Assembly (NCBI RefSeq): GCF_000466405.1
Contig: NZ_KE952937.1
Span: 1-64,000 of the forward strand
Length of the DNA: 64,000 nt
Source of the DNA: Atopobium sp. oral taxon 810 str. F0209
Lineage (GTDB): Bacteria; Actinomycetota; Coriobacteriia; Coriobacteriales; Atopobiaceae
Reading direction: 5' to 3'
Shown in pieces: positions 1-64,000 of the stretch. The position numbers and the translations under genes were made by a program. The notes under the pieces are model-generated. The model worked only from the letters and a program-made list of their open reading frames with translations. It was not told the DNA's origin and searched no databases. Position 1 is the first letter of the stretch. Each line of letters starts with the position of its first letter.

Positions 1-15
1 GAATTCTCAATTCGT

Positions 16-990
16 TTACCATAAAATATCATCTTCAAGTTCGGTATATGACCCCTCTCCGACTTCCCACCTCACGACGCCATTGCCTCCTGGCAAGGAC
101 AAGTCGCAGGCACGTATTACATCGCATGTTTCGGGAACCCTTAATATAATGAATGTCCCTGGATAAAAAAGTCCATTGAGTACTTCTTCACCATCACTGG
201 TGATATGTAGGGCCACATTCCTTGTAATAACCCACAAGTGACCGCCTGTAACCTTCGCAAGGTTGGCGGCAAAAGATAACCCCTTCCCGCCGCTTACTTT
301 ATTTGAGCCGGCTGGTGCAACACCAAACCATTCTCCCGTATCGACTTGGAACGCCTTTGAAACAAGTTCTCTGTCGGAGAGTCCTGCATAAAGCGGGTTG
401 TCACCCATTGACTTAGCTATTCCAACCCCACAGTCAGCCACACAAACCTCGATATAGTGGTCCTCCGAGTAATACTGCGCTCCAACTATACCGTCTGAAT
501 TAGCTCGCGAATGCTGGATGATGTTGTCAATCATCTCGCCAAACGAGAGATCTAACGTATCACCTAGACTTTGGCTAATTTGCAAGTGAGAAATTATGAC
601 ATCTCGCAACTGAGATGCAATACCGTTTACATCAGCTGTTAGTTCATTAATAGGAACACGTGACAATGGAACAAATCTGCCGGATGGACTGTGACGAGTG
701 AAGTCTTCTTTATGTGCAATATTAAGGACACGGTAATAATTTATTCTTGAAAAATAGCCGTTGGCATTATCGGGAGGAAAATTATATCTTTGCCGCGCGC
801 CATTCGTTTCCCCACAAAGCTGTACAGCAGCAATTGCAGCAATTTTTGAAATTGGGACAAAGGTCGCATATTGCCAGTCTACGTCAACTCCTTCAGATGC
901 ATTTTTTGGCATATCAAACTCAGAACAAGCATCATATGCGGGAAAGCGGTCTATTGCTTTGCTCCCAGTCCCAATAGTAATTACGTTCAT
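16..990 (-). CDS. GHKL (HATPase_c) ATP-binding protein, function unknown
   Basis: The C-terminal half shows a GHKL ATPase fold. An N box (GEMIDNIIQHS, about residues 151-161) is followed by a G1 box (DCGVGI, about 187) and a G2 box (GGKGLSFAANLAKVTGG, about 235), then a closing beta strand with PGTFIILRVP. No sensor, transmembrane or phospho-acceptor domain is visible in the N-terminal 140 residues, so this is not a standard histidine kinase. It resembles stand-alone anti-sigma-like or accessory ATPases, but I cannot assign a role. I chose the ATG at 988-990 because GGAGAG lies 4 bases upstream. An in-frame ATG at 1000-1002 overlaps that ribosome site. The gene lies downstream of the tRNA-Ala 3' end, separated by two terminators, and reads out of the window, so partner genes may lie beyond position 1. 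Confidence 0.75.
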   Translation of the reverse strand: MNVITIGTGSKAIDRFPAYDACSEFDMPKNASEGVDVDWQYATFVPISKIAAIAAVQLCGETNGARQRYNFPPDNANGYFSRINYYRVLNIAHKEDFTRHSPSGRFVPLSRVPINELTADVNGIASQLRDVIISHLQISQSLGDTLDLSFGEMIDNIIQHSRANSDGIVGAQYYSEDHYIEVCVADCGVGIAKSMGDNPLYAGLSDRELVSKAFQVDTGEWFGVAPAGSNKVSGGKGLSFAANLAKVTGGHLWVITRNVALHITSDGEEVLNGLFYPGTFIILRVPETCDVIRACDLSLPGGNGVVRWEVGEGSYTELEDDILW

Positions 991-1040
991 CACGCTCTCC
1001 ATCCATCAGATGCAAGATCATTTAAGCGATTAAAGGCAGA

Positions 1041-1088
1041 TTTATAAAAATAGGCTCCCCCGAAACCTTGACGGATGCACGGGGAGTC
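1041..1088 (-). terminator. Rho-independent terminator
   Basis: Arms at 1053-1060 and 1081-1088 pair (GGCTCCCC with GGGGAGTC, one G-U). On the minus strand they are followed by TATTTTTATAA. It lies between tRNA-Ala and the GHKL gene, so it insulates the latter from upstream transcription. Confidence 0.6.
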
Positions 1089-1224
1089 TGCAAGCCACCT
1101 AACAAACAAGAAAGGAAAGCTTATGACATCATCCTACACCTTATTGAAAACATCTCGCAAAGCCACATTTTTGACCAGCTTCAAAAAATTTCATCATTTT
1201 TCTGTCACTCTGTGTCACTTCGGC

Positions 1225-1255
1225 AAGAAACAAGGTCAGAGCTTCGGCTCTGACC
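1225..1255 (-). terminator. Terminator of tRNA-Ala
   Basis: A perfect 9-bp stem (GGTCAGAGC at 1234-1242 with GCTCTGACC at 1247-1255) closes a TTCG tetraloop. On the minus strand it is followed by TTGTTTCTT. It starts 11 bases after the tRNA 3' end, as expected for a tRNA transcription terminator. Confidence 0.75.
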
Positions 1256-1265
1256 TGCGAATTCG

Positions 1266-1341
1266 TGGTGGAGATAAGGGGGATCGAACCCCTGACCTCA
1301 TGACTGCCAGTCATGCGCTCTCCCAGCTGAGCTATATCCCC
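1266..1341 (-). tRNA. tRNA-Ala (anticodon GGC)
   Basis: This is a 76-nt cloverleaf with encoded CCA. The acceptor stem GGGGATA pairs with TATCTCC and contains the G3-U70 wobble that identifies tRNA-Ala. The D arm is GCTC/GAGC, the anticodon stem CATGA/TCATG holds loop CTGGCAG (anticodon GGC, reading GCC), and the T arm is AGGGG-TTCGATC-CCCCT. Its own promoter and terminator are visible. The tRNA marks the edge between the housekeeping block and the GHKL ATPase gene. Confidence 0.96.
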
Positions 1342-1360
1342 GTGCGTTGGTGCGTTAGTA

Positions 1361-1388
1361 ACTATAGCAGAGCAGAAATTCACGTCAA
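1361..1388 (-). promoter_or_regulatory. Promoter of tRNA-Ala
   Basis: On the minus strand TTGACG (1383-1388) and TATAGT (1361-1366) are separated by 16 bases. A TG one base before the -10 makes it an extended -10. The expected start site is about 13-15 bases upstream of the tRNA 5' end at 1341. The -35 lies inside one arm of a 12-bp perfect inverted repeat (1383-1394/1412-1423). Confidence 0.75.
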
Positions 1389-1446
1389 GCAATCTTTCAA
1401 AAAAATTTTGCGATTGCTTGACGCTACAGATTCCTGAAATTCCATA

Positions 1447-3174
<1,728 letters not shown>

Positions 3175-3218
3175 CCAAAAATCCTTCCGTTCAAAACATA
3201 AGCTCACCCATACTAGCC

Positions 3219-4295
3219 TTAAGCTTCGGGCCAGCGTTGGGCAATTTCAGCAAACAGCTCTTCGACAATATCTTTTTCAGCTACTTTGCGGATGGGTTCA
3301 CCTTTGGCAAACAGCATCGCTGTTCCCCTACCGCAAGCAACACCAATATCAGCGCTGCGCGCCTCTCCCGGACCGTTCACCACACAACCCATAACTGCTA
3401 CAGAAATGGGTATGCGTAATGTCTGCAGACGATCCTCAACTTTGCGAGCAATCTCAATAAGATTGACTTGAGTGCGACCACAGGTAGGGCAGCTCACAAG
3501 CTCAGGATGAAGACGACGAATTCCCAACGAAGAAAGGATATCCCAACCCACACGTACTTCCTCTACAGGATTTGCTGTCAAAGAAACACGCATTGTGTCA
3601 CCGATACCTTCGGCAAGCAGAGTTCCCAGTGCTATAGCGCTTTTGACTGTGCCTTGACGAGCAGTACCTGCTTCGGTCACACCAATATGCAGAGGCACTT
3701 CAGGCAGCGCTTGCGAGAGCATACGATTGACTTCAATGGTTTCGGGTACTCCATGGACTTTTGCTGAAAGCACAAAATTGTTAAAACCACGCTCTTCAAA
3801 ATGCTGAGAAAAGCTCACAGCACTTTCGACAAGCTTCTGAGGTAGATTCAAATCCTCTCGAGCGTCTACTTCCCTATCCAGAGAGCCTGCGTTGACACCA
3901 ATACGAATTGCAGTACCAGCAGTACCTGCCTCATCAATGACTGCATCAACGCGATCAAAAGAACCAATATTGCCCGGGTTAATGCGAATAGCAGCTGCTC
4001 CAGCATGAATAGCTGCAATAGCAAGCTTGTAGTCAAAGTGGATATCTGCCACTACAGGCAAAGAACTCTCCGCACAGATACGTTCAAATGCAGGAATGGC
4101 TGCAGCATATGGCAAAGTTACGCGCACAATTTCACACCCTGCTGTTGCAAACTCATCAATTTGCTGAAGTGTGGCCTTTGCATCATCTGTTTTTGTATTG
4201 CACATTGACTGCACCGATACAGGTGCACCAGCGCCAACCGCAACAGAGCCCACCATGACTCGACGTGTCTTGTTATGAGGAAGCTCACCACTCAT
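3219..4295 (-). CDS. ispG: 4-hydroxy-3-methylbut-2-en-1-yl diphosphate synthase (flavodoxin/ferredoxin)
   Basis: Penultimate enzyme of the MEP isoprenoid pathway, converting MEcPP to HMBPP with a [4Fe-4S] cluster. The N-terminal TIM barrel begins TRRVMVGSVAVG and contains IRINPGNIG. The cluster ligands sit in the C-terminal part in CPTCGR and in CVVNGPGEA, followed by DIGVACGRG. At 358 aa it is the standard bacterial length without the plant/chlamydial insert. It is directly downstream of rseP and dxr, so two MEP enzymes flank the protease, a common Gram-positive arrangement (dxr-rseP-ispG-proS). Confidence 0.96.
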   Translation of the reverse strand: MSGELPHNKTRRVMVGSVAVGAGAPVSVQSMCNTKTDDAKATLQQIDEFATAGCEIVRVTLPYAAAIPAFERICAESSLPVVADIHFDYKLAIAAIHAGAAAIRINPGNIGSFDRVDAVIDEAGTAGTAIRIGVNAGSLDREVDAREDLNLPQKLVESAVSFSQHFEERGFNNFVLSAKVHGVPETIEVNRMLSQALPEVPLHIGVTEAGTARQGTVKSAIALGTLLAEGIGDTMRVSLTANPVEEVRVGWDILSSLGIRRLHPELVSCPTCGRTQVNLIEIARKVEDRLQTLRIPISVAVMGCVVNGPGEARSADIGVACGRGTAMLFAKGEPIRKVAEKDIVEELFAEIAQRWPEA

Positions 4296-4327
4296 ACCTC
4301 TCCCCTTTAAACATCTAAGCTGTGATA

Positions 4328-5683
4328 TTAGTGAATGATGAAATGAAAAACGTCATTACCAACAGCAAAGACAAATAGTGCCAGCAACAACGCAAGCCCG
4401 ATATAGCTCAAAATAGCCTTTGCCTTGAGGGATAAAGGTCTCTTAATAATTGCCTGAATTATTTCAATCAAAATCTTGCCACCATCCAAAGGGGGAATGG
4501 GCAACAGATTCATAAAGCCTAAAGACATTGAAATTAACGCAGCAAACATGAGCAAGCTGTGAATACCAGAATGTGCTGCTTCAGATGCCATAACCGAAAT
4601 GCCAACTACTGAGGATGACTGAGAGAGCACTTCAACTGTGTGCTGGGGCATGATAAGGCGTGCAGCAGAGTCTGCAATTATCTGGACATACGACCAAGCC
4701 ATATGCGATGCTTCAAAAAAATTGGGATAGATATGCACGGTCTTAGCAGCAATACCAATCAACTTGACACTTCCATCACGTGGCAAATCGATAGTGGTTT
4801 TTTGTTGCTTGCCAGCACGTTCATAGCTCAACTCAAAAGGCTGAGGATTTTTAAACTCTTTGCCTAGAGCATCGACAATCTCTGGCCAATTTTGTACTGC
4901 GATATCATCAATCGCGGTAATTTTATCGCCCGCCTTAAGGCCAGCTTTTTGTGCCAAGCTATCACTGGTCACACCCCCAATTTCATTGGTACCAGATGCG
5001 ACCTCAAAGCCTGTTGCCATGGAAACACCCACAACAACCAAAAAGGCCAAAACAATATTGACTGCGGGACCTGCAATAAGACAGAAGAAACGCTTAAAGA
5101 AGCCCTTCCCATCGTAGGTACGAGCACGTTCAAACTCAAGAGCTGCCTTTGCATCGACAAGAGGACGTGCCTCCCCTTCTGCTGTACTACCTTTAAGCTC
5201 AAAGTTGTGTCCACGATCATATTCAGTAAGCATTTGAGGATCACGAGCAAGCGTACTTGCGACCAATACGCTTTTTTCACCCTGCTCGAGCATGCCACAA
5301 TCACGAAGAGCGGCCCAATCAAATAAAATGTTCAGATTGGCTTCAACTTCTTCTTCATCGATGGCAAGGGCATCGGCAATCTGAGCTGAGTCAGTACGAC
5401 CTTGCTTTTGCACATAAGCAAAAACTTCAGATAAATGTTTATCACCAGAATTTTCCATACCACAAATCCTGGTATAACCACCTAATAACAGTGGAGTAAC
5501 ACCAAATTCTGTGCCATATTTTTTTGACTTCTTTGCCAAGTGAAAGCGGCTGGGCATACCCAAATAAAACTCTGTGACACGCATACCACAGGCTCGTGCT
5601 GCAAGAAAATGCCCTGCCTCATGGACAGTCACAAGTACAGAGAGAATAAGAAGTCCCCAAAATGCCGCAGATACAGCTCCCAT
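4328..5683 (-). CDS. rseP: Site-2 membrane zinc metalloprotease (M50) with an unusual inserted domain
   Basis: Intramembrane protease that cleaves membrane anchors such as anti-sigma factors. Residues are counted from the ATG at 5681-5683. They show the first membrane segment with zinc motif HEAGH (21-25), a second segment starting near FCLIAGPAVN (about 200), one PDZ domain (about 235-320), and the metal-binding NLLPIPPLDGGK near the C-terminus followed by two more membrane segments. Between the conserved GGYTRICGME and the AGP segment there is an extra stretch of about 110 residues. It includes a helical part (83-130, around TDSAQIADALAIDEEEVEANL) that resembles a winged helix. The start overlaps the dxr stop as TAATG. 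An upstream GTG at 5693-5695 has its purine tract directly against it and is less likely. Confidence 0.92.
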   Translation of the reverse strand: MGAVSAAFWGLLILSVLVTVHEAGHFLAARACGMRVTEFYLGMPSRFHLAKKSKKYGTEFGVTPLLLGGYTRICGMENSGDKHLSEVFAYVQKQGRTDSAQIADALAIDEEEVEANLNILFDWAALRDCGMLEQGEKSVLVASTLARDPQMLTEYDRGHNFELKGSTAEGEARPLVDAKAALEFERARTYDGKGFFKRFFCLIAGPAVNIVLAFLVVVGVSMATGFEVASGTNEIGGVTSDSLAQKAGLKAGDKITAIDDIAVQNWPEIVDALGKEFKNPQPFELSYERAGKQQKTTIDLPRDGSVKLIGIAAKTVHIYPNFFEASHMAWSYVQIIADSAARLIMPQHTVEVLSQSSSVVGISVMASEAAHSGIHSLLMFAALISMSLGFMNLLPIPPLDGGKILIEIIQAIIKRPLSLKAKAILSYIGLALLLALFVFAVGNDVFHFIIH

Positions 5684-6882
5684 TAAGCGCCACACCTCTC
5701 AAGAATATTTGTGGCACGCCTGCGAGCTTCTGCATCGATAGTGACAAGTTGCTCGATACTTTCAACAACGCTACTATCCATCTCATCCATAACGGAGCGG
5801 ATAATATGCTCGATATCAAGGAAACCACAGCGACCCTGACGAAAAGCGAGATTCGCTATTTCATTGGCTGCATTCATAATGCAAGGAGCAGTGCCACCCT
5901 GCTTGCCTGCACGTTTTGCCAAAGCGAGGCAACCAAAAGTATCCTCATCAGCTTCACCAAAGCTCATGGCCGGAACACTACACCAGTCAATACGAGGAGC
6001 AGGAGTTTCCCAGCGCTCAGGATAGCTTAGTGCATATTGGATGGGTAGACGCATATCAGACGGTCCAAGCTGAGCCATGACAACACCATCGCTGAACTCT
6101 ACCATCGAGTGAATACGACTTTGTTGCTGAATAAGTACACGCACCTGATCAATCGAGACCTCAAAAAGCTGATGCGCTTCAAGTACTTCAAGACCCTTAT
6201 TGGCAAGTGTAGCCGAATCAATCGTAATCTTAGGTCCCATAGCCCACGTGGGGTGTGCTAAAGCATCTGCAGCTTTTACACCTGCTAACTCTTCACGTTT
6301 TTTGCCATAAAAAGGACCTCCTGAACAAGTAAGCCATAGGCAATGTATATCGCGCGTACGCTCACCTACCAAGCATTGGAAGATAGCGCTATGCTCAGAA
6401 TCAACAGGAATAAGCTGACCTGGCCCTGCGAGAGGCATTAAAAGGTCTCCGCCACAAACAATAGACTCTTTATTGGCATAAGCAAGAATTTTTTTTGCCT
6501 TAAGTGCTTCATATCCACAACGAATGCCTGCAAATCCAACTACAGCCGACACGACACAATCAACTTCAGAAAGAATAGCGAGTTCTGTTGAAGCGTCATC
6601 ATCTGAAAAGATTTGACAGCCTACAGGCAGGCCATCAAGTACGCCATCATGTGCATGAGATCTATCGCCTATACCTACGTATTTAACGCCAAATTCACGC
6701 GCTGCCGAGACAAGTTTGTCAGTTGCAGACCATACCGAAAGTGCAACAATCCGCAATTTATCAGCGTGCTGTCGACAAACATCTAAAGTTTGAGTTCCAA
6801 TAGAACCCGACGCGCCCAAAACTGCTACACGCAGTGGGCGCGGACGAGGATTCTTGGGTAATGTATCTTCAAAGATACTCAC
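5683..6882 (-). CDS. dxr: 1-deoxy-D-xylulose 5-phosphate reductoisomerase
   Basis: First committed MEP-pathway enzyme, using NADPH to convert DXP to MEP. Visible are the dinucleotide motif GASGSIG near the N-terminus, AYANKES, the metal-binding stretch VDSEHSAIFQ, the substrate loop CSGGPF and the HPTWAMG/KITIDSATL block. I place the start at the GTG of 6880-6882. AGGAGG lies 6 bases upstream, and the GTG overlaps the cdsA stop as GTGA. The longer frame to 6912 would run into cdsA without a ribosome site. The gene end overlaps the rseP start, so cdsA-dxr-rseP are translationally coupled. Confidence 0.96.
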   Translation of the reverse strand: MSIFEDTLPKNPRPRPLRVAVLGASGSIGTQTLDVCRQHADKLRIVALSVWSATDKLVSAAREFGVKYVGIGDRSHAHDGVLDGLPVGCQIFSDDDASTELAILSEVDCVVSAVVGFAGIRCGYEALKAKKILAYANKESIVCGGDLLMPLAGPGQLIPVDSEHSAIFQCLVGERTRDIHCLWLTCSGGPFYGKKREELAGVKAADALAHPTWAMGPKITIDSATLANKGLEVLEAHQLFEVSIDQVRVLIQQQSRIHSMVEFSDGVVMAQLGPSDMRLPIQYALSYPERWETPAPRIDWCSVPAMSFGEADEDTFGCLALAKRAGKQGGTAPCIMNAANEIANLAFRQGRCGFLDIEHIIRSVMDEMDSSVVESIEQLVTIDAEARRRATNILERCGA

Positions 6883-7838
6883 AAAATGCCTCCTAACAAC
6901 AAGGCGGCCCAAGCAACAGTTCCCGCAAAAAGCATGGAATCAGCTCTATCGAGCATTCCCCCATGCCCGGGAATAATATTTCCTGAATCTTTAACGCCAA
7001 CGCCGCGTTTGATGCGCGATTCAAATAAATCTCCCACAACAGCAGAAATACAGACAAGCAACCCTACAGCAATTGCTAGTCCAAAATGCATACCGCGAAC
7101 ATGTAGGATTGCAAGGATAATCCAAGGAACAATACCGCCGACCATACCGCCCCAAAAACCTTCGATAGATTTCTTGGGAGAAATCTGGGGGGCTAGCTTA
7201 TGCTTGCCAAAGCGTGATCCCACAAAATAAGCAAGAGCATCGTTGAGCCATACCGAACCCATAACAGCAAACGTAAAAAAAGCTCCTGTATTGCCAGGGT
7301 CAACGCAACGAATAGCGACAATGCTGGCATACATGAGCGAGGTGTAAATGGGTCCAAAGACTGACAGTGCAACATCTGCTGCTGTTGCGCGTGGCGTCAA
7401 CACATACCAAATAGCATTCGCCATAATAAGCAAAAAAACTGCCAATACTAGATATGAATACTTACCAGTCAAAGGTACCAGCGGAAAAAGGGCGGCTGCC
7501 GTAAGACCAATAAGTTCATTGGGCATACGACCCGCCATACGTACCATGCGAAAAAACTCGGAACAACAAAGCCATGCCATTAAAGCAACAATGACAGCAG
7601 TAGGAATTGTGCCCAAATACAAGCAGACGAGAATGGTAATTGCATAGATAGCACCAGACAATGTGCGTTGCAACACCTTTTCAGCATTACCGCGCGCTAT
7701 CTGTCCACGAAGCTTGCCTTCTGCACGCGAAGACGCAGTTGACTTGCGATGTGCCTCAAGACGAGCAATACCCGCGTCAATGCCACGATTGCGAGTATTA
7801 CTTTGCTTGTTTGTATTGGAGTTGTCTTCGCTACTCAC
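6879..7838 (-). CDS. cdsA: Phosphatidate cytidylyltransferase (CDP-diglyceride synthase)
   Basis: Makes CDP-diacylglycerol from phosphatidic acid and CTP at the membrane. The first 55 residues are hydrophilic and charged. They are followed by seven to eight hydrophobic segments and the family signature near the C-terminus: SRIKRGVGVKDSGNIIPGHG, then GMLDRADS. The GTG start overlaps the uppS stop (GTGA) and the gene stop overlaps the dxr start, so this lies in a tightly coupled uppS-cdsA-dxr-rseP series. Confidence 0.95.
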   Translation of the reverse strand: MSSEDNSNTNKQSNTRNRGIDAGIARLEAHRKSTASSRAEGKLRGQIARGNAEKVLQRTLSGAIYAITILVCLYLGTIPTAVIVALMAWLCCSEFFRMVRMAGRMPNELIGLTAAALFPLVPLTGKYSYLVLAVFLLIMANAIWYVLTPRATAADVALSVFGPIYTSLMYASIVAIRCVDPGNTGAFFTFAVMGSVWLNDALAYFVGSRFGKHKLAPQISPKKSIEGFWGGMVGGIVPWIILAILHVRGMHFGLAIAVGLLVCISAVVGDLFESRIKRGVGVKDSGNIIPGHGGMLDRADSMLFAGTVAWAALLLGGIL

Positions 7839-8620
7839 TTATTAACCACTCCCCCAAAGCGCCTGCTGCGATTTTGGAACGCATGAATTGCCCTTAGCAT
7901 GTCCCAACGCGTAAAATCAGGCCAATAGGTATCTGTTACATAAAACTCGGTATAGGCTAGCTGCCATAGCAGATAGTTTGACAGGCGTTTCTCACCTGAG
8001 CTACGAATAAGAAGTTCGGGATCAGGAAGACCTGCAGTATATAGTCGCGAGGCAAACATATCGTTATCGATATCATCTGCAGAAAGCTTGCCATTCTCTA
8101 CGTCTTGAGCCAAAAGACGAGCAGCGCGAACAATCTCAGCACGCGAACCATAATTCACTGCCAAAGCAAAGGTCATACCTGTGTGATCAGCTGTTTCTGC
8201 AAGACCTTTTTGGAACACCTTATACGTCTCACGAGGTAATGCTTCAAGATCGCCAAAAAAACGCAGTCGTACATTCTCTTGATGGAATAAAGGAAGTTCT
8301 TTAACCAAAGTTGTTGCAAATAGATGCATCAAGAGATCAACTTCGCGTTGAGGTCGACGCCAATTTTCAGTAGAAAAAGCATAGACCGACAGGACATCAA
8401 AACCCAAACGCACGCTAGTAGTAACTGCCTCGCGTAAGGAATCAACGCCTGCCACATGGCCCTTTGTACGATCTAAACCTCGCGCCTGTGCCCAACGTCC
8501 ATTACCATCCATGATGATGGAGACATGACTTGGAATACGAGTTAAGTCAACATCATCAAGATTGATATCGGAAGGAGCATCACCGTAATAGGCACGAAGC
8601 TTTGCTTCGTCACGCTCCAC
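7835..8620 (-). CDS. uppS: Undecaprenyl diphosphate synthase (cis-prenyltransferase)
   Basis: Condenses isopentenyl units onto FPP to give C55-PP, the carrier lipid of peptidoglycan synthesis. Key motifs: IIMDGNGRWAQARG with the catalytic Asp, GHVAGVDSLR, VYAFSTENWRRP, and the C-terminal RSSGEKRLSNYLLWQLAYTE followed by WPDF. At 261 aa it is normal. A GTG start abuts the frr stop codon directly, and the stop overlaps cdsA. Confidence 0.96.
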   Translation of the reverse strand: MERDEAKLRAYYGDAPSDINLDDVDLTRIPSHVSIIMDGNGRWAQARGLDRTKGHVAGVDSLREAVTTSVRLGFDVLSVYAFSTENWRRPQREVDLLMHLFATTLVKELPLFHQENVRLRFFGDLEALPRETYKVFQKGLAETADHTGMTFALAVNYGSRAEIVRAARLLAQDVENGKLSADDIDNDMFASRLYTAGLPDPELLIRSSGEKRLSNYLLWQLAYTEFYVTDTYWPDFTRWDMLRAIHAFQNRSRRFGGVVNK

Positions 8621-9175
8621 TTAGATCTCCATCACTTCAGCAGTCTTGGCCTTAAGCAGCTCGTCGACTTTTCTAGTGTAATCATCAGTGAGTTTTTGAA
8701 TAGCTTTCTTAGTGCGATTGGCTTCATCCTCGGGCAAGTCATCCTCTTTTTGAGCACGATCAACACGAGTATTAGCATCACGGCGCGCATTACGGATAGC
8801 AATTTTCGCTTCTTCAGCAAGTTTGCTGCAGTCTTTTGAAAGCTCGCGACGACGCTCTTCGGTCGGCTTAGGGAAAGGAAGACGTATTGCTACACCATCC
8901 TCGTTAGGGGTGATACCCAAATCCGAAGCCTCAATGGCCTTAACAATAGCATGCAGCGCACTCTTATCCCAAGGTTCCACGACAAGGAGAGACGCCTCAG
9001 GAACCTTTACGGCTGCTACCTGTGTAACAGGCGTTGGCTGACCATAATAATCAACCTTAATTGGATCAAGCACGTGGGGGTTTGCCCTGCCCGTGCGCAC
9101 CTTTGCAAAGCCAGTTACAAGACTGTCAATGCACCTGTCCATGTGCTTGTTGGCATAATCGGTAAACTCACTCAT
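8621..9175 (-). CDS. frr: Ribosome recycling factor
   Basis: Splits post-termination ribosomes together with EF-G. The 184-aa sequence has the expected three-helix bundle plus small domain. Recognisable stretches are VRTGRANP near residue 27-34, [12 protein letters not shown], and a C-terminal helix with IRNARRDAN and LPEDEANR. Its ATG overlaps the pyrH stop as ATGA. The pyrH-frr pairing is near universal in bacteria. Confidence 0.97.
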
Positions 9176-9900
9176 TGTGCGTCCTCCTCGATAACGGTAG
9201 TTCCTACAGGCTCGCCGCGGAGGGCACGGTCAAAAACACCCTCTTCGTCGAGGCTAAAAACCATAATTGGCATGTGATTATCATGGCAGAGCGCCGTGGC
9301 AGTGGCGTCCATAACTTTGAGGTCACGGGTAAGAACCTCGTTGTAGCTGATGGTGTCAAACTTAATCGCTTCCGGATGCGAGACGGGATCTTGGTCGTAG
9401 ATACCATCTACCTTGGTAGCCTTCATCAAAACGTCGGCACCAATCTCACAAGCACGCAGTGCAGCTGCAGTATCAGTGGTGAAATATGGATTACCTGTAC
9501 CAGCAGCAAAAATCGTAATCCTACCTTTTTCTAAATGACGAATAGCACGGCGTCTGATATAGGTTTCAGCTACAGAGCGCATCTCGATAGCACTCATCAC
9601 ACGGCAATCCATACCAGCCTTTTCAAAAGTGTCCTGGAGAGCCAGCGAATTTATAACCGTGGCAAGCATGCCCATATTGTCGCCCTGAGCGCGATCCATG
9701 CCAGCCGCAGCACCCGTAAGACCGCGAAAAATATTGCCGCCACCAACCACGATGGCAATATCAACACCAGCCTCATAAGCAGGTTTTATATCGCGAGCAA
9801 TACGCTCAGGAACACTTGGGTCAATGCCAAATTCCTTTGAACCCATCAGTGCTTCTCCAGAGAGTTTGAGCAGCACCCTGTCATATTTATATTCAGACAT
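9172..9900 (-). CDS. pyrH: UMP kinase
   Basis: Phosphorylates UMP to UDP. This is the bacterial hexameric amino-acid-kinase-fold enzyme. Motifs: [12 protein letters not shown] at the N-terminus, [34 protein letters not shown] and [14 protein letters not shown] start at the ATG of 9898-9900, preceded by GAGGAGGTCAT. A longer frame to 9963 adds 21 residues not seen in the family. The 130 bases upstream carry the tsf terminator and probably this gene's promoter (a TAAAAT box lies around 9930 without a convincing -35). Confidence 0.96.
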
Positions 9901-9990
9901 ATGACCTCCTCGTATCCTGGTACGACATTTTAACAAAGTTATTAAAGCTAACGCATTTCCCATAGGTGGGCGGTAGAGTCTCGTTGCATA

Positions 9991-10016
9991 AAAAAAGGGC
10001 CGACTTGCGCCGGCCC
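9991..10016 (-). terminator. Terminator of rpsB-tsf
   Basis: On the minus strand GGGCCGGCGCAAGTCGGCCC forms a GC-rich hairpin (arms 9997-10002 and 10011-10016) followed by seven T. It sits 19 bases after the tsf stop. Confidence 0.85.
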
Positions 10017-10034
10017 CCTAACGTGTATAAAAGC

Positions 10035-10907
10035 TTACTCAGTCTCACCAAAAGCATATCTCTCAAAGCCGAGAATCTCGATGGTATCATCTGCGGCCTT
10101 GGAAACCTTCTTTGCAAGCTCACTGATGGTGACATCAGAATCCTTGATAAAGACTTGCTCGGTAAGGACGTTTTCCTTGTAATACTTGTTAACACGACCC
10201 TCGATCATCTTTTGCTGAACAAACTCAGGCTTACCAGACTCAGCGGCCTGTGCAGCATAAATGGTTTTCTCACGTTCAAGCAGGTCGGCGGGAACATCCT
10301 CACGGCGTGCAGCAACAGGGTCGGCAGCAACAACCTGCATGGCAACGTCATGCGCAAAAGCTTTGAAATCCTCATTTGCAGCAGTCTCTGCTTTAGCAAA
10401 AGAGAAGGACACAAGGTCTGCAAGCTTGCCACCAAGATGGATATAGCTAGCAAGAGCGCACGTGGAAGTCATACGCTTAAAACGAACAATCTTCATGTTC
10501 TCGCCGATGACATGAATCATCTCGGTAAGCTCGGACTCAACGGTACCCTCGCCCATTGCGCAAGCCTTAAGTGCATCGACATCTGCAGGGTCGTTTTCAG
10601 CAACGACCTTGGCAAGATCGGCAGCAAAGCCAGTAAACTTGGGGTTGGTGCCCACAAAGTCGGTTTCGCAGGTAAGCTCAAGCAGTGCACCAGTCTTGCC
10701 ATCCTCGGACACGTACGTAGCAACAGTACCCTCATTGGTAGCACGACCAGAACGCTTTACTGCCTTGGCTACACCCATCTCACGAAGAACGTCAATTGCG
10801 CGCTCAATATCGCCATCAGCTTTCACAAGAGCCTTTTTGCACTCCATCATCGGGGAGTTTGTCATCTCGCGGAGCTGCTTAACAAGAGCAGCGGTAATCT
10901 GTGCCAT
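10035..10907 (-). CDS. tsf: Translation elongation factor Ts
   Basis: Nucleotide-exchange factor for EF-Tu. The N-terminal UBA-like part reads LVKQLREMTNSPMMECKKAL. The TDFVGTNP motif follows, and the dimerisation and C-terminal module region carries ILGFERYAFGE at the end. At 291 aa it is normal. The start is the ATG at 10905-10907 with AAAGGAGGTCACC upstream. Antisense frames are unusually open here because of codon composition and are not genes. It is co-transcribed with rpsB. Confidence 0.97.
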   Translation of the reverse strand: MAQITAALVKQLREMTNSPMMECKKALVKADGDIERAIDVLREMGVAKAVKRSGRATNEGTVATYVSEDGKTGALLELTCETDFVGTNPKFTGFAADLAKVVAENDPADVDALKACAMGEGTVESELTEMIHVIGENMKIVRFKRMTSTCALASYIHLGGKLADLVSFSFAKAETAANEDFKAFAHDVAMQVVAADPVAARREDVPADLLEREKTIYAAQAAESGKPEFVQQKMIEGRVNKYYKENVLTEQVFIKDSDVTISELAKKVSKAADDTIEILGFERYAFGETE

Positions 10908-10947
10908 GGTGACCTCCTTTAAGGGTCTATTTGTTGGTTGGTCTGAA

Positions 10948-11715
10948 TTACTCTGCAGCAGGAGCTTCGGTGGCCATCTCAGCCTCAACGGAAGCGGCAT
11001 CTTCGCCTGCCATCTCAGCAGCAGTCATTTGCTCCTTGCCAGAACCAGCAAGAACTGCATCAGCAGCAAGCTGGCACATCAAATCAACGGAACGAATAGC
11101 ATCATCGTTTGCAGGAATGCCGTAATCAATCACGTCAGGGTCAGAGTTGGTATCAAGAAGACCAACAACGGGGATGTGAAGACGGTTGGCCTCCTTGATG
11201 GCAATCTCCTCGCGCTTAGTATCAACAACAAAGAGTGCCTGAGGCAGGGCGCGCATATCACGAACACCACCAAGGTTACGCTGCAGTTTCTCGAGCTCCT
11301 TGGTAAGCACGGCCTGCTCTTTCTTGCCACGACGAGCCATGTCACCAGTCTCAACCATAGCCTCGAGCTGTTCCATACGATCAATACGAGAACGCATGGT
11401 TACAAAGTTGGTGAGCATGCCACCAAGCCAGCGCTGATTGATGTAGGGCATACCAGCGCGAGCAGCTTGAGTAGAAATAGGCTCCTGAGCCTGCTTCTTG
11501 GTACCAACAAACAAAACATTGCCACCCTTAGCAGCAGTCTCCTTGAGGAAGGTATAGGCTTTGTCAGCGTCAAAAAGGGTTTGCTTTAGATCGAGAATGT
11601 AGATGCCATTGCGCTCACCAAAGATATAAGGCTTCATCTTTGGGTTCCAGCGACGGGTCTGGTGACCATAGTGGCAACCTGCATCAAGTAAGGTCTGAAT
11701 AGTAATCTTAGCCAT
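10948..11715 (-). CDS. rpsB: 30S ribosomal protein S2
   Basis: Small-subunit protein S2. Signatures: [19 protein letters not shown] and YILDLKQT near the N-terminus, [23 protein letters not shown], and [15 protein letters not shown]. The tail beyond about residue 225 is acidic and alanine-rich. At 255 aa it is normal. It leads the rpsB-tsf operon. A promoter and a structured 5' leader are visible upstream, consistent with the autoregulation known for S2 in other bacteria. Confidence 0.97.
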
Positions 11716-11759
11716 CTTTAACCTCCATTGGTTGATCCTCCGCGTGGTGTCATCCCCTT

Positions 11760-11800
11760 AAGCCACCTAGGTTATGGCTGTAGCCTAGGCACCATGGCTT
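11760..11800 (-). promoter_or_regulatory. Candidate S2 autoregulatory leader hairpin
   Basis: In the rpsB 5' UTR, AAGCCA (11795-11800) and CCTAGG (11784-11789) pair with CCTAGG (11766-11771) and TGGCTT (11760-11765). This gives a two-part stem with a 5-base asymmetric bulge on one side. It lies about 45 bases upstream of the start codon. Binding of S2 is an inference from other bacteria. Confidence 0.5.
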
Positions 11801-11826
11801 TTGGGTGGCCACGCGTGTGAAATATA

Positions 11827-11880
11827 CTGTGCGGACGCACAGCAATTAGACAGTATAACAGCTTAGCTAAGCAGCACCAA
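11827..11880 (-). promoter_or_regulatory. rpsB promoter with adjoining palindrome
   Basis: On the minus strand TTGGTG (11875-11880) and TATACT (11852-11857) are 17 bases apart. The predicted start near 11845 falls at the edge of CTGTGCG-TC-CGCACAG (11827-11842), a perfect 7-bp inverted repeat. That repeat would be a hairpin at the extreme 5' end of the transcript or an operator. Confidence 0.55.
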
Positions 11881-11928
11881 GCTCACATTGAGAGCAATTT
11901 TGCCATCACAAGGCGCCCAAATCCGCAA

Positions 11929-12879
11929 CTAATCTGCCCTTGGATGTGCCTGGCGAGCCGCCTCTTTGAGACGATCTATTGAAAGATGTGTATAAATTTG
12001 AGTCGTGGAAAGATCCGCATGCCCCAAAAGTTCTTGAACAGAACGTATATCTGCTCCCCCTGAAAGCAGCTCTGTAGCATATGAGTGGCGCATAGCATGA
12101 GGCGTAAGTGAAGGATCAAGACCTGCCAGCTTGATATAGTGCGAAAAACGTACCCTCAACGCATCTGCACTCATACGCTTACCACGTGTAGAGATAAATA
12201 CCGCCTGCCTATCAGCATCGCTTTGTACTTTCGCCTTTGCTAACAGCGCTGGACGCGCGAATTGATAATAGTCAAGCAAACGCTTAATAGCTTCAGGATA
12301 AAGTGGAACGATACGTTCCTTGGAACCTTTTCCAAAAAGACGAGCTTGTTTAAGATCCAAATCGATGTCAGATATATTAAGGGCAGATATTTCTGAGATA
12401 CGTCCCCCTGTCGCCGCTAATAATTCTAAATAAGCACGGTCACGTATTCCCTCACTACTGCTGAGATCACAAGCAGCAAGAAGTTTTTCTACTGAAGCAG
12501 CATCAAGCGTATGAGGCAAAGTCTTTGCTCTTTTAGGACTCGCAACAGCTGCAGCACAATCTTTTTCGGTAAAACCCTCTCTCACAAGCCAACGATATAT
12601 ATCGCGGATAGCAGAAAGCCTCCGGTCAATGGTAGATGGGGCATAGCGCGCACGTACCTGCTCGGCAAGCCAAGAACGAATTTGACGGTGAGAGACTTCA
12701 AGTCCATCAATCTGCTGACGCTCAAGCCAGGCACAGTATGCTTCCAAATCACCTTGATAAGCACGTAGTGTATGAACAGAAAGATTGCGAACGTCTTTAA
12801 GATAGGTTAGGTACTGCTTGACCAATACTGAAAAATCTTGCTGCCCTTGCTGTTCTTTCTGAGCGTCTATAGAATTCAT
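11929..12879 (-). CDS. xerC: Tyrosine recombinase XerC
   Basis: Site-specific recombinase resolving chromosome dimers at dif. The N-terminal SAM-like DNA-binding domain covers about residues 15-105. The catalytic residues are all visible: Arg in ATGGRISE, Lys in GKGSKER, His and Arg in HAMRHSYA, His in LLGHADLS, and the nucleophile Tyr in TTQIYTH. At 316 aa it is normal. It overlaps the trmFO stop (ATGA), an arrangement shared with Firmicutes, where trmFO-xerC is conserved. That context favours XerC over a phage integrase. Confidence 0.92.
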   Translation of the reverse strand: MNSIDAQKEQQGQQDFSVLVKQYLTYLKDVRNLSVHTLRAYQGDLEAYCAWLERQQIDGLEVSHRQIRSWLAEQVRARYAPSTIDRRLSAIRDIYRWLVREGFTEKDCAAAVASPKRAKTLPHTLDAASVEKLLAACDLSSSEGIRDRAYLELLAATGGRISEISALNISDIDLDLKQARLFGKGSKERIVPLYPEAIKRLLDYYQFARPALLAKAKVQSDADRQAVFISTRGKRMSADALRVRFSHYIKLAGLDPSLTPHAMRHSYATELLSGGADIRSVQELLGHADLSTTQIYTHLSIDRLKEAARQAHPRAD

Positions 12880-14261
12880 GCGTCCTCATGACCTTCCACA
12901 GAGGCATTTTCCCAGTTTGTATCAGGCCATGTACCTGCATACTTACCAAAAAGGTCTTGTCGATTTTGTACAAAGACTTCCATATCTGTTTTTGCACGTT
13001 TGGCATATGCAGCATAGCGTTCTCGCTTTTTGAGACGCGGACCATCCAATGGAGGTACGATGCCAAAATTAACATGCATGGGCTGGTAATCAACACAAAA
13101 GGGATCTGAAGCGTAGTGTACCAACGAACCAAATGCTGCGGTTGGTGGCAACTCTGGAGCTGCAAGGCCTTTAAGGGCTGCATAGGTATTGAGTGCCGCA
13201 AACAGACCCGAAGCAATCGCCTCGGTATAGCCCTCGGTACCCGTAATCTGCCCTGCAAGACGAATTTGGGTTCCAGGTACGCAAAAACCGCGTTCTAGCA
13301 CATGTGGACTGTCCACAAAACTATTTCTATGCATAACGCCATAACGGAAAAACTCTGCATGTTCAAGACCTGGTATAAGACGAAATATTCGTTTTTGCTC
13401 ACCCCAGTTAAGGTTGGTCTGAAAACCTACAAGGTTATAAGCAGTTTTATTGACGTTCTCCGCACGTAACTGAACTGCTGCCCAAGGGCGATGACCTGTG
13501 CGAGGATCGGTCAAACCTACAGGTTTAAGCGCTCCAAACCTCAAGGAGTCAATACCACTACGGGCTACTTCTTCAATAGGCTGACAGGCACTAAAGAGAT
13601 CCTTTTGTTCAAAATCGCGAGCAATCACACGTTTGGCTGAGATAAGCTCTCCTACAAGCTGCTCGTATTCTTTTTTGTTTAAAGGACAGTTGAGATAATC
13701 ACCACTACCTGCTTCTTCATAACGTGACTGACTAAAAATAATTTCTTTATCAAGAGACTCCGCATCAACAATAGGAGCGGCCGCATCATAAAACGACATA
13801 CGACTTGCCCCAAGCTTTTCTGAAAGTGCCTCAAAGAGTGACTGTGAGCAAAGAGGACCTGCAGCAATAACTGCATAGCCCTTCGGAAGATTCGTTACTT
13901 CTTTGCGAACAACTTCAATAAGAGGCTCAGCTTCAATGGCAGCATTGACTAGCTGCGAGAATTGCTCCCTATCAACTGCAAGCGCTCCACCTGCTGGTAC
14001 GCTTGCTTTAAGGGCAAGTTCAATCAAGGCAGAACCCATGAGCACGAGTTCACGTTTGAGCAACCCCGCCGCACTATCAGCTCGAAGAGATTTAAGAGAG
14101 TTGGAACAAACAAGCTCAGCAAAATCTGACGTTCTGTGTGCAGGAGATAGCACTTGAGGACGCATCTCATAAAGCCTCACAGCGATACCACGACGCGCAA
14201 GTGTCAACGCACACTCACTACCTGCAAGACCTCCGCCAACAATATCAACAACTACTGCCAT
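12876..14261 (-). CDS. trmFO: Methylenetetrahydrofolate-tRNA-(uracil-5-)-methyltransferase
   Basis: Folate- and FAD-dependent enzyme making ribothymidine at position 54 of tRNAs. The FAD dinucleotide motif VDIVGGGLAGSE is at residues 5-16. The conserved cysteines sit in LVCSNSLKS and YLNCPLNKKEYE. Other family blocks are VDREQFSQ, RPWAAVQLRAE and QITGTEGYTE. The C-terminal block HVNFGIVPPL is also typical. At 461 aa it is slightly longer than the B. subtilis protein. Its presence implies no SAM-dependent TrmA is required for T54. Confidence 0.95.
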   Translation of the reverse strand: MAVVVDIVGGGLAGSECALTLARRGIAVRLYEMRPQVLSPAHRTSDFAELVCSNSLKSLRADSAAGLLKRELVLMGSALIELALKASVPAGGALAVDREQFSQLVNAAIEAEPLIEVVRKEVTNLPKGYAVIAAGPLCSQSLFEALSEKLGASRMSFYDAAAPIVDAESLDKEIIFSQSRYEEAGSGDYLNCPLNKKEYEQLVGELISAKRVIARDFEQKDLFSACQPIEEVARSGIDSLRFGALKPVGLTDPRTGHRPWAAVQLRAENVNKTAYNLVGFQTNLNWGEQKRIFRLIPGLEHAEFFRYGVMHRNSFVDSPHVLERGFCVPGTQIRLAGQITGTEGYTEAIASGLFAALNTYAALKGLAAPELPPTAAFGSLVHYASDPFCVDYQPMHVNFGIVPPLDGPRLKKRERYAAYAKRAKTDMEVFVQNRQDLFGKYAGTWPDTNWENASVEGHEDA

Positions 14262-14300
14262 ATAGGATCAACCAATCAAAGAAGGCTCATCGAAAAACGG

Positions 14301-15209
14301 TCATAGGTGACCTGTATTTTGTCCAATTCTAGCGCGTGTATTCAAATAGTCAGCAGTAGGAGCATAACGACCATCAGGAAGTCGCTCAACAATATTTTTG
14401 GTCTCATACTCAGAAAGTGTCCGCAAAAGCGTGAGGGGATCCATGCCTAAAGTCGTAGCCAGCTCATCAGGTCGCGTAGCAGAGGCAATGAGAGCAGACA
14501 GCACTCTCCCCTCCTCTGCAGGTATTTGTCCTGTCCAGGCGCGGAGACAGCCAAAATCAAGAGCAATCATGGCTTCTAAATCTTGCTCACTGCATACCAT
14601 TGCGGCACCATCGGCAATAAGGCGATTCGTACCAACTGATTGGGGCGAAAAAATTGAGCCAGGTACTGCATAAACTCTTCGTCCTAAATTTGTCGCAACC
14701 TCGGCTGTACTAGTAGTCCCCGAACGAACACCTGCCTCACACACAAACAAAACCTCTCCTAAAGCTGCAATGAGCTGATTACGTTTAGGAAAAGCCCAAC
14801 GTTTGGGAGGTCGACCCCAACACTCCATAGAAACTATCGCACCACCCTGGGCTAGGGCCCCCTCAAAGACGTCACGTGAACTGTCTGGATACACAAGATC
14901 GGCACCTGTTCCACAGACCACTATGGTCTTTCCACCAGCGGCAAGAGCTGCACGTGCCGCGGCACTATCGCAACCACGTGCACCACCAGAAACTACGCAA
15001 AGTCCGCACTCAGCGGCAACACGTCCTGCCATGCGTGAAGCTGCAATACCATAAGGAGTTGCCTGCCGGGCACCCACTACAGAGAGTTTTCGTTCTGCTA
15101 ATACATCTAGGTCACCATACACATAAAGAGTATCTGGAGGCTTTTCTAACAATTCTAATTCTGTGGGATATGCTTCATCTCCTAAGTGCAATTCATGACT
15201 TGTATACAT
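14301..15209 (-). CDS. dprA: DNA-processing protein DprA
   Basis: Loads RecA on incoming single-stranded DNA during natural transformation. It has the Rossmann-like core with VVGARQATPYG, VVSGGARGCDSAAARAAL and VCGTGADLVYP. The FPKRNQLIAAL and RSGTTSTAEVA motifs follow. A C-terminal winged-helix-like segment spans about residues 225-290. The N-terminal SAM domain of longer homologues is absent. It is immediately downstream of comM, so a competence-related pair is present. Confidence 0.94.
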   Translation of the reverse strand: MYTSHELHLGDEAYPTELELLEKPPDTLYVYGDLDVLAERKLSVVGARQATPYGIAASRMAGRVAAECGLCVVSGGARGCDSAAARAALAAGGKTIVVCGTGADLVYPDSSRDVFEGALAQGGAIVSMECWGRPPKRWAFPKRNQLIAALGEVLFVCEAGVRSGTTSTAEVATNLGRRVYAVPGSIFSPQSVGTNRLIADGAAMVCSEQDLEAMIALDFGCLRAWTGQIPAEEGRVLSALIASATRPDELATTLGMDPLTLLRTLSEYETKNIVERLPDGRYAPTADYLNTRARIGQNTGHL

Positions 15210-15221
15210 ACTTTTGCCTCT

Positions 15222-16715
15222 CTATGAACTCATCGTACGATACGAACATGCTTCGATAATGTCAGTACTGTTTACTTCATCCCGACAGTCCAAATCTGCA
15301 ATTGTCCTTGCTACTCTTACAACTCGTGAAATAGCTCTACCTCCAAAAGACTTTCTTCGAGCAATATCTTCCAAGGTGTTTTGAGCTTTAAGATCGAGTG
15401 CGGCAATTTCAGCGAGGCTGCTTGTATGCAATTTTTCATTACGTGCAACTCTCCATGCGCAAAACTCTCGAGCTTGACAGACAATCTCTTTCATCTGAGT
15501 AGAACTTGTACCTAACTCCCCTTGAATAACGCGCGATTCCTTAGGTCGTGTCACATTAACCTGCAAATCAATACGATCCATTAAAGGGCCGCCAATACGT
15601 CCTTGGTAGCGAGTGATTTGCCCAGGACTACAGGTACATACATGCCCTAAATCACCCAGATAACCACAGGGACATGGGTTGGCAGCAGCAACTAATTGAA
15701 AGGCACAGGGAAATCTATAAATACCATCTACGCGAACAATACGCACTTCTTTATCTTCAAGGGGCTGGCGTAAGGCTTGCAGGGTAGCTGGAGCAAATTC
15801 TGGCAGCTCGTCCAAAAACAAAATGCCATGATGGGCTAACGATACCTCGCCAGGCATAACAGGTCTGCCACCACCCACCATGCCTGCATATGAAATAGAA
15901 TGATGAGGTAATCTAAAAGGGCGAATCATTTGAAAACCCTCAGCTAGGGGTTCTCCTGCCAAGGAATGAATAAGCAGCACCTCTGTCTGTTCTTCCGCAG
16001 CTAAGCTTGGGAGTATAGTGGGTAGGCGCTTGGCAAGCATGGTTTTCCCTGCCCCAGGAGGGCCCACCATGAGTAAACCATGGCCGCCTGTAGCAGCCAA
16101 GCAAAAAGCACGTTTGGCTATCTCTTGGTCTATAACATCGGCAAAATCAAGGCTATTTGACAGCTTTGGGGTTTCTAAAAACTGAGTTTGCTTGTCATAA
16201 GCTAATCGGTCCACCCCCTGTTTAAGCTGGTTCAAGCTTGTGAGTACCTTCATATGTGATGCCAAATTTGCTGGTAAAGCCTCTCCTGCCCCCGATATCA
16301 ACTCCAAACCCATTTCATTGGCAAGAAGCGCATAAGCGACCATTCCTCGTACAGCAGCTACCCCACCATCCAATGCGAGTTCCCCCACAAAAAGGCAGTT
16401 ATCTAGATCTGTATGGGGAATTTGTCCGGTAGCAGCAAGAGTTGCTACCGCTATAGGTAAATCCAAACCACTCCCCCGCTTTTTCAGTTCTCCAGGAGCA
16501 AGATTGACCGTAATATGGAGTCGTGGCAATTCATAGGCAGATGCCTTACAAGCACAGCGCACGCGTGGCCGCGCTTCCAAGACTGCGGAATCAGGCATAC
16601 CAACAATGGTCATCCCAGGAATTCCAGCAGCAAGAGATACCTCTACGGTTACAGGAAGAGCTTCGGCTCCCCTAATAACTGCTGTATGTACTGCAAATCG
16701 AGACTGTGTTGCCAT
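15222..16715 (-). CDS. comM: YifB/ComM family AAA+ ATPase (Mg-chelatase-like)
   Basis: Hexameric helicase-like AAA+ protein promoting branch migration during integration of transformed DNA. The N-terminal Lon-like domain includes GIPGMTIVGMPDSAVLEAR. The AAA+ domain has Walker A VGPPGAGKTM, Walker B GILFLDELPEF and sensor FQLVAAANPCPCG. The cysteine cluster CPCGYLGD...CTCSP is typical. The C-terminal region holds the conserved DRIDLQVNV and SFGGRAISRVVRVART stretches. I give the ATG at 16713-16715, just after the yraN stop. An ATG at 16722-16724 overlapping yraN is equally possible. The longer frame to 16817 runs through yraN and is unlikely. Confidence 0.93.
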   Translation of the reverse strand: MATQSRFAVHTAVIRGAEALPVTVEVSLAAGIPGMTIVGMPDSAVLEARPRVRCACKASAYELPRLHITVNLAPGELKKRGSGLDLPIAVATLAATGQIPHTDLDNCLFVGELALDGGVAAVRGMVAYALLANEMGLELISGAGEALPANLASHMKVLTSLNQLKQGVDRLAYDKQTQFLETPKLSNSLDFADVIDQEIAKRAFCLAATGGHGLLMVGPPGAGKTMLAKRLPTILPSLAAEEQTEVLLIHSLAGEPLAEGFQMIRPFRLPHHSISYAGMVGGGRPVMPGEVSLAHHGILFLDELPEFAPATLQALRQPLEDKEVRIVRVDGIYRFPCAFQLVAAANPCPCGYLGDLGHVCTCSPGQITRYQGRIGGPLMDRIDLQVNVTRPKESRVIQGELGTSSTQMKEIVCQAREFCAWRVARNEKLHTSSLAEIAALDLKAQNTLEDIARRKSFGGRAISRVVRVARTIADLDCRDEVNSTDIIEACSYRTMSS

Positions 16716-16716
16716 T

Positions 16717-17130
16717 TTATTCATCCCACACATAAGCATGGGGAATGTAGCGTACATGGGCGTTGTGCTGACCATATACGTTAAGTGCAAGCACGCTAAA
16801 ATACACCTGTGTCTCAAGAGAATGAGCGCTGAGATACATCAGCGCAATATCGCGATAGCGATGTTGCTTGGCCTGATTAACTGCCTCTTCAGGATATATC
16901 GCTGAAGCTTCCTTGGTGGTATATCGTGTTTTCACCTCAACGAGGTGAATATGCTTCTTATCATCAATCGCAACGATATCTGCCTCTCCAGCAGAACAAA
17001 TCCAATTACGCTCTACAATTTTTAGGCCAATAGTTTTTTCTAAATAACGACAAGCTAAGCACTCACCTAGATGACCTAGCTCCTTTGAAGTCAACTCTGA
17101 AATTGGTTTTTCACGCTCTGCTGCTTCCAA
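16717..17130 (-). CDS. UPF0102 family endonuclease-like protein (YraN)
   Basis: Small restriction-endonuclease-fold protein of unknown cellular role, frequently next to rnhB and comM as here. It shows LGHLGECLACRYLEK, then NWICSAGEADIVAIDD and LVEVKTRY, which hold the D-E-K type catalytic residues of the PD-(D/E)xK fold. At 137 aa it is normal. The start codon is TTG (17128-17130), supported by GGGAG 6 bases upstream. Confidence 0.9.
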   Translation of the reverse strand: MEAAEREKPISELTSKELGHLGECLACRYLEKTIGLKIVERNWICSAGEADIVAIDDKKHIHLVEVKTRYTTKEASAIYPEEAVNQAKQHRYRDIALMYLSAHSLETQVYFSVLALNVYGQHNAHVRYIPHAYVWDE

Positions 17131-17304
17131 AATTTCTCCCTTCTCGGTCCCTCATAAGACTTTGAAGAAAGCAACTTGGATTTTGCTTGTTACCAAGCTG
17201 ACCTTCAGCTGCAAGCAGTCTTGCAATTGCAGCTGCATAACAAGGCAGTCCAGCAGTAATATCTCAACTGACAAGAATCGCAAAAGTGTGGCACAAAAAT
17301 ATTC
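17131..17304. other. Intergenic stretch with a 9-bp inverted repeat and an unassigned open frame
   Basis: This is unusually long spacing for this compact cluster. CAGCTGCAA (17206-17214) and TTGCAGCTG (17227-17235) form a perfect inverted repeat. On the minus strand one frame stays open for about 45 codons (reading LPCYAAAIARLLAAEGQLG within it) up to the yraN start but has no start codon after a TGA. It may be a decayed gene end or chance. Confidence 0.3.
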
Positions 17305-18090
17305 TTAAAAAAGCGATGGCATTTCCACAAAGTTGCTGCAAAAACTTACACGATGAAGAGGTGTGAGTCCAAATCGCTTAATTGCGGCAATATGTTCTGC
17401 AGAACCATAGCCTTTACAAGAAGCAAAGTTGTATTCAGGATAACTTTTGCCATACTCAATCATCAGTTGATCTCGTGTCACTTTGGCAACAATCGAGGCT
17501 GCGGCAATTGAGGCAATCTTTGCATCGCCTTTAACAATCGTACGCTCCTTGGGATGAGCATGAACGGGATTTCCATCAATCAAAACAGAGTCTGGTTCAA
17601 CCCCTGTATCAACAATAGCTTCACTCATTGCTTGTCTAAGCGAAGCTGCCATACCCTGTTTATCGATTACATCAGCAGGTATATGGGAAATACCTATAGA
17701 AACTGCCACGGTCTGAATTCGTAAAGCAAGCTCGCGTCTCTGCTGGGGACTCAGTTGTTTGGAGTCATTAACACCCAAAATCTCTGGCTCATCTGGCAAT
17801 ACCACTGCTGCCACGGTCAAAGGTCCTGCTATTGCGCCTCTACCCACCTCATCTACACCCACAATGATGCCTGAGCCACCAAGTTCTCTCTGCAGGCGAT
17901 ACATCCCCTGCACACGGCTGCATTCCTGCAAGAAATGTTCTTGACGCCTACGTGCACTTTTTACCGCTTGTTGCACCTGACTCCTCGGATCTTCTGCGTA
18001 GCGAGAAATCAAGTCATCTAGTTCATCATGAGAGGCAGTTTTAAAAAGCCCCGCTATCTCTCGTGCTGTCGCAGCATGCTCCACAGACAT
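17305..18090 (-). CDS. rnhB: Ribonuclease HII
   Basis: Removes ribonucleotides and RNA from RNA-DNA hybrids. The catalytic carboxylates are in VGVDEVGRGAIAGP, VNDSKQLS and VLIDGNPV, and in the C-terminal KVTRDQLM. The GDAKIASIAAASIVAK helix follows. The family core begins near residue 75. The first 70 residues form a helical extension of the kind seen in B. subtilis RnhB. At 261 aa this fits the extended subclass. Confidence 0.95.
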   Translation of the reverse strand: MSVEHAATAREIAGLFKTASHDELDDLISRYAEDPRSQVQQAVKSARRRQEHFLQECSRVQGMYRLQRELGGSGIIVGVDEVGRGAIAGPLTVAAVVLPDEPEILGVNDSKQLSPQQRRELALRIQTVAVSIGISHIPADVIDKQGMAASLRQAMSEAIVDTGVEPDSVLIDGNPVHAHPKERTIVKGDAKIASIAAASIVAKVTRDQLMIEYGKSYPEYNFASCKGYGSAEHIAAIKRFGLTPLHRVSFCSNFVEMPSLF

Positions 18091-18138
18091 CCTCCCTCAT
18101 TTTATTCAAATAAAATGTAGCACAGCAAGCCCATAGCA

Positions 18139-18164
18139 CAAAAAAGCCGCCCCGAAGGACGGCT
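18139..18164 (-). terminator. Terminator of rplS
   Basis: On the minus strand AGCCGTCC-TTCG-GGGCGGCT (arms 18145-18152 and 18157-18164, one G-U) is followed by a T-run. It begins 27 bases after the rplS stop, so rplS is a single-gene unit. Confidence 0.85.
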
Positions 18165-18190
18165 GAAGCACTCTTTTTGTTGCACTAAAA

Positions 18191-18535
18191 CTAGATACGC
18201 TTCTCGCGAAGACGAGCAGCCTTGCCAACGCGATCGCGGAGGAAGTACAGCTTTGCACGGTGTACTTGACCATGACGAACAACTTCGAGCTTTGCAATCT
18301 TGGGAGAGTGCATGGGGAATGTACGCTCAACACCAATGCCAAAGCTAAGCTTACGAACCGTAAAGGTCTCGCGAGCACCTTCGCCACTAATGCGAATAAC
18401 ATCACCCTGGAAGACCTGCAGACGCTCGCGCTCGCCTTCCTTAATGCGGTAATGCACCTTGACGTTATCGCCAACGATGACGGTGGGGATATCCTCACGA
18501 ATCTGCTGACGCTCAATCGCCTTGATGTAGTCCAT
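18191..18535 (-). CDS. rplS: 50S ribosomal protein L19
   Basis: L19 lies at the subunit interface. The 114-aa sequence has the typical start [17 protein letters not shown], then [13 protein letters not shown] and [14 protein letters not shown]. Near the end come [15 protein letters not shown] and [15 protein letters not shown]. The start is the ATG at 18533-18535 with AGGA 6-7 bases upstream. The frame extends to 18592 but without a ribosome site. It has its own promoter and terminator, separated from the trmD/rimM operon in which rplS often lies. Confidence 0.96.
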
Positions 18536-18561
18536 GAAACTTCCTGTCTTCTCGTCCAGAG

Positions 18562-18585
18562 GTGCCGCCAACTCAAGCACGGCAC
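18562..18585 (-). promoter_or_regulatory. Candidate L19 leader hairpin
   Basis: GTGCCG (18580-18585 read on the minus strand) pairs with CGGCAC (18562-18567) across a 12-base loop, in the rplS 5' UTR about 30 bases before the start. Leader-mediated control is known for L19 in Firmicutes. Here it is inference. Confidence 0.35.
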
Positions 18586-18610
18586 ATGGCATGTTTACAC
18601 ACTGTGAGTC

Positions 18611-18639
18611 ATTTTAAGCGTTTATCAAGCCCCTTACAA
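18611..18639 (-). promoter_or_regulatory. Promoter of rplS
   Basis: On the minus strand TTGTAA (18634-18639) and TAAAAT (18611-18616) have a 17-base spacer. It lies between the ppdK terminator and rplS, about 75 bases before the start codon. Confidence 0.55.
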
Positions 18640-18691
18640 GTACCAATAAAGGTTTTTGTCTGCCGTATCACATAAGCTACGTGCAATTTCA

Positions 18692-18720
18692 CAAAAAAGA
18701 GGAGCCCCGAGAGGCTCCTC
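18692..18720 (-). terminator. Terminator of ppdK
   Basis: On the minus strand GAGGAGCC-TCTCGG-GGCTCCTC (arms 18699-18706 and 18713-18720) is followed by TTTTTTG, 28 bases after the ppdK stop. Confidence 0.88.
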
Positions 18721-18748
18721 CCAAAATCAGTTTGATGCAAAAATCAAA

Positions 18749-21478
18749 CTAGTCAAGCTTGGCTTGTGCTGCCGCAAGGCGTGCAATAGGCACACGGTAG
18801 GGCGAGCAAGAGACATAATCTAAGCCGAGCTTGTAGTACATGTGAATAGACTCAGGGTCACCACCGGTCTCGCCGCAGACACCACAAACAATGTCAGGAT
18901 TGCCCTCATGACCGCCCTCAACACCAAGCTTAACGAGCTTAGCAATGCCAGGATCGAGTGTCTCGAAGGGGTTGGACTTGAGAATCTTACGGTCAAGATA
19001 CTGAGGAACAAAAGCAGACTCAACGTCGTCACGAGAGAAGCCAAAGCCCATCTGAGTGAGGTCATTGGTGCCGAAGGAGAAGAAGTCGGCATGCTTTGCA
19101 ATGTCATCAGCGATGACAGCAGCGCGAGGAATCTCAATCATGGTGCCAACGGGGATGGAGAGCTCGACACCCTCTGCCTCGCTCACAGCCTTGATTTGAG
19201 CCTCAACCTGAGCGCGAACCTGCTCGAGCTCGGTCTCAAGAGAGACAAGAGGAATCATGATCTCAGGCTGAGGATCGAGCCCCTCCTTCTTGAGCTGAGC
19301 CATAGCGGTGGCGATTGCACGGGTCTGCATATCATTGAGCTCGGGATAGACGATGCCCAGACGGCAACCACGCAGGCCAAGCATGGGGTTGGCTTCCTGA
19401 TAGCTGTCAAGCTTCTTAAGGAGAGCTTTACCCTCGCTGACATCCTCGCCCTTTGCCTCAGCGCGTGCGAGAGACACCTCAAGCTCACGCGGGGACTCCA
19501 AGAACTCATGCAGGGGGGGATCAAGCAGACGCACGATGACAGGTAGACCATCCATGGCCTTGAACATCTCGTAGAAGTCGCCAATCTGAGCCTCATACAG
19601 CTTGGCAATAGCCTCGTCCTTGGTTGCCTGATCCTCGGCAAGGATAAAGGACTGAATAAGCTGCTTGCGGTCACCCAAGAACATGTGCTCGGTACGGTCA
19701 AGACCGATACCAGTTGCACCAAACTCACGGGAGAGCTTTGCGTCAGCAGGGTTGTCAGCATTGGCGCGAACCTTGAAGACGCGACCAAGGGACTCGTCAT
19801 TAGAAATCTCGTCAGCCCACTCGAGGATGGTACCTAGGTCACCAGCGAGCTCGGGGCGAACCAACTCAACGGCACCGAGGATGATATTACCCGTGGAGCC
19901 ATCAATGGAGATGACGTCGCCTTCCTTCAAAACGATGTCGGTACCAGCAATGGTAGCTTCCTTCTTGGCGACATCAATCTGGAGGGACTCGCAACCACAT
20001 ACGCATGGTGCACCCATACCACGAGCAATAACTGCTGCGTGAGAGGTCTTGCCACCATGGGAGGTCAAGATGCCCTCAGCGGCAACCATACCGGCAAGGT
20101 CATCGGGAGTGGTCTCCCAGCGAACGAGAACACAGGGCTTGCCAGCTTCTTTATAAGCAACAGCGTCAGCAGAGGAGAAGACGACAGCGCCTACGGCTGC
20201 ACCAGGAGAAGCGTTCATACCCTTAGCAACGACATCATACTTTGCCTTGGAGTCAAACTGAGGGTGGAGCAGCTGATCAAGCTGATCGGGAGCAACGCGG
20301 GAAACAGCGGTCTTCTTGTCGATACGGCCCTCTTCAACCATCTGGATAGCAACACGAAGTGCAGACAGAGCAGTACGCTTGCCAACACGAGTCTGCAGCA
20401 TCCAAAGCTTGCCCTGCTCAATGGTGAACTCGAGGTCCATCATGTCGGCGTAGTGATCCTCAAGAATCTCGAAGACACGGAAGAGTTCCTTGCCTGCCTC
20501 CTCAAGACCGGGGACATGAGGAAGATCGGCGATAGGCTCAGTGTTACGAATACCAGCAACAACGTCCTCGCCCTGAGCATTGACTAGGAAGTCACCGTAG
20601 CGCTCATTGGTACCATCAGCAGGGTTGCGGGTAAATGCAACGCCAGTAGCAGAGGTGTTGCCCTTGTTACCAAAGGCCATGACCTGCACGTTGACAGCAG
20701 TACCAAGCTCATCGGGAATCTTGTTCTGCTTACGGTAAAGGATGGCGCGCTCGGTATTCCAAGAACCAAAGACTGCCTGCTCGGCAAGACGGAGCTGCAG
20801 GATGGGGTCGTGGGGGAAAACAGCCTTGCCGTCAACCTCAATCTCAGGATACTTCTCGACATCAACGTTATCAGCAAAAATCTGCTTGAACGTAGCAACA
20901 AGCTCTTTAAGGTCATCAGCATCGAGCTCAGTATCAAGCTTAACGCCCTTCTCGGCCTTCTTGGCATTGATGGCATCCTCGAAGAGCTGACCAGAAACGC
21001 CCATAACTACGTCAGAGAACATCTGGACAAAACGACGGTAGGAGTCGTAAGCAAAACGGGGATTGTCAGTCTGCTTGATAAGACCCTGAACAGAGTCATC
21101 ATTCAGACCAAGGTTCAAAACCGTATCCATCATGCCAGGCATGGAGAAAGGAGCGCCGGAACGCACTGAAACCAGCAGAGGATCCTCAGCGTCACCGAGC
21201 TTCTTGCCCATACGCTTCTCGAGATCCTTACGGTACTCGTCAATCTCGTCGAGTACACCTTCAGGCCAAACATTGCCTGCGCCAGAATACTCAACACAAG
21301 TCTGGCAGGAAATAGAAAATCCTGGGGGAACAGGAAGACCAATATTGGCCATCTCGGCGAGGTTTGCACCCTTACCACCAGTAATCCACTTTGCCTTGTC
21401 GACGGTCTCGCCTGCGACCTCAGTCACATTCTTACCGTTTTCGTCAAAGCCGAACCGGTACACGTGCTTTTCAGCCAT
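18749..21478 (-). CDS. ppdK: Pyruvate, phosphate dikinase
   Basis: Interconverts PEP + AMP + PPi and pyruvate + ATP + Pi, a glycolytic/gluconeogenic switch point. The N-terminal ATP-grasp domain has ITGGKGANLAEMANIGLPVP and SVRSGAPFSMPGMMDTVLNL. The central domain has the phosphorylated His in HGGKTSHAAVIARGMGAPCV. The C-terminal TIM barrel has FSFGTNDLTQM and the catalytic Cys in CGVCGETGGDP. At 909 aa it is full length. The start is the ATG at 21476-21478 (AAGGAG 5 bases upstream), not the GTG six bases earlier. High codon bias suggests strong expression. It is adjacent to a partial PPDK regulator. Confidence 0.97.
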   Translation of the reverse strand: MAEKHVYRFGFDENGKNVTEVAGETVDKAKWITGGKGANLAEMANIGLPVPPGFSISCQTCVEYSGAGNVWPEGVLDEIDEYRKDLEKRMGKKLGDAEDPLLVSVRSGAPFSMPGMMDTVLNLGLNDDSVQGLIKQTDNPRFAYDSYRRFVQMFSDVVMGVSGQLFEDAINAKKAEKGVKLDTELDADDLKELVATFKQIFADNVDVEKYPEIEVDGKAVFPHDPILQLRLAEQAVFGSWNTERAILYRKQNKIPDELGTAVNVQVMAFGNKGNTSATGVAFTRNPADGTNERYGDFLVNAQGEDVVAGIRNTEPIADLPHVPGLEEAGKELFRVFEILEDHYADMMDLEFTIEQGKLWMLQTRVGKRTALSALRVAIQMVEEGRIDKKTAVSRVAPDQLDQLLHPQFDSKAKYDVVAKGMNASPGAAVGAVVFSSADAVAYKEAGKPCVLVRWETTPDDLAGMVAAEGILTSHGGKTSHAAVIARGMGAPCVCGCESLQIDVAKKEATIAGTDIVLKEGDVISIDGSTGNIILGAVELVRPELAGDLGTILEWADEISNDESLGRVFKVRANADNPADAKLSREFGATGIGLDRTEHMFLGDRKQLIQSFILAEDQATKDEAIAKLYEAQIGDFYEMFKAMDGLPVIVRLLDPPLHEFLESPRELEVSLARAEAKGEDVSEGKALLKKLDSYQEANPMLGLRGCRLGIVYPELNDMQTRAIATAMAQLKKEGLDPQPEIMIPLVSLETELEQVRAQVEAQIKAVSEAEGVELSIPVGTMIEIPRAAVIADDIAKHADFFSFGTNDLTQMGFGFSRDDVESAFVPQYLDRKILKSNPFETLDPGIAKLVKLGVEGGHEGNPDIVCGVCGETGGDPESIHMYYKLGLDYVSCSPYRVPIARLAAAQAKLD

Positions 21479-21662
21479 ACGCACTCCTTGATTCGTTGCT
21501 TTGGGCAGCCAAAGCTACCCCTGTACCAACAACAGCATGATAGCGCAATCCAGCACTTAAGCTGAATTCAAATTAATAAAGCCAGACATACAGACCATCA
21601 TTTCCGCACTACGAGGAAATATTGGCCTGCTGTCTAGCTCAATTTTTCACAATATGAGCAGG

Positions 21663-22067
21663 TTATGCGAGCTCTTGCACAGAAATTTCTGCACGATGAC
21701 CACTGATACTTGCGGGCTCAGAACCCGTAAGGCTAGCAATAACCGTGATGGAAGGACCGAGCAAGTCAACAGAAGGAATACCCCTACTGTCGAGCTCGCG
21801 CCTAATATCACGGCGAAGATTCTTATCAGCGATCGTGTGGAAAACAGCCGTAGGTGTATCCTCTTCGCGATTCTTGTCAAGGTAGTCACAAACCATCTCA
21901 ACATTGTTTACATTGCCCAGCTGCTTAACAACAATCGCGCCATCCTCAAACTGGTCAGCCGCAGCCTCTACGACGCCGACCGCAGTCTTGCCGCGAGCGT
22001 CAGAGAGAACGAATACGACGGGAAGGGGCTCTTCCCCAATCTCCTCACCGATGAAGTCCTCAGGCAT
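21663..22067 (-). CDS. PPDK regulatory protein homologue, N-terminal domain only
   Basis: The 134 residues match the N-terminal domain of the PPDK/PEP-synthase regulatory protein family (DUF299, bifunctional kinase-pyrophosphorylase, B. subtilis YqfL). They include PVVFVLSDARGKTAVGVVEAA near the start and GIPSVDLLGPSI near residue 100. The family normally continues for about 140 more residues with a P-loop GVSRTSKTP, which is absent. Only about 180 bases remain before ppdK, and no frame there resembles the missing domain. It is therefore a deletion or a reduced protein rather than a frameshift. Position between glyS and ppdK matches the expected locus for the full regulator. The start is the ATG at 22065-22067 with AAGGAA upstream. 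It could be an inactive remnant or a ligand-sensing domain kept alone. Confidence 0.75.
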   Translation of the reverse strand: MPEDFIGEEIGEEPLPVVFVLSDARGKTAVGVVEAAADQFEDGAIVVKQLGNVNNVEMVCDYLDKNREEDTPTAVFHTIADKNLRRDIRRELDSRGIPSVDLLGPSITVIASLTGSEPASISGHRAEISVQELA

Positions 22068-22135
22068 GAATGCGTTCCTTCCTCTCAAACCGGACCTTTG
22101 TGTCCGACTTTGTACACATGACAATGCGTGCATAC

Positions 22136-24232
22136 CTAGCGTTTGCGGGAAAGTACTCCGATATCCGCCACGTCTGCGAAGACATTTGCAAAGCGGTTTA
22201 ACAGCCGAAGCCTATTCTCCCTTAACTTAGTGTCCTCGTCCATGACAAGTACGTCATCAAAGAATCGGTCGATGGGCTCTCTTAATGCCGCGAGAGAGCG
22301 ACAAGCCCCCTCATAGTCACCTGAAGCCAACGCTTTCTCCACATTCTGTTCACCTTCACAACAAGCTTGGAGCAAGACAGATTCGGATTCAGTAAGTAAA
22401 GTTTCGTCAACTTCAATACCCAAATTCTTGTCAGCAAGATGCGCAGCACGGGCGTATGCCACCGCCAAATCATCAAAAAGTTCAGGCTGGCTTGAACGCG
22501 CCTCATCAAGAGCATGAGCGCGAGCAAAGAATTCCGCAGGGTCAATTACACCTACCGCAGAAACAGCATCAATGGTGTCTGGAGCAATACCATCTTTTTT
22601 GGCCATAGCAGCAAGACGACCTGCAAAAAACTTGACAACATCCGTCTCAACTTCAGCCACATCAAAACTAATACCCTGTGCAGCAAGGCTAGAAAGCGCA
22701 CAATGAATAAGTTTGCGAAGCTCAAGCTTGGGCAAAACCTTAAGAATAGCAATCACGCCAATTGCTGCACGACGCACGGCAAAGGGGTCTGCAGAGCCTG
22801 TGGGCGGCTCACCAATGGCAAACATGCCACAAGCGGTATCAATTTTGTCAGCCAATGCCACAAGCTGCCCAACAACACCAGAAGGCAATTTGTCGCCTGC
22901 AAAACGAGGACGATAGTGTTCACGAATTGCATCAGCAATATCAACAGGCTCCCCCGCTGCCTCAGCGTAGTAGCCGCCCATAACACCTTGCTGACTTGTA
23001 AACTCAATAACTGCTTGGCTCACAAGGTCTGCCTTGGCAAGATGTGCAGCGCGTTGTGCCTTCTGCGCCAGTTCTTCATTAGCATCCAACTGATGTGCAG
23101 CTGCCAAAGCAAGAGCTTCCATACGCTCAACCTTTTGACGCATGCTACCTAGCTTCTCTTGGAAGACAACTTGGCTCAAACGCTCAACAAATTCATCCAT
23201 CGGAACCTTAAGGTCCTCATCATAGAAGAACTTTGCATCGTCAAGACGAGCCCTAACCACACGCTCATTACCATCGATAACCGTTGCAGCACAGCGAGGG
23301 TCAGCATTGCTAACAACAACAAACTCGCAGGTAAGTTTGCCATTCTTGTCATAAATAGGGAAATAACGTTGATTGGAAAGCATGGACTCACAGATAATCT
23401 CATGAGGAACAGCAAGAAACTCCTCATCAAACTTACCCACAATAACCGAGGGCCACTCACAAAGGTTGACAACCTCTTGGAAAGTAGCGCGAGGCGTATC
23501 AACATGTGCGCCACCACGCTCAGCTTCAATTTGAGCAATACCCTTACGAATAACCGCTGTACGCTCTTCTTCACCAAGTACACAAGCAGAGCGCAGAACA
23601 TCTTCGTAAAGCTTGGGCTCGGCGACTACATGCTCGCCCGCACCTAACACGCGATGACCACGGGTTGTATTACTGCTTGTCACGTCACCATAAGTTACAT
23701 CTATAACTTCACTACCCAGAAGAGCGCAAATCCAGCGAACTGGACGCACAAAGCTCACGTGCTCAGAACCCCAGCGCTGACTACGGTAGTTAGGCCATTC
23801 AAGATGCGAGATGATGTGCTCACATAGTTGGGTCAGCAGAGGCTCTGCCGGACGAGATTCTTCGTGAATCTCGGCAAAGACATACTCGTTGCCATCGGCA
23901 TCTACATGCCGCCTCAGCTGCTCAGCATTCACGCCTTGTTTACGAGCAAATCCAAGAGCTGCTTTGGTAGGATTGCCCTCTGCATCAAAGGCAATGCGTG
24001 CAGCGGGTCCACGACGAGACTCATTGCGCTCCTCGGTAGCACAAGCAACGTCTGCCACCAGAGCAGCTAGTCGACGCGGCGTCGAGATAATACGTACCTT
24101 GCCGTGAGACAACCCAAGCTCATCAAGACCTTCGTCCACTAGTTTTCCCAGCTGAGCAACGGCGTTGGAAAGAGGGGCGGACGGCATTTCCTCAGTACCA
24201 ATTTCGAGAAGAAAATCCTTCTTATCAGCCAT
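22136..24232 (-). CDS. glyS: Glycyl-tRNA synthetase beta subunit
   Basis: Beta chain of the alpha2-beta2 bacterial GlyRS, needed for tRNA recognition. It begins DFLLEIGTEEMPSAPL and contains GPAARIAFDAEGNPTKAALGFARKQG, shown here as two adjoining family blocks. The HD-like region holds ADLVSQAVIEFTSQQGVMGG. The C-terminal DALR anticodon-binding region has VLVMDEDTKLRENRLRLL. At 698 aa it is normal. It starts directly after the glyQ stop codon. Confidence 0.96.
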   Translation of the reverse strand: MADKKDFLLEIGTEEMPSAPLSNAVAQLGKLVDEGLDELGLSHGKVRIISTPRRLAALVADVACATEERNESRRGPAARIAFDAEGNPTKAALGFARKQGVNAEQLRRHVDADGNEYVFAEIHEESRPAEPLLTQLCEHIISHLEWPNYRSQRWGSEHVSFVRPVRWICALLGSEVIDVTYGDVTSSNTTRGHRVLGAGEHVVAEPKLYEDVLRSACVLGEEERTAVIRKGIAQIEAERGGAHVDTPRATFQEVVNLCEWPSVIVGKFDEEFLAVPHEIICESMLSNQRYFPIYDKNGKLTCEFVVVSNADPRCAATVIDGNERVVRARLDDAKFFYDEDLKVPMDEFVERLSQVVFQEKLGSMRQKVERMEALALAAAHQLDANEELAQKAQRAAHLAKADLVSQAVIEFTSQQGVMGGYYAEAAGEPVDIADAIREHYRPRFAGDKLPSGVVGQLVALADKIDTACGMFAIGEPPTGSADPFAVRRAAIGVIAILKVLPKLELRKLIHCALSSLAAQGISFDVAEVETDVVKFFAGRLAAMAKKDGIAPDTIDAVSAVGVIDPAEFFARAHALDEARSSQPELFDDLAVAYARAAHLADKNLGIEVDETLLTESESVLLQACCEGEQNVEKALASGDYEGACRSLAALREPIDRFFDDVLVMDEDTKLRENRLRLLNRFANVFADVADIGVLSRKR

Positions 24233-25138
24233 TTAGGCCACCTCCTTCTTTTCTGCATCAGACTTGCTTGCAACCTCTGCCAAATATGACTCGCAGCAGG
24301 CTTTGGCAAGTGTGCGCACGCGAAGAATATAGTTTGCACGCTCAACAGCAGACAGTGCTCCACGAGAGTCAAGCAGATTAAAGGCATGGCTGCACTTCAT
24401 AACGCAGTCATAGCCAGGAAGCGGCAACTTGCGGTCAAGGCAGGCGTGGCATTCCCTCTCGTAGTCATCAAATTTCTGTCTCATCATAGGAACATCGGCA
24501 ACCTCAAAGTTGTATGCCGAAAACTCACGCTCATTTTCAAGGAAGACATCACCGTATTTGATAGCAGTGCCGTCAGGCAGCCAACTCCATACCAAGTCAT
24601 AAACCGAATCAACCTGTTGGGCATACATAGCAATACGCTCAAGGCCATAGGCAATCTCAACGGGAACAGGGTCAACTTCAATACCACCCACCTGTTGGAA
24701 GTAGGTAAATTGAGTAACCTCCATGCCATCCATCCAGACTTCCCAACCCAAGCCCCAAGCACCTAGCGTAGGACTTTCCCAGTCATCCTCAACAAAACGG
24801 ACGTCATGCTCTGCAGGGTCAAGGCCAATTGCTGTAAGCGATCCCAAATATAGCTCCTGAGAATCAGCAGGGCTAGGCTTGAGTACTACCTGGAATTGAT
24901 AGTAATGCTGCATACGATTGGGATTCTCACCATAACGTCCATCAGCAGGACGGCGGCAAGGCTGCGGATAGCAGGTGCGCCAAGCAGCGGGCCCCAAGCT
25001 ACGTAGCAAAGTGGCGGTATGAAAGGTACCAGCACCAACCTCGCTATCGTAAGGTTGCATAACCGTACAACCCTGATCTGCCCAATAATGTTCAAGGGCC
25101 AAGATCATATCTTGGAAGCTTAGTGGAGTAGTACTCAT
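24233..25138 (-). CDS. glyQ: Glycyl-tRNA synthetase alpha subunit
   Basis: Catalytic alpha chain of two-subunit GlyRS, class II aaRS fold. Typical blocks are [35 protein letters not shown] and [19 protein letters not shown], which includes the family signature, then YGLERIAMY. At 301 aa it is normal. It is followed without gap by glyS. The 90-base upstream region is too short for a T-box and shows no specifier structure. Confidence 0.97.
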
Positions 25139-25230
25139 AGTCCTGCTTTCCTCTCGTTAACTTCTTTGTACGGCAAAACCATACCTTGATTTTCTTGTCA
25201 CATCAGTTGCAGCTCATAAAAACTGCGTGT

Positions 25231-25779
25231 CTACTTTAAGGCACCCCAGCGGTTGAGCGGCCAATAAATCCATACCGCCTCAGAAGTGATGGAACTCATA
25301 GGGATGGGTCCAAAATAACGCGAGTCAAGAGAATCTGTACGATTGTCCCCCATAACCCAAACCTGTCCTTCAGGAACGGTAAGGGGATAACTAATTCCAC
25401 CTGCAACCCAAGTATCGCTTAAAGGTAAAGTGGGAGTCCCCGAAGTATAGGGTTCATCAAGCTTTTTACCATCAACCCAAACTGCGTTATCCTTGATATC
25501 AACGGTTTGACCAGGACCCGCAATGATGCGTTTAATAAGCGTATCGCCTGTGCCTTTAATATCGTTAAAAGTTACGATTTGACCCACCTGAGGCTCATTT
25601 GTCCATAGGCTAACTTTCTCACCTATCAGGTGATCCCCTTGCTGGATTGTTTGAAGCATCGAACCTGACGGTACTTCATAAAACTCAACCACATAACGGC
25701 GTATCAGCAAACTGGCCCCAATAGCAATAACAAAGACCAACACCCATTGCAGCCAATTGGGAATACCACGTTTTTCCAT
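25231..25779 (-). CDS. lepB: Signal peptidase I
   Basis: Membrane protease removing signal peptides of exported proteins. An N-terminal membrane segment (about residues 10-28) precedes the catalytic Ser in VPSGSMLQTI. The general-base Lys lies in TLIKRIIAGPGQ, and GDNRTDSLDSRYFGPIP closes the catalytic core. At 182 aa it is the short Gram-positive type with one anchor. It is coupled to trmD (start one base after the trmD stop), extending the rpsP-rimM-trmD operon. Confidence 0.95.
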   Translation of the reverse strand: MEKRGIPNWLQWVLVFVIAIGASLLIRRYVVEFYEVPSGSMLQTIQQGDHLIGEKVSLWTNEPQVGQIVTFNDIKGTGDTLIKRIIAGPGQTVDIKDNAVWVDGKKLDEPYTSGTPTLPLSDTWVAGGISYPLTVPEGQVWVMGDNRTDSLDSRYFGPIPMSSITSEAVWIYWPLNRWGALK

Positions 25780-25780
25780 A

Positions 25781-26488
25781 CTACGCTCTCCCCTTCTGAA
25801 GCGCTAAAGAAGCGTCTTCTAGCAAATCGGGACGCCACTTTTGGGTACGTTCCAACGCACTTTGAGCTCGCCATTTTGCAATTTCTGCATGATTGCCTGA
25901 GAGCAAAACTTCAGGCACTTTTCTACCTTCAAAATCAGCGGGCCGAGTATATTGGGCATATTCCAACAAACCATCCGAGAAAGACTCATCCTTCGCGCTA
26001 TTCTCATCACCTAAAACACCTGGTAATAAACGCACTACCGCATCACTCACGACCATAGCCGCAAGCTCCCCACCCGTAAGTACATAATCACCAAGGGAGA
26101 TAATCTCATCTGCCAGTTCATAACAACGTTCGTCCATACCCTCATAACGACCACAAACAAACAACAGATGCTCTTTTTTGGCAAGGCGTTGTGCGCAAGA
26201 CTCATCAAAACGCCTTCCGCAAGGTGAAAAGAAAACCACATATGGCAAAAACAAGCTACGGGATTTAAGATCACGCACTGCATCAAAGATGGGTTGAGGC
26301 TTCATAAGCATACCCTGGCCGCCACCAAAAGGTGCATCATCCACTGTGTGATGCCTATCATGCGTCCAATCACGCAGATTGTAAGCTTTAAAGCTCAAGA
26401 TTCCTTTATCCTGTGCGCGGCCCATAATGGAGGCACTCATATAAGGTTCAAAGACTTCAGGAAAGACGGAAAGTGTTTCAATATGCAC
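25781..26488 (-). CDS. trmD: tRNA (guanine-N1-)-methyltransferase
   Basis: Methylates G37 in tRNAs reading CNN-type codons, preventing frameshifting. It is a SPOUT knotted fold with GGGQGMLMKPQPIFDA, FVCGRYEGMDERC and ISLGDYVLTGGELAAMV. The C-terminal helical domain includes PEVLLSGNHAEIAKWR. At 235 aa it is normal and in the conserved rpsP-khpA-rimM-trmD order. Confidence 0.97.
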   Translation of the reverse strand: MHIETLSVFPEVFEPYMSASIMGRAQDKGILSFKAYNLRDWTHDRHHTVDDAPFGGGQGMLMKPQPIFDAVRDLKSRSLFLPYVVFFSPCGRRFDESCAQRLAKKEHLLFVCGRYEGMDERCYELADEIISLGDYVLTGGELAAMVVSDAVVRLLPGVLGDENSAKDESFSDGLLEYAQYTRPADFEGRKVPEVLLSGNHAEIAKWRAQSALERTQKWRPDLLEDASLALQKGRA

Positions 26489-26500
26489 AGTCTCTCCTCC

Positions 26501-27007
26501 CTAAACGAGTCCATCAGGCAAATTAACACGAATAACGCCTTGAGCAGGCAACTCGTCAATGAACTCATCAATAGCAGGAATCAACACTTCTTTGTTGCCT
26601 TGACGCACAACCCAAACATCATTGGCAGGACCTACCATAATCTCAGAGATGCGTCCCAGTTCACCATACGTGCGGTCCATCACTTGACGACCCATCAGTT
26701 CATCCAAAGCAGGACCTAAATCCGCAGGCAACTCTTCTACAGGAGCTAAAAGAGAATGACCTACCAAGGCTTGAGCATCAGAAATACTTGTGACATCGGA
26801 TAACGAAATCAGCTGACCTGAACCTGCGTTGGTCACATGATTTATCCGATGAAACCTATCTCGCTTGAGCACAGGTGGAACACAAGCCACATGCATACCG
26901 TCGTATAACAAGGGGGGAAGCCCAGCGACCGGAGCCGCTACGACCTCCCCACCTTTGCCATGTGTCTTTGTTATACCTGCGACCAAGCGCCAATGTTTGC
27001 GCGCCAT
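26501..27007 (-). CDS. rimM: 16S rRNA processing protein RimM
   Basis: 30S maturation factor that binds S19. The N-terminal RimM barrel (LVAGITKTHGKGGEVVA) and C-terminal PRC-barrel (LDELMGRQVMDRTYGELGRI, then VLIPAIDEFI) are both present. At 168 aa it is normal. The ATG at 27005-27007 is preferred. A GTG two codons upstream abuts the khpA stop. Confidence 0.93.
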   Translation of the reverse strand: MARKHWRLVAGITKTHGKGGEVVAAPVAGLPPLLYDGMHVACVPPVLKRDRFHRINHVTNAGSGQLISLSDVTSISDAQALVGHSLLAPVEELPADLGPALDELMGRQVMDRTYGELGRISEIMVGPANDVWVVRQGNKEVLIPAIDEFIDELPAQGVIRVNLPDGLV

Positions 27008-27013
27008 GGACAC

Positions 27014-27331
27014 CTAACCTACAACCTCTACCTCGACAGAAGTACCCACACGTGAACCAAGAGCACGAGCAAGCGTGCGAATGGCCTTAATCGTGCGACC
27101 ACGACGACCAATGATACGGCCGGCATCTTCTTCGGCGCAGCTCACCTCAATAAGTGCGCTGCCCTCACGGTCGGTAACATCCAAAGAAACACTATCTTGA
27201 TCGGCTACCAAACCGCACACGATATACTCCACGAGATCTGCAACCTTGTCCGAGGCGAGCTCCTCGTCGTCCTGAATCTCCTCGACTACGTCGATAGTCT
27301 CCTCAGTGACGTCGGCGAATTCGCCGGCCAT
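27014..27331 (-). CDS. khpA: KH-domain RNA-binding protein KhpA
   Basis: Small KH protein that acts with KhpB in RNA binding and cell elongation control in Gram-positives. The KH signature is AGRIIGRRGRTIKAIR (GxxG loop GRRG), followed by a beta strand. At 105 aa it carries an acidic N-terminal extension of about 30 residues (TEETIDVVEEIQDDEE) longer than the usual 75-80 aa. Located between rpsP and rimM as in Firmicutes and Actinobacteria. Confidence 0.93.
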   Translation of the reverse strand: MAGEFADVTEETIDVVEEIQDDEELASDKVADLVEYIVCGLVADQDSVSLDVTDREGSALIEVSCAEEDAGRIIGRRGRTIKAIRTLARALGSRVGTSVEVEVVG

Positions 27332-27334
27332 GGC

Positions 27335-27652
27335 TTACTCCTCGTCCTGAGCTGCTGCTGCCTTGGCCTGAGCCTTCTTAGAAAGCTTGGCCTTCTTCTC
27401 GGGTGCGGGAGCACCAGTACGCACGATGTCCATCAGGTGAGAGACGGTAGAGCTGGGCTGAGCACCCTTAGCAACCCACTCATCAATCTTCTCAAGGTCA
27501 AGCTGAATGGTCTTAGGGGTGGTCAAAGGATTATAACGACCAACCTCCTCAATATAACGACCATCGCGAGGCATACGGCCATCAGCGACGACAACACGAT
27601 AATAGGGACGCTTCTTGGCACCGTGACGGGCCAAACGAATCTTGACTGCCAA
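27335..27652 (-). CDS. rpsP: 30S ribosomal protein S16
   Basis: S16 assembly protein, starting (L)[20 protein letters not shown] and containing [13 protein letters not shown]. The C-terminal tail (about residues 80-105) is Lys/Ala-rich. I place the start at a TTG (27650-27652) because AAGGAG lies 6 bases upstream and the family begins exactly there (M-AVKIRL). An ATG frame extending to 27709 reads through the leader hairpin and adds 19 residues foreign to the family. First gene of the rpsP-khpA-rimM-trmD-lepB operon. Confidence 0.93.
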
Positions 27653-27670
27653 TGAAAACTCCTTCAGACG

Positions 27671-27702
27671 AGCGACACCGTGGTAGTAGTAGTTGTGTCG
27701 CT
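27671..27702 (-). promoter_or_regulatory. Hairpin in the rpsP leader
   Basis: AGCGACAC (minus strand, 27695-27702) and GTGTCGCT (27671-27678) are perfect complements around a 16-base loop. The structure ends about 18 bases before the rpsP start, so it could gate ribosome access. Autoregulation by S16 is inferred. Confidence 0.45.
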
Positions 27703-27724
27703 TTGCCACACAAATGCTCTCCTA

Positions 27725-27752
27725 CTATACGACTCTTAGCGTTTGGTGCAAG
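27725..27752 (-). promoter_or_regulatory. Candidate promoter of the rpsP operon
   Basis: On the minus strand TTGCAC (27747-27752) and TATAGT (27725-27730) are separated by 16 bases. The predicted start is about 65 bases before rpsP. Confidence 0.5.
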
Positions 27753-27909
27753 GTGCAGTTTTTGTATCTTAGAGACAAAATCCATGTAAAAGCAACTCTC
27801 AAACAGCTCTAAGAACAAATTTATCAATGTTTTTTTGAATTTTCAAACAAGCAAAACTTCAGCTTATTGCGCAGGCATCTAGAACAAATGAGCTGTCCTG
27901 CTACTTACC

Positions 27910-27915
27910 TATAAT
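27910..27915 (+). promoter_or_regulatory. -10 element of dinB (leaderless)
   Basis: A perfect TATAAT at 27910-27915 precedes the ATG at 27923 by 7 bases, so the transcript would start at or next to the start codon. No good -35 is seen 16-18 bases upstream. Confidence 0.55.
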
Positions 27916-27922
27916 GACAACT

Positions 27923-29197
27923 ATGGAGAATGCAAAAGATGACATAACGGTAATTTCTTGGTCAGGACGAGCAATCGGTTTACTTGATCTTGATGCTTTC
28001 TTTGCCTCGGTCGAGCAGCTTGATCACCCAGAGTGGCGAGGTAAACCCCTTATTGTTGGGGGTTCTTCAAAGCGTCGTGGCGTCGTTTCGACCGCTTCCT
28101 ATGAAGCGCGTAAATTTGGCATTCATTCTGCTATGCCTAGTTTCCAGGCAGAACGTCTTTGCCCCCAAGCAATCTGGACTGAAGGTCATTTCTCGCGATA
28201 TCGCGCGTTATCTGCAGCTGTCATGAATATTCTTGTTGATGAAACTCCCCTAGTAGAACAAGTTTCTATTGATGAAGCTTTTTTTGATATAACACCTGGT
28301 CGTTATGCCGCAGAAAATCCCATTGTTATTTGTCGGCGAATTCAAAATCGTGTGGAGAAGCTTGGAATTAGCTGCTCGATCGGGCTTGGCATTAATAAAA
28401 CCATAGCCAAAATCGCTTCTGAGCGAGAAAAACCCCGTGGACTCACCATTGTGCCTCCAGGTACAGAAGCTCTCTTTTTGGCACCTCTGCCCGTACGTGC
28501 TATGAGTGGTATCGGAAGCGCAGCGGAAGCAAGACTGCAATCGCTACATATAAAAACTTTGGGGCAACTTGCCCAAGCAGATCCACAGCAACTCAGACGC
28601 ATGATGGGAAGTTATGGACCTCGTCTCATAGAACGCGCAGCGGGCAAAGAACAAAGTATCGTCGCGGAACGGGCCATACATGAGGTTCCAAAGTCAGTTT
28701 CTTCTGAGCGTACGTTTGCCCATGATCTATGCGATAAAAAAGATATTCATGCCGCAGTTTTGCACGTAGCCGCGCTCACTGGTACACGCCTAAGAAAAAA
28801 GGGGCTTAAAGGTAGCGAACTAACCTTAAAGCTCAAGTTTGCCTTCAATAAAAGCCGTACTATTCAGCGTCAACTTGACAGGCCCACAGATGATGAGCAC
28901 GAATTTGCCCATGTAGCACTCGAACTTCTCGAGCAGATTTGGCATGAAGGGAGCGCTGTACGTCTTGTAGGTGTGGGTATAAGCAATTTTGGAGCAAGCA
29001 AATCTCAACAGCTCAGTCTCTTTGAGACGGAACTTGATATGGAAGAGAGCCAACGCCTTGCCAAGAAAAAACATGACCTACGTCGCCTTGCTCTTACCAC
29101 TGACGAACTAAAATCACGTTTTGGAAATTCAGTTATTGCTTATGGACACGATTTGCGCCTACATGGCGAGCTCGACGAAAAAGGTCGCTCTAGATAA
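27923..29197 (+). CDS. dinB: DNA polymerase IV (Y-family translesion polymerase)
   Basis: Error-prone polymerase for lesion bypass. Palm motifs are LLDLDAFFASVEQ (metal Asp), VSTASYEARKFGI and VEQVSIDEAFFDIT (metal Asp-Glu). The HhH thumb carries AMSGIGSAAEARLQSL, and a little-finger domain follows (from about residue 240). Near the C-terminus QQLSLFETE fits a beta-clamp binding motif. The full frame begins at ATG 27914, but that codon overlaps the TATAAT box. I therefore start three codons later at 27923 (424 aa). It is the only plus-strand gene before 53.5 kb, divergent from rpsP and convergent with rsfS. No LexA box was recognised. Confidence 0.93.
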   Translation: MENAKDDITVISWSGRAIGLLDLDAFFASVEQLDHPEWRGKPLIVGGSSKRRGVVSTASYEARKFGIHSAMPSFQAERLCPQAIWTEGHFSRYRALSAAVMNILVDETPLVEQVSIDEAFFDITPGRYAAENPIVICRRIQNRVEKLGISCSIGLGINKTIAKIASEREKPRGLTIVPPGTEALFLAPLPVRAMSGIGSAAEARLQSLHIKTLGQLAQADPQQLRRMMGSYGPRLIERAAGKEQSIVAERAIHEVPKSVSSERTFAHDLCDKKDIHAAVLHVAALTGTRLRKKGLKGSELTLKLKFAFNKSRTIQRQLDRPTDDEHEFAHVALELLEQIWHEGSAVRLVGVGISNFGASKSQQLSLFETELDMEESQRLAKKKHDLRRLALTTDELKSRFGNSVIAYGHDLRLHGELDEKGRSR

Positions 29198-29206
29198 GCC
29201 TGTAGC

Positions 29207-29599
29207 CTATTTGTTTTTATCGCTAGAATCTAGCTCTGCCTGACCCTCTAAACCAAAATTCACCCGCGGAGCATCTCCCCAAAGGCATTCAATACGGAAG
29301 TACTCACGTGCTTCAGGTCTAAAGACATGAATAACTACTGCACCATAATCCATCAAAGTCCAGCCAGAACCTGCTTTACCTTCAACAGATAAGGGAGCTT
29401 CCTGGCAATTCTTCTTTACCTTTTCCTCAATTGCCTCGAGCACTGCATCAGCTTGTGCCTTGCTAGAGGCTGTACAAATCAAGAAGTAGTCACACATATC
29501 GGTCTCATTTTCAAGATCGATAATGACAATATCCTGAGCTTTTTTATCATCTGCGGCGATTGCAGCAACGTGTACGAGTTCGAGGGGTGTAACTGCCAT
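29207..29599 (-). CDS. rsfS: Ribosomal silencing factor RsfS
   Basis: Binds L14 and blocks subunit joining when nutrients fall. Family blocks are DDKKAQDIVIIDLENETDMC, DYFLICTASSKAQADA, SGWTLMDYGAVVIHVF, and REYFRIECLWGDAP. At 130 aa it is normal. Last gene of obgE-proB-nadD-yqeK-rsfS. Confidence 0.94.
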   Translation of the reverse strand: MAVTPLELVHVAAIAADDKKAQDIVIIDLENETDMCDYFLICTASSKAQADAVLEAIEEKVKKNCQEAPLSVEGKAGSGWTLMDYGAVVIHVFRPEAREYFRIECLWGDAPRVNFGLEGQAELDSSDKNK

Positions 29600-29625
29600 G
29601 TAGCTAACCTTTCTTGAGGACTTCC

Positions 29626-30261
29626 TTAGTGCTTAAGGACATAGCTGTTGTATAACTCTAGGGTACCCGGATAAAGGTAGTGTCTACCCTCCAACACGTA
29701 GACTACACCACCAATAAACGACTCCCAATAGAGCTCATCAAGTGAAACTTTTCCCACAAGCGAGCGCGTACGCTCGATTCCTGGACTTGCAGGACGCAAA
29801 GGCTCAATACCATCAGCAATAAATAGCACCATATCAAGAGGCGTCATATCCTGAGCTCCTGTGGTATGACGAGCAATAGCTTGCCATATTTCGGAAGGAA
29901 GTTCAGGAAACTTGGCAGGCAAATCGTGAGCTGCAGTTAAGCCATGCAAAAGATTTCCCACCAAGGAAAGCTCAACGCCCATATCAATATTGGCAGCCTG
30001 AGCATGCTGTAATTGCTCATCTAAGTTGAGAACCTTATCCCAATCATGCAATATACCCGCTGCTTGTGCAAGATATGGACTAACACCATAGATATGCGCC
30101 AAACGTCCTGCTTCAGCAGCTACAGAAAGTGAATGAGCATACCTCTTGGGTTTGATAGCAGCCATATGCTCACGCAAGGCAGCGCGTAGCTTTGCAAGCT
30201 CTGCGATTTGTTCAGCATCAAGACCTTCATTGATTTTGTGGCAAACTTGAATTTCACTCAT
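29626..30261 (-). CDS. yqeK: HD-domain nucleotide hydrolase YqeK (symmetrical Ap4A hydrolase family)
   Basis: HD-domain protein. The histidines and aspartates are in RYAHSLSVA, AGILHDWDK, LLHGLTAAH and ADGIEPLRPA. The family hydrolyses diadenosine tetraphosphate in B. subtilis and S. aureus. The 211-aa length includes a 25-residue N-terminal extension. The start overlaps nadD by ATGA, and nadD-yqeK-rsfS is a conserved trio. Confidence 0.9.
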   Translation of the reverse strand: MSEIQVCHKINEGLDAEQIAELAKLRAALREHMAAIKPKRYAHSLSVAAEAGRLAHIYGVSPYLAQAAGILHDWDKVLNLDEQLQHAQAANIDMGVELSLVGNLLHGLTAAHDLPAKFPELPSEIWQAIARHTTGAQDMTPLDMVLFIADGIEPLRPASPGIERTRSLVGKVSLDELYWESFIGGVVYVLEGRHYLYPGTLELYNSYVLKH

Positions 30262-31064
30262 GCAGACACTTCCCCTGTAACCCCATCATGTACACGAGTT
30301 TTTTCCAGTCCCATCACCGATCCATAACTCAAAGAATGTGCTCCATACAGCTCATGTTTGTGAATATAGCCAGTAACAGTATCCGGCGTAAGATACCGTA
30401 GACTCTGACCTTCTTCAACACGCTTACGCAGATAACTTGAGGAAATTGCCAATGCTGGTACTTCAAGGTAGGTTACTCGGAAGTCATAAGGAGACTCTTC
30501 GATTGCAGCTTGTGCATGCCTCAAGTCATAACCTGGACGAGTAGCACCTACTAGATGAGCCAGATCTGCAATGCTTCCCGCATCTCTCCAACGCACTATA
30601 TCGGCAATAGCATCTGCTCCCGTAATAAAGAAAAGCTCAACGTTGTTTGGATAAATTGATCTCAGCAAACGAAGAGTTTCAGCTGTATAAGTCACACCCT
30701 CACGGTCTACCTCAAAGCGGCTCGCCATAAAATGTGGGTTATCTGAGGTGGCAAGCAGAGTCATAGCATAGCGGTCTTCACCCGAAGAAACGTGAACATG
30801 CTGTTTGAACGCGGGAGAACCTGCAGGCATAAAGACTACGACATCAAGATTGAGCGCATCAAAAGCGGTCTCAGCACAAACAAGGTGTCCATGATGAATG
30901 GGGTCAAAAGTGCCACCCATAATACCAAGACGATACTGCTTTTTTGGATCGGTACCCAAAAGTGGTAAGTCGCCACAAGCAGGTGTGCGCATACGCAATT
31001 TTTGACTCGCGATATGCGCAGGACTCAGGACACCACTACCGTCATCAGGCTCTCGCAAAGGCAT
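30258..31064 (-). CDS. nadD: Nicotinate-nucleotide adenylyltransferase
   Basis: Adenylylates nicotinate mononucleotide in NAD synthesis. Nucleotidyltransferase motifs are LGIMGGTFDPIHHGHL (with the HxGH signature), ELFFITGADAIADI and ISSSYLRKRVEEG (ISSTxxR-like). The catalytic core begins near residue 45. The first 44 residues (Pro/Ser-rich) are an unusual extension. No internal start with a good ribosome site was found, while GAGGAG precedes the ATG at 31062-31064. Confidence 0.93.
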   Translation of the reverse strand: MPLREPDDGSGVLSPAHIASQKLRMRTPACGDLPLLGTDPKKQYRLGIMGGTFDPIHHGHLVCAETAFDALNLDVVVFMPAGSPAFKQHVHVSSGEDRYAMTLLATSDNPHFMASRFEVDREGVTYTAETLRLLRSIYPNNVELFFITGADAIADIVRWRDAGSIADLAHLVGATRPGYDLRHAQAAIEESPYDFRVTYLEVPALAISSSYLRKRVEEGQSLRYLTPDTVTGYIHKHELYGAHSLSYGSVMGLEKTRVHDGVTGEVSA

Positions 31065-31110
31065 TTCGAGGGTTCTCCTCTCCGCTCATTGAGTCTAGCT
31101 ATCCCTCTTG

Positions 31111-33706
<2,596 letters not shown>

Positions 33707-33712
33707 TCATCC

Positions 33713-34459
33713 TTACAAAATGATGGAAGCAGCCACAATTAAAATACCTACAGCAAATACAACAATGTCAGCTGCTCCAAAAGGATAGCGCTTGTAGGAA
33801 GAGGAACGAGTACGCAAATAAAAGCCTCTTTCCTCTGCTGCAAGTGCCGTATCATCAGCTTTGGCAACCGAAGAAATCAACAGCGGTGCTGCAAGCGGCA
33901 GCATCAGACGTAGACGTCTAAAAATGCCACCTTCATCAAAAGAGACACCACGGGCAGTCTGAGCTTCAACGATTTTGTTCATCTCATCCGCAAAAATCGG
34001 CACAAAACGAAGAGCAGTGGTAATGGTAAAGGCGTAACGATACGGAACATGCAGCACTTCAACCGCAGCATTTGCAAGGTCAGTAAGCCGAGTCAGAGTG
34101 AGCATTTGTACCAGGGGGATGGCAAAAGCTACTAGGCGCAAAGCAACTAATACACCTGTGGAAAGACCTCGGTCTGTCACAAACAAAAAAATAGCCGTAC
34201 CATCTCGAATAATAAGCACCTGAACCAAGCACATGACCAAGCCCAAACCCAAAAGACCAGAGAGTAGGCTTAGAGTCTCTCTGCCAATACCCGCATAGAG
34301 GCCTATGAGGACTTCCACACCAATGATGCCCATCAATACAAATGGATGAGGCGCTAAAAAAACAGCCACACAAATGCAAAGCGCCAATAAAACCTTGGAA
34401 AGAGGATTAGCTCGATGAAGCAGAGTTGTACCTTCAGAGTATTTCAGAAGACCTGCCAT
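33713..34459 (-). CDS. ecfT: ECF transporter T component (EcfT)
   Basis: Membrane scaffold coupling the ATPases to the substrate-binding S subunit. About six hydrophobic segments are visible. The two coupling-helix Ala-Arg-Gly motifs are AQTARGVSF (about residue 165) and AEERGFYLR (about 215). At 248 aa it is normal. It begins immediately after the ecfA stop codon (TAG-ATG). Together with ecfA and the S gene it forms a complete dedicated (group I) ECF cassette. Confidence 0.93.
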   Translation of the reverse strand: MAGLLKYSEGTTLLHRANPLSKVLLALCICVAVFLAPHPFVLMGIIGVEVLIGLYAGIGRETLSLLSGLLGLGLVMCLVQVLIIRDGTAIFLFVTDRGLSTGVLVALRLVAFAIPLVQMLTLTRLTDLANAAVEVLHVPYRYAFTITTALRFVPIFADEMNKIVEAQTARGVSFDEGGIFRRLRLMLPLAAPLLISSVAKADDTALAAEERGFYLRTRSSSYKRYPFGAADIVVFAVGILIVAASIIL

Positions 34460-36277
34460 CTATCTCACCAGACCTTCCGTAATAGTCACAATATCGCTTA
34501 CCTCAGAGAGACTTTCATAGGCAATATAGCCATCTGCTGCCAACTTGCTAGAAAGACCAAGAATCTGCGGCGGTGCCACAGAAGCTTGCTTCATAAGCTC
34601 AGAATTCTCAAAAAGTTCAACTGGATTGCCGTCAGCACGATTAAAGCCATCAGACATGACAATAATACGACTTGCAAAGTCATAGACAACTTCCATGTCA
34701 TGACACACCATCACAATGGCACAGCCCTGCTCACGCGCCTCTTTGACCGCTCTCATGACTACCATACACTCTTGATAATCAAGACCACTAGTAGGCTCAT
34801 CCAAAATGAGTAACTGTGGGCGCGTTACGATTACACTGGCAAGAGCCACAATCTGCCGCTGACCACGTGAAAGCGAAAACGGAGCTACATCAGCTGGCAA
34901 GGAAAAACGTTTAATCGTTTGTGCTGCTCGAGAATGGGCTATTTGTGTATCAACGCCTAGTAATTCCAAGGAAAAAGCCACCTCATCGAGGACAGTTTCT
35001 TTGCAAATCTGATGATCGGGATCTTGAAAAAGCGTCGAGACATGACGTGCAATCTGGCTCGTACGAGCTACGGATGTATCCAAACCACAGATGCTCACCC
35101 TACCTGCAGAGGGCTTGAGAAGACCATTCATGAGTTTGGTAAGGGTAGTTTTACCTGCACCATTTTGACCAATAATGGCAAGCAGCTCACCAGGATGCAC
35201 CTTAAAATCAATATCTCGCACCGAAGCAGCATGAGGACCATAGGAAAAACTTACATGGTCAAAGGACAAAACTGCCTGTTGCTTGGCCTTGGTGTCAAGT
35301 TCGCGTTGTACTACAAACGCATCTTCGCTCCTTCTGGGCTCAAAATCAGCCATGCGAGGAGCTTTATTATCAGCGATTAAATTCTTAATACCAGTAAATG
35401 CAGCATCCGTAGTCAAAAAAGAACAGCTTTCATCAAGCAAATGCTTTGCATGCAGCTTGTTTGAAACACGGGTAACGCGTGGAGAATCAACACCAATGAA
35501 TTTGAGTTCTTGACGGTGAGTCAAGACGTCTGCGGGGCTACCATCAAGGGCAACAGTTCCTTCGGAAAGTACGAGCATACGCTGACAATATTCAGCAAGC
35601 AGAGCAACTTTTTGCTCCACCACTACCACAGTAATTCCTTGAGTTTGATTGAGTAGACGAAGCGTATCAAATACCTGACGTGATGAAAGAGGATCTAGCG
35701 CTGCCGTAGGCTCGTCCAAAACCAATACACGAGGTTGCAAAGCCAAAATTGCCGCAATTGCAACCTTTTGCTTTTGTCCCCCAGAAAGAGTCGCAATATC
35801 ACGACGAAGCAAATCGGAGACGCCTACTGCTTCAAGCGCCTCAGATACGCGCTGCATTATTTGCTCATGATCAACACCAAAGTTTTCAAGACCATAAAGC
35901 AACTCATCTTCTACGTTTGCAGAAACCATCTGTGCATCAATGTCCTGCAAGACGCTACCAACAATCTGAGAGACATCTGTAAGCTCGACTTCGCAGGTAT
36001 CAATGCCCGCTACCAAACAAGCACCTCTGAACTCACCTTTAAAATGATGAGGTACCGCACCCGATAGCACCGAAGTAAGGGTGGTTTTACCCGCTCCAGA
36101 AGGACCAATGATACCTACGAAGTCACCTTCATTGATGTCAACACTTACATCATGTAACGCATAGGGGCGCAAATGTAGGGAGTTATTTTTTTGTGTTGTA
36201 TCTTCAAAAGCAAAAGATACGTGAGACAACTGAATAACTGGTATGGCAGTCGAATCGCATGCCGTACATACTGACAC
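34460..36277 (-). CDS. ecfA: ECF transporter ATP-binding protein, two fused ABC domains
   Basis: One polypeptide carries both ATPases of the ECF energising module. NBD1: Walker A GPSGAGKTT (58-66), Q loop VLQDIDAQ, signature LSGGQKQ (164), Walker B VLVLDEPTAALD, and switch position Gln222 (VVVVEQKVA) where His is expected. NBD2: Walker A GQNGAGKTT (370-378), FQDPDHQI, signature LSRGQRQ (469), Walker B LLILDEPTSGLD, and switch His526 (VMVCHDMEV). The non-canonical signature of NBD2 and the missing His of NBD1 fall in the same composite ATP site, suggesting one degenerate and one catalytic site. The start is GTG with AAGGGG 6 bases upstream. 605 aa. Confidence 0.94.
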   Translation of the reverse strand: MSVCTACDSTAIPVIQLSHVSFAFEDTTQKNNSLHLRPYALHDVSVDINEGDFVGIIGPSGAGKTTLTSVLSGAVPHHFKGEFRGACLVAGIDTCEVELTDVSQIVGSVLQDIDAQMVSANVEDELLYGLENFGVDHEQIMQRVSEALEAVGVSDLLRRDIATLSGGQKQKVAIAAILALQPRVLVLDEPTAALDPLSSRQVFDTLRLLNQTQGITVVVVEQKVALLAEYCQRMLVLSEGTVALDGSPADVLTHRQELKFIGVDSPRVTRVSNKLHAKHLLDESCSFLTTDAAFTGIKNLIADNKAPRMADFEPRRSEDAFVVQRELDTKAKQQAVLSFDHVSFSYGPHAASVRDIDFKVHPGELLAIIGQNGAGKTTLTKLMNGLLKPSAGRVSICGLDTSVARTSQIARHVSTLFQDPDHQICKETVLDEVAFSLELLGVDTQIAHSRAAQTIKRFSLPADVAPFSLSRGQRQIVALASVIVTRPQLLILDEPTSGLDYQECMVVMRAVKEAREQGCAIVMVCHDMEVVYDFASRIIVMSDGFNRADGNPVELFENSELMKQASVAPPQILGLSSKLAADGYIAYESLSEVSDIVTITEGLVR

Positions 36278-36318
36278 TACAAACCCCTTTCAAAGGATGA
36301 CAGCATCCTTGATACAAA

Positions 36319-36888
36319 CTAACGAGAGATAACCTTACGCAAAGCGGGGTAAAGACCACCTACTACCAAGCCATTGCCCACCGCAGTACCCAGCACAACA
36401 ATTAATAGGGGCAGCATGGAGGCAAAGGCACCTTTAAGCACGATGACGGTTGCAATACAAGCAAAAATAAGACCAGAAACCAAAGTAGTTACAAAACCCA
36501 ATATAAAAGGAAGATATACAGGTGTCTTGTCATCTGCAAATTTATTGACTAACAAAAAGGCTACAGCTGCACCAGGAATATCCGCAACATATTCAACACC
36601 AGGAATAGAAGTAGTAATTTGAATGACGGTAGCTGCGAGAATGCCAAAGATTATGGCTTGAGGCAGGGTCGGCTTAAGCAGCAGGATAGCCAAGCAATAT
36701 GCAGCAATACAAAACTCGGGCTTGATACCTGTAATAGCGAGCATGCCGCCCACTGTTGCATTGAGAATAAAGCCTGCAGCGAGAAGGATAGCTACGAGAA
36801 CTAAAGAACCAACATCGAGTTTGCCCGACTGTGCATGAGTACTTTTGATGGTGCGGACTTTAGCGGCAGTAGACTTCGAATTTTCCAT
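36319..36888 (-). CDS. ECF transporter S component, probable tryptophan-specific (TrpP-like)
   Basis: Substrate-binding membrane subunit of the ECF transporter. About 30 hydrophilic residues precede five to six membrane segments. GIKPEF and the TTSIPGVEY...DIPGAA region resemble the MKPD and TTxFPGGQ...D-PxxA pattern of TrpP-type proteins. That resemblance is moderate and made by eye. The independent evidence for tryptophan is the Trp-codon leader and attenuator just upstream. The start is the ATG at 36886-36888 (AGGAGA 7 bases upstream). An earlier in-frame ATG at 36904-36906 overlaps the ribosome site. It lies 53 bases after the attenuator and leads the S-A-A-T operon. 189 aa. Confidence 0.82.
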   Translation of the reverse strand: MENSKSTAAKVRTIKSTHAQSGKLDVGSLVLVAILLAAGFILNATVGGMLAITGIKPEFCIAAYCLAILLLKPTLPQAIIFGILAATVIQITTSIPGVEYVADIPGAAVAFLLVNKFADDKTPVYLPFILGFVTTLVSGLIFACIATVIVLKGAFASMLPLLIVVLGTAVGNGLVVGGLYPALRKVISR

Positions 36889-36940
36889 GAGAGTTTCTCC
36901 TAACATAAGCTTTGATAGTCAAATTTAGATTGAACGACAC

Positions 36941-36972
36941 AAAAAAACGGCTCCCGGTCAACCCGGAAGTCG
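36941..36972 (-). terminator. Attenuator terminator of the ECF operon
   Basis: On the minus strand CGACTTCCGG-GTTGA-CCGGGAGCCG (arms 36963-36972 and 36948-36957, one A-C mismatch, one G-U) is followed by seven T (36941-36947). It is placed between the leader peptide stop and the S gene and would abort transcription before the structural genes. Confidence 0.85.
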
Positions 36973-37003
36973 TCTGCACAAGTCATGTGGCAGCAAGCGA
37001 CCT
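36967..37003 (-). promoter_or_regulatory. Antiterminator (2:3) hairpin
   Basis: On the minus strand AGGUCG (36998-37003) pairs with CGACUU (36967-36972), and CUGC (36990-36993) with GCAG (36974-36977). The 3' strand uses six bases of the terminator's 5' arm, so the two structures are mutually exclusive. Confidence 0.65.
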
Positions 37004-37035
37004 AGAGTCGACCAAACGAAGACCAGCTACGCCAC
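36987..37035 (-). promoter_or_regulatory. Leader 1:2 (pause) hairpin covering Trp codons
   Basis: GUGGC (37031-37035, within Trp codons 14-15) pairs with GCCAC (36987-36991), helped by nearby AGC/GCU. A ribosome stalled on the Trp codons would prevent this pairing and free segment 2 for the antiterminator. One translating to the UAG at 37002-37004 would cover segment 2. Confidence 0.55.
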
Positions 37036-37076
37036 CACCAGTTCATGTCCTTAGAAGTGCTTATCTGAGTCATCAT
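37002..37076 (-). CDS. Tryptophan-rich leader peptide of a trp-type attenuator
   Basis: A 24-codon gene reads MMTQISTSKDMN, then WWW, R, S, W and SSFGRL, ending in TAG. Four of 24 residues are Trp (codons 13, 14, 15 and 18). AAAGGAG sits 7 bases before the ATG at 37074-37076, and an extended -10 promoter lies about 40 bases upstream. Downstream, the 1:2, 2:3 and 3:4 hairpins end in a U-run before the ECF S gene. This is the architecture of ribosome-mediated trp attenuation, where scarce charged tRNA-Trp stalls the ribosome, the antiterminator forms and the transporter is made. Trp-run leaders are known for trp biosynthetic operons in enterics and actinobacteria. Here the leader serves a transport operon. 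The alternative of chance is unlikely given the ribosome site, the Trp run and the terminator together. Confidence 0.9.
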   Translation of the reverse strand: MMTQISTSKDMNWWWRSWSSFGRL

Positions 37077-37115
37077 GGTCAAACTCCTTTCTTCACTCGA
37101 TTTCATGTTGCTGGG

Positions 37116-37121
37116 ACTATA
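37116..37121 (-). promoter_or_regulatory. Extended -10 promoter of the leader/ECF operon
   Basis: The minus strand reads TGATATAGT, matching TGnTATAAT except for one base. There is no convincing -35, as is usual for extended -10 promoters. The predicted start is near 37109, about 33 bases before the leader peptide. Confidence 0.6.
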
Positions 37122-37204
37122 TCAAAGACCAAGCTTAGATTGAGTCTCATTTCACATACGTTTATGACTTGAAACAAAGTGTTCAAGCAATACAGCCAAA
37201 CACA

Positions 37205-37238
37205 TAGACAAAACCCCACCGCAATAGCGATGGGGTTT
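37205..37238 (-). terminator. Terminator of rplU-rpmA
   Basis: AAACCCCATCGC-TATT-GCGGTGGGGTTT on the minus strand (arms 37227-37238 and 37211-37222) is followed by TTGTCT. It separates rpmA from the ECF cassette. Confidence 0.8.
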
Positions 37239-37256
37239 GATCATACAACTTGCACT

Positions 37257-37508
37257 CTACTCAGCAGGCACAACGTTAACGACGTGCTTGGCACCCTTAA
37301 CAAACTGCACGGTGCCATCCTGCAGTGCAAACAGCGTGTCATCCTTGCCACGACCAACGCCTGTACCAGGAGTAATGTGCGTGCCACGCTGACGAACAAT
37401 AATCTGACCAGTCTTAATTGTCTGACCACCAAAAATCTTGGTACCAAGACGCTGAGCGTTGGAATCGCGACCATTGCGCGAAGACGCTTGGCCCTTTTTA
37501 TGTGCCAT
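37257..37508 (-). CDS. rpmA: 50S ribosomal protein L27
   Basis: L27, near the peptidyl-transferase centre. The sequence starts [20 protein letters not shown] and contains [21 protein letters not shown], given here as family blocks of normal order. At 83 aa it is normal. There is no Firmicutes-type N-terminal cleavage extension (the protein starts directly at AHKKG). The start is the ATG at 37506-37508. The longer open frame upstream is a shadow of rplU. Confidence 0.97.
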
Positions 37509-37554
37509 AGTACTACCTGCCTTACTCGAAAAAACTAATGGGAATAGCGCGAGC

Positions 37555-37863
37555 CTACGCGGGGATAGAAGTAATCTGCAGGCGCGTAAGCTGCTGCCTG
37601 TGACCCTTGGTACGGTGATAACGCTTGCGCTTGTGGAGCTTGAAGACAATAACCTTCTTGCCCTTATGCTGATCGACCACTTCAGCGGTAACCTTTTTAC
37701 CCTCGAGCTCAGCAGGAGCGACAACGGTTTTTGCGTCGTCAGCAAGCATCAGGACGTCGAGGCTGACCTTGTCGCCAGGCTGCGCGTTGAGCTTTTCGAC
37801 GTCAATGACGTCGCCCTCGGCAACCTTATACTGCTTGCCACCAGTCGTAACGATTGCGTACAT
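37555..37863 (-). CDS. rplU: 50S ribosomal protein L21
   Basis: L21. The N-terminus is [20 protein letters not shown], and the C-terminal signature is [20 protein letters not shown]. At 102 aa it is normal. The ATG at 37861-37863 follows AAGGG by 7 bases. It leads rplU-rpmA. No ysxB-like cysteine protease gene lies between them, consistent with the uncleaved L27 form. Confidence 0.97.
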
Positions 37864-37911
37864 GTGAGAACCCTTCGATGCTGGAATAGTGCAACAGCTA
37901 TCCATAATACA

Positions 37912-37963
37912 GGCGTCGACCTGCATCGTCAACGGAAAAACCGTCAGAGACACAGCGGACGCC
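37912..37963 (-). promoter_or_regulatory. Candidate L21 leader structure
   Basis: In the rplU 5' region GGCGTC (37958-37963, minus strand) pairs with GACGCC (37912-37917). These enclose an inner hairpin ACGG-TTTTT-CCGT (37932-37944). A structured L21 leader is known from Firmicutes. Assignment here is by position and shape only. Confidence 0.4.
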
Positions 37964-38074
37964 TTTAGTTAGGATATACAGCTTGGCCAATTGGAGCAAG
38001 CTCTTTATCGCATCCACAAGACTAACACCAAATATAGCCTATTTGCCCCAAGATATTGCGATTTGACGTCCGAT

Positions 38075-39064
38075 TTAGCGATAGCTTATATAGCCAGTAG
38101 TGCCAGATGTATGCGCAGCGGCATCACTGCTGGAGAGTACCGAGGCTATACGCTTGACAGCAGTACGGCTCTGCTGAGCCTCTTTGACTGCGGCACGTTG
38201 CGTAAGTAGCTTGTCTTTAAGCATAGCTGCAGCACGAGCAAGGCTTCCATCATTTTGAGCTTCCAAAAGCTGAGCTGTCGCCATGGTACCTGCAAATCCC
38301 ATGGCTCCTCTCCCCAACCAATTGCCTATAGGCAAAATATTGCTCATCGAACGAGCAATCTGGCGCCAACTTAGCCCGCAAGCCAAAACCAAAGCTGTAT
38401 CTATCAAAAAAGAAGGCGATAAAGAACGGCCAGATGCAGCAGCGATGCTTAAGGCTAATTTGATCTGGTTGACGGTCATGATGGGGAAATCTGAGCCATG
38501 GATAATATCCACAGCGCCAACCGCGGCATTTTGAGCAGCGCAAAGCAGGATCAGCGAATCAATGAGTGTCTGTCTACAAAAACTATAAGATGCAGCAAAG
38601 GCCACGGCTTTATCGCTAGCCTCTACCATCCACTGAGCTAAGGGCTTTGCAAGGTCGGCAATGTTGGAAACTGCAATAGGTGTCAGTAAGTCTTTGAAGC
38701 TTTCGTCCAAATTGTCAAAAGACGGCAAATCCAGACTACTTTCCGCAATCAAAGCGCAGGGAACCCCAGCTTCTGCCAAACGCTTTGCTTCTTTGGCGAC
38801 AAGAGCAAGTTGACTCCCCACAACAAAAATAGCAAGGTCAGGCACCAGCGTGCCGCCCACACCATATTCAAGTTCTTTGATGCTTAATTCAGCACTTGAC
38901 TGCTCGGCACTGAGCAGTCGTTTGAGTTCAAGTGCCACCTCACGAGGAGCAGACATATCGATTATTACCAAAGTATGTGTAGGTGCACAGCGCTGCTCAT
39001 CAGAGCTTTTGCTCTCATTTAAAAGCTCAAGCACGCGCGATAGCGAAAAAGCTTTCTTTGCCAT
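38075..39064 (-). CDS. DUF697 domain protein
   Basis: A 329-aa protein. Its C-terminal half (about residues 165-285) matches the DUF697 pattern: AAQNAAVGAVDIIHGSDFPI, then TVNQIKLALSIAAASG, a hydrophobic helix pair and NWLGRGAMGFAGTMAT. The N-terminal half has an alternating strand/helix pattern (LVIIDMSAP, LAIFVVGS, CALIAESS) like a GTPase-type fold but no P-loop. The family is often membrane-associated and of unknown function. It lies downstream of rodA, with a 12-bp inverted repeat in the gap, and upstream of rplU, so it may be the last gene of the elongation operon. Confidence 0.7.
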   Translation of the reverse strand: MAKKAFSLSRVLELLNESKSSDEQRCAPTHTLVIIDMSAPREVALELKRLLSAEQSSAELSIKELEYGVGGTLVPDLAIFVVGSQLALVAKEAKRLAEAGVPCALIAESSLDLPSFDNLDESFKDLLTPIAVSNIADLAKPLAQWMVEASDKAVAFAASYSFCRQTLIDSLILLCAAQNAAVGAVDIIHGSDFPIMTVNQIKLALSIAAASGRSLSPSFLIDTALVLACGLSWRQIARSMSNILPIGNWLGRGAMGFAGTMATAQLLEAQNDGSLARAAAMLKDKLLTQRAAVKEAQQSRTAVKRIASVLSSSDAAAHTSGTTGYISYR

Positions 39065-39081
39065 GCCAGTTTCTCCTCTAC

Positions 39082-39120
39082 CCTGTTTTTCTTTTCCATT
39101 TTAACGTCAAGAAAAACAGG
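39082..39120. repeat. 12-bp perfect inverted repeat between rodA and the DUF697 gene
   Basis: CCTGTTTTTCTT (39082-39093) and AAGAAAAACAGG (39109-39120) are perfect complements with a 15-base loop. They lie directly upstream of the DUF697 ribosome site. A T-run lies in the arm, not after it, so it is not a textbook terminator. It could be a leader hairpin or an operator. Confidence 0.5.
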
Positions 39121-39150
39121 TGCCATGATAGATGCGTCTTATTTATTTAC

Positions 39151-40359
39151 CTATGCAGCTTTTGGTCGATGGTGCCAAATAGATTGAATAATGCCTGCAG
39201 CGGATAGCTGTACAACCATCGAAGATGAACCAAAACTAATAAACGGCAAAGGAATGCCAGTAATAGGCATAACTCCGATGCACATACCCACATTTTGCAA
39301 GAGCTGAAAAGTCCACATTGTGGCAATACCTGCAAGCAACAATTTTGCATAAGGCGATTCAAAACGACGCGCAAGCCAAATCGTAGAAAATATTGCCCAA
39401 CCAAAGAGAGCTAAAAGCAAAGTTGCCCCCATAAAACCAAACTCTTCAGCCAAAAGAGCAAAAACAAAGTCAGTATGTGCCTCAGGCAAAAAGCCCGACC
39501 AAGCCTGACTCGCATTGCCGATACCTTTGCCAAATAGGCCACCCGAACCAACTGCGATTTTTGCCTGTAGCAGGTTATAGCCATCGCCAGCAGGATCTAC
39601 CGAAGGATCAACAAAGACAAGCAGACGTTTGAGCTGATAAGCCTTAAGCAGTTTGAGAGCGCGCGGAACATTGTCAGCCAATGAGAGACCAACAACCAAT
39701 GCAGCAACAGCCACCACCAAACCAATGGTAATGAGCACCCAACTCTTCTTGGCGCCAGACATAATGATGATGGAGGCACCTACAACAAAAACAATGAGGC
39801 CCGTACCAAGGTCCTGAATAATCAAAATGGCAAAAATAGCAGCAAGTACACCGCAAATCTTAAAATAGTCCCGCAGAGTATCAATCTTGCCATTGTATTC
39901 TGCACCAAGACCTGCCATCAAAAAAATTGTGAGCACTTTGACAATTTCTGAAGGCTGGAAACGCAAACCTACCAAGGGTATTTTGACCCAGCCTGTCATA
40001 CCCTTGGCAGAAATGCCAAAGCCGGGGACATTGGGTAACAAAATCAGTCCAACGATGATGACAAAAAGCACAATCGAAGATGACTGCATCACGCGATAGT
40101 CACTACGCCAAATGGCAAGCGCCAACGCAAAACCCATCATGATACCTAGCAGATGTCGAGGAAAAGAGACATCAGCGATAGTACGAGAAGCAGACCAGAT
40201 GATTATGGTGCCGTAGCATACTAACAGTAATACAGGCACAAGTCCGCCTAGATAGAAGCTACTCAAAGGCCCTGCAAGGCGACCTTTTTTTGTAGATGAG
40301 ATACTTTGCTTGTCAAAAAGTGAGCGGACATGCTCAAAAAAAGAAGATTTATCTGCCAT
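39151..40359 (-). CDS. rodA: Peptidoglycan glycosyltransferase RodA (SEDS family)
   Basis: Polymerises lipid II for lateral wall growth together with PBP2. About ten membrane segments are present. SEDS motifs include VGLRFQPSEIVKVL, YQLKRLLVFVDPSVDPAGDG, PEAHTDFVFALLAEEFGF and ITGIPLPFISFGSSS. At 402 aa it is normal. Position after mrdA identifies it as RodA rather than FtsW. Confidence 0.94.
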   Translation of the reverse strand: MADKSSFFEHVRSLFDKQSISSTKKGRLAGPLSSFYLGGLVPVLLLVCYGTIIIWSASRTIADVSFPRHLLGIMMGFALALAIWRSDYRVMQSSSIVLFVIIVGLILLPNVPGFGISAKGMTGWVKIPLVGLRFQPSEIVKVLTIFLMAGLGAEYNGKIDTLRDYFKICGVLAAIFAILIIQDLGTGLIVFVVGASIIIMSGAKKSWVLITIGLVVAVAALVVGLSLADNVPRALKLLKAYQLKRLLVFVDPSVDPAGDGYNLLQAKIAVGSGGLFGKGIGNASQAWSGFLPEAHTDFVFALLAEEFGFMGATLLLALFGWAIFSTIWLARRFESPYAKLLLAGIATMWTFQLLQNVGMCIGVMPITGIPLPFISFGSSSMVVQLSAAGIIQSIWHHRPKAA

Positions 40360-40360
40360 G

Positions 40361-42391
40361 TTATCTATCCCCCTCTACTTCTTGCTCAGATGTATCGGGT
40401 TGACCATAGATAGCACCAAGTACGTCACGAACAACATAAAGAGCCGAAGCGCTACCAAAACCTGCATATTCCAAGCATGATGCAACAACATACTTGGGCT
40501 TATCTGCAGGAACATAGGAAATAAACCAACCATGAGGCTGATCATGGCCAGACTCTGCAGTACCAGTTTTGCCCGCAACACGCACAGACATATTGGTGAA
40601 ATGGGATGCCTGAGCTTCAGATTCATCATAGACAACACCTTTGAGTGCCCTATGTATCAAATCAAAGTTCGTATCGCTTTCCTTGACCTTTTTGGGATCT
40701 TTTGCTTTGTAATCGATAACTGATCCGGAACCCTCACGCGACATAACACTTTTAAGCACATGTGGAGTAAACCAGTATCCACCATTCGCCAGACCAGCAT
40801 AAACACAACTCATCTGCAACGGTGTTACCAACAGGTCGCCCTGACCTATAGCAAGGTTGGTATTGTCGCCTCCTTGCCAGCTACGCGCATTGTCATCCGC
40901 TGAGCTAAAGTAGTTCCATTTCCATTTTGCATCAGGTACACGTCCCACGGATTCGCTAGGCAAATCAATACCTGTCGCTTTGCCTAAGCCCCAAGAACGA
41001 TATTTATCTTGCAAAGCTTCGGGGGTCTTGGAATAAAAGATTGCTTTGCCAATCTCATAAAAAACGACGTCACAGGAAAAAACTATGCCCGTCTCAATGG
41101 ACATAATGCCATGACCGTCATGGTTCCAGCAGTACTGACCATAATCTTTGCCAAAACCAGTCCAATAGCCTGTGCAATTATAGGTAGAGCTTTGAGTTGC
41201 AAGTTGATTGTCCAGCGCTGCCAAGGCAGAGAGCGGTTTAATGGTGGAGGCAGAAGGATACTGACCAGTTACGGCGCGATTGAGTAGAGGATTGTCACTT
41301 TCTTCCTTACCAAGTTCTTCCCAGTCGGAAGCAGAGATACCGCCGACAAAAATATTGGGTGAAAATGTTGGCTCACTTGCCATAGCAATAATCTCACCAT
41401 TAGTGACATCCATGCAGACGACACAGCCTGCAATACGATCTTCGTTTTCAGGCTTTGAAAGCTTTTTTATAATCTTTTGTAAAGCCTCTTCAGCAGCCTT
41501 TTGGACATCGATATCCAAAGTCAGCATCACGTCAGAGCCAGGCTGGGGATCAACGGTGCTGACATGATCAAGCACCTTGCCATCTGCGTTGACGTACACG
41601 GTTTTTTCACCGCGAATACCTTGCAAGACAGTCTCATACTGATACTCAACACCAGCCTGACCTACCGTATCTCCCGACTGATAGTCAGCATTACCACCTG
41701 TACTTTTTTCTTTGGCATTTTTGAGCTGCTCAGCAGATATGGTGCCCGTATAGCCAACAACATGAGCGGCAAGACTGCCATGGGGATAAAGACGTACCGT
41801 ACGCTGTTCAACCGTGACATCATGAAAAAGATACGGACGCTCTTCAATATAAGCCACAGTATGGCGAGAAACGTCAGAAGCAACGGTGCGCATGCTTTGT
41901 GCGCCATCGGTCGTATCTTGAATTTTGCGACGCACTGCATGCCAAGGCATACCAATAAGGTTGCCAAGAAGCTGGCACTCTAGCTGATCGTCTGCAACTA
42001 CCGACGAAGCAGTAACTGTCAAAGAAGACCTATTGGTAACGAGCTCATTGCCATTGCGATCCAAAATGCGTCCACGCGGAGCTGGGGTCGAAATGGTACG
42101 GGTGCGATTGGATTCAGCCTGCTGACTATAAGTATTGGTAGAGAGGAGTTGCATGGACCAAAGCTTGACCCAAAGTGCAGCAATTACTGTGCCCGAAAAA
42201 ATACCTAGCCCACCCAAACGCTCACGAAAACCAGTATCTGATGAGTTGCCAGCACCACCTGTTGCGCGAGGTGCTGCACCACCGATATCAAAGGTAAAGC
42301 GTGATTCCCCTCGCCCAAATATCAAAAAAATGACAATAAGGGCAAGAGCGATGAGCAAGCAGATGACTACAATGACCGCGGTCATACTCAT
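40361..42391 (-). CDS. mrdA: Penicillin-binding protein 2 (class B transpeptidase)
   Basis: Cross-links peptidoglycan during elongation. A short N-terminal cytoplasmic/membrane part (first segment about 5-26, second about 60-80) precedes the PBP dimerisation region (RGRILDRNGNELVTNRS, about 107). The transpeptidase domain has SxxK at Ser382-Lys385 (PSASTIKPLS), SCD in GIVFSCDVVFYEIG and KTG in VAGKTGTAESGH. At 676 aa it is normal. The second hydrophobic segment near 60-80 after a Gly-rich linker is somewhat unusual. Confidence 0.93.
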   Translation of the reverse strand: MSMTAVIVVICLLIALALIVIFLIFGRGESRFTFDIGGAAPRATGGAGNSSDTGFRERLGGLGIFSGTVIAALWVKLWSMQLLSTNTYSQQAESNRTRTISTPAPRGRILDRNGNELVTNRSSLTVTASSVVADDQLECQLLGNLIGMPWHAVRRKIQDTTDGAQSMRTVASDVSRHTVAYIEERPYLFHDVTVEQRTVRLYPHGSLAAHVVGYTGTISAEQLKNAKEKSTGGNADYQSGDTVGQAGVEYQYETVLQGIRGEKTVYVNADGKVLDHVSTVDPQPGSDVMLTLDIDVQKAAEEALQKIIKKLSKPENEDRIAGCVVCMDVTNGEIIAMASEPTFSPNIFVGGISASDWEELGKEESDNPLLNRAVTGQYPSASTIKPLSALAALDNQLATQSSTYNCTGYWTGFGKDYGQYCWNHDGHGIMSIETGIVFSCDVVFYEIGKAIFYSKTPEALQDKYRSWGLGKATGIDLPSESVGRVPDAKWKWNYFSSADDNARSWQGGDNTNLAIGQGDLLVTPLQMSCVYAGLANGGYWFTPHVLKSVMSREGSGSVIDYKAKDPKKVKESDTNFDLIHRALKGVVYDESEAQASHFTNMSVRVAGKTGTAESGHDQPHGWFISYVPADKPKYVVASCLEYAGFGSASALYVVRDVLGAIYGQPDTSEQEVEGDR

Positions 42392-42399
42392 AGCTTTGC

Positions 42400-42975
42400 C
42401 TACAGCTTTCCTAGGTCGTAATGACCACCACCACGGCGTTTGCCTGCAAGTCCAGCTTTACGCGCTGTTTTCATGGCAGAATTACCAGACCCCAAATTTA
42501 AGAAATGAGCAAAAATAGCAAAAACTATTAGTGTCAGCAAAAAAGTCGGCAGCGTTCTCAACACTATGGCATCAACAAAAGACTTGGAAACACCAATAAA
42601 AAGCATGGTTAAGTGATATACCAAGGTGGCCACCAACGAGCTAGCAGCAAAAGCAGTGGTACTTTCAGCAGGTTCATCAGACAGCCTATTACGCTCTTCG
42701 GATCCTAGGGCATAACTCATCACGGTAAGCAAGAAAGCCATCAAACCAAAGGGTCCTGTGGTAGATAGGTCATAAAACACGCCGGCAGCAAAACTAACAA
42801 GCACACCAGCTCCACCACCAACAGATAAAGAGACAATTCCAGCAAATACCATGGCAATATTTGCGCGTCCATCTCCGATACCAATATTGGGAGCCAAGGC
42901 CAGCTGAAGCAAAATGCAAATCAGCGCCAAAACACCAAAGGAGCGGCGATTTTTATTTTTGTCACGTATTTGCAT
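42400..42975 (-). CDS. mreD: Rod-shape determining protein MreD
   Basis: A 191-aa polytopic protein with about five to six membrane segments, a poorly conserved family. It is recognised mainly by its place between mreC and mrdA and by the hydrophobic pattern. The C-terminal 25 residues are basic (KTARKAGLAGKRRGGG). It completes the MreBCD scaffold. Confidence 0.85.
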   Translation of the reverse strand: MQIRDKNKNRRSFGVLALICILLQLALAPNIGIGDGRANIAMVFAGIVSLSVGGGAGVLVSFAAGVFYDLSTTGPFGLMAFLLTVMSYALGSEERNRLSDEPAESTTAFAASSLVATLVYHLTMLFIGVSKSFVDAIVLRTLPTFLLTLIVFAIFAHFLNLGSGNSAMKTARKAGLAGKRRGGGHYDLGKL

Positions 42976-42981
42976 GGCTGC

Positions 42982-44001
42982 CTACTCCCCTCCCGAGGAT
43001 GAGTTGTCAGAACCATCAGAGCTGTCGCTACTACCCGAAGCAGAACTGTCACTACCGGAACTGTTGTTGACACCTTTTACTTGCTTTGAATCTTGTTTAT
43101 CGGCAGCTGCAATTTCTTCTTCTGTAGCTTCTTGTCCTTCGGTAAGCGAGGTAACCACCAATACTTCTTCAAAATTCTCCGTAGAAGAAAGGGTAGAAAC
43201 CTGGATATCTAGATAAAGCGCTCCTGTTGTACGATTGACGTTATACACGCGCCCTAGAGGTAGACCTTTGGGGAAAACACCGCCCAATCCACTGGTAACT
43301 ACCATATCTCCTACTTCAACTTTTTGATCAGTACCAATCAAAGTGAGATGTAGGGTGCCATCGGCAGAACCATTAAGCATGCCTTGAACACGAGTACCTT
43401 GAAGCATTGCTGCCACACTAGAGCCCTCATCAGTAAGCAGGCGCACGGTCGAAGACGTAGGACCACAAGCGATAGTCTGGCCAATAATACCTGCAGCATC
43501 AGTAACAGGCATACCTACTGCAAGACCCGCAAGCGTACCTTTATCAATGGTAACTGTAGAACTCCAAGAGTCAGTAGAACCAGCAATAATACGCGCTGCC
43601 GTAGACTTGAGATTGTAGGAATCCTGTAAGTCCAAGAGCTTCTGTAGACGTTTTGCCGTTTGCTGAGCTTCTTCAAGCTCAGCGTTACGAGCGGTCAACT
43701 TTTCGTTGCGAGTCTTGAGCTCAGAGAGTGTTTCCTGACTCGAAGTAAGGTTGGCAAAGATATTTCCCAAACCTTGAAAAGGTGCCGTAACGGCAGCACC
43801 CAATACCTTCACAGGAGTCGTAATCACCTGAAAGCCACCACGGATACTATTGAGAGGACCTTTTCCTGCTTCGCGATTTCCTAAAGTAAAAAATACCACG
43901 GAAAGCACAACGCACACGACTGCAACTCGCAAGCCATTATTAACACTGCGCTTACGCAGTTGAGCAGGCGTACCAAGTCCGCCGAGTGAATGACGAGGCA
44001 T
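42982..44001 (-). CDS. mreC: Cell shape-determining protein MreC
   Basis: One membrane segment (about residues 22-40) is followed by a coiled coil (about 85-125, LSELKTRNEKLTARNAELEE) and the periplasmic-type beta-barrel domain (DSWSSTVTIDKG, VTSGLGGVFPKGLPLG). The last 30 residues are an almost pure Ser/Gly/Asp tail (SSGSDSSASGSSDSSDGSD). At 339 aa it is longer than usual because of that tail, which may be an extracytoplasmic flexible end. Confidence 0.92.
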   Translation of the reverse strand: MPRHSLGGLGTPAQLRKRSVNNGLRVAVVCVVLSVVFFTLGNREAGKGPLNSIRGGFQVITTPVKVLGAAVTAPFQGLGNIFANLTSSQETLSELKTRNEKLTARNAELEEAQQTAKRLQKLLDLQDSYNLKSTAARIIAGSTDSWSSTVTIDKGTLAGLAVGMPVTDAAGIIGQTIACGPTSSTVRLLTDEGSSVAAMLQGTRVQGMLNGSADGTLHLTLIGTDQKVEVGDMVVTSGLGGVFPKGLPLGRVYNVNRTTGALYLDIQVSTLSSTENFEEVLVVTSLTEGQEATEEEIAAADKQDSKQVKGVNNSSGSDSSASGSSDSSDGSDNSSSGGE

Positions 44002-44012
44002 GTTATAGCCTC

Positions 44013-45065
44013 CTACTGACCCGCACTCTGTACGAAGCCACCCGTCAATGCATTGGCCTCAAGGACCTTGGCACAGCCGTTAACGACGTTTTCGAGTGCA
44101 GTAGGACTCACGTTGACGGGCACACCGGTCTCATCACGCAAACGTTGATCAAGACCGCGCAGCAAACCACCGCCACCAGTCAGGAGGATTCCGTAATACA
44201 TCAGGTCACTCGCAAGGTCAGGAGGAGTTATATCCAAAGCATCCTTAACTGCCTTGGTAACATCGTCCAAGGGCTTGTCAAGAGCGCGTCGAATTTCCTC
44301 GCTTTCAATGCGTACAGCCTTGGGTAGACCGCTCATAACATCACGGCCATTGACCTCAACATCCAATTCCTCTGCCAAGGGTGCAGCAGAGCCAACCTTA
44401 ATCTTGATGTCCTCTGCCGTACGCTCACCAATGGAAAGATTGTATGCATCACGTACGTGCTCAAGGATAACCTGGTCAAACTCATCACCAGCAGTACGAA
44501 TCGACTGAGATACAACGATGCCACCCATAGCAATAACAGCAACCTCAGTAGTGCCGCCACCAATATCAACAACCATGGATCCCGTTGGATCTTCAATGGG
44601 TAAATCAGCACCAATAGCGGCAGCCATAGGCTCTTCGATTAAATATGCCTGACGAGCACCAGCCTGGATAGTGGCCTCAAAAACAGCGCGCTTCTCGACG
44701 GAAGTTACACCGGAAGGCACACAGACAACAACACGGGGACGAGGTGACCAAGGGTACTGCCTAGATTGAGAACCGCGAGCTTTCTCGATGAAATAACGAA
44801 GCATAACTTCAGTTACATCAAAGTCAGCAATAACGCCGTCCTTGAGTGGGCGCTCAGCAATGATAGAACCAGGAGTACGACCAATCATGCGCTTTGCATC
44901 AGCGCCGACTGCCAGCACTCTATCCTCACTTTTATCGATAGCGACAACGGAGGGCTCATTAATTACGATACCTTGACCGCGAACAGCAACCAACGTATTT
45001 GCTGTTCCAAGGTCAATTGCAAGATCACCGCTATACTCTCCGAAGAGTGTATCGAGAATCGACAT
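44013..45065 (-). CDS. mreB: Rod shape-determining actin homologue MreB
   Basis: Bacterial actin organising elongation. Nucleotide motifs are DLAIDLGTANTLV (phosphate 1), MVVDIGGGTTEVAVIAMGG (phosphate 2) and LLTGGGGLLRG (adenosine). The connecting IEEPMAAAIGADLP block is standard. At 350 aa it is normal. First gene of mreB-mreC-mreD-mrdA-rodA, downstream of a TPR protein in the same direction. Confidence 0.96.
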   Translation of the reverse strand: MSILDTLFGEYSGDLAIDLGTANTLVAVRGQGIVINEPSVVAIDKSEDRVLAVGADAKRMIGRTPGSIIAERPLKDGVIADFDVTEVMLRYFIEKARGSQSRQYPWSPRPRVVVCVPSGVTSVEKRAVFEATIQAGARQAYLIEEPMAAAIGADLPIEDPTGSMVVDIGGGTTEVAVIAMGGIVVSQSIRTAGDEFDQVILEHVRDAYNLSIGERTAEDIKIKVGSAAPLAEELDVEVNGRDVMSGLPKAVRIESEEIRRALDKPLDDVTKAVKDALDITPPDLASDLMYYGILLTGGGGLLRGLDQRLRDETGVPVNVSPTALENVVNGCAKVLEANALTGGFVQSAGQ

Positions 45066-45084
45066 CTTCCCTGCCTTCTACCTG

Positions 45085-46569
45085 CTAGTTCTGGGACGTC
45101 TGGGTGTTTGAATCGGTACTTTGAGTGTTGTTTTGAGCGTTCTGCTCGGAAGTATTTTGAGTGTCGGTGGCAGTGTTGCTTTGGGTGGCAGCATTATCGG
45201 TAGACTGAGTTGTACTTGTATCAGTCTTATCCGCATTATCAGACTGCGAAGTATCAGTCTCAAGTTTAGCATCGCTACCGCCAGTTGAAGGAGATTGCAA
45301 TTCTATCTTGGCAACCTTCCAACCAATACCTTCACGAACAAGGGTTGCAGTATATGCCAGCGAACCACCATCTTGCAGTTTGACATCAACAAGCACTTTG
45401 GAAGTACTCATGGACTGTTCTTGAGTAACAGCTGTGACCGACTTCACACCTGCAGGAAGATTTTGGTCAAGCTGCTTGCGAGCATCGTCGGTCAGCTTGG
45501 GAGACACAAGACCAGAGTAGTCAGCACCTTCATTTGCCTTCTCAAAAAGGCTGGTAGTGACATCAGCCTGCATAGGCCAGCCATAGCCTTTCCAATACGC
45601 AAAGGCAGCTGCGCCCAAAAGAAGTACCAAAATGAAGAAGATAATAAAGAAGACTTTAAGGCCACCATGCTTGTGCTTGCGACGAATCTTTTTATCTTGC
45701 TTTACAACTTCTTCTTCATCAAGAGAAAAGAATCCCGTATCCTCAGGCGAAGGAATAAATTCACCAGACTTGCCCAATGGATCAAGCGGATCAACGCCTG
45801 CGCTCACACTTTGAGAGCCATATCCCGCAGCAGCCAAAAGTGCATCTGTCTCAGAAGGACCATTACCTGTCTGGGCACTTAATGCGCGCTGTGCGGCATC
45901 TGCGGAGATGCGCTCCTCGGGTGTTAGCTGATAGCGACCATCAGTGGTAGCGCGACCAAAAGCATCGGCAGCTTCGGACATACGATTTGCCGCTACATAG
46001 GCAAGACCCATAGAGGCGTAAATCTTATTTTGATTGTCGTCAGCAGTCGCAAAATCAAGGGCAGTACGATATGCCTCGATAGCATCTGCCGCACGACCTA
46101 ACTTCATAAAGCAAGAGCCTAGCTTGGTCAGGGCTGAAGAAGGCTTGGGGTTGGACTCGTCAATTGCGGCATTGCGATAAGCAACGCCACCATCGCGCGC
46201 ATCGCCCACCTGCAGATAGGCGTCACCCAAAGCCATATAAGCCTTGTAAGGTGTAGCATAACTGCCATCTTTAGTCGCCATTGTCAAAGAAGCAATAGCT
46301 TCCTGAGGACGACCTGCGGCAAGCAAGGCGCGGCCGCGATTGCAGGCGAGTGCGCCCGCGTGACCATAGTTGGAGTCACGAAGGGCATCGGCATAAGAAA
46401 CTGCAGCCTCGTCATAGCGAGCAAGACGCATGTAGCAGTTACCAAGAAGGTGGTCAATCTGACCAGACACCTCACCAGGACCTTTTGCCTGAGCAAATAG
46501 CTCTGCTGCAACACCAAAGTTTGCCTGTTTGTATGCTTCGTTTCCCGCTTCAAACGCTTGTGTATTCAC
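45085..46569 (-). CDS. TPR-repeat membrane protein with low-complexity tail
   Basis: The 494-aa protein has about six tetratricopeptide-like repeats in the first 225 residues (for example DHLLGNCYMRLARYDEAAVSY). A basic linker (KIRRKHKHGG) leads into one membrane segment near residue 310. An extracytoplasmic domain of about 110 residues follows (LTDDARKQLDQNLPAGVKSV). The final 60 residues are almost only Thr, Ser, Gln, Asn and Asp. The topology puts the TPRs in the cytoplasm. Proximity to mreB suggests an envelope role, but no function can be assigned. The start is GTG. Confidence 0.75.
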   Translation of the reverse strand: MNTQAFEAGNEAYKQANFGVAAELFAQAKGPGEVSGQIDHLLGNCYMRLARYDEAAVSYADALRDSNYGHAGALACNRGRALLAAGRPQEAIASLTMATKDGSYATPYKAYMALGDAYLQVGDARDGGVAYRNAAIDESNPKPSSALTKLGSCFMKLGRAADAIEAYRTALDFATADDNQNKIYASMGLAYVAANRMSEAADAFGRATTDGRYQLTPEERISADAAQRALSAQTGNGPSETDALLAAAGYGSQSVSAGVDPLDPLGKSGEFIPSPEDTGFFSLDEEEVVKQDKKIRRKHKHGGLKVFFIIFFILVLLLGAAAFAYWKGYGWPMQADVTTSLFEKANEGADYSGLVSPKLTDDARKQLDQNLPAGVKSVTAVTQEQSMSTSKVLVDVKLQDGGSLAYTATLVREGIGWKVAKIELQSPSTGGSDAKLETDTSQSDNADKTDTSTTQSTDNAATQSNTATDTQNTSEQNAQNNTQSTDSNTQTSQN

Positions 46570-46633
46570 TCTGGGACGCTCCTATCATTCTTGAGCCTAG
46601 TTCAGCCAACCACGCTCAGGCACTTACTTAGGC

Positions 46634-47176
46634 TTACGCATGCTCAATGCGAATTGAATTAATAATATCGCCTGCACGCAGAGATTGCTCAATCTCAAGA
46701 CCCTCAATTGTCTGGCCAAAGACAGTGTAACCAGAGTCTAGCCCATGCTGAGCGCCTAGGCAGAAATAGAATTGAGAACCTGCTGAATCAGGCGACTGAG
46801 AACGCGCCATAGCAAGAGCGCCATCATCATGGGAATTGCGAGGATTGGTCGTAAATTCCTGTTTGATACGATAGCCAGGACCACCTGTACCAGGCATGCC
46901 ATCAGGGCCAATCTTGCCTGCAGCAACATCAGCAGCAGACATATCGCGCGTATTGGGACAACCGCCTTGGATAACAAAACCAGGAACATAGCGGTGGAAC
47001 TTTAGACCATCATAAAAACCAGCCGAAGCCAACTCGCAAAAGTTTGCTACATGAATAGGCGCGCCCGCACCATCAAGACGCACGCGAATTGCACCCTTAT
47101 TAGTATCGATCGTAGCAATCTCATCGCCTACGACCTTATATTCAGGCTCATAGAGCGGATCAGAGAAGAAACCCAT
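46634..47176 (-). CDS. Cyclophilin-type peptidyl-prolyl isomerase
   Basis: Isomerises prolyl bonds. The catalytic blocks are present: FHRYVPGFVIQGGCP (the FHR motif), ALAMARSQSPDSAGSQFYF and VFGQTIEGLE. There is no signal peptide or membrane segment, so it is cytoplasmic. I prefer the ATG at 47174-47176 (180 aa). A GTG four codons upstream touches the purine tract. Confidence 0.92.
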   Translation of the reverse strand: MGFFSDPLYEPEYKVVGDEIATIDTNKGAIRVRLDGAGAPIHVANFCELASAGFYDGLKFHRYVPGFVIQGGCPNTRDMSAADVAAGKIGPDGMPGTGGPGYRIKQEFTTNPRNSHDDGALAMARSQSPDSAGSQFYFCLGAQHGLDSGYTVFGQTIEGLEIEQSLRAGDIINSIRIEHA

Positions 47177-47310
47177 GTGTCTGCTCACCTCTCACTACGG
47201 CATGTTGCCAGCAGCATTAAACATATCTGTACGAGTTTACCAGCGCAAGCCGCGTTTCACATATTCGGCAGACGCCAAGTTATAGTTAAGAATAAACCAT
47301 AAGCTCAGAT

Positions 47311-48339
47311 TTACTGAGCAGGTTTTGTTGGCTTCCAGGCAGAATAATTCGAATCAAAGTGTGAGCGGAAGGTATTCTTGCCACTTGAGTCGGTATGCTC
47401 ATTAATTGCAGCAAAGACCTCATCATCTCTACCCTCTGCATTGTCAAGTTCGGCAGACTTCTTCCAACATTTACGGAGATCATCAGACCAGTTACGCAAC
47501 CACGAACCTAAAGTTTTAAAGTTAGATACATCCTGAGCATAGGTACCAGTTGTGATATCAATCTCGTCTAATGATTTGATGGTATTATCCAGATGAATGG
47601 CAAGCTCCTCTTGGCTATCATGACCTGCTTTACGTTCGTCAGCACTGCCCATCGTGCCCTTTTCTTTTAGCAGGGTTTCGCTTTTTTCGAGCTCCTCTTC
47701 ATAGCTTTTGTACTGCTTGTAAACTGCCATGAGCTTTTGGTACGTCAGTTCATCGGCAGAAAGCACTGTTTTTTCTGCATCAGAGCCAGATGCCTTATCT
47801 TGACTTAACGCATTTTTTTTGCCAGGAAATCCCGCCATAGACGTATCCGCAGGTACCTTTGCTTTGGTGGCAAAAGCCTCAGCATTCCAAGGATGAGTGA
47901 TATAAAGTACCGTACCACCCACCACAAGCAATGACGCTAGAGCTGCTACCAACGCTACACGAGCACGTGGGAAATTATCATGTTTATTTAAAGGGTCGTA
48001 AGCCTCAGGATTTGCAGGAACCGCGCTTTCGATACGCGGCATTGCATGGGTCTCCCCTTCCTCCAAACTCTTTTCCTCACGGGCTTTCCGTTCTTCTTCG
48101 GCTTTTTTTAAAATCTCTTTGTTAGCTGTAGATATATTGCTCTGCAGATGAAGATTGACAGGTACAGGGGTACCGCACGCAGAACACCGGTCAGCACCTA
48201 AAGGAACCAGCGCACCACAATTGGCACACCACCTTTGCTCAAGACGAGGAAGTCGCGTGGTCATGCCCAAGTCGCCATGACAAGCAGGACAACGCAATAC
48301 ATCATCAGAAATATGCGAACCGCAATGTGGACAAATCAC
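47311..48339 (-). CDS. Membrane protein with two N-terminal zinc ribbons
   Basis: Two CxxC...CxxC zinc ribbons occupy residues 1-56 (CPHCGSHISDD with CPAC; CANCGALVPLG with CSAC). A charged coiled segment (ILKKAEEERKAREEKSLEE) follows. A membrane segment near 130-150 (VALVAALASLLVVGG) leads to an extracytoplasmic helical domain rich in charged residues. At 342 aa it has no recognised catalytic motif. Zinc-ribbon membrane proteins of this layout are common in Gram-positives and of unknown role. The GTG start follows AGGAGGAGG. Confidence 0.72.
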   Translation of the reverse strand: MICPHCGSHISDDVLRCPACHGDLGMTTRLPRLEQRWCANCGALVPLGADRCSACGTPVPVNLHLQSNISTANKEILKKAEEERKAREEKSLEEGETHAMPRIESAVPANPEAYDPLNKHDNFPRARVALVAALASLLVVGGTVLYITHPWNAEAFATKAKVPADTSMAGFPGKKNALSQDKASGSDAEKTVLSADELTYQKLMAVYKQYKSYEEELEKSETLLKEKGTMGSADERKAGHDSQEELAIHLDNTIKSLDEIDITTGTYAQDVSNFKTLGSWLRNWSDDLRKCWKKSAELDNAEGRDDEVFAAINEHTDSSGKNTFRSHFDSNYSAWKPTKPAQ

Positions 48340-48401
48340 AGACCTCCTCCTTTCTCATTCATAGATGCGCAATCCTAACATAGACCAGACTGTTTGCGCA
48401 C

Positions 48402-51146
48402 TTATGCCTCACTCAAATCATTGAGCACATAGGGCAAGATACCCCCTGCTCGTACAAAATCTGCCTCAGTTGGCGTATCAATACGTACCACACACTCAAA
48501 ATGCACACTGTCGCCATTGGCTTTGTGGGCACAGACCTTACAGCTTGTATCGCCACCTATAAGTTGTTCAAGTTTAATTTCGGACAAATCAAACTCTTCA
48601 CTGCCATCAAGGCCTAGTGTTTCAGCATTTTGACCCTCAACAAACTGTAGAGGGATAACACCCATTTGCACAAGGTTAGAACGATGGATGCGTTCAAAAC
48701 TTTCTGCAAGTACCGCACGAACACCCAACAAGGCAGGACCTTTTGCAGCCCAATCGCGACTAGATCCCGAGCCATACATCTTGCCCGCTATGATAACGAG
48801 AGGAATTTGCTTGCTACGATAGTCCATAGCAGCATCAAAGATACTAGTGAGCGAGCCATCAACAAAGTTGCGCGTCCAGCCACCCGTCTTACCAGCAGCA
48901 AGCTTGTTGATGAGCTTTACGTTGGCAAATGTACCACGCATCATAAGCTCATGATTACCACGGCGACTACCAAAAGTATTAAAGTTGTCCTCGCTCGTAC
49001 CACGCTCGATTAAATAGCATGCAGCGGGACCATCACTCGCAATGCTTCCTGCTGGCGAAATATGGTCTGTTGTTACAAAATCACCTAACAAGGCAAGTGC
49101 GCGAGCACCTTGGATCTTGATGCTCTTCCCTGCCCGTGCATCTTCAAAATAGCTGGGACGACGTACATAGGTAGACGAAGAATCCCAACCGAAGGTAGCA
49201 GAAGAGCTTGAAGGGATAGAAACCCATTCAGGATAGCCACTCAGCAGTCCTATGCCGCCTTCTTCGTAAAGCTCAGGAGTCAGCACTGTTGCCAAGATCT
49301 GAGTTACCTCATCATCGCTTGGCATCAACTCAGAAAGCATGATGGGCGTACCATCAGCAGTATGTCCTACTGGTGTCGACGTCAAATCACAATTAACCGT
49401 ACCGGTTAGCGCATATGCAATCACCAGCGCTGGCTCCATGAGGAAGTTTTGCGCTACGTCAGGAGAGATACGCCCATCAAAATTACGATTACCTGAAAGC
49501 ACGCTTGCAAGCTCAACTTGGTCTGCGACATCGTGAAGAGGAGCAGCAATAGGACCTGAGTTACCAATACAACTCATGCAGCCAAAGCCACACACAGCAA
49601 AGCCTAGCTGCTCAAGACTTTCAGAAAGACCTGCACGATCAAGAATCATCGCTGCCGCATGACTGCCTGGAGCCAAAATAGTCTTGACCCAAGGAGCAGT
49701 ATGTAAACCCTTATCAACTGCCGCCTTTGCAAGAAGACCAGCCTGAACCATCATGGCGGGGTCAGTTGCTGTAGTACAGCTTGTGATAGCAGCAATCGCA
49801 ACAGCACCATGACCAATCTGATAACTATGTCCCTTCAGTTGGATATCAAAAATCTCATCAGGCTTATGACCGTGAGCAACAACACCCTCTTCAAAACGCG
49901 TGACAAGCTCTGCGGGTACTACACGGCGATGTGGTCTTGAAGGTCCAGCTAAACTCTGCTGTACTTCGGCAAGACTCATCTCAATTGTCTTGGCATACAC
50001 ACGATCAAAAGATTCGCCCAGCATACCTTGCAAATCAAGATATCTTTCAATGAGGCTGATTTGCTCTTCTGAGCGGCCTGTAAGCCAGAGATAATCCATC
50101 GTACGCTTGTCTGCTGGGAAGAGTGTAGTTGTAGCTCCGTACTCAGGAGTCATATTGGCAACACAGGCACGTTGGGTAGCGCTTAACGTACCCACACCAT
50201 CACCAGTGACCTCTACAAGACTACCCACAACACCCTCTGCGCGCAGTCGCTCGCACACCGTAAGCGCTAAATCCATACCGCTGATACCTTGTGGCAGTCT
50301 ACCTGTAAGTTTGAGTTCGACCACAGGAGGTACCAACATACTTATCGGCTGACCTAAAGCGGCAGCCTCAGCCTCTATACCACCAACACCCCATCCAAGA
50401 ACACCTAGACCATTTGCCGTGGTGGTATGGGAGTCTGTACCAACTAGACTATCAAAACATGCAACGGGAACTGCTTCTTTAGCAAGAGCGTCAGTAGAGA
50501 CAATCTCGCAGAAACGTTCCATGTTGAGCTGATGGCAAATCCCCTCTCCTGGAGGAACTATACGCACATTGTCAAAGGATTCTGCTGACCACTTAAGGAA
50601 AGCAAAGCGTTCACGATTGCGCTCTGCTTCCTTGAGACGATTATTACGTGCAGAGTCGGATGTACCTGCCTCATCAGCAATGACCGAATGGTCAATGACC
50701 AAGGTACAAGGAATACGCGGGCTCACACGCTCTGGATTGCCGCCGCGGGCTGCCATAGCATCACGCATAGCAGCAAAGTCCACAAAAACAGGTACACCCG
50801 TAAAATCCTGAAAGAGCACGCGAGCGGGCATGAAAGGAATCTCAGCACCTTTGGCGCCTTCAAGCCCCGCCGAGATGATACGGCCTGCCAAAAGAGCTGC
50901 CTCATCGTCATCTTTGGCACGACGTACGCAGTTTTCTAGCAAAATACATAAGGCACGGGGAAGCTTATCTGCCCCAGGAATTTCTGCGACTTTATATGCA
51001 CGGAACTTCTTTTGACCAACAACAAGCTCTAAGCCCTCTCTCGCCTTGTGCACCGCCTGCACAAAGCTCTCAGAGCTAATATCAACTTTCAAATCGGTCG
51101 CGCAAAGCTTCTTGCCGAGCTGCGCGTCGCTTGTCACGTCTAACAT
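48402..51146 (-). CDS. acnA: Aconitate hydratase A
   Basis: [4Fe-4S] enzyme interconverting citrate and isocitrate. Family blocks: MPARVLFQDFTGVPVFVD, VGTDSHTTTANGLGVLGWGVGG, the cluster Cys in TSCTTATDP and GFGCMSCIGNSG, LLGDFVTTDHISPAGSI, and MYGSGSSRDWAAKGPALLGV. At 914 aa it is full length. The start given has a perfect GGAGG 6 bases upstream but overlaps the P-type ATPase gene by 65 bases. A GTG at 51060-51062 would avoid the overlap and fits the family N-terminus, so the start is uncertain. No other TCA genes are in the window. Confidence 0.93.
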   Translation of the reverse strand: MLDVTSDAQLGKKLCATDLKVDISSESFVQAVHKAREGLELVVGQKKFRAYKVAEIPGADKLPRALCILLENCVRRAKDDDEAALLAGRIISAGLEGAKGAEIPFMPARVLFQDFTGVPVFVDFAAMRDAMAARGGNPERVSPRIPCTLVIDHSVIADEAGTSDSARNNRLKEAERNRERFAFLKWSAESFDNVRIVPPGEGICHQLNMERFCEIVSTDALAKEAVPVACFDSLVGTDSHTTTANGLGVLGWGVGGIEAEAAALGQPISMLVPPVVELKLTGRLPQGISGMDLALTVCERLRAEGVVGSLVEVTGDGVGTLSATQRACVANMTPEYGATTTLFPADKRTMDYLWLTGRSEEQISLIERYLDLQGMLGESFDRVYAKTIEMSLAEVQQSLAGPSRPHRRVVPAELVTRFEEGVVAHGHKPDEIFDIQLKGHSYQIGHGAVAIAAITSCTTATDPAMMVQAGLLAKAAVDKGLHTAPWVKTILAPGSHAAAMILDRAGLSESLEQLGFAVCGFGCMSCIGNSGPIAAPLHDVADQVELASVLSGNRNFDGRISPDVAQNFLMEPALVIAYALTGTVNCDLTSTPVGHTADGTPIMLSELMPSDDEVTQILATVLTPELYEEGGIGLLSGYPEWVSIPSSSSATFGWDSSSTYVRRPSYFEDARAGKSIKIQGARALALLGDFVTTDHISPAGSIASDGPAACYLIERGTSEDNFNTFGSRRGNHELMMRGTFANVKLINKLAAGKTGGWTRNFVDGSLTSIFDAAMDYRSKQIPLVIIAGKMYGSGSSRDWAAKGPALLGVRAVLAESFERIHRSNLVQMGVIPLQFVEGQNAETLGLDGSEEFDLSEIKLEQLIGGDTSCKVCAHKANGDSVHFECVVRIDTPTEADFVRAGGILPYVLNDLSEA

Positions 51147-53517
51147 TCAATGCCTCCACCCGAGCAACTGCACCTTTAAGGAACCCGGCATCAAGCGCAG
51201 GCCCACTTAGCCAATCATAACTATGCTTGAATATCCCAATTGACAGCAAAGCTACAATCGCGCAAAAGATGTAACCTCCAAGCGATAAATCCTCAATTGA
51301 GAAGAACTTGGAGAAAAATAACACTGCAATCAGAAGTGAACAGATCATGACTCCAAGAAGAGTCCTTCTGAGCGCATTAAGCGGCAGTGAAATGCGCCAT
51401 ACCAACATAATGCCTATGATGGCAACCAAATAAGTGCACGCTGTTGATACCAATCCAAAAGACCAACCAAGCGCACGTCCAGCCAAAATCTCGGCAAAAA
51501 GAGCTACGACAATCGCCAAAGATGCAGGTAGCGAACGACTAAGCACGTGCTCAAGGAAAGATCCTGTTACAAGCTCATGATTGGGTTCCAGTGCAAGTAC
51601 CAAGCTTGGAAGTCCAATAACGATGCCCGACAAGAGCGAGGCCTGTATGGGAATAAAGGGGTATGGTGGCAAAAATACGCAAATAAAAGCCAGGACTGCA
51701 GCATAGACCGTCTTTACCAAAAACAGAGAAGCAGAGCGCTGAAGATTATTGATAGAACGACGCCCTTCAGCAACAACCTCAGGCATATGAGCAAAATCAT
51801 CATCAGCAAGGACAATTTCGGCGACATTGCGAGCAGCAGCAGAACCCGAAGCCATAGCGACCGAACAGTCCGCTTCACGCAACGCCAAGATATCGTTAAC
51901 TCCATCGCCCGTCATAGCAACCGTATGACCTTGGTTTTTGAGTGCAATAACCAATTCACGCTTTATTTCGGGGGTCACACGACCAAAGACTCGACAATCC
52001 TTCACAGCCTGTGCAATAGCTTTTTTGTCTGTGAGCGTTGAAGTATCAATCCATTTGTCTGCCTGAGGAACACCCGCTGTGCGAGCAATGGCGGAGACCG
52101 TTACAGGATCATCGCCCGAAATTACACGGAGATTGACTCCTTGTTGGATAAAGTATTCCATCGTCTCCTTTGCGCTAGCACGGAGCTCGTCTTGGATACT
52201 CACAAAGCCAAGGAGTTGAGGTTTGCCAACAAATACAGCCTCTTCGTCAAAGTCCTCAACACGTGCCACAATCAATACACGAGCTAGCTCGCCAAAAGAA
52301 CGAAGTTTGGTCTCTACAGAGGAAAACTCATCGCCAAGTACAAATTGTGCCGCACCCATTACGAGTGCTTGTCCCTCAGAACAAATACAACCTGAATATT
52401 TACGCCGAGAAGAAAAAGGAATCGCACGCACAACATCCAGCGCTGCAATCTGTTGTGTTTTAACAAAATTCAAGATAGCGGTAGCAGTTTCGTTTGCATC
52501 ATCCTCACTTGCATGAGCAATGGTAGAAATTGCTGTGAGTGTTTGTTGGCGAAGTTGTTCACCATCATCAGCACCTACAACTTGGTCGACAATCATGCCA
52601 CCTGTGGTAATAGTGCCCGTCTTGTCCAAACAAAGCGCATCAACACGAGCAAGTGTCTCAATGCAATATGCCTGCTGCACAAGCACCTGATGCTGACCCA
52701 AACGCGTAGTTGCGACGGCTAATACCGTCGAAGTCAACAGTACAAGACCTTGAGGAATCATTGCGATAACTGCAGACACAGAGGTCAAAATCGCATGATT
52801 AAGCTCGGCTCCCGTCATAGATGTACGAATAAAGAGCGCGATCCCCAGAGGAATCAGCATGTAGCCACCTAGACGGACAACAGATTCAACAACGTTTTTA
52901 ATTTCAGAGCGTATAGGCTTAACGTATTTTGCCTCCGCATTGATACGAGCAGCATAACCATCCTTGCCTACCTTATTAACGCGACATACAAGAGATCCCG
53001 AGTCAACGAATGAACCCGAGAGAATCTCGTCACCAACATGTTTTGATACAGGCTCAGACTCACCCGTCAATAAACTTTCATTCATTGTCGCAGCACCTGC
53101 AAGCACCAAAGAATCTGCGGGCACCTGCTGTCCATGGGCAAGAACAATCACATCATCAAGCACAAGTTCTGAAGAGGAAATAAGCTGGTCTTTGCCATCG
53201 CGCCGTACATGCACATCTGAGGCAGTTAAGAGCTGCAGTCTATCAACCTGACGTTTTGCTCGAATCTCTTGAATAACGCCAATAAAAAGATTAATGAGAG
53301 GAGTTGTAACAAACAAGAGATTGCGAAAATAACCTGTAGTAAGCACCAGAAGCGCAATCACTAGGTTTATGCCATTAAAGAAGGTAAGGGTATGCTCGCT
53401 GATGATTTGCGAAATGGTTTTTGTTTTGACATCAGTGTCGACATTTGATTTACCCTGCGCCTTACGCTTTGCTACCTCAGCTCCACTAAGGCCCGTATAG
53501 TTATCGGAAAACGCCAA
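51082..53517 (-). CDS. Cation-translocating P-type ATPase (CtpE-like)
   Basis: It has eight to ten membrane segments. The actuator loop carries LLTGESEPV. The phosphorylation motif is LCLDKTGTIT (Asp298), and the hinge shows VAMTGDGVNDILALREADCSVAM. It most resembles the actinobacterial CtpE branch, implicated in calcium uptake. The M4 motif reads AMIPQGLVLLTS where PEGL is expected, so an ion-binding Glu is replaced by Gln (Gln256). The start is placed at TTG 53515-53517 with AGAGGGGGA upstream. An in-frame GTG at 53536-53538 lacks a ribosome site. The gene end overlaps acnA. Confidence 0.85.
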   Translation of the reverse strand: MAFSDNYTGLSGAEVAKRKAQGKSNVDTDVKTKTISQIISEHTLTFFNGINLVIALLVLTTGYFRNLLFVTTPLINLFIGVIQEIRAKRQVDRLQLLTASDVHVRRDGKDQLISSSELVLDDVIVLAHGQQVPADSLVLAGAATMNESLLTGESEPVSKHVGDEILSGSFVDSGSLVCRVNKVGKDGYAARINAEAKYVKPIRSEIKNVVESVVRLGGYMLIPLGIALFIRTSMTGAELNHAILTSVSAVIAMIPQGLVLLTSTVLAVATTRLGQHQVLVQQAYCIETLARVDALCLDKTGTITTGGMIVDQVVGADDGEQLRQQTLTAISTIAHASEDDANETATAILNFVKTQQIAALDVVRAIPFSSRRKYSGCICSEGQALVMGAAQFVLGDEFSSVETKLRSFGELARVLIVARVEDFDEEAVFVGKPQLLGFVSIQDELRASAKETMEYFIQQGVNLRVISGDDPVTVSAIARTAGVPQADKWIDTSTLTDKKAIAQAVKDCRVFGRVTPEIKRELVIALKNQGHTVAMTGDGVNDILALREADCSVAMASGSAAARNVAEIVLADDDFAHMPEVVAEGRRSINNLQRSASLFLVKTVYAAVLAFICVFLPPYPFIPIQASLLSGIVIGLPSLVLALEPNHELVTGSFLEHVLSRSLPASLAIVVALFAEILAGRALGWSFGLVSTACTYLVAIIGIMLVWRISLPLNALRRTLLGVMICSLLIAVLFFSKFFSIEDLSLGGYIFCAIVALLSIGIFKHSYDWLSGPALDAGFLKGAVARVEALNVRRDKRRAARQEALRDRFES

Positions 53518-53543
53518 CGTTCCCCCTCTCAAAGCCACCCATC

Positions 53544-53573
53544 TTGCCCTATCCTAGAGCGATTAACTATAAT
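53544..53573 (+). promoter_or_regulatory. Promoter of tRNA-Arg
   Basis: TTGCCC (53544-53549) and a perfect TATAAT (53568-53573) with an 18-base spacer. The start is expected a few bases before the tRNA at 53585. Confidence 0.7.
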
Positions 53574-53584
53574 GCCAAATGTTC

Positions 53585-53661
53585 GCCCTCTTAGCTCAGT
53601 GGATTAGAGCGTCTGCCTCCGGAGCAGAAGGCCGCGGGTTCGAATCCCACAGAGGGCACCA
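53585..53661 (+). tRNA. tRNA-Arg (anticodon CCG)
   Basis: This is a 77-nt tRNA with encoded CCA. Acceptor GCCCTCT/AGAGGGC, D arm GCTC...GAGC, anticodon stem TCTGC/GCAGA with loop CTCCGGA (anticodon CCG, reading CGG), and T arm with GGTTCGAATCC. It has its own promoter and terminator. Confidence 0.96.
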
Positions 53662-53672
53662 GACACAAAATG

Positions 53673-53710
53673 AGTCCGTAGGAGCATAAACTTCTACGGA
53701 CTTTTATTTC
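53673..53710 (+). terminator. Terminator of tRNA-Arg
   Basis: AGTCCGTAGGAG (53673-53684) pairs with CTTCTACGGACT (53691-53702, one mismatch) around CATAAA and is followed by TTTATTT. On the opposite strand it may also serve the aroB transcript end. Confidence 0.8.
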
Positions 53711-53724
53711 AAAAAAATAAGACT

Positions 53725-54792
53725 TTAGCGACACAAATCCAGAATTTGACGATATTTCTCAAGGCTGACGCGCTCGACTATAACCTCTCCAATAGCATGT
53801 ATACGCACGAGATTGATGTGATTGCCGTGACGTTTTTTATCCGCTAAAGATCGCCGATAGAGACAATCAACATCAAGCGCTGTCGTAGTAGGTAGTCCAT
53901 GCGCAGCACAGAGCCTACTAATACGTTTGCTGGTGTCAATATCGCAGAGCCCAAGAGCTGCATCAGCACGGGCCATACAGCAAAGACCTGCAGCAACGCA
54001 GCTACCATGACCCAGGTGATACCTGCTTTCTGCTTCAATAGCATGGCCTATTGTGTGACCCAAATTAAGGGTCTGACGAAGTCCTGCTTCGCGTTCGTCT
54101 GCATCCACTACATCACGTTTAATCTCAACACAACGACTCACAAGCTCAATGGTGCGCTGAGGATCATCCAACGTCAGTGGTCTCTCTTCAAGAGAAGCAA
54201 AAAGCTTTGGGTCACAAAGTACTCCATACTTGATAATCTCACCGATAGAATCAGAGAATAGCTCGGGCGATAGAGTTGATAGGCATGTGACATCAGCAAT
54301 AACTGCAGATGGTTGCCAAAATGCACCCGCAAGATTTTTACCTGCCGCAAGGTCCACTGCTGTCTTGCCACCAACAGAGGAATCAACCATAGCAAGTAAT
54401 GAAGTGGGCACCTGTACTACCGCACAACCGCGCATATAACAGGCAGCAGCAAAGCCAGCCAAATCGCCTACGACACCACCGCCCAACGCCACCACAACAT
54501 CATCTCGAGTGAGGCCAGCAGCGGCAATATTTTCAAGCAGACCTGCGAGGACTGTCATATTTTTGGATTGCTCACCTGCAGGGATGATGGCAGTTTTTAC
54601 TTCGTAAGCTGCAGCATTAAGCGCGTTATATGTTTGCCTACCATACAAGGGGTATACATTGCTATCCGAGACGAGCATGGCTTTTTGGCCGCCAACAGAA
54701 GTACGCACTACAGAACCCAAAGAATCTAAAATGTCACTTCCTACATGCACTTCATAGCTACGCGATGCCGTATTCACCGAAACGCTTTTCAT
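53725..54792 (-). CDS. aroB: 3-dehydroquinate synthase
   Basis: Second shikimate step, converting DAHP to 3-dehydroquinate with NAD and a divalent metal. It contains the NAD-binding DVVVALGGGVVGDLAGFAAA, then VQVPTSLLAMVDSSVGGKTAVD and the metal-binding His in RQTLNLGHTIGHAIEAES and HGSCVAAG. At 355 aa it is normal. GAGGAG lies 7 bases before the ATG. It is the last gene of the minus-strand aroF-tyrA-aroB operon. Confidence 0.96.
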   Translation of the reverse strand: MKSVSVNTASRSYEVHVGSDILDSLGSVVRTSVGGQKAMLVSDSNVYPLYGRQTYNALNAAAYEVKTAIIPAGEQSKNMTVLAGLLENIAAAGLTRDDVVVALGGGVVGDLAGFAAACYMRGCAVVQVPTSLLAMVDSSVGGKTAVDLAAGKNLAGAFWQPSAVIADVTCLSTLSPELFSDSIGEIIKYGVLCDPKLFASLEERPLTLDDPQRTIELVSRCVEIKRDVVDADEREAGLRQTLNLGHTIGHAIEAESRYHLGHGSCVAAGLCCMARADAALGLCDIDTSKRISRLCAAHGLPTTTALDVDCLYRRSLADKKRHGNHINLVRIHAIGEVIVERVSLEKYRQILDLCR

Positions 54793-54804
54793 CAGTTTTC
54801 TCCT

Positions 54805-55701
54805 CTAAGCAGAGCGCGACTCCGCCTCACGCTTCAGGCGGTCGCCTTCCGCTAAAAGATCAAAGAGTTTTTGCTCATCATGCTTATCAAGTGCATCTTT
54901 GTACTGCTGCAAATTGCCAATCAAAAGCTCTAGTTCTGTACTTAAATTATCTGCATTATCCAAAAAGAGTTCTGTCCACATACCTGGATTCAAACGTGCC
55001 ACACGCGTTAAATCACGGTATGAACCAGCCGAGAAACCCTTGTGATGGCGGGCAGTAGGACTTTTGACATAAGCATTAGACACCACATGCGCAAGCTGGC
55101 TGGTATAAGCAATCATCTCATCATGATAGGCAGCAGTAGCAAGCATCCAGCTACCAAAGCCCGCTGGCTCTAGAAGTCGCTTGAGTCGCTCCAGAATATT
55201 TACACGCTCAATGTCATCCATATGCTCAGGAGGTACCACAACCATAGGAGCACCGCGAAACATTGAGGCGCGTGAATGTGCATAACCAGAGTACTGAGTA
55301 CCCGCCATAGGGTGACAGCCCACAAAAGCAAAACTATATTTTTTTGCCATCGGAAAGCAGCTTTCACAAACTGTACGCTTAACTCCCACCGTGTCAATCA
55401 CAATAGCGCCCGTTGAAATAAGCGGGGCTTTCTCTTGTAACCACTCAATCGCTGCGGCAGGATAACCCGCCAAAATCAAGAGTTCACAGCTGGGGATGGA
55501 CTCGTCGTTGAGTTCACCTGCAACCGTATCAATCATCGCTAACTCGAGAGTTGAATGTGTGCGATTCCAAGCAAAGACCTCGCGTCCACCCTCATGGAGG
55601 GCTTTGGCAAAAGAGCCTCCCATCAGACCAAGGCCAACGATACCAACACGCCCTGGAACAAAATTCAATGCACTGGATTCATCTCGGCTAGGCTGTGGCA
55701 T
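54805..55701 (-). CDS. tyrA: Prephenate dehydrogenase
   Basis: Oxidative decarboxylation of prephenate to 4-hydroxyphenylpyruvate on the way to Tyr. The Rossmann motif is VGIVGLGLMGGSFAKAL. The active-site His is in FVGCHPMAGTQYSG, followed by the helical dimerisation domain (TSQLAHVVSNAY, ARHHKGFSAGSYRDLTRVA). There is no C-terminal ACT domain, so no obvious Tyr-feedback site. I start at ATG 55699-55701, overlapping the aroF end by 14 bases. The longer frame to 55770 reads through aroF. Confidence 0.94.
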   Translation of the reverse strand: MPQPSRDESSALNFVPGRVGIVGLGLMGGSFAKALHEGGREVFAWNRTHSTLELAMIDTVAGELNDESIPSCELLILAGYPAAAIEWLQEKAPLISTGAIVIDTVGVKRTVCESCFPMAKKYSFAFVGCHPMAGTQYSGYAHSRASMFRGAPMVVVPPEHMDDIERVNILERLKRLLEPAGFGSWMLATAAYHDEMIAYTSQLAHVVSNAYVKSPTARHHKGFSAGSYRDLTRVARLNPGMWTELFLDNADNLSTELELLIGNLQQYKDALDKHDEQKLFDLLAEGDRLKREAESRSA

Positions 55702-56782
55702 CCTCTTCCCTCTCAGTAGCAAGATTTTTTGCATCCATTGAGCCAGGCAGTGGCGCCTCCTCATAATCAAGGTCTGCAGTAATTGCCTGACGAATCAAAG
55801 CAATGCGCTTCATAGCCTCGGCAAACATCTCAGGAGTTAATGCCTGCGCACCATCAGACCATGCGAGCGAGGGATGATTGTGGACTTCGATTTCTAGACC
55901 ATCAGCGCCCGCAGCAGTTGCCGCGTATGCAATAGGACTCACGTAACGTGTATGGCCCGTCGCATGACTGGGATCACCCACCACAGGCAAGTGAGTCAGT
56001 TTGTGTAGTACAGGAATTGCATTTACATCAAAGGTATTACGAGTACGCGTCTCAAAGCTGCGGATGCCACGCTCGCACAGAATAACGTTCTGATTTCCCT
56101 CACTCATGATGTACTCTGCAGCCATCAGCAACTCATCTACCATACCGGCAATTCCACGCTTAAGCAGGATGGGGATGTTGGTTTTGCCCACTTCACGCAG
56201 CAACGGGAAATTCTGCGCATTTCGAGCACCAATCTGCATGACATTAATCTTTTTGTCCACAAAAAGTTGAACATCGCGAGGATCCATAACCTCAGTAACA
56301 ATAGGCATATTGGTTTCTTCTGCCGCCTCAAGCAAGAGGTCAAGTCCTTCTTCACCCATACCTTGGTAAGCATAGGGACTCGTGCGAGGCTTGTATGCGC
56401 CTCCACGCAACATCGTAGCCCCAGCCTCTTTGACTGCACGCGCAATCTCAATCAGGTTCATTCCTTCAACTGAACAAGGTCCAGCCATAACTTGAAAATG
56501 ACCGCCACCAATCAATACGCCTCGACCACAATCAACAATGGTGTCATTGGGATGAAACTTACGATTGGCCTTTTTGAAAGGTTCAGACACACGCTGGACC
56601 TGCTCAATGATGTCCATACTTTCAAGCAAAAATGGATCAATTTGTGTGGTATCGCCAATAATGCCAACAATGGTTTCATTTTGACCCTGACTGACATTTG
56701 CCTTGTACCCACGACCCTCAATCCATTGAATGAAATGGTCCAACTGTTCTTTGGTAGCCGTTTTTTTAACGATGGCAATCAT
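55688..56782 (-). CDS. aroF: 3-deoxy-7-phosphoheptulonate (DAHP) synthase, AroA-beta type
   Basis: First shikimate step, condensing PEP and erythrose 4-phosphate. An N-terminal ferredoxin-like regulatory domain covers residues 1-70 (IAIVKKTATKEQLDHFIQ). The KDO8P-synthase-like barrel follows with FQVMAGPCSVEG, TMLRGGAYKPRTSPYAYQG, the metal Cys within NVILCERGIRSFE and PVVGDPSHATGH. At 364 aa this matches the B. subtilis/Thermotoga-type single-chain enzyme. I start at ATG 56780-56782, 9 bases after GGAGG. It is divergent from aroA. Confidence 0.95.
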   Translation of the reverse strand: MIAIVKKTATKEQLDHFIQWIEGRGYKANVSQGQNETIVGIIGDTTQIDPFLLESMDIIEQVQRVSEPFKKANRKFHPNDTIVDCGRGVLIGGGHFQVMAGPCSVEGMNLIEIARAVKEAGATMLRGGAYKPRTSPYAYQGMGEEGLDLLLEAAEETNMPIVTEVMDPRDVQLFVDKKINVMQIGARNAQNFPLLREVGKTNIPILLKRGIAGMVDELLMAAEYIMSEGNQNVILCERGIRSFETRTRNTFDVNAIPVLHKLTHLPVVGDPSHATGHTRYVSPIAYAATAAGADGLEIEVHNHPSLAWSDGAQALTPEMFAEAMKRIALIRQAITADLDYEEAPLPGSMDAKNLATEREEDATA

Positions 56783-56917
56783 AGGGGCCATCCTCCTTTG
56801 TCCCAGGTTCAAAATATTTAGTCGTGGTACATGGTAACAGCGCAACAAAAATAAATATTTTCAAATGACTAGTTGGTAACTACTGCGACGCATTTATATC
56901 TCTTGAATTCTCCACTC

Positions 56918-56936
56918 CTTACAATAACTATGTAAG
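56918..56936. promoter_or_regulatory. Operator-like inverted repeat between aroF and aroA
   Basis: CTTACA-ATAACTA-TGTAAG is a perfect 6-bp inverted repeat 28 bases before the aroA start, in the 182-base divergent region. It overlaps a possible -10 (TACAAT, 56920-56925). The rest of the region is AT-rich with no clear promoter pair. Confidence 0.4.
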
Positions 56937-56964
56937 AAAAGTAACGAGATTTCGGAGTTCATGC

Positions 56965-58287
56965 GTGGATATACTCATTAGCCCAGGAAGTCTTGGTGGC
57001 AAGGTTAACTCTATTGCTTCCAAATCAGTCGCTCATCGACTGCTTATCTTGGCTGCATTTGCTGATAAGACCTGCAATATCGACTGCAGCAGCAGCTCGC
57101 AAGATATTGATGCCACTATCGCTTGCCTCAAAGCACTTGGTGCACATATCACACATACCAAAACAGGATTTCGCGTAGTCCCCATCCCAAAGACATCAAG
57201 GTTCGAGCCACATGCACAAGCAAAACTCGACTGCGGAGAGTCCGGTTCTACTCTGCGCTTTATGTTACCTGTAGCAGCAGCGCTTGGTGCAGGGGCAAGC
57301 TTTACGGGAAGGGGTCGTTTAGCACAACGTCCCCTCGCTCAACTTACAGACGCGCTTTGCTCACATGGTTGCAATCTTTCTGAATTTGGCAACTGGCCAC
57401 TTGAACTAACAGGACAGCTTCAACCAGGAAACTATACGTTACCAGGCAATGTTTCTTCACAGTATGTGACAGGACTTTTACTCGCTGCTCCCCTGCTCAA
57501 AGGCACAACGGAGATATTAGTAAGCGAGCCCTTCCAATCTGAGCCCTACGTCCGCTTAACCCTTAACGCACTGAGCTTATTTGGAGTGGAATGCGAAGCT
57601 GGACACAAACAGCTCGCTGATGGTAGCTATCGCACTTATCGTGTTTTTGGGCGAGGAACACAGCTAACAGCACCTGAGACGGTCACGGTGGAAGGCGACT
57701 GGTCTAACGCTGCTTTTTGGCTGGTAGCAGCTGCTATTGGCAAGAAACCTATTTCAGTCAAACAACTCAACCTTAGCAGTGCTCAAGGAGACCGCGTTAT
57801 CTTGGCAGCCCTTTCACTTTTTGGCGCGCAAGTTGTTCGTGGCAACAATACCGCAACCGTAGGTCCTGCTTCCCTACAAGGTATTCGTATTGATGTTTCA
57901 AATTGTCCCGATCTTGTACCACCGCTGGCTGTACTTGGCGCATGTGCTACGGGCACCACACGCCTTGCCAATGCAGGTCGTCTACGCCTCAAAGAATCCG
58001 ATCGACTGCAAACCGTAAGTGCAACACTTCAAGCACTTGGGGCACAAGCTCGCATCGAAACCGATGATTTGCTTATCAGTGGAGGCACAGCTCTTACGGG
58101 TGGGGTTGTAGACGCTGCAGGAGACCATCGCATTGCAATGATGGCAGCTATTTTGGCAACCCAATGCACAGGAGATACGCTCATCCACGGAGCAGACTGT
58201 GTTGCTAAATCCTATCCCCACTTTTTTGAAGACTTTGCCCTACTAGGTGGCAAAGCACAAGCTCAGGAGGTCATAAATGCCCTCTAG
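56965..58287 (+). CDS. aroA: 3-phosphoshikimate 1-carboxyvinyltransferase (EPSP synthase)
   Basis: Sixth shikimate step, PEP + shikimate 3-phosphate to EPSP. The substrate-binding stretch is GGKVNSIASKSVAHRLLILA (in place of the usual P-x-SKS). The family blocks LDCGESGSTLRFMLPVAAAL, GRGRLAQRPLAQLTDAL, RLRLKESDRL and GDHRIAMMAAIL are all present. At 440 aa it is normal. The start is GTG with GGAG 7 bases upstream. Confidence 0.95.
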   Translation: MDILISPGSLGGKVNSIASKSVAHRLLILAAFADKTCNIDCSSSSQDIDATIACLKALGAHITHTKTGFRVVPIPKTSRFEPHAQAKLDCGESGSTLRFMLPVAAALGAGASFTGRGRLAQRPLAQLTDALCSHGCNLSEFGNWPLELTGQLQPGNYTLPGNVSSQYVTGLLLAAPLLKGTTEILVSEPFQSEPYVRLTLNALSLFGVECEAGHKQLADGSYRTYRVFGRGTQLTAPETVTVEGDWSNAAFWLVAAAIGKKPISVKQLNLSSAQGDRVILAALSLFGAQVVRGNNTATVGPASLQGIRIDVSNCPDLVPPLAVLGACATGTTRLANAGRLRLKESDRLQTVSATLQALGAQARIETDDLLISGGTALTGGVVDAAGDHRIAMMAAILATQCTGDTLIHGADCVAKSYPHFFEDFALLGGKAQAQEVINAL

Positions 58288-59413
58288 TTTTGGCAGCGCC
58301 TTGCGTGTCACAATATTTGGCCAGTCTCATTCACCTGCTATTGGTTGCGTCATCGAAGGCCTACCTTCGGGCCACCATATCAATCTAGAAGCGCTCGCCC
58401 AGCATATGATGCGCCGCTCACCTGGCCAAGCACGCTGGTCAACGCCTCGCAAAGAGGCAGATGCCGTATCTATTCTGTCTGGTCTCAACCCTGCTGGTAA
58501 TACCTCAGGAGCACCGCTGGCGCTTGTTATTCAAAACACCAACACGCGTCCTAGCGATTATGAGGAACTTAAACGAGTACCCCGCCCTAGCCATGCCGAT
58601 TGGACTGCTCAACAAAAATGGCACGGCGAACAGGATGTCTCTGGTGGAGGACACTTCTCAGGTCGCCTCACCGCACCACTTTGTGCAGCAGGTGGTATTG
58701 CAATGCAACTTTTGTCCGAGCGTGACATTTGCATCGCCGCTCACCTAAGCGAATGTGCAGGCGTGACCGATGAGGCATTTCTTGCCCGAGGATCTATTGC
58801 TGATGCAGAGGCGCTCGCAGCACAAATGCATACATTAAAAGATGGCCGAAAGTTTCCCGTACTTAGTGACCAAGCAGCAGAAGAGATGCAGGCCCGCATC
58901 GAAGAGACAAGAAAAGCTTGCGATTCTGTAGGTGGTATTGTGGAATGCGTTGCCACAGGACTCCCTGCAGGCATCGGCTCGCCAATGTTTGACGGGATTG
59001 AATCGACCATTGCGCGTATTGTCTTTGGAATTCCCGCAGTAAAGGGTCTGGAATTTGGTGCGGGTTTTGCCACCGCAAGGATGCTTGGCAGCGAGCACAA
59101 TGACCCCTATGTAATTGTTGATGGCAAGGTATATCCTGCCAAAAACGATGCAGGCGGAAATTTGGGAGGCATTACAAGTGGCGCTCCCCTCTTGTGGCGC
59201 ATGGCAGTCAAACCCACTTCTTCAATCGCGCAAGAACAACACTCGGTTGATCTCATACGCAATGAGGAGACTGTTCTTCGTGTACATGGCAGACACGACC
59301 CCTGCATAGCCCCACGCGCTGTACCTGTAGCAGAGTCCGCATGTGCTCTTGCTATCTTGGATTCTTGGCTTGCTTGGCCTCCCTGTGGCGCAGATGATGA
59401 GCATTACTTTTAA
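58277..59413 (+). CDS. aroC: Chorismate synthase
   Basis: Seventh shikimate step, FMN-dependent elimination giving chorismate. Signatures: FGQSHSPAIGCVIEGLPSG near the N-terminus, MMRRSPGQARWSTPRKEAD, DWTAQQKWHGEQDVSGGGHFSG (in two adjoining blocks), and VKPTSSIAQEQHSV and RHDPCIAPRAVPVAE near the C-terminus. At 378 aa it is normal. AGGAGG lies 6 bases before the ATG, and the start overlaps aroA by 11 bases. Confidence 0.96.
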   Translation: MPSSFGSALRVTIFGQSHSPAIGCVIEGLPSGHHINLEALAQHMMRRSPGQARWSTPRKEADAVSILSGLNPAGNTSGAPLALVIQNTNTRPSDYEELKRVPRPSHADWTAQQKWHGEQDVSGGGHFSGRLTAPLCAAGGIAMQLLSERDICIAAHLSECAGVTDEAFLARGSIADAEALAAQMHTLKDGRKFPVLSDQAAEEMQARIEETRKACDSVGGIVECVATGLPAGIGSPMFDGIESTIARIVFGIPAVKGLEFGAGFATARMLGSEHNDPYVIVDGKVYPAKNDAGGNLGGITSGAPLLWRMAVKPTSSIAQEQHSVDLIRNEETVLRVHGRHDPCIAPRAVPVAESACALAILDSWLAWPPCGADDEHYF

Positions 59414-59460
59414 ACTACAAAAGGAACAAATAACGTCTACTGAGAGAAAGCAGAACGATC

Positions 59461-60606
59461 GTGGCAGATATTTCAGAAATACGTAAGCATATTGACCGTA
59501 TCGATAATGACATTCTTGAGCTCTTCAAAGAACGCATGGATGTTGCCAATGAGGTCGCGGCTTATAAAGGTGAGCACAAGCTTCCCGTTTTTGACCGCAA
59601 TCGCGAACACCAAATACTTGTCAATGCTGCAGCCAAGGTGCCCGAGGACCAGCAGGCCTATGTCCAAGTACTGATGTCTTTGCTTATGGAAGCTTCTCGC
59701 TCACGTCAAACTAGTTCTTTGGGTCGCAGCAATCAGGTAGTTTCAAACATTAATAAAGCTATCAAAGAGTCTCCTGAGCTTTTCCCTCGCGATGCATTTG
59801 TTGCCTGCCAAGGCGTTGAGGGGGCTTATTCGCAAATTGCAACTGACCGCCTGTTCAAGCATGCCAACATCAGCTACTTCGATACCTTTGATGGTGTTTT
59901 TCGTGCGGTTGACCAGGGATTTTCTGACTATGGTGTACTGCCCATTGAAAACAGCAGTGCAGGATCGGTGAATGAAGTCTACGACCTTATGATGCAGTAT
60001 GACTTCCATATCGTACGCACCTGCCGCCTTAAGGTTGATCACAATCTTCTTGCCAAACCAGGCACTAAACTTGAGGATATTCGCGAGATATATAGCCATG
60101 AGCAAGCGGTTGCTCAGAGCATGGGCTTCTTGCAATCACTACCTAATGCTCAGGTACATGTGGTTGAGAATACCGCCGTTGCCTCCAAACTGGTTGCTAA
60201 TTCCGAACGCAGTGATGTTGCTGCTCTTGCATCACGTGCTTGCGCAGAACTTTATGGTTTAGTTCCCCTTGCACAAGCAGTGCAGGATCGCGATGACAAC
60301 TACACCCGCTTTGCTTGTATCACAAAAAAACTCACAATCTATCCTAGTGCAGACCGCAGTTCTTTGATGCTTGTTGTTGGTAATGAACCTGGCGCTCTTT
60401 TCAAAGTGCTTGCTAAGTTTTATGCCCTCGATATCAACATCATTAAACTTGAGAGTCGACCTATTCCAGGCAAGGACTTTGAATTCATGTTTTACTTTGA
60501 TGTGGATTGTCCCGTAGTGGCTCCTGAATTTACACAGCTCATGTCCACCCTGGGCAATGTCTGCGAAGACATGCGCTATCTCGGAAGTTACAGCGAGGTC
60601 ATCTGA
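59461..60606 (+). CDS. pheA: Bifunctional chorismate mutase / prephenate dehydratase
   Basis: Channels chorismate to phenylpyruvate. Residues 1-85 form an AroQ-class chorismate mutase (ISEIRKHIDRIDNDILELFK with the catalytic Arg, KLPVFDRNRE). Residues about 105-285 are prephenate dehydratase (ACQGVEGAYSQIA, GVLPIENSSAGSV and the catalytic DDNYTRFACI). A C-terminal ACT domain (NEPGALFKVLAKF, then LESRPIP) would bind Phe for feedback inhibition. At 381 aa the layout matches proteobacterial PheA rather than separate Gram-positive genes. The start is GTG with a weak ribosome site. Confidence 0.94.
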   Translation: MADISEIRKHIDRIDNDILELFKERMDVANEVAAYKGEHKLPVFDRNREHQILVNAAAKVPEDQQAYVQVLMSLLMEASRSRQTSSLGRSNQVVSNINKAIKESPELFPRDAFVACQGVEGAYSQIATDRLFKHANISYFDTFDGVFRAVDQGFSDYGVLPIENSSAGSVNEVYDLMMQYDFHIVRTCRLKVDHNLLAKPGTKLEDIREIYSHEQAVAQSMGFLQSLPNAQVHVVENTAVASKLVANSERSDVAALASRACAELYGLVPLAQAVQDRDDNYTRFACITKKLTIYPSADRSSLMLVVGNEPGALFKVLAKFYALDINIIKLESRPIPGKDFEFMFYFDVDCPVVAPEFTQLMSTLGNVCEDMRYLGSYSEVI

Positions 60607-61892
60607 TGGCTGAAGCCTCCGACGCTCGCTTTGGCCTACTTGGTCGCAAACTTGGGCATAGCTGGTCACCTCGCATCCACAAGATGCTAGGTTCGACTCC
60701 CTATGCGCTTTTTGAACGCGAGCCAGAAGAGGTTAGAGACTTTATTCGCCATGGCGCATGGCAGGGGCTCAATGTCACCATTCCTTACAAGGTCAATGCT
60801 TTTGCACTGGCTGATGAGGTAAGTGAACGTGCACAACGCATAGGAGCCGCCAACACCTTGGTCAAACGTAGTGATGGCGGTATTTTTGCTGATAATAGCG
60901 ATGTGGGTGGCTTTGCTTGGATGCTCAAACGCTTTTGTGAACGTCACTGGGGCGCGGACGGAGTTCGACTACTTTCTCATTTGCCTGTTGTCGTTCTGGG
61001 ATCTGGTGGCGCAAGTCAAGCGGTGCAAGCCGCTCTGAAGGAATTTGGAGCCCATGTCAGTGTAATCTCTCGTTATAGTGACGATAACTATGACACGCTT
61101 GTCACACGTCATGCAGATGCTGGACTTCTCATCAATACGACGCCTGTAGGTATGTATCCCGACTGTCCAGCAAGTCCTCTTAGCAAGGCGAAACTGGCAA
61201 AGCTCAGCCACTTGCGAGGAGTCATTGATGTTGTCTACAACCCTGCACGCACAGGTCTTTGTTTACAAGCAGAACGTCTCGGCATTCCTTTTGAGTCTGG
61301 ACTTGCCATGCTTGTTGCTCAGGCAGCTCTTTCATCTGAGCTTTTCTTGAGCACAACGCATTCACTGGAGACCGTTGAAGTGATTGAGCGTGAATTGCGC
61401 TGCTCTATGACCAATATCTGCTTAATTGGCATGCCAGGAGTTGGCAAGACAAGTACAGGCAATCTTTTAGCGCGCGAATTACATCGTCCTTTTATTGACC
61501 TTGATGCGGCTTTTAGAATAAAAGAAGATACCAGCGCTGCAGACTTTATCAGCGCACATGGCGAAGCTGCTTTTCGCGACGCTGAATCCCAAATACTTGC
61601 AGATTATGCAAGCAAGTCGGGTCTTGTTATCTCCTGTGGTGGCGGTGTAGTTGTACGCAAAGACAACTATGATTTGCTTCACCAAAATGGACTTATCGTG
61701 ATGCTGGATCGCCCTCTTGAACAGCTTTCCACCAGGGGCAGACCCCTCTCACAGTCCAAAGGGCTAGAGCAGCTCGCGGAGGAACGCATGGATCTCTATC
61801 GTAGCTGGGCGGATACAATTGTTGCAGGCACTGGCTCTCCTGCAGGTGATGCATGCGCTATTATTGACTTCCTCAAAACCCAAACGACATAG
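60606..61892 (+). CDS. aroE-aroK: Fused shikimate dehydrogenase - shikimate kinase
   Basis: One open frame encodes two shikimate-pathway enzymes. Residues 1-265 are AroE: LGHSWSPRIH, catalytic Lys62 in NVTIPYKVN, DNSDVGGF, the NADP motif VLGSGGASQAV and NTTPVGMYPD. Residues 268-428 are AroK: P-loop GMPGVGKTSTG (275-285), FIDLDAAF with the substrate Asp, FRDAES, CGGGVV and the lid RGRPLSQS. The junction (RELRCSMTNICL) is in frame with no stop. The start overlaps the pheA stop by one base. The fusion guarantees equal amounts of consecutive enzymes (steps 4 and 5). Confidence 0.95.
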   Translation: MAEASDARFGLLGRKLGHSWSPRIHKMLGSTPYALFEREPEEVRDFIRHGAWQGLNVTIPYKVNAFALADEVSERAQRIGAANTLVKRSDGGIFADNSDVGGFAWMLKRFCERHWGADGVRLLSHLPVVVLGSGGASQAVQAALKEFGAHVSVISRYSDDNYDTLVTRHADAGLLINTTPVGMYPDCPASPLSKAKLAKLSHLRGVIDVVYNPARTGLCLQAERLGIPFESGLAMLVAQAALSSELFLSTTHSLETVEVIERELRCSMTNICLIGMPGVGKTSTGNLLARELHRPFIDLDAAFRIKEDTSAADFISAHGEAAFRDAESQILADYASKSGLVISCGGGVVVRKDNYDLLHQNGLIVMLDRPLEQLSTRGRPLSQSKGLEQLAEERMDLYRSWADTIVAGTGSPAGDACAIIDFLKTQTT

Positions 61893-61923
61893 AAATTGAT
61901 TTGCTCAATTAATTTCTTTTTTT
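61892..61923 (+). terminator. Probable terminator of the aroA-aroC-pheA-aroE/K operon
   Basis: GAAATTGA (61892-61899) and TTAATTTC (61909-61916) form an AT-rich stem directly at the stop codon, followed by seven T. It is weak in GC but well placed. Confidence 0.55.
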
Positions 61924-61988
61924 GCCTAAGCAAGCTGCCACTCACCGTTTGAGCTTTGGAAAAGCTATATGTAGAGCAGAATCTTTCC

Positions 61989-62011
61989 TATACTGAAGTT
62001 TCGCAACTTCA
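61989..62011 (+). promoter_or_regulatory. -10 box and inverted repeat upstream of aroQ
   Basis: TATACT (61989-61994) is followed by TGAAGTT-TCGC-AACTTCA (61994-62011), a perfect 7-bp inverted repeat that abuts the AGGAGG ribosome site (62012-62017). It could be an operator over the start site or a leader hairpin. No clear -35. Confidence 0.4.
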
Positions 62012-62027
62012 AGGAGGATAGAGTCTT

Positions 62028-63038
62028 ATGGCAGCCGAAGCTTCGCCTTCGTCAATCGCAGAATCAGTACTTTCGAGTGTAGGCGGCAAAGAAAATGTCC
62101 GCTCTAACTCTTTGTGCATGACGCGACTCAGGCTGCGTATCGTCAATCCTGAAGAAGTTGACGATGAAGAGCTGGAATCCATCCCTGGTGTACTTGGCTT
62201 GGCTTCGCGAGGCTCTGATGGTCTTGAGGTGGTTTTTGGACCACGTCTTGTTCGCGATGTTTATAACTCCTTTGTTGGGCTCACTGGCCTTAATCCTGAA
62301 GATGCAGATACTGTAGTGGGTACATCTCCTTTAGCATCTAATCTACGTGTGCGTATTAGTCCTTCTCGTCAGCGCTCTTACGAAGCACAATCGCGCGCCA
62401 ACGATGCCGCTTTATCTGATGGTGTGCATCTTTTGAGTCATGTTAATGCTGATGTTGATGATTTGGCAGGACTCAGCCAACTTTTTGAGCAAGATAAGAC
62501 GGGCGAAGCAGACGCCATGCAAGAAAAGTCAAACGAAGTAAGCGCTGCTGATGATTCTGAGGATGAGAGTATCCATACTCAAGACTACAGACTTCTTATC
62601 ATCAACGGACCCAATATCAATATGCTTGGTATTCGCGAACCTGATATTTATGGTCATAGCAGCTACGATGATTTGCTAACCCTTTGCAAGGCTGTAGCGA
62701 GTGAAGTTGGCTTTAGTACTTGCTCGTGTTTTCAGTCCAACCATGAGGGCGATATTGTTGACCGCATCCAAGATGCCTATCAGGTTTATGACGGCATCAT
62801 CATCAATCCAGGGGCTCTGACACACACTTCAATTGCTTTGCTTGATGCCCTGCGTGCGGTTGGTATTCCCACTATTGAGGTGCATATTTCTGAGGTAGAC
62901 AAGCGTGAAGCCTTTAGGCAGATTTCTTACGTGCGCGACGCATGCTTTGAGTCTATTGTGGGCTTAGGTATCGAGGGTTACGCCAAAGCCATTAGGGATA
63001 TGGCCGCTCATCTTAATATCACTGCTTGCAACCTGTAG
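62028..63038 (+). CDS. aroQ: PTS EIIB domain fused to type II 3-dehydroquinate dehydratase
   Basis: Residues about 8-88 match the glucose-family PTS EIIB domain: VGGKENV, then the phosphorylation site SLCMTRLRL with Cys30, and GLEVVFGPRLV. Residues 90-185 are a polar, acidic linker with no recognised fold. Residues 187-336 are type II dehydroquinase (step 3 of the shikimate pathway): INGPNINMLG, REPDIYG with the catalytic Tyr208, FQSNHEGDIVD, INPGALTHTS with the catalytic His266, and VHISEVDKREAFR (Glu where Asn is usual after HIS). AGGAGG lies 10 bases before the ATG. AroQ alone is about 150 aa, so the 336-aa length comes from the fusion. No frameshift separates the parts. A phosphorylation-controlled dehydroquinase is the natural hypothesis. 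The EIIB could instead be only an interaction module. Confidence 0.9.
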   Translation: MAAEASPSSIAESVLSSVGGKENVRSNSLCMTRLRLRIVNPEEVDDEELESIPGVLGLASRGSDGLEVVFGPRLVRDVYNSFVGLTGLNPEDADTVVGTSPLASNLRVRISPSRQRSYEAQSRANDAALSDGVHLLSHVNADVDDLAGLSQLFEQDKTGEADAMQEKSNEVSAADDSEDESIHTQDYRLLIINGPNINMLGIREPDIYGHSSYDDLLTLCKAVASEVGFSTCSCFQSNHEGDIVDRIQDAYQVYDGIIINPGALTHTSIALLDALRAVGIPTIEVHISEVDKREAFRQISYVRDACFESIVGLGIEGYAKAIRDMAAHLNITACNL

Positions 63039-63310
63039 TCGCCATTTTCTCTATAGCCTGTAGTCGTCACGTCCTATACAGCCTCTGCAGATGGTTCAAT
63101 ACCGTCTCAAACCCCCGCAAACGGTTCAAAACCGTACCAAATGGCTCGAGAAACCCCAGATAAAAATTGTCGCGAGGGCGCATATTGAACCCGATGTAGG
63201 TAAAAGGGTGCTTATTGAACCGTCTGCGAAGAGAGCGCAAGCGAAAAGGTGCGTCGTGAACCGCCTGTGGAGCAGAAAAACGTGTTGTAGACCCGCTGCG
63301 GAGAAGAAAC
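63032..63310. repeat. Non-coding tract of degenerate short repeats in two orientations
   Basis: The gap between convergent aroQ and the following gene is built of repeats. A 25-bp unit starting CCTGTAGTCG occurs at 63032 and 63057, with a third degenerate copy at 63082. GGTTCAA-centred units lie at 63093 and 63123 (the second inside the palindrome ACGGTTCAAAACCGT), with GGCTCGA at 63143. Their reverse complements (TTGAACC and variants) lie at 63185, 63215, 63256 and about 63286. The spacing is often 30 bp. No protein is conserved across the units, because the 41-bp step breaks any frame. Confidence 0.6.
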
Positions 63311-63909
63311 TAACCGCAGCGCCAAATAGCATTTTCGGTGATGAGGTAGTCAACAGCGATTGTTTTGTCTTCATGTGGCAAAGGGTTACTTGAGACCTGC
63401 ATCGAGCGGACAAGAGCGAGCTTGTGACCAGGATAGAAGGTAAGAAACTCATCGAGTTTATCGTCATCTTCGCCGACGCGGTAACCTTGGCCATCAAACA
63501 CCAGCCCAGGTACGATACAGAGCGACTCTACAAGCTCGCTACAGCTGAAGCCCAACGTATCACCTTCGGCACGGCAGCTAGATGCCTCGGGAATCGTACG
63601 TTCTGTAACGTCAAGCTCTACTTCAGCAAAGATCTCAATACAGTCGGCAACACCATTGCAATCCAAGCAAAGTCCCACACGCTTACCAGCAGCAAAAGCT
63701 CGCGTGGCTAGGGCTGTCATAGAGATACCGCCTTGGTCACCTACAGGTAGCAACACTACCTGCGCACGAGTCCACAAATCAAGTTTGCTTAACAACTCAA
63801 GTGCGCCTTCATTGTCTGTGGTACTGCTGATAACAGGAGTCGGTAATGCACGCAGATAACTTGCTTCAAGTGCAGTCTTACTTGCATCTGCTCCATTTGA
63901 GCTTGCCAT
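63310..63909 (-). CDS. Divergent 5-formyltetrahydrofolate cyclo-ligase-like protein
   Basis: The C-terminal half follows the cyclo-ligase (MTHFS) pattern. LCIVPGLVFDGQGYRVG is present, then a region matching the family's substrate-binding end (PLPHEDKTIAVDYLITENAI). The Gly/Tyr-rich nucleotide loop normally seen after RLG (GYGGGYYDR) is replaced by EDDDKLDEF. The N-terminal half (VVLLPVGDQGGISM, AGKRVGLCLD) keeps the alpha/beta alternation. At 199 aa the length is right. Because a key loop is altered, activity as a cyclo-ligase is doubtful. It may be a paralogue with another role. Confidence 0.65.
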   Translation of the reverse strand: MASSNGADASKTALEASYLRALPTPVISSTTDNEGALELLSKLDLWTRAQVVLLPVGDQGGISMTALATRAFAAGKRVGLCLDCNGVADCIEIFAEVELDVTERTIPEASSCRAEGDTLGFSCSELVESLCIVPGLVFDGQGYRVGEDDDKLDEFLTFYPGHKLALVRSMQVSSNPLPHEDKTIAVDYLITENAIWRCG

Positions 63910-63986
63910 GCATTTCCCCTCTACTGCGCTACAGTGTAAGTCTAAAAATCATAGCAAAAGCTTTCACATACGTTGGAGATAAACTC

Positions 63987-64000
63987 ATGCCACGTTCTTA
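63987..64000 (+). CDS. 5' end of an unidentified gene, cut by the window edge
   Basis: GGAG sits 8 bases before an ATG at 63987-63989, and the frame reads M-P-R-S to the end of the window. It is divergent from the cyclo-ligase-like gene with a 77-base intergenic region. Too short to identify. Confidence 0.4.

Follow-up and report, generated by a model that had tools for sequence, protein, structure and literature searches.

What controls the ECF transporter cassette that follows rpmA (ribosomal protein L27) in Atopobium sp. oral taxon 810, and what does this transporter import? In the window, the stretch of 64,000 nucleotides analysed here, the minus-strand interval between rpmA and the cassette holds a short leader gene, then a terminator, and then the start codon of the S component. 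Attenuation through a leader peptide with tandem Trp codons is a classical mechanism, and a sequence-only reading of the locus had recognized its logic here. Our preferred account, to which we assign a probability of about 0.9, is that a ribosome-mediated transcription attenuator controls a cassette that imports tryptophan.

The elements are collected in Table 1. The leader gene described by the sequence-only reading, its four Trp codons, its ribosome site, the hairpin overlapping the Trp codons, and the terminator with seven T upstream of the S gene were all recovered, so that the locus has a short leader ORF with a start codon, a ribosome site, and tandem Trp codons, predicted to be translated, and an intrinsic terminator between that ORF and the first gene. 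Two of the earlier assignments hold in part. An extended -10 can be read upstream of the leader, but a two-hexamer promoter scan lists no site there. The antiterminator placed at 36967-37003 coincides exactly with an inner helix, but an outer helix of 9 bp was missed and the full antiterminator is larger. Terminator-like sites number 2 against 0.3 expected in shuffles, and the whole 171-nt leader folded alone gives z = -2.2.

Table 1. Positions of the leader elements and cassette genes in the window, and of T-boxes upstream of trp genes in four relatives.
Feature	Position	Strand	Basis or remark
Presumed leader promoter, extended -10 TGATATAGT	37116-37124	-	Read directly from the sequence; putative
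Shine-Dalgarno AAAGGAG of the leader peptide	37084-37090	-	Read from the sequence
Leader peptide gene, 24 aa, MMTQISTSKDMNWWWRSWSSFGRL, Trp at residues 13-15 and 18, stop TAG 37002-37004	37002-37076	-	ORF translation; NWWW......GR. kept in relatives
Three tandem Trp codons TGGTGGTGG, predicted sensing codons	37032-37040	-	Sequence and relatives
Fourth Trp codon, not conserved	37023-37025	-	
Protector hairpin P1, 5' arm, overlapping Trp codons 14-15	37026-37035	-	Covariation in relatives
Protector hairpin P1, 3' arm, directly after the stop codon	36987-36998	-	Covariation in relatives
Antiterminator outer helix, 5' arm GGUCGACUC, last codons of the leader gene	37005-37013	-	Pairing in relatives, clade swap, folding
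Antiterminator outer helix, 3' arm GGGUUGACC, terminator loop and start of terminator 3' arm	36956-36964	-	Pairing in relatives, clade swap, folding
Antiterminator inner helix, 5' arm AGGUCG	36998-37003	-	Predicted
Antiterminator inner helix, 3' arm CGACUU (= terminator 5' arm)	36967-36972	-	Predicted
Intrinsic terminator hairpin CUUCCGG-GUUGA-CCGGGAG	36951-36969	-	Terminator scan and covariation in relatives
Terminator T7 tract	36941-36947	-	52 nt before S-component ATG 36888
ECF S component, TrpP family PF17099	36319-36888	-	Pfam, 32.9 bits vs cut-off 27.2
Fused double ECF ATPase (A-A')	34460-36277	-	TIGR04520 and TIGR04521, both above cut-off
ECF T component (CbiQ/EcfT family)	33713-34459	-	PF02361, 98.5 bits
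Coriobacteriia trp-gene T-boxes, UGG specifier	L177:2260-2517, L178:6938-7222, L179:2693-2948, L180:13327-13585(-)		

Two exclusive structures can be drawn for the leader RNA. In the terminating state, the protector hairpin P1 pairs the region of Trp codons 14-15 with sequence past the stop codon, and the terminator forms; in the antiterminating state, the outer helix is continued by the inner helix. Across 77 distinct relatives, P1 and the terminator together are 92% paired with double changes in 15 of 18 pairs, a level reached by 0/500 column shuffles, a control that does not remove relatedness, and slid controls give at most 56%. P1 alone has 83.7% of cells paired and double changes in 6/8 pairs, and the terminator alone 98.3% and 9/10. 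The outer antiterminator helix reaches 89% pairing in relatives, and slid controls stay at or below 60%; its covariation is modest in the Coriobacteriia because it is so conserved there. Its arms co-change between clades, with four unrelated sequences: GGUCGA/UUGACC in most, GUUUACUCU/AGGGUAAAC in Gardnerella, CGGGUU/AAUCCG in the family here called f6, and ACUCUGA/UCAGAGU in Atopobium sp. P4126. When arms are exchanged between clades, the mean is -15.9 kcal/mol for own-clade pairs and -8.6 for cross-clade ones, and none of the 24 possible assignments does better than the true one. Since mononucleotide shuffles of the 5' segment are not decisive for single sequences, it is this exchange that carries the case for the antiterminator. 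The inner helix is conserved in relatives, with covariation not above column shuffles.

The leader peptide is conserved where attenuation would require it. Conserved tandem TGG codons at orthologous cassettes and covarying stems had been named beforehand as the signs to look for, and both are present: at 82 of 84 distinct loci a start codon and ribosome site stand in frame with a Trp run (79 WWW, 2 WW, and 1 WAW), while the codons flanking the run vary freely. Although the stop codon ranges from +18 to +45, the antiterminator arm starts 25-29 nt past the first Trp codon in all clades tested, and this fixed spacing puts it directly ahead of a ribosome that has stalled there. The conserved "GR" near the peptide end is a by-product of the RNA motif GGUCGA, as Slackia shows: with its earlier stop codon, the motif falls outside the leader ORF, downstream of it.

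Switching was modelled by masking the RNA beneath a ribosome and folding the remainder. With the ribosome stalled at the first or third Trp codon of the window leader, the probability of the antiterminator is ~1, its 5' arm being free; with the ribosome at the stop codon this arm is covered and the probability of the terminator is 1.0. Without a ribosome the antiterminator is favoured, so that P1, despite its covariation, does not block the antiterminator and is not an effective default off-switch in the window model. Among the relatives, many have a full-length terminator that prevails at equilibrium despite the stall, so that a switch in these could only be kinetic. The scheme that these structures suggest would start at the leader's own promoter after rpmA, with a ribosome translating the leader peptide as the RNA emerges. 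When Trp-tRNA is scarce, the ribosome would stall on codons 13-15, the 5' arm of the outer helix just past it would pair with the terminator loop and 3' arm, no terminator would form, and the S-AA-T cassette would be transcribed and import tryptophan. When Trp-tRNA is plentiful, the ribosome would reach the stop codon and cover that arm, and the terminator would form and stop transcription.

The element recurs in many related genomes. In a first set of 60 relatives, 30 have the S component, and inspection of the upstream regions in both orientations gave an NWWW or AWWW leader followed by a terminator at 24 loci. A covariance model built from 22 relatives' leaders (R1) scores 91.5 bits at the window site (E ~1.7e-20), its sole match in that genome, and the window element is therefore not a chance match. 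Of the 140 genomes of the family, 69 carry R1 (E up to 1e-3). In the class, represented by 398 genomes, R1 is found in 130 (E up to 1e-4) and the S component in 205; both are present in 123, with R1 upstream of the orthologous cassette. Among genomes with the S component, R1 was found in 58/63 of the Atopobiaceae, the family of the window, and in 61/61 of the family that contains Collinsella. Judged from these genomes, a putative Trp-sensing switch is conserved in more than 100 related species. Across the phylum, R1 has only two further matches; these matches outside the class (E ~1e-5) are plain terminators without Trp leaders, as is a second match in one other genome.

Seven genomes have R1 without the S component: in one the site lies at a contig end, and the other six are Slackia-type (family f2), with R1 upstream of an NSS-family sodium symporter (Pfam SNF) whose best solved relative is MhsT (4us3). 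In Slackia piriformis the two transporters occur together, and an attenuator precedes each of them. In family f6, R1 precedes a gene for a TrpB-like enzyme, trpB2 (PRK12391, 654 bits), which is followed by the S component. At eight Gardnerella loci, S components with WWW attenuators nest inside the Atopobiaceae clade of the S tree, suggesting that the cassette was transferred together with its switch; branches are long there and the placement is not firm. Olsenella profusa (L076 ~4600-5000; L167 is the same contig) has kept the cassette and a terminator with the UUGACC arm and lost the Trp leader peptide, perhaps a decaying attenuator; its genome also has trpA.

Orthologues that keep the transporter without Trp codons could have counted against a Trp switch. 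They mostly carry a T-box with a Trp specifier instead, which fits the remark in the sequence-only reading that TrpP-type S components in Firmicutes are usually linked to TRAP or T-box control. Sampled leader-less S loci in Eggerthellaceae and Clostridia have T-boxes with E of 1e-10 to 1e-14, below the Rfam gathering score, and all 14 leader-less loci that were read have UGG as the specifier triplet. A tree of 62 S proteins places the window protein in a clade of 45 linked to the attenuator; two rows marked as uncertain in it do carry R1, and O. profusa has lost the leader. Its sister group has 14 rows with a T-box and 3 with an attenuator, so that at least four changes are needed. For the window leader, an Rfam search gave neither a T-box model match with a specifier loop nor a match to any other family. 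The trp operons or trpA clusters of four relatives showed no WW leader, and T-boxes with UGG specifiers lie upstream of their trp genes (Table 1). These score 69-79 bits against the Rfam gathering score of 93, and default Rfam scans miss them for this reason. With T-boxes on trp operons and the attenuator on uptake, two different ways of sensing tRNA-Trp would operate within these genomes.

The transporter had been called an orphan, which holds only in part, since Pfam TrpP reaches its S component above the cut-off. The window score is modest, and only 16 of 27 relatives match TrpP at E 0.01. A profile search of the S component against solved structures gave no match. The AlphaFold model has six helices (pLDDT 87), and its first 11 Foldseek matches in the PDB are ECF S components or ECF complexes, PanT, RibU, and ThiT among them, with probabilities of 0.82-1.00 and weak E values of at least 0.03. 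The AxxxA motif, which binds the T component (PMC11109136), is found in helix 1 as A33 and A37, of which A37 is invariant.

Several independent signs link the cassette to tryptophan: R1 on an NSS symporter, of a family that includes the demonstrated Trp transporter TnaT (PMC2494555), the R1-trpB2-S operon, the UGG T-boxes, membership in Pfam TrpP, and the lack of synthesis genes in the window genome. In that genome, which is 99.5% complete, neither IGPS nor TrpB was found, and the one trpA-like gene present is divergent and not part of a trp operon; the organism is therefore predicted to be a Trp auxotroph. The TrpA-like protein (104 bits; L174:6939-7745(-), contig 30) is encoded among BtpA-like, alcohol dehydrogenase, sugar-kinase-like, and ABC permease genes, and this weak match is probably not a tryptophan synthase. 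Across the class, trpA is present in 35 of 205 genomes with the S component and 108 of the 193 others, counts that are uncorrected for relatedness. Taken together, these genomic signs make the ECF cassette very probably a tryptophan importer. The sequence-only reading had allowed for tryptophan or a direct precursor; in the window genome the choice likely narrows to tryptophan, because indole or anthranilate would be unusable without IGPS and TrpB.

Counting against the main reading are the relatives whose terminator prevails at equilibrium, the preference of the ribosome-free window leader for the antiterminator, the loss of the leader peptide in O. profusa, and the modest TrpP matches of the S component with no profile match to a solved structure. 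The main reading also has to be weighed against three others. Intrinsic terminators are common, and outside the class R1 finds plain ones, which could favour an ordinary terminator beside a small ORF that is rich in Trp by accident, the cassette not being regulated by tryptophan. This has almost no probability left: it is contradicted by the conservation of the element, by Trp runs that are in frame with ribosome sites at nearly every distinct locus, by a spacing to the antiterminator arm that stays fixed while the stop codon moves, and by the covariation of the stems. It is also very improbable that the leader acts mainly at another level, whether by Rho-dependent termination, translational coupling, or as a trans-acting small RNA. 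Mycobacterium cys leaders do lack a terminator, and Rho has been proposed for them (PMC1262725), and the window has weak, sub-threshold Rfam matches to small RNAs, at chance level; the window-type leader, however, has a strong intrinsic terminator with a U tract that is conserved and covaries, and the distance from leader to gene differs among relatives.

The remaining alternative accepts the attenuator and its sensing of Trp-tRNA and changes the cargo, with the cassette importing some other compound for which demand goes up when Trp runs short; candidates are indole, anthranilate, a Trp peptide, and aromatic amino acids other than Trp. Leader control reports a signal and not a substrate, the NSS family has broad specificity according to the T-box transporter paper (PMC2494555), and the two tandem S components of many relatives could differ in substrate. 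Such a cargo is nevertheless unlikely, given that indole or anthranilate could not become Trp in the window genome, that the S component belongs to Pfam TrpP, and that the same element precedes a symporter of the family of TnaT. Tandem S components, ~50% identical and behind one attenuator, were seen in eleven genomes, and the second could have another specificity.

Ribosome-mediated attenuation of a tryptophan-import cassette is not a new mechanism but the classical one; what is new is the RNA family and the kind of target. Attenuators have been predicted for the trp operons and trpS of Corynebacterium and Streptomyces, and these likewise have a leader with two or three tandem UGG codons, an antiterminator, and a GC-rich terminator with a U tract (PMC1262725). 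They control trp biosynthesis or trpS, whereas the window-type element precedes transporters and trpB2 in Coriobacteriia and Gardnerella, and their conserved triple is gGCC-rGCy-GGCC where the window-type element has GGUCGA with UUGACC. The proteobacterial trpL leader (Rfam RF00513, Trp_leader) also uses stalling at Trp codons to select antiterminator or terminator but has other target genes, and its covariance model has no match in the window at the gathering score or E = 10. Trp T-box leaders (RF00230) sense the charging of the same tRNA; Eggerthellaceae and Clostridia use them to regulate the orthologous cassette, and relatives have them on the trp operon. Unlike the window element, they bind uncharged tRNA directly, with no leader peptide or ribosome. 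In Bacillus subtilis, TrpP (YhaG, PF17099) is under TRAP control. The window S component is a member of the same family by the Pfam cut-off, but it is joined to a dedicated ECF module with a fused ATPase and to leader-peptide attenuation.

In the openly accessible literature, a search found no earlier report of such an attenuator in Coriobacteriia, nor of one that controls an ECF or NSS transporter. It seems probable that the element is an undescribed RNA family serving Trp acquisition rather than synthesis, which would act on three unrelated kinds of gene (ECF-TrpP, NSS symporter, and trpB2), have moved with its cassette into Gardnerella, and have traded places with Trp T-boxes, on one and the same transporter, four times or more, with biosynthesis under a T-box and uptake under the attenuator in Olsenella-type genomes. 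Converging independent evidence would thereby give a substrate to a group of ECF transporters across Coriobacteriia, Gardnerella, and some Clostridia, many of whose hosts probably depend on external tryptophan, as they have no trpA. Leader-peptide attenuation would reach beyond the synthesis of amino acids to their import, within a lineage for which it seems undescribed, and the replacement of one tRNA-charge sensor by an unrelated one on the same gene offers a natural experiment.

The setting of the cassette may also matter for its neighbours. In the window (32225-37745) it lies between rplU-rpmA and obgE-proB-nadD, all on the same strand, and three other loci (L171-L173) likewise have the L21 gene upstream and obgE downstream. 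The start of obgE is only ~37 nt past the T component, and obgE may therefore be partly under the same attenuator.
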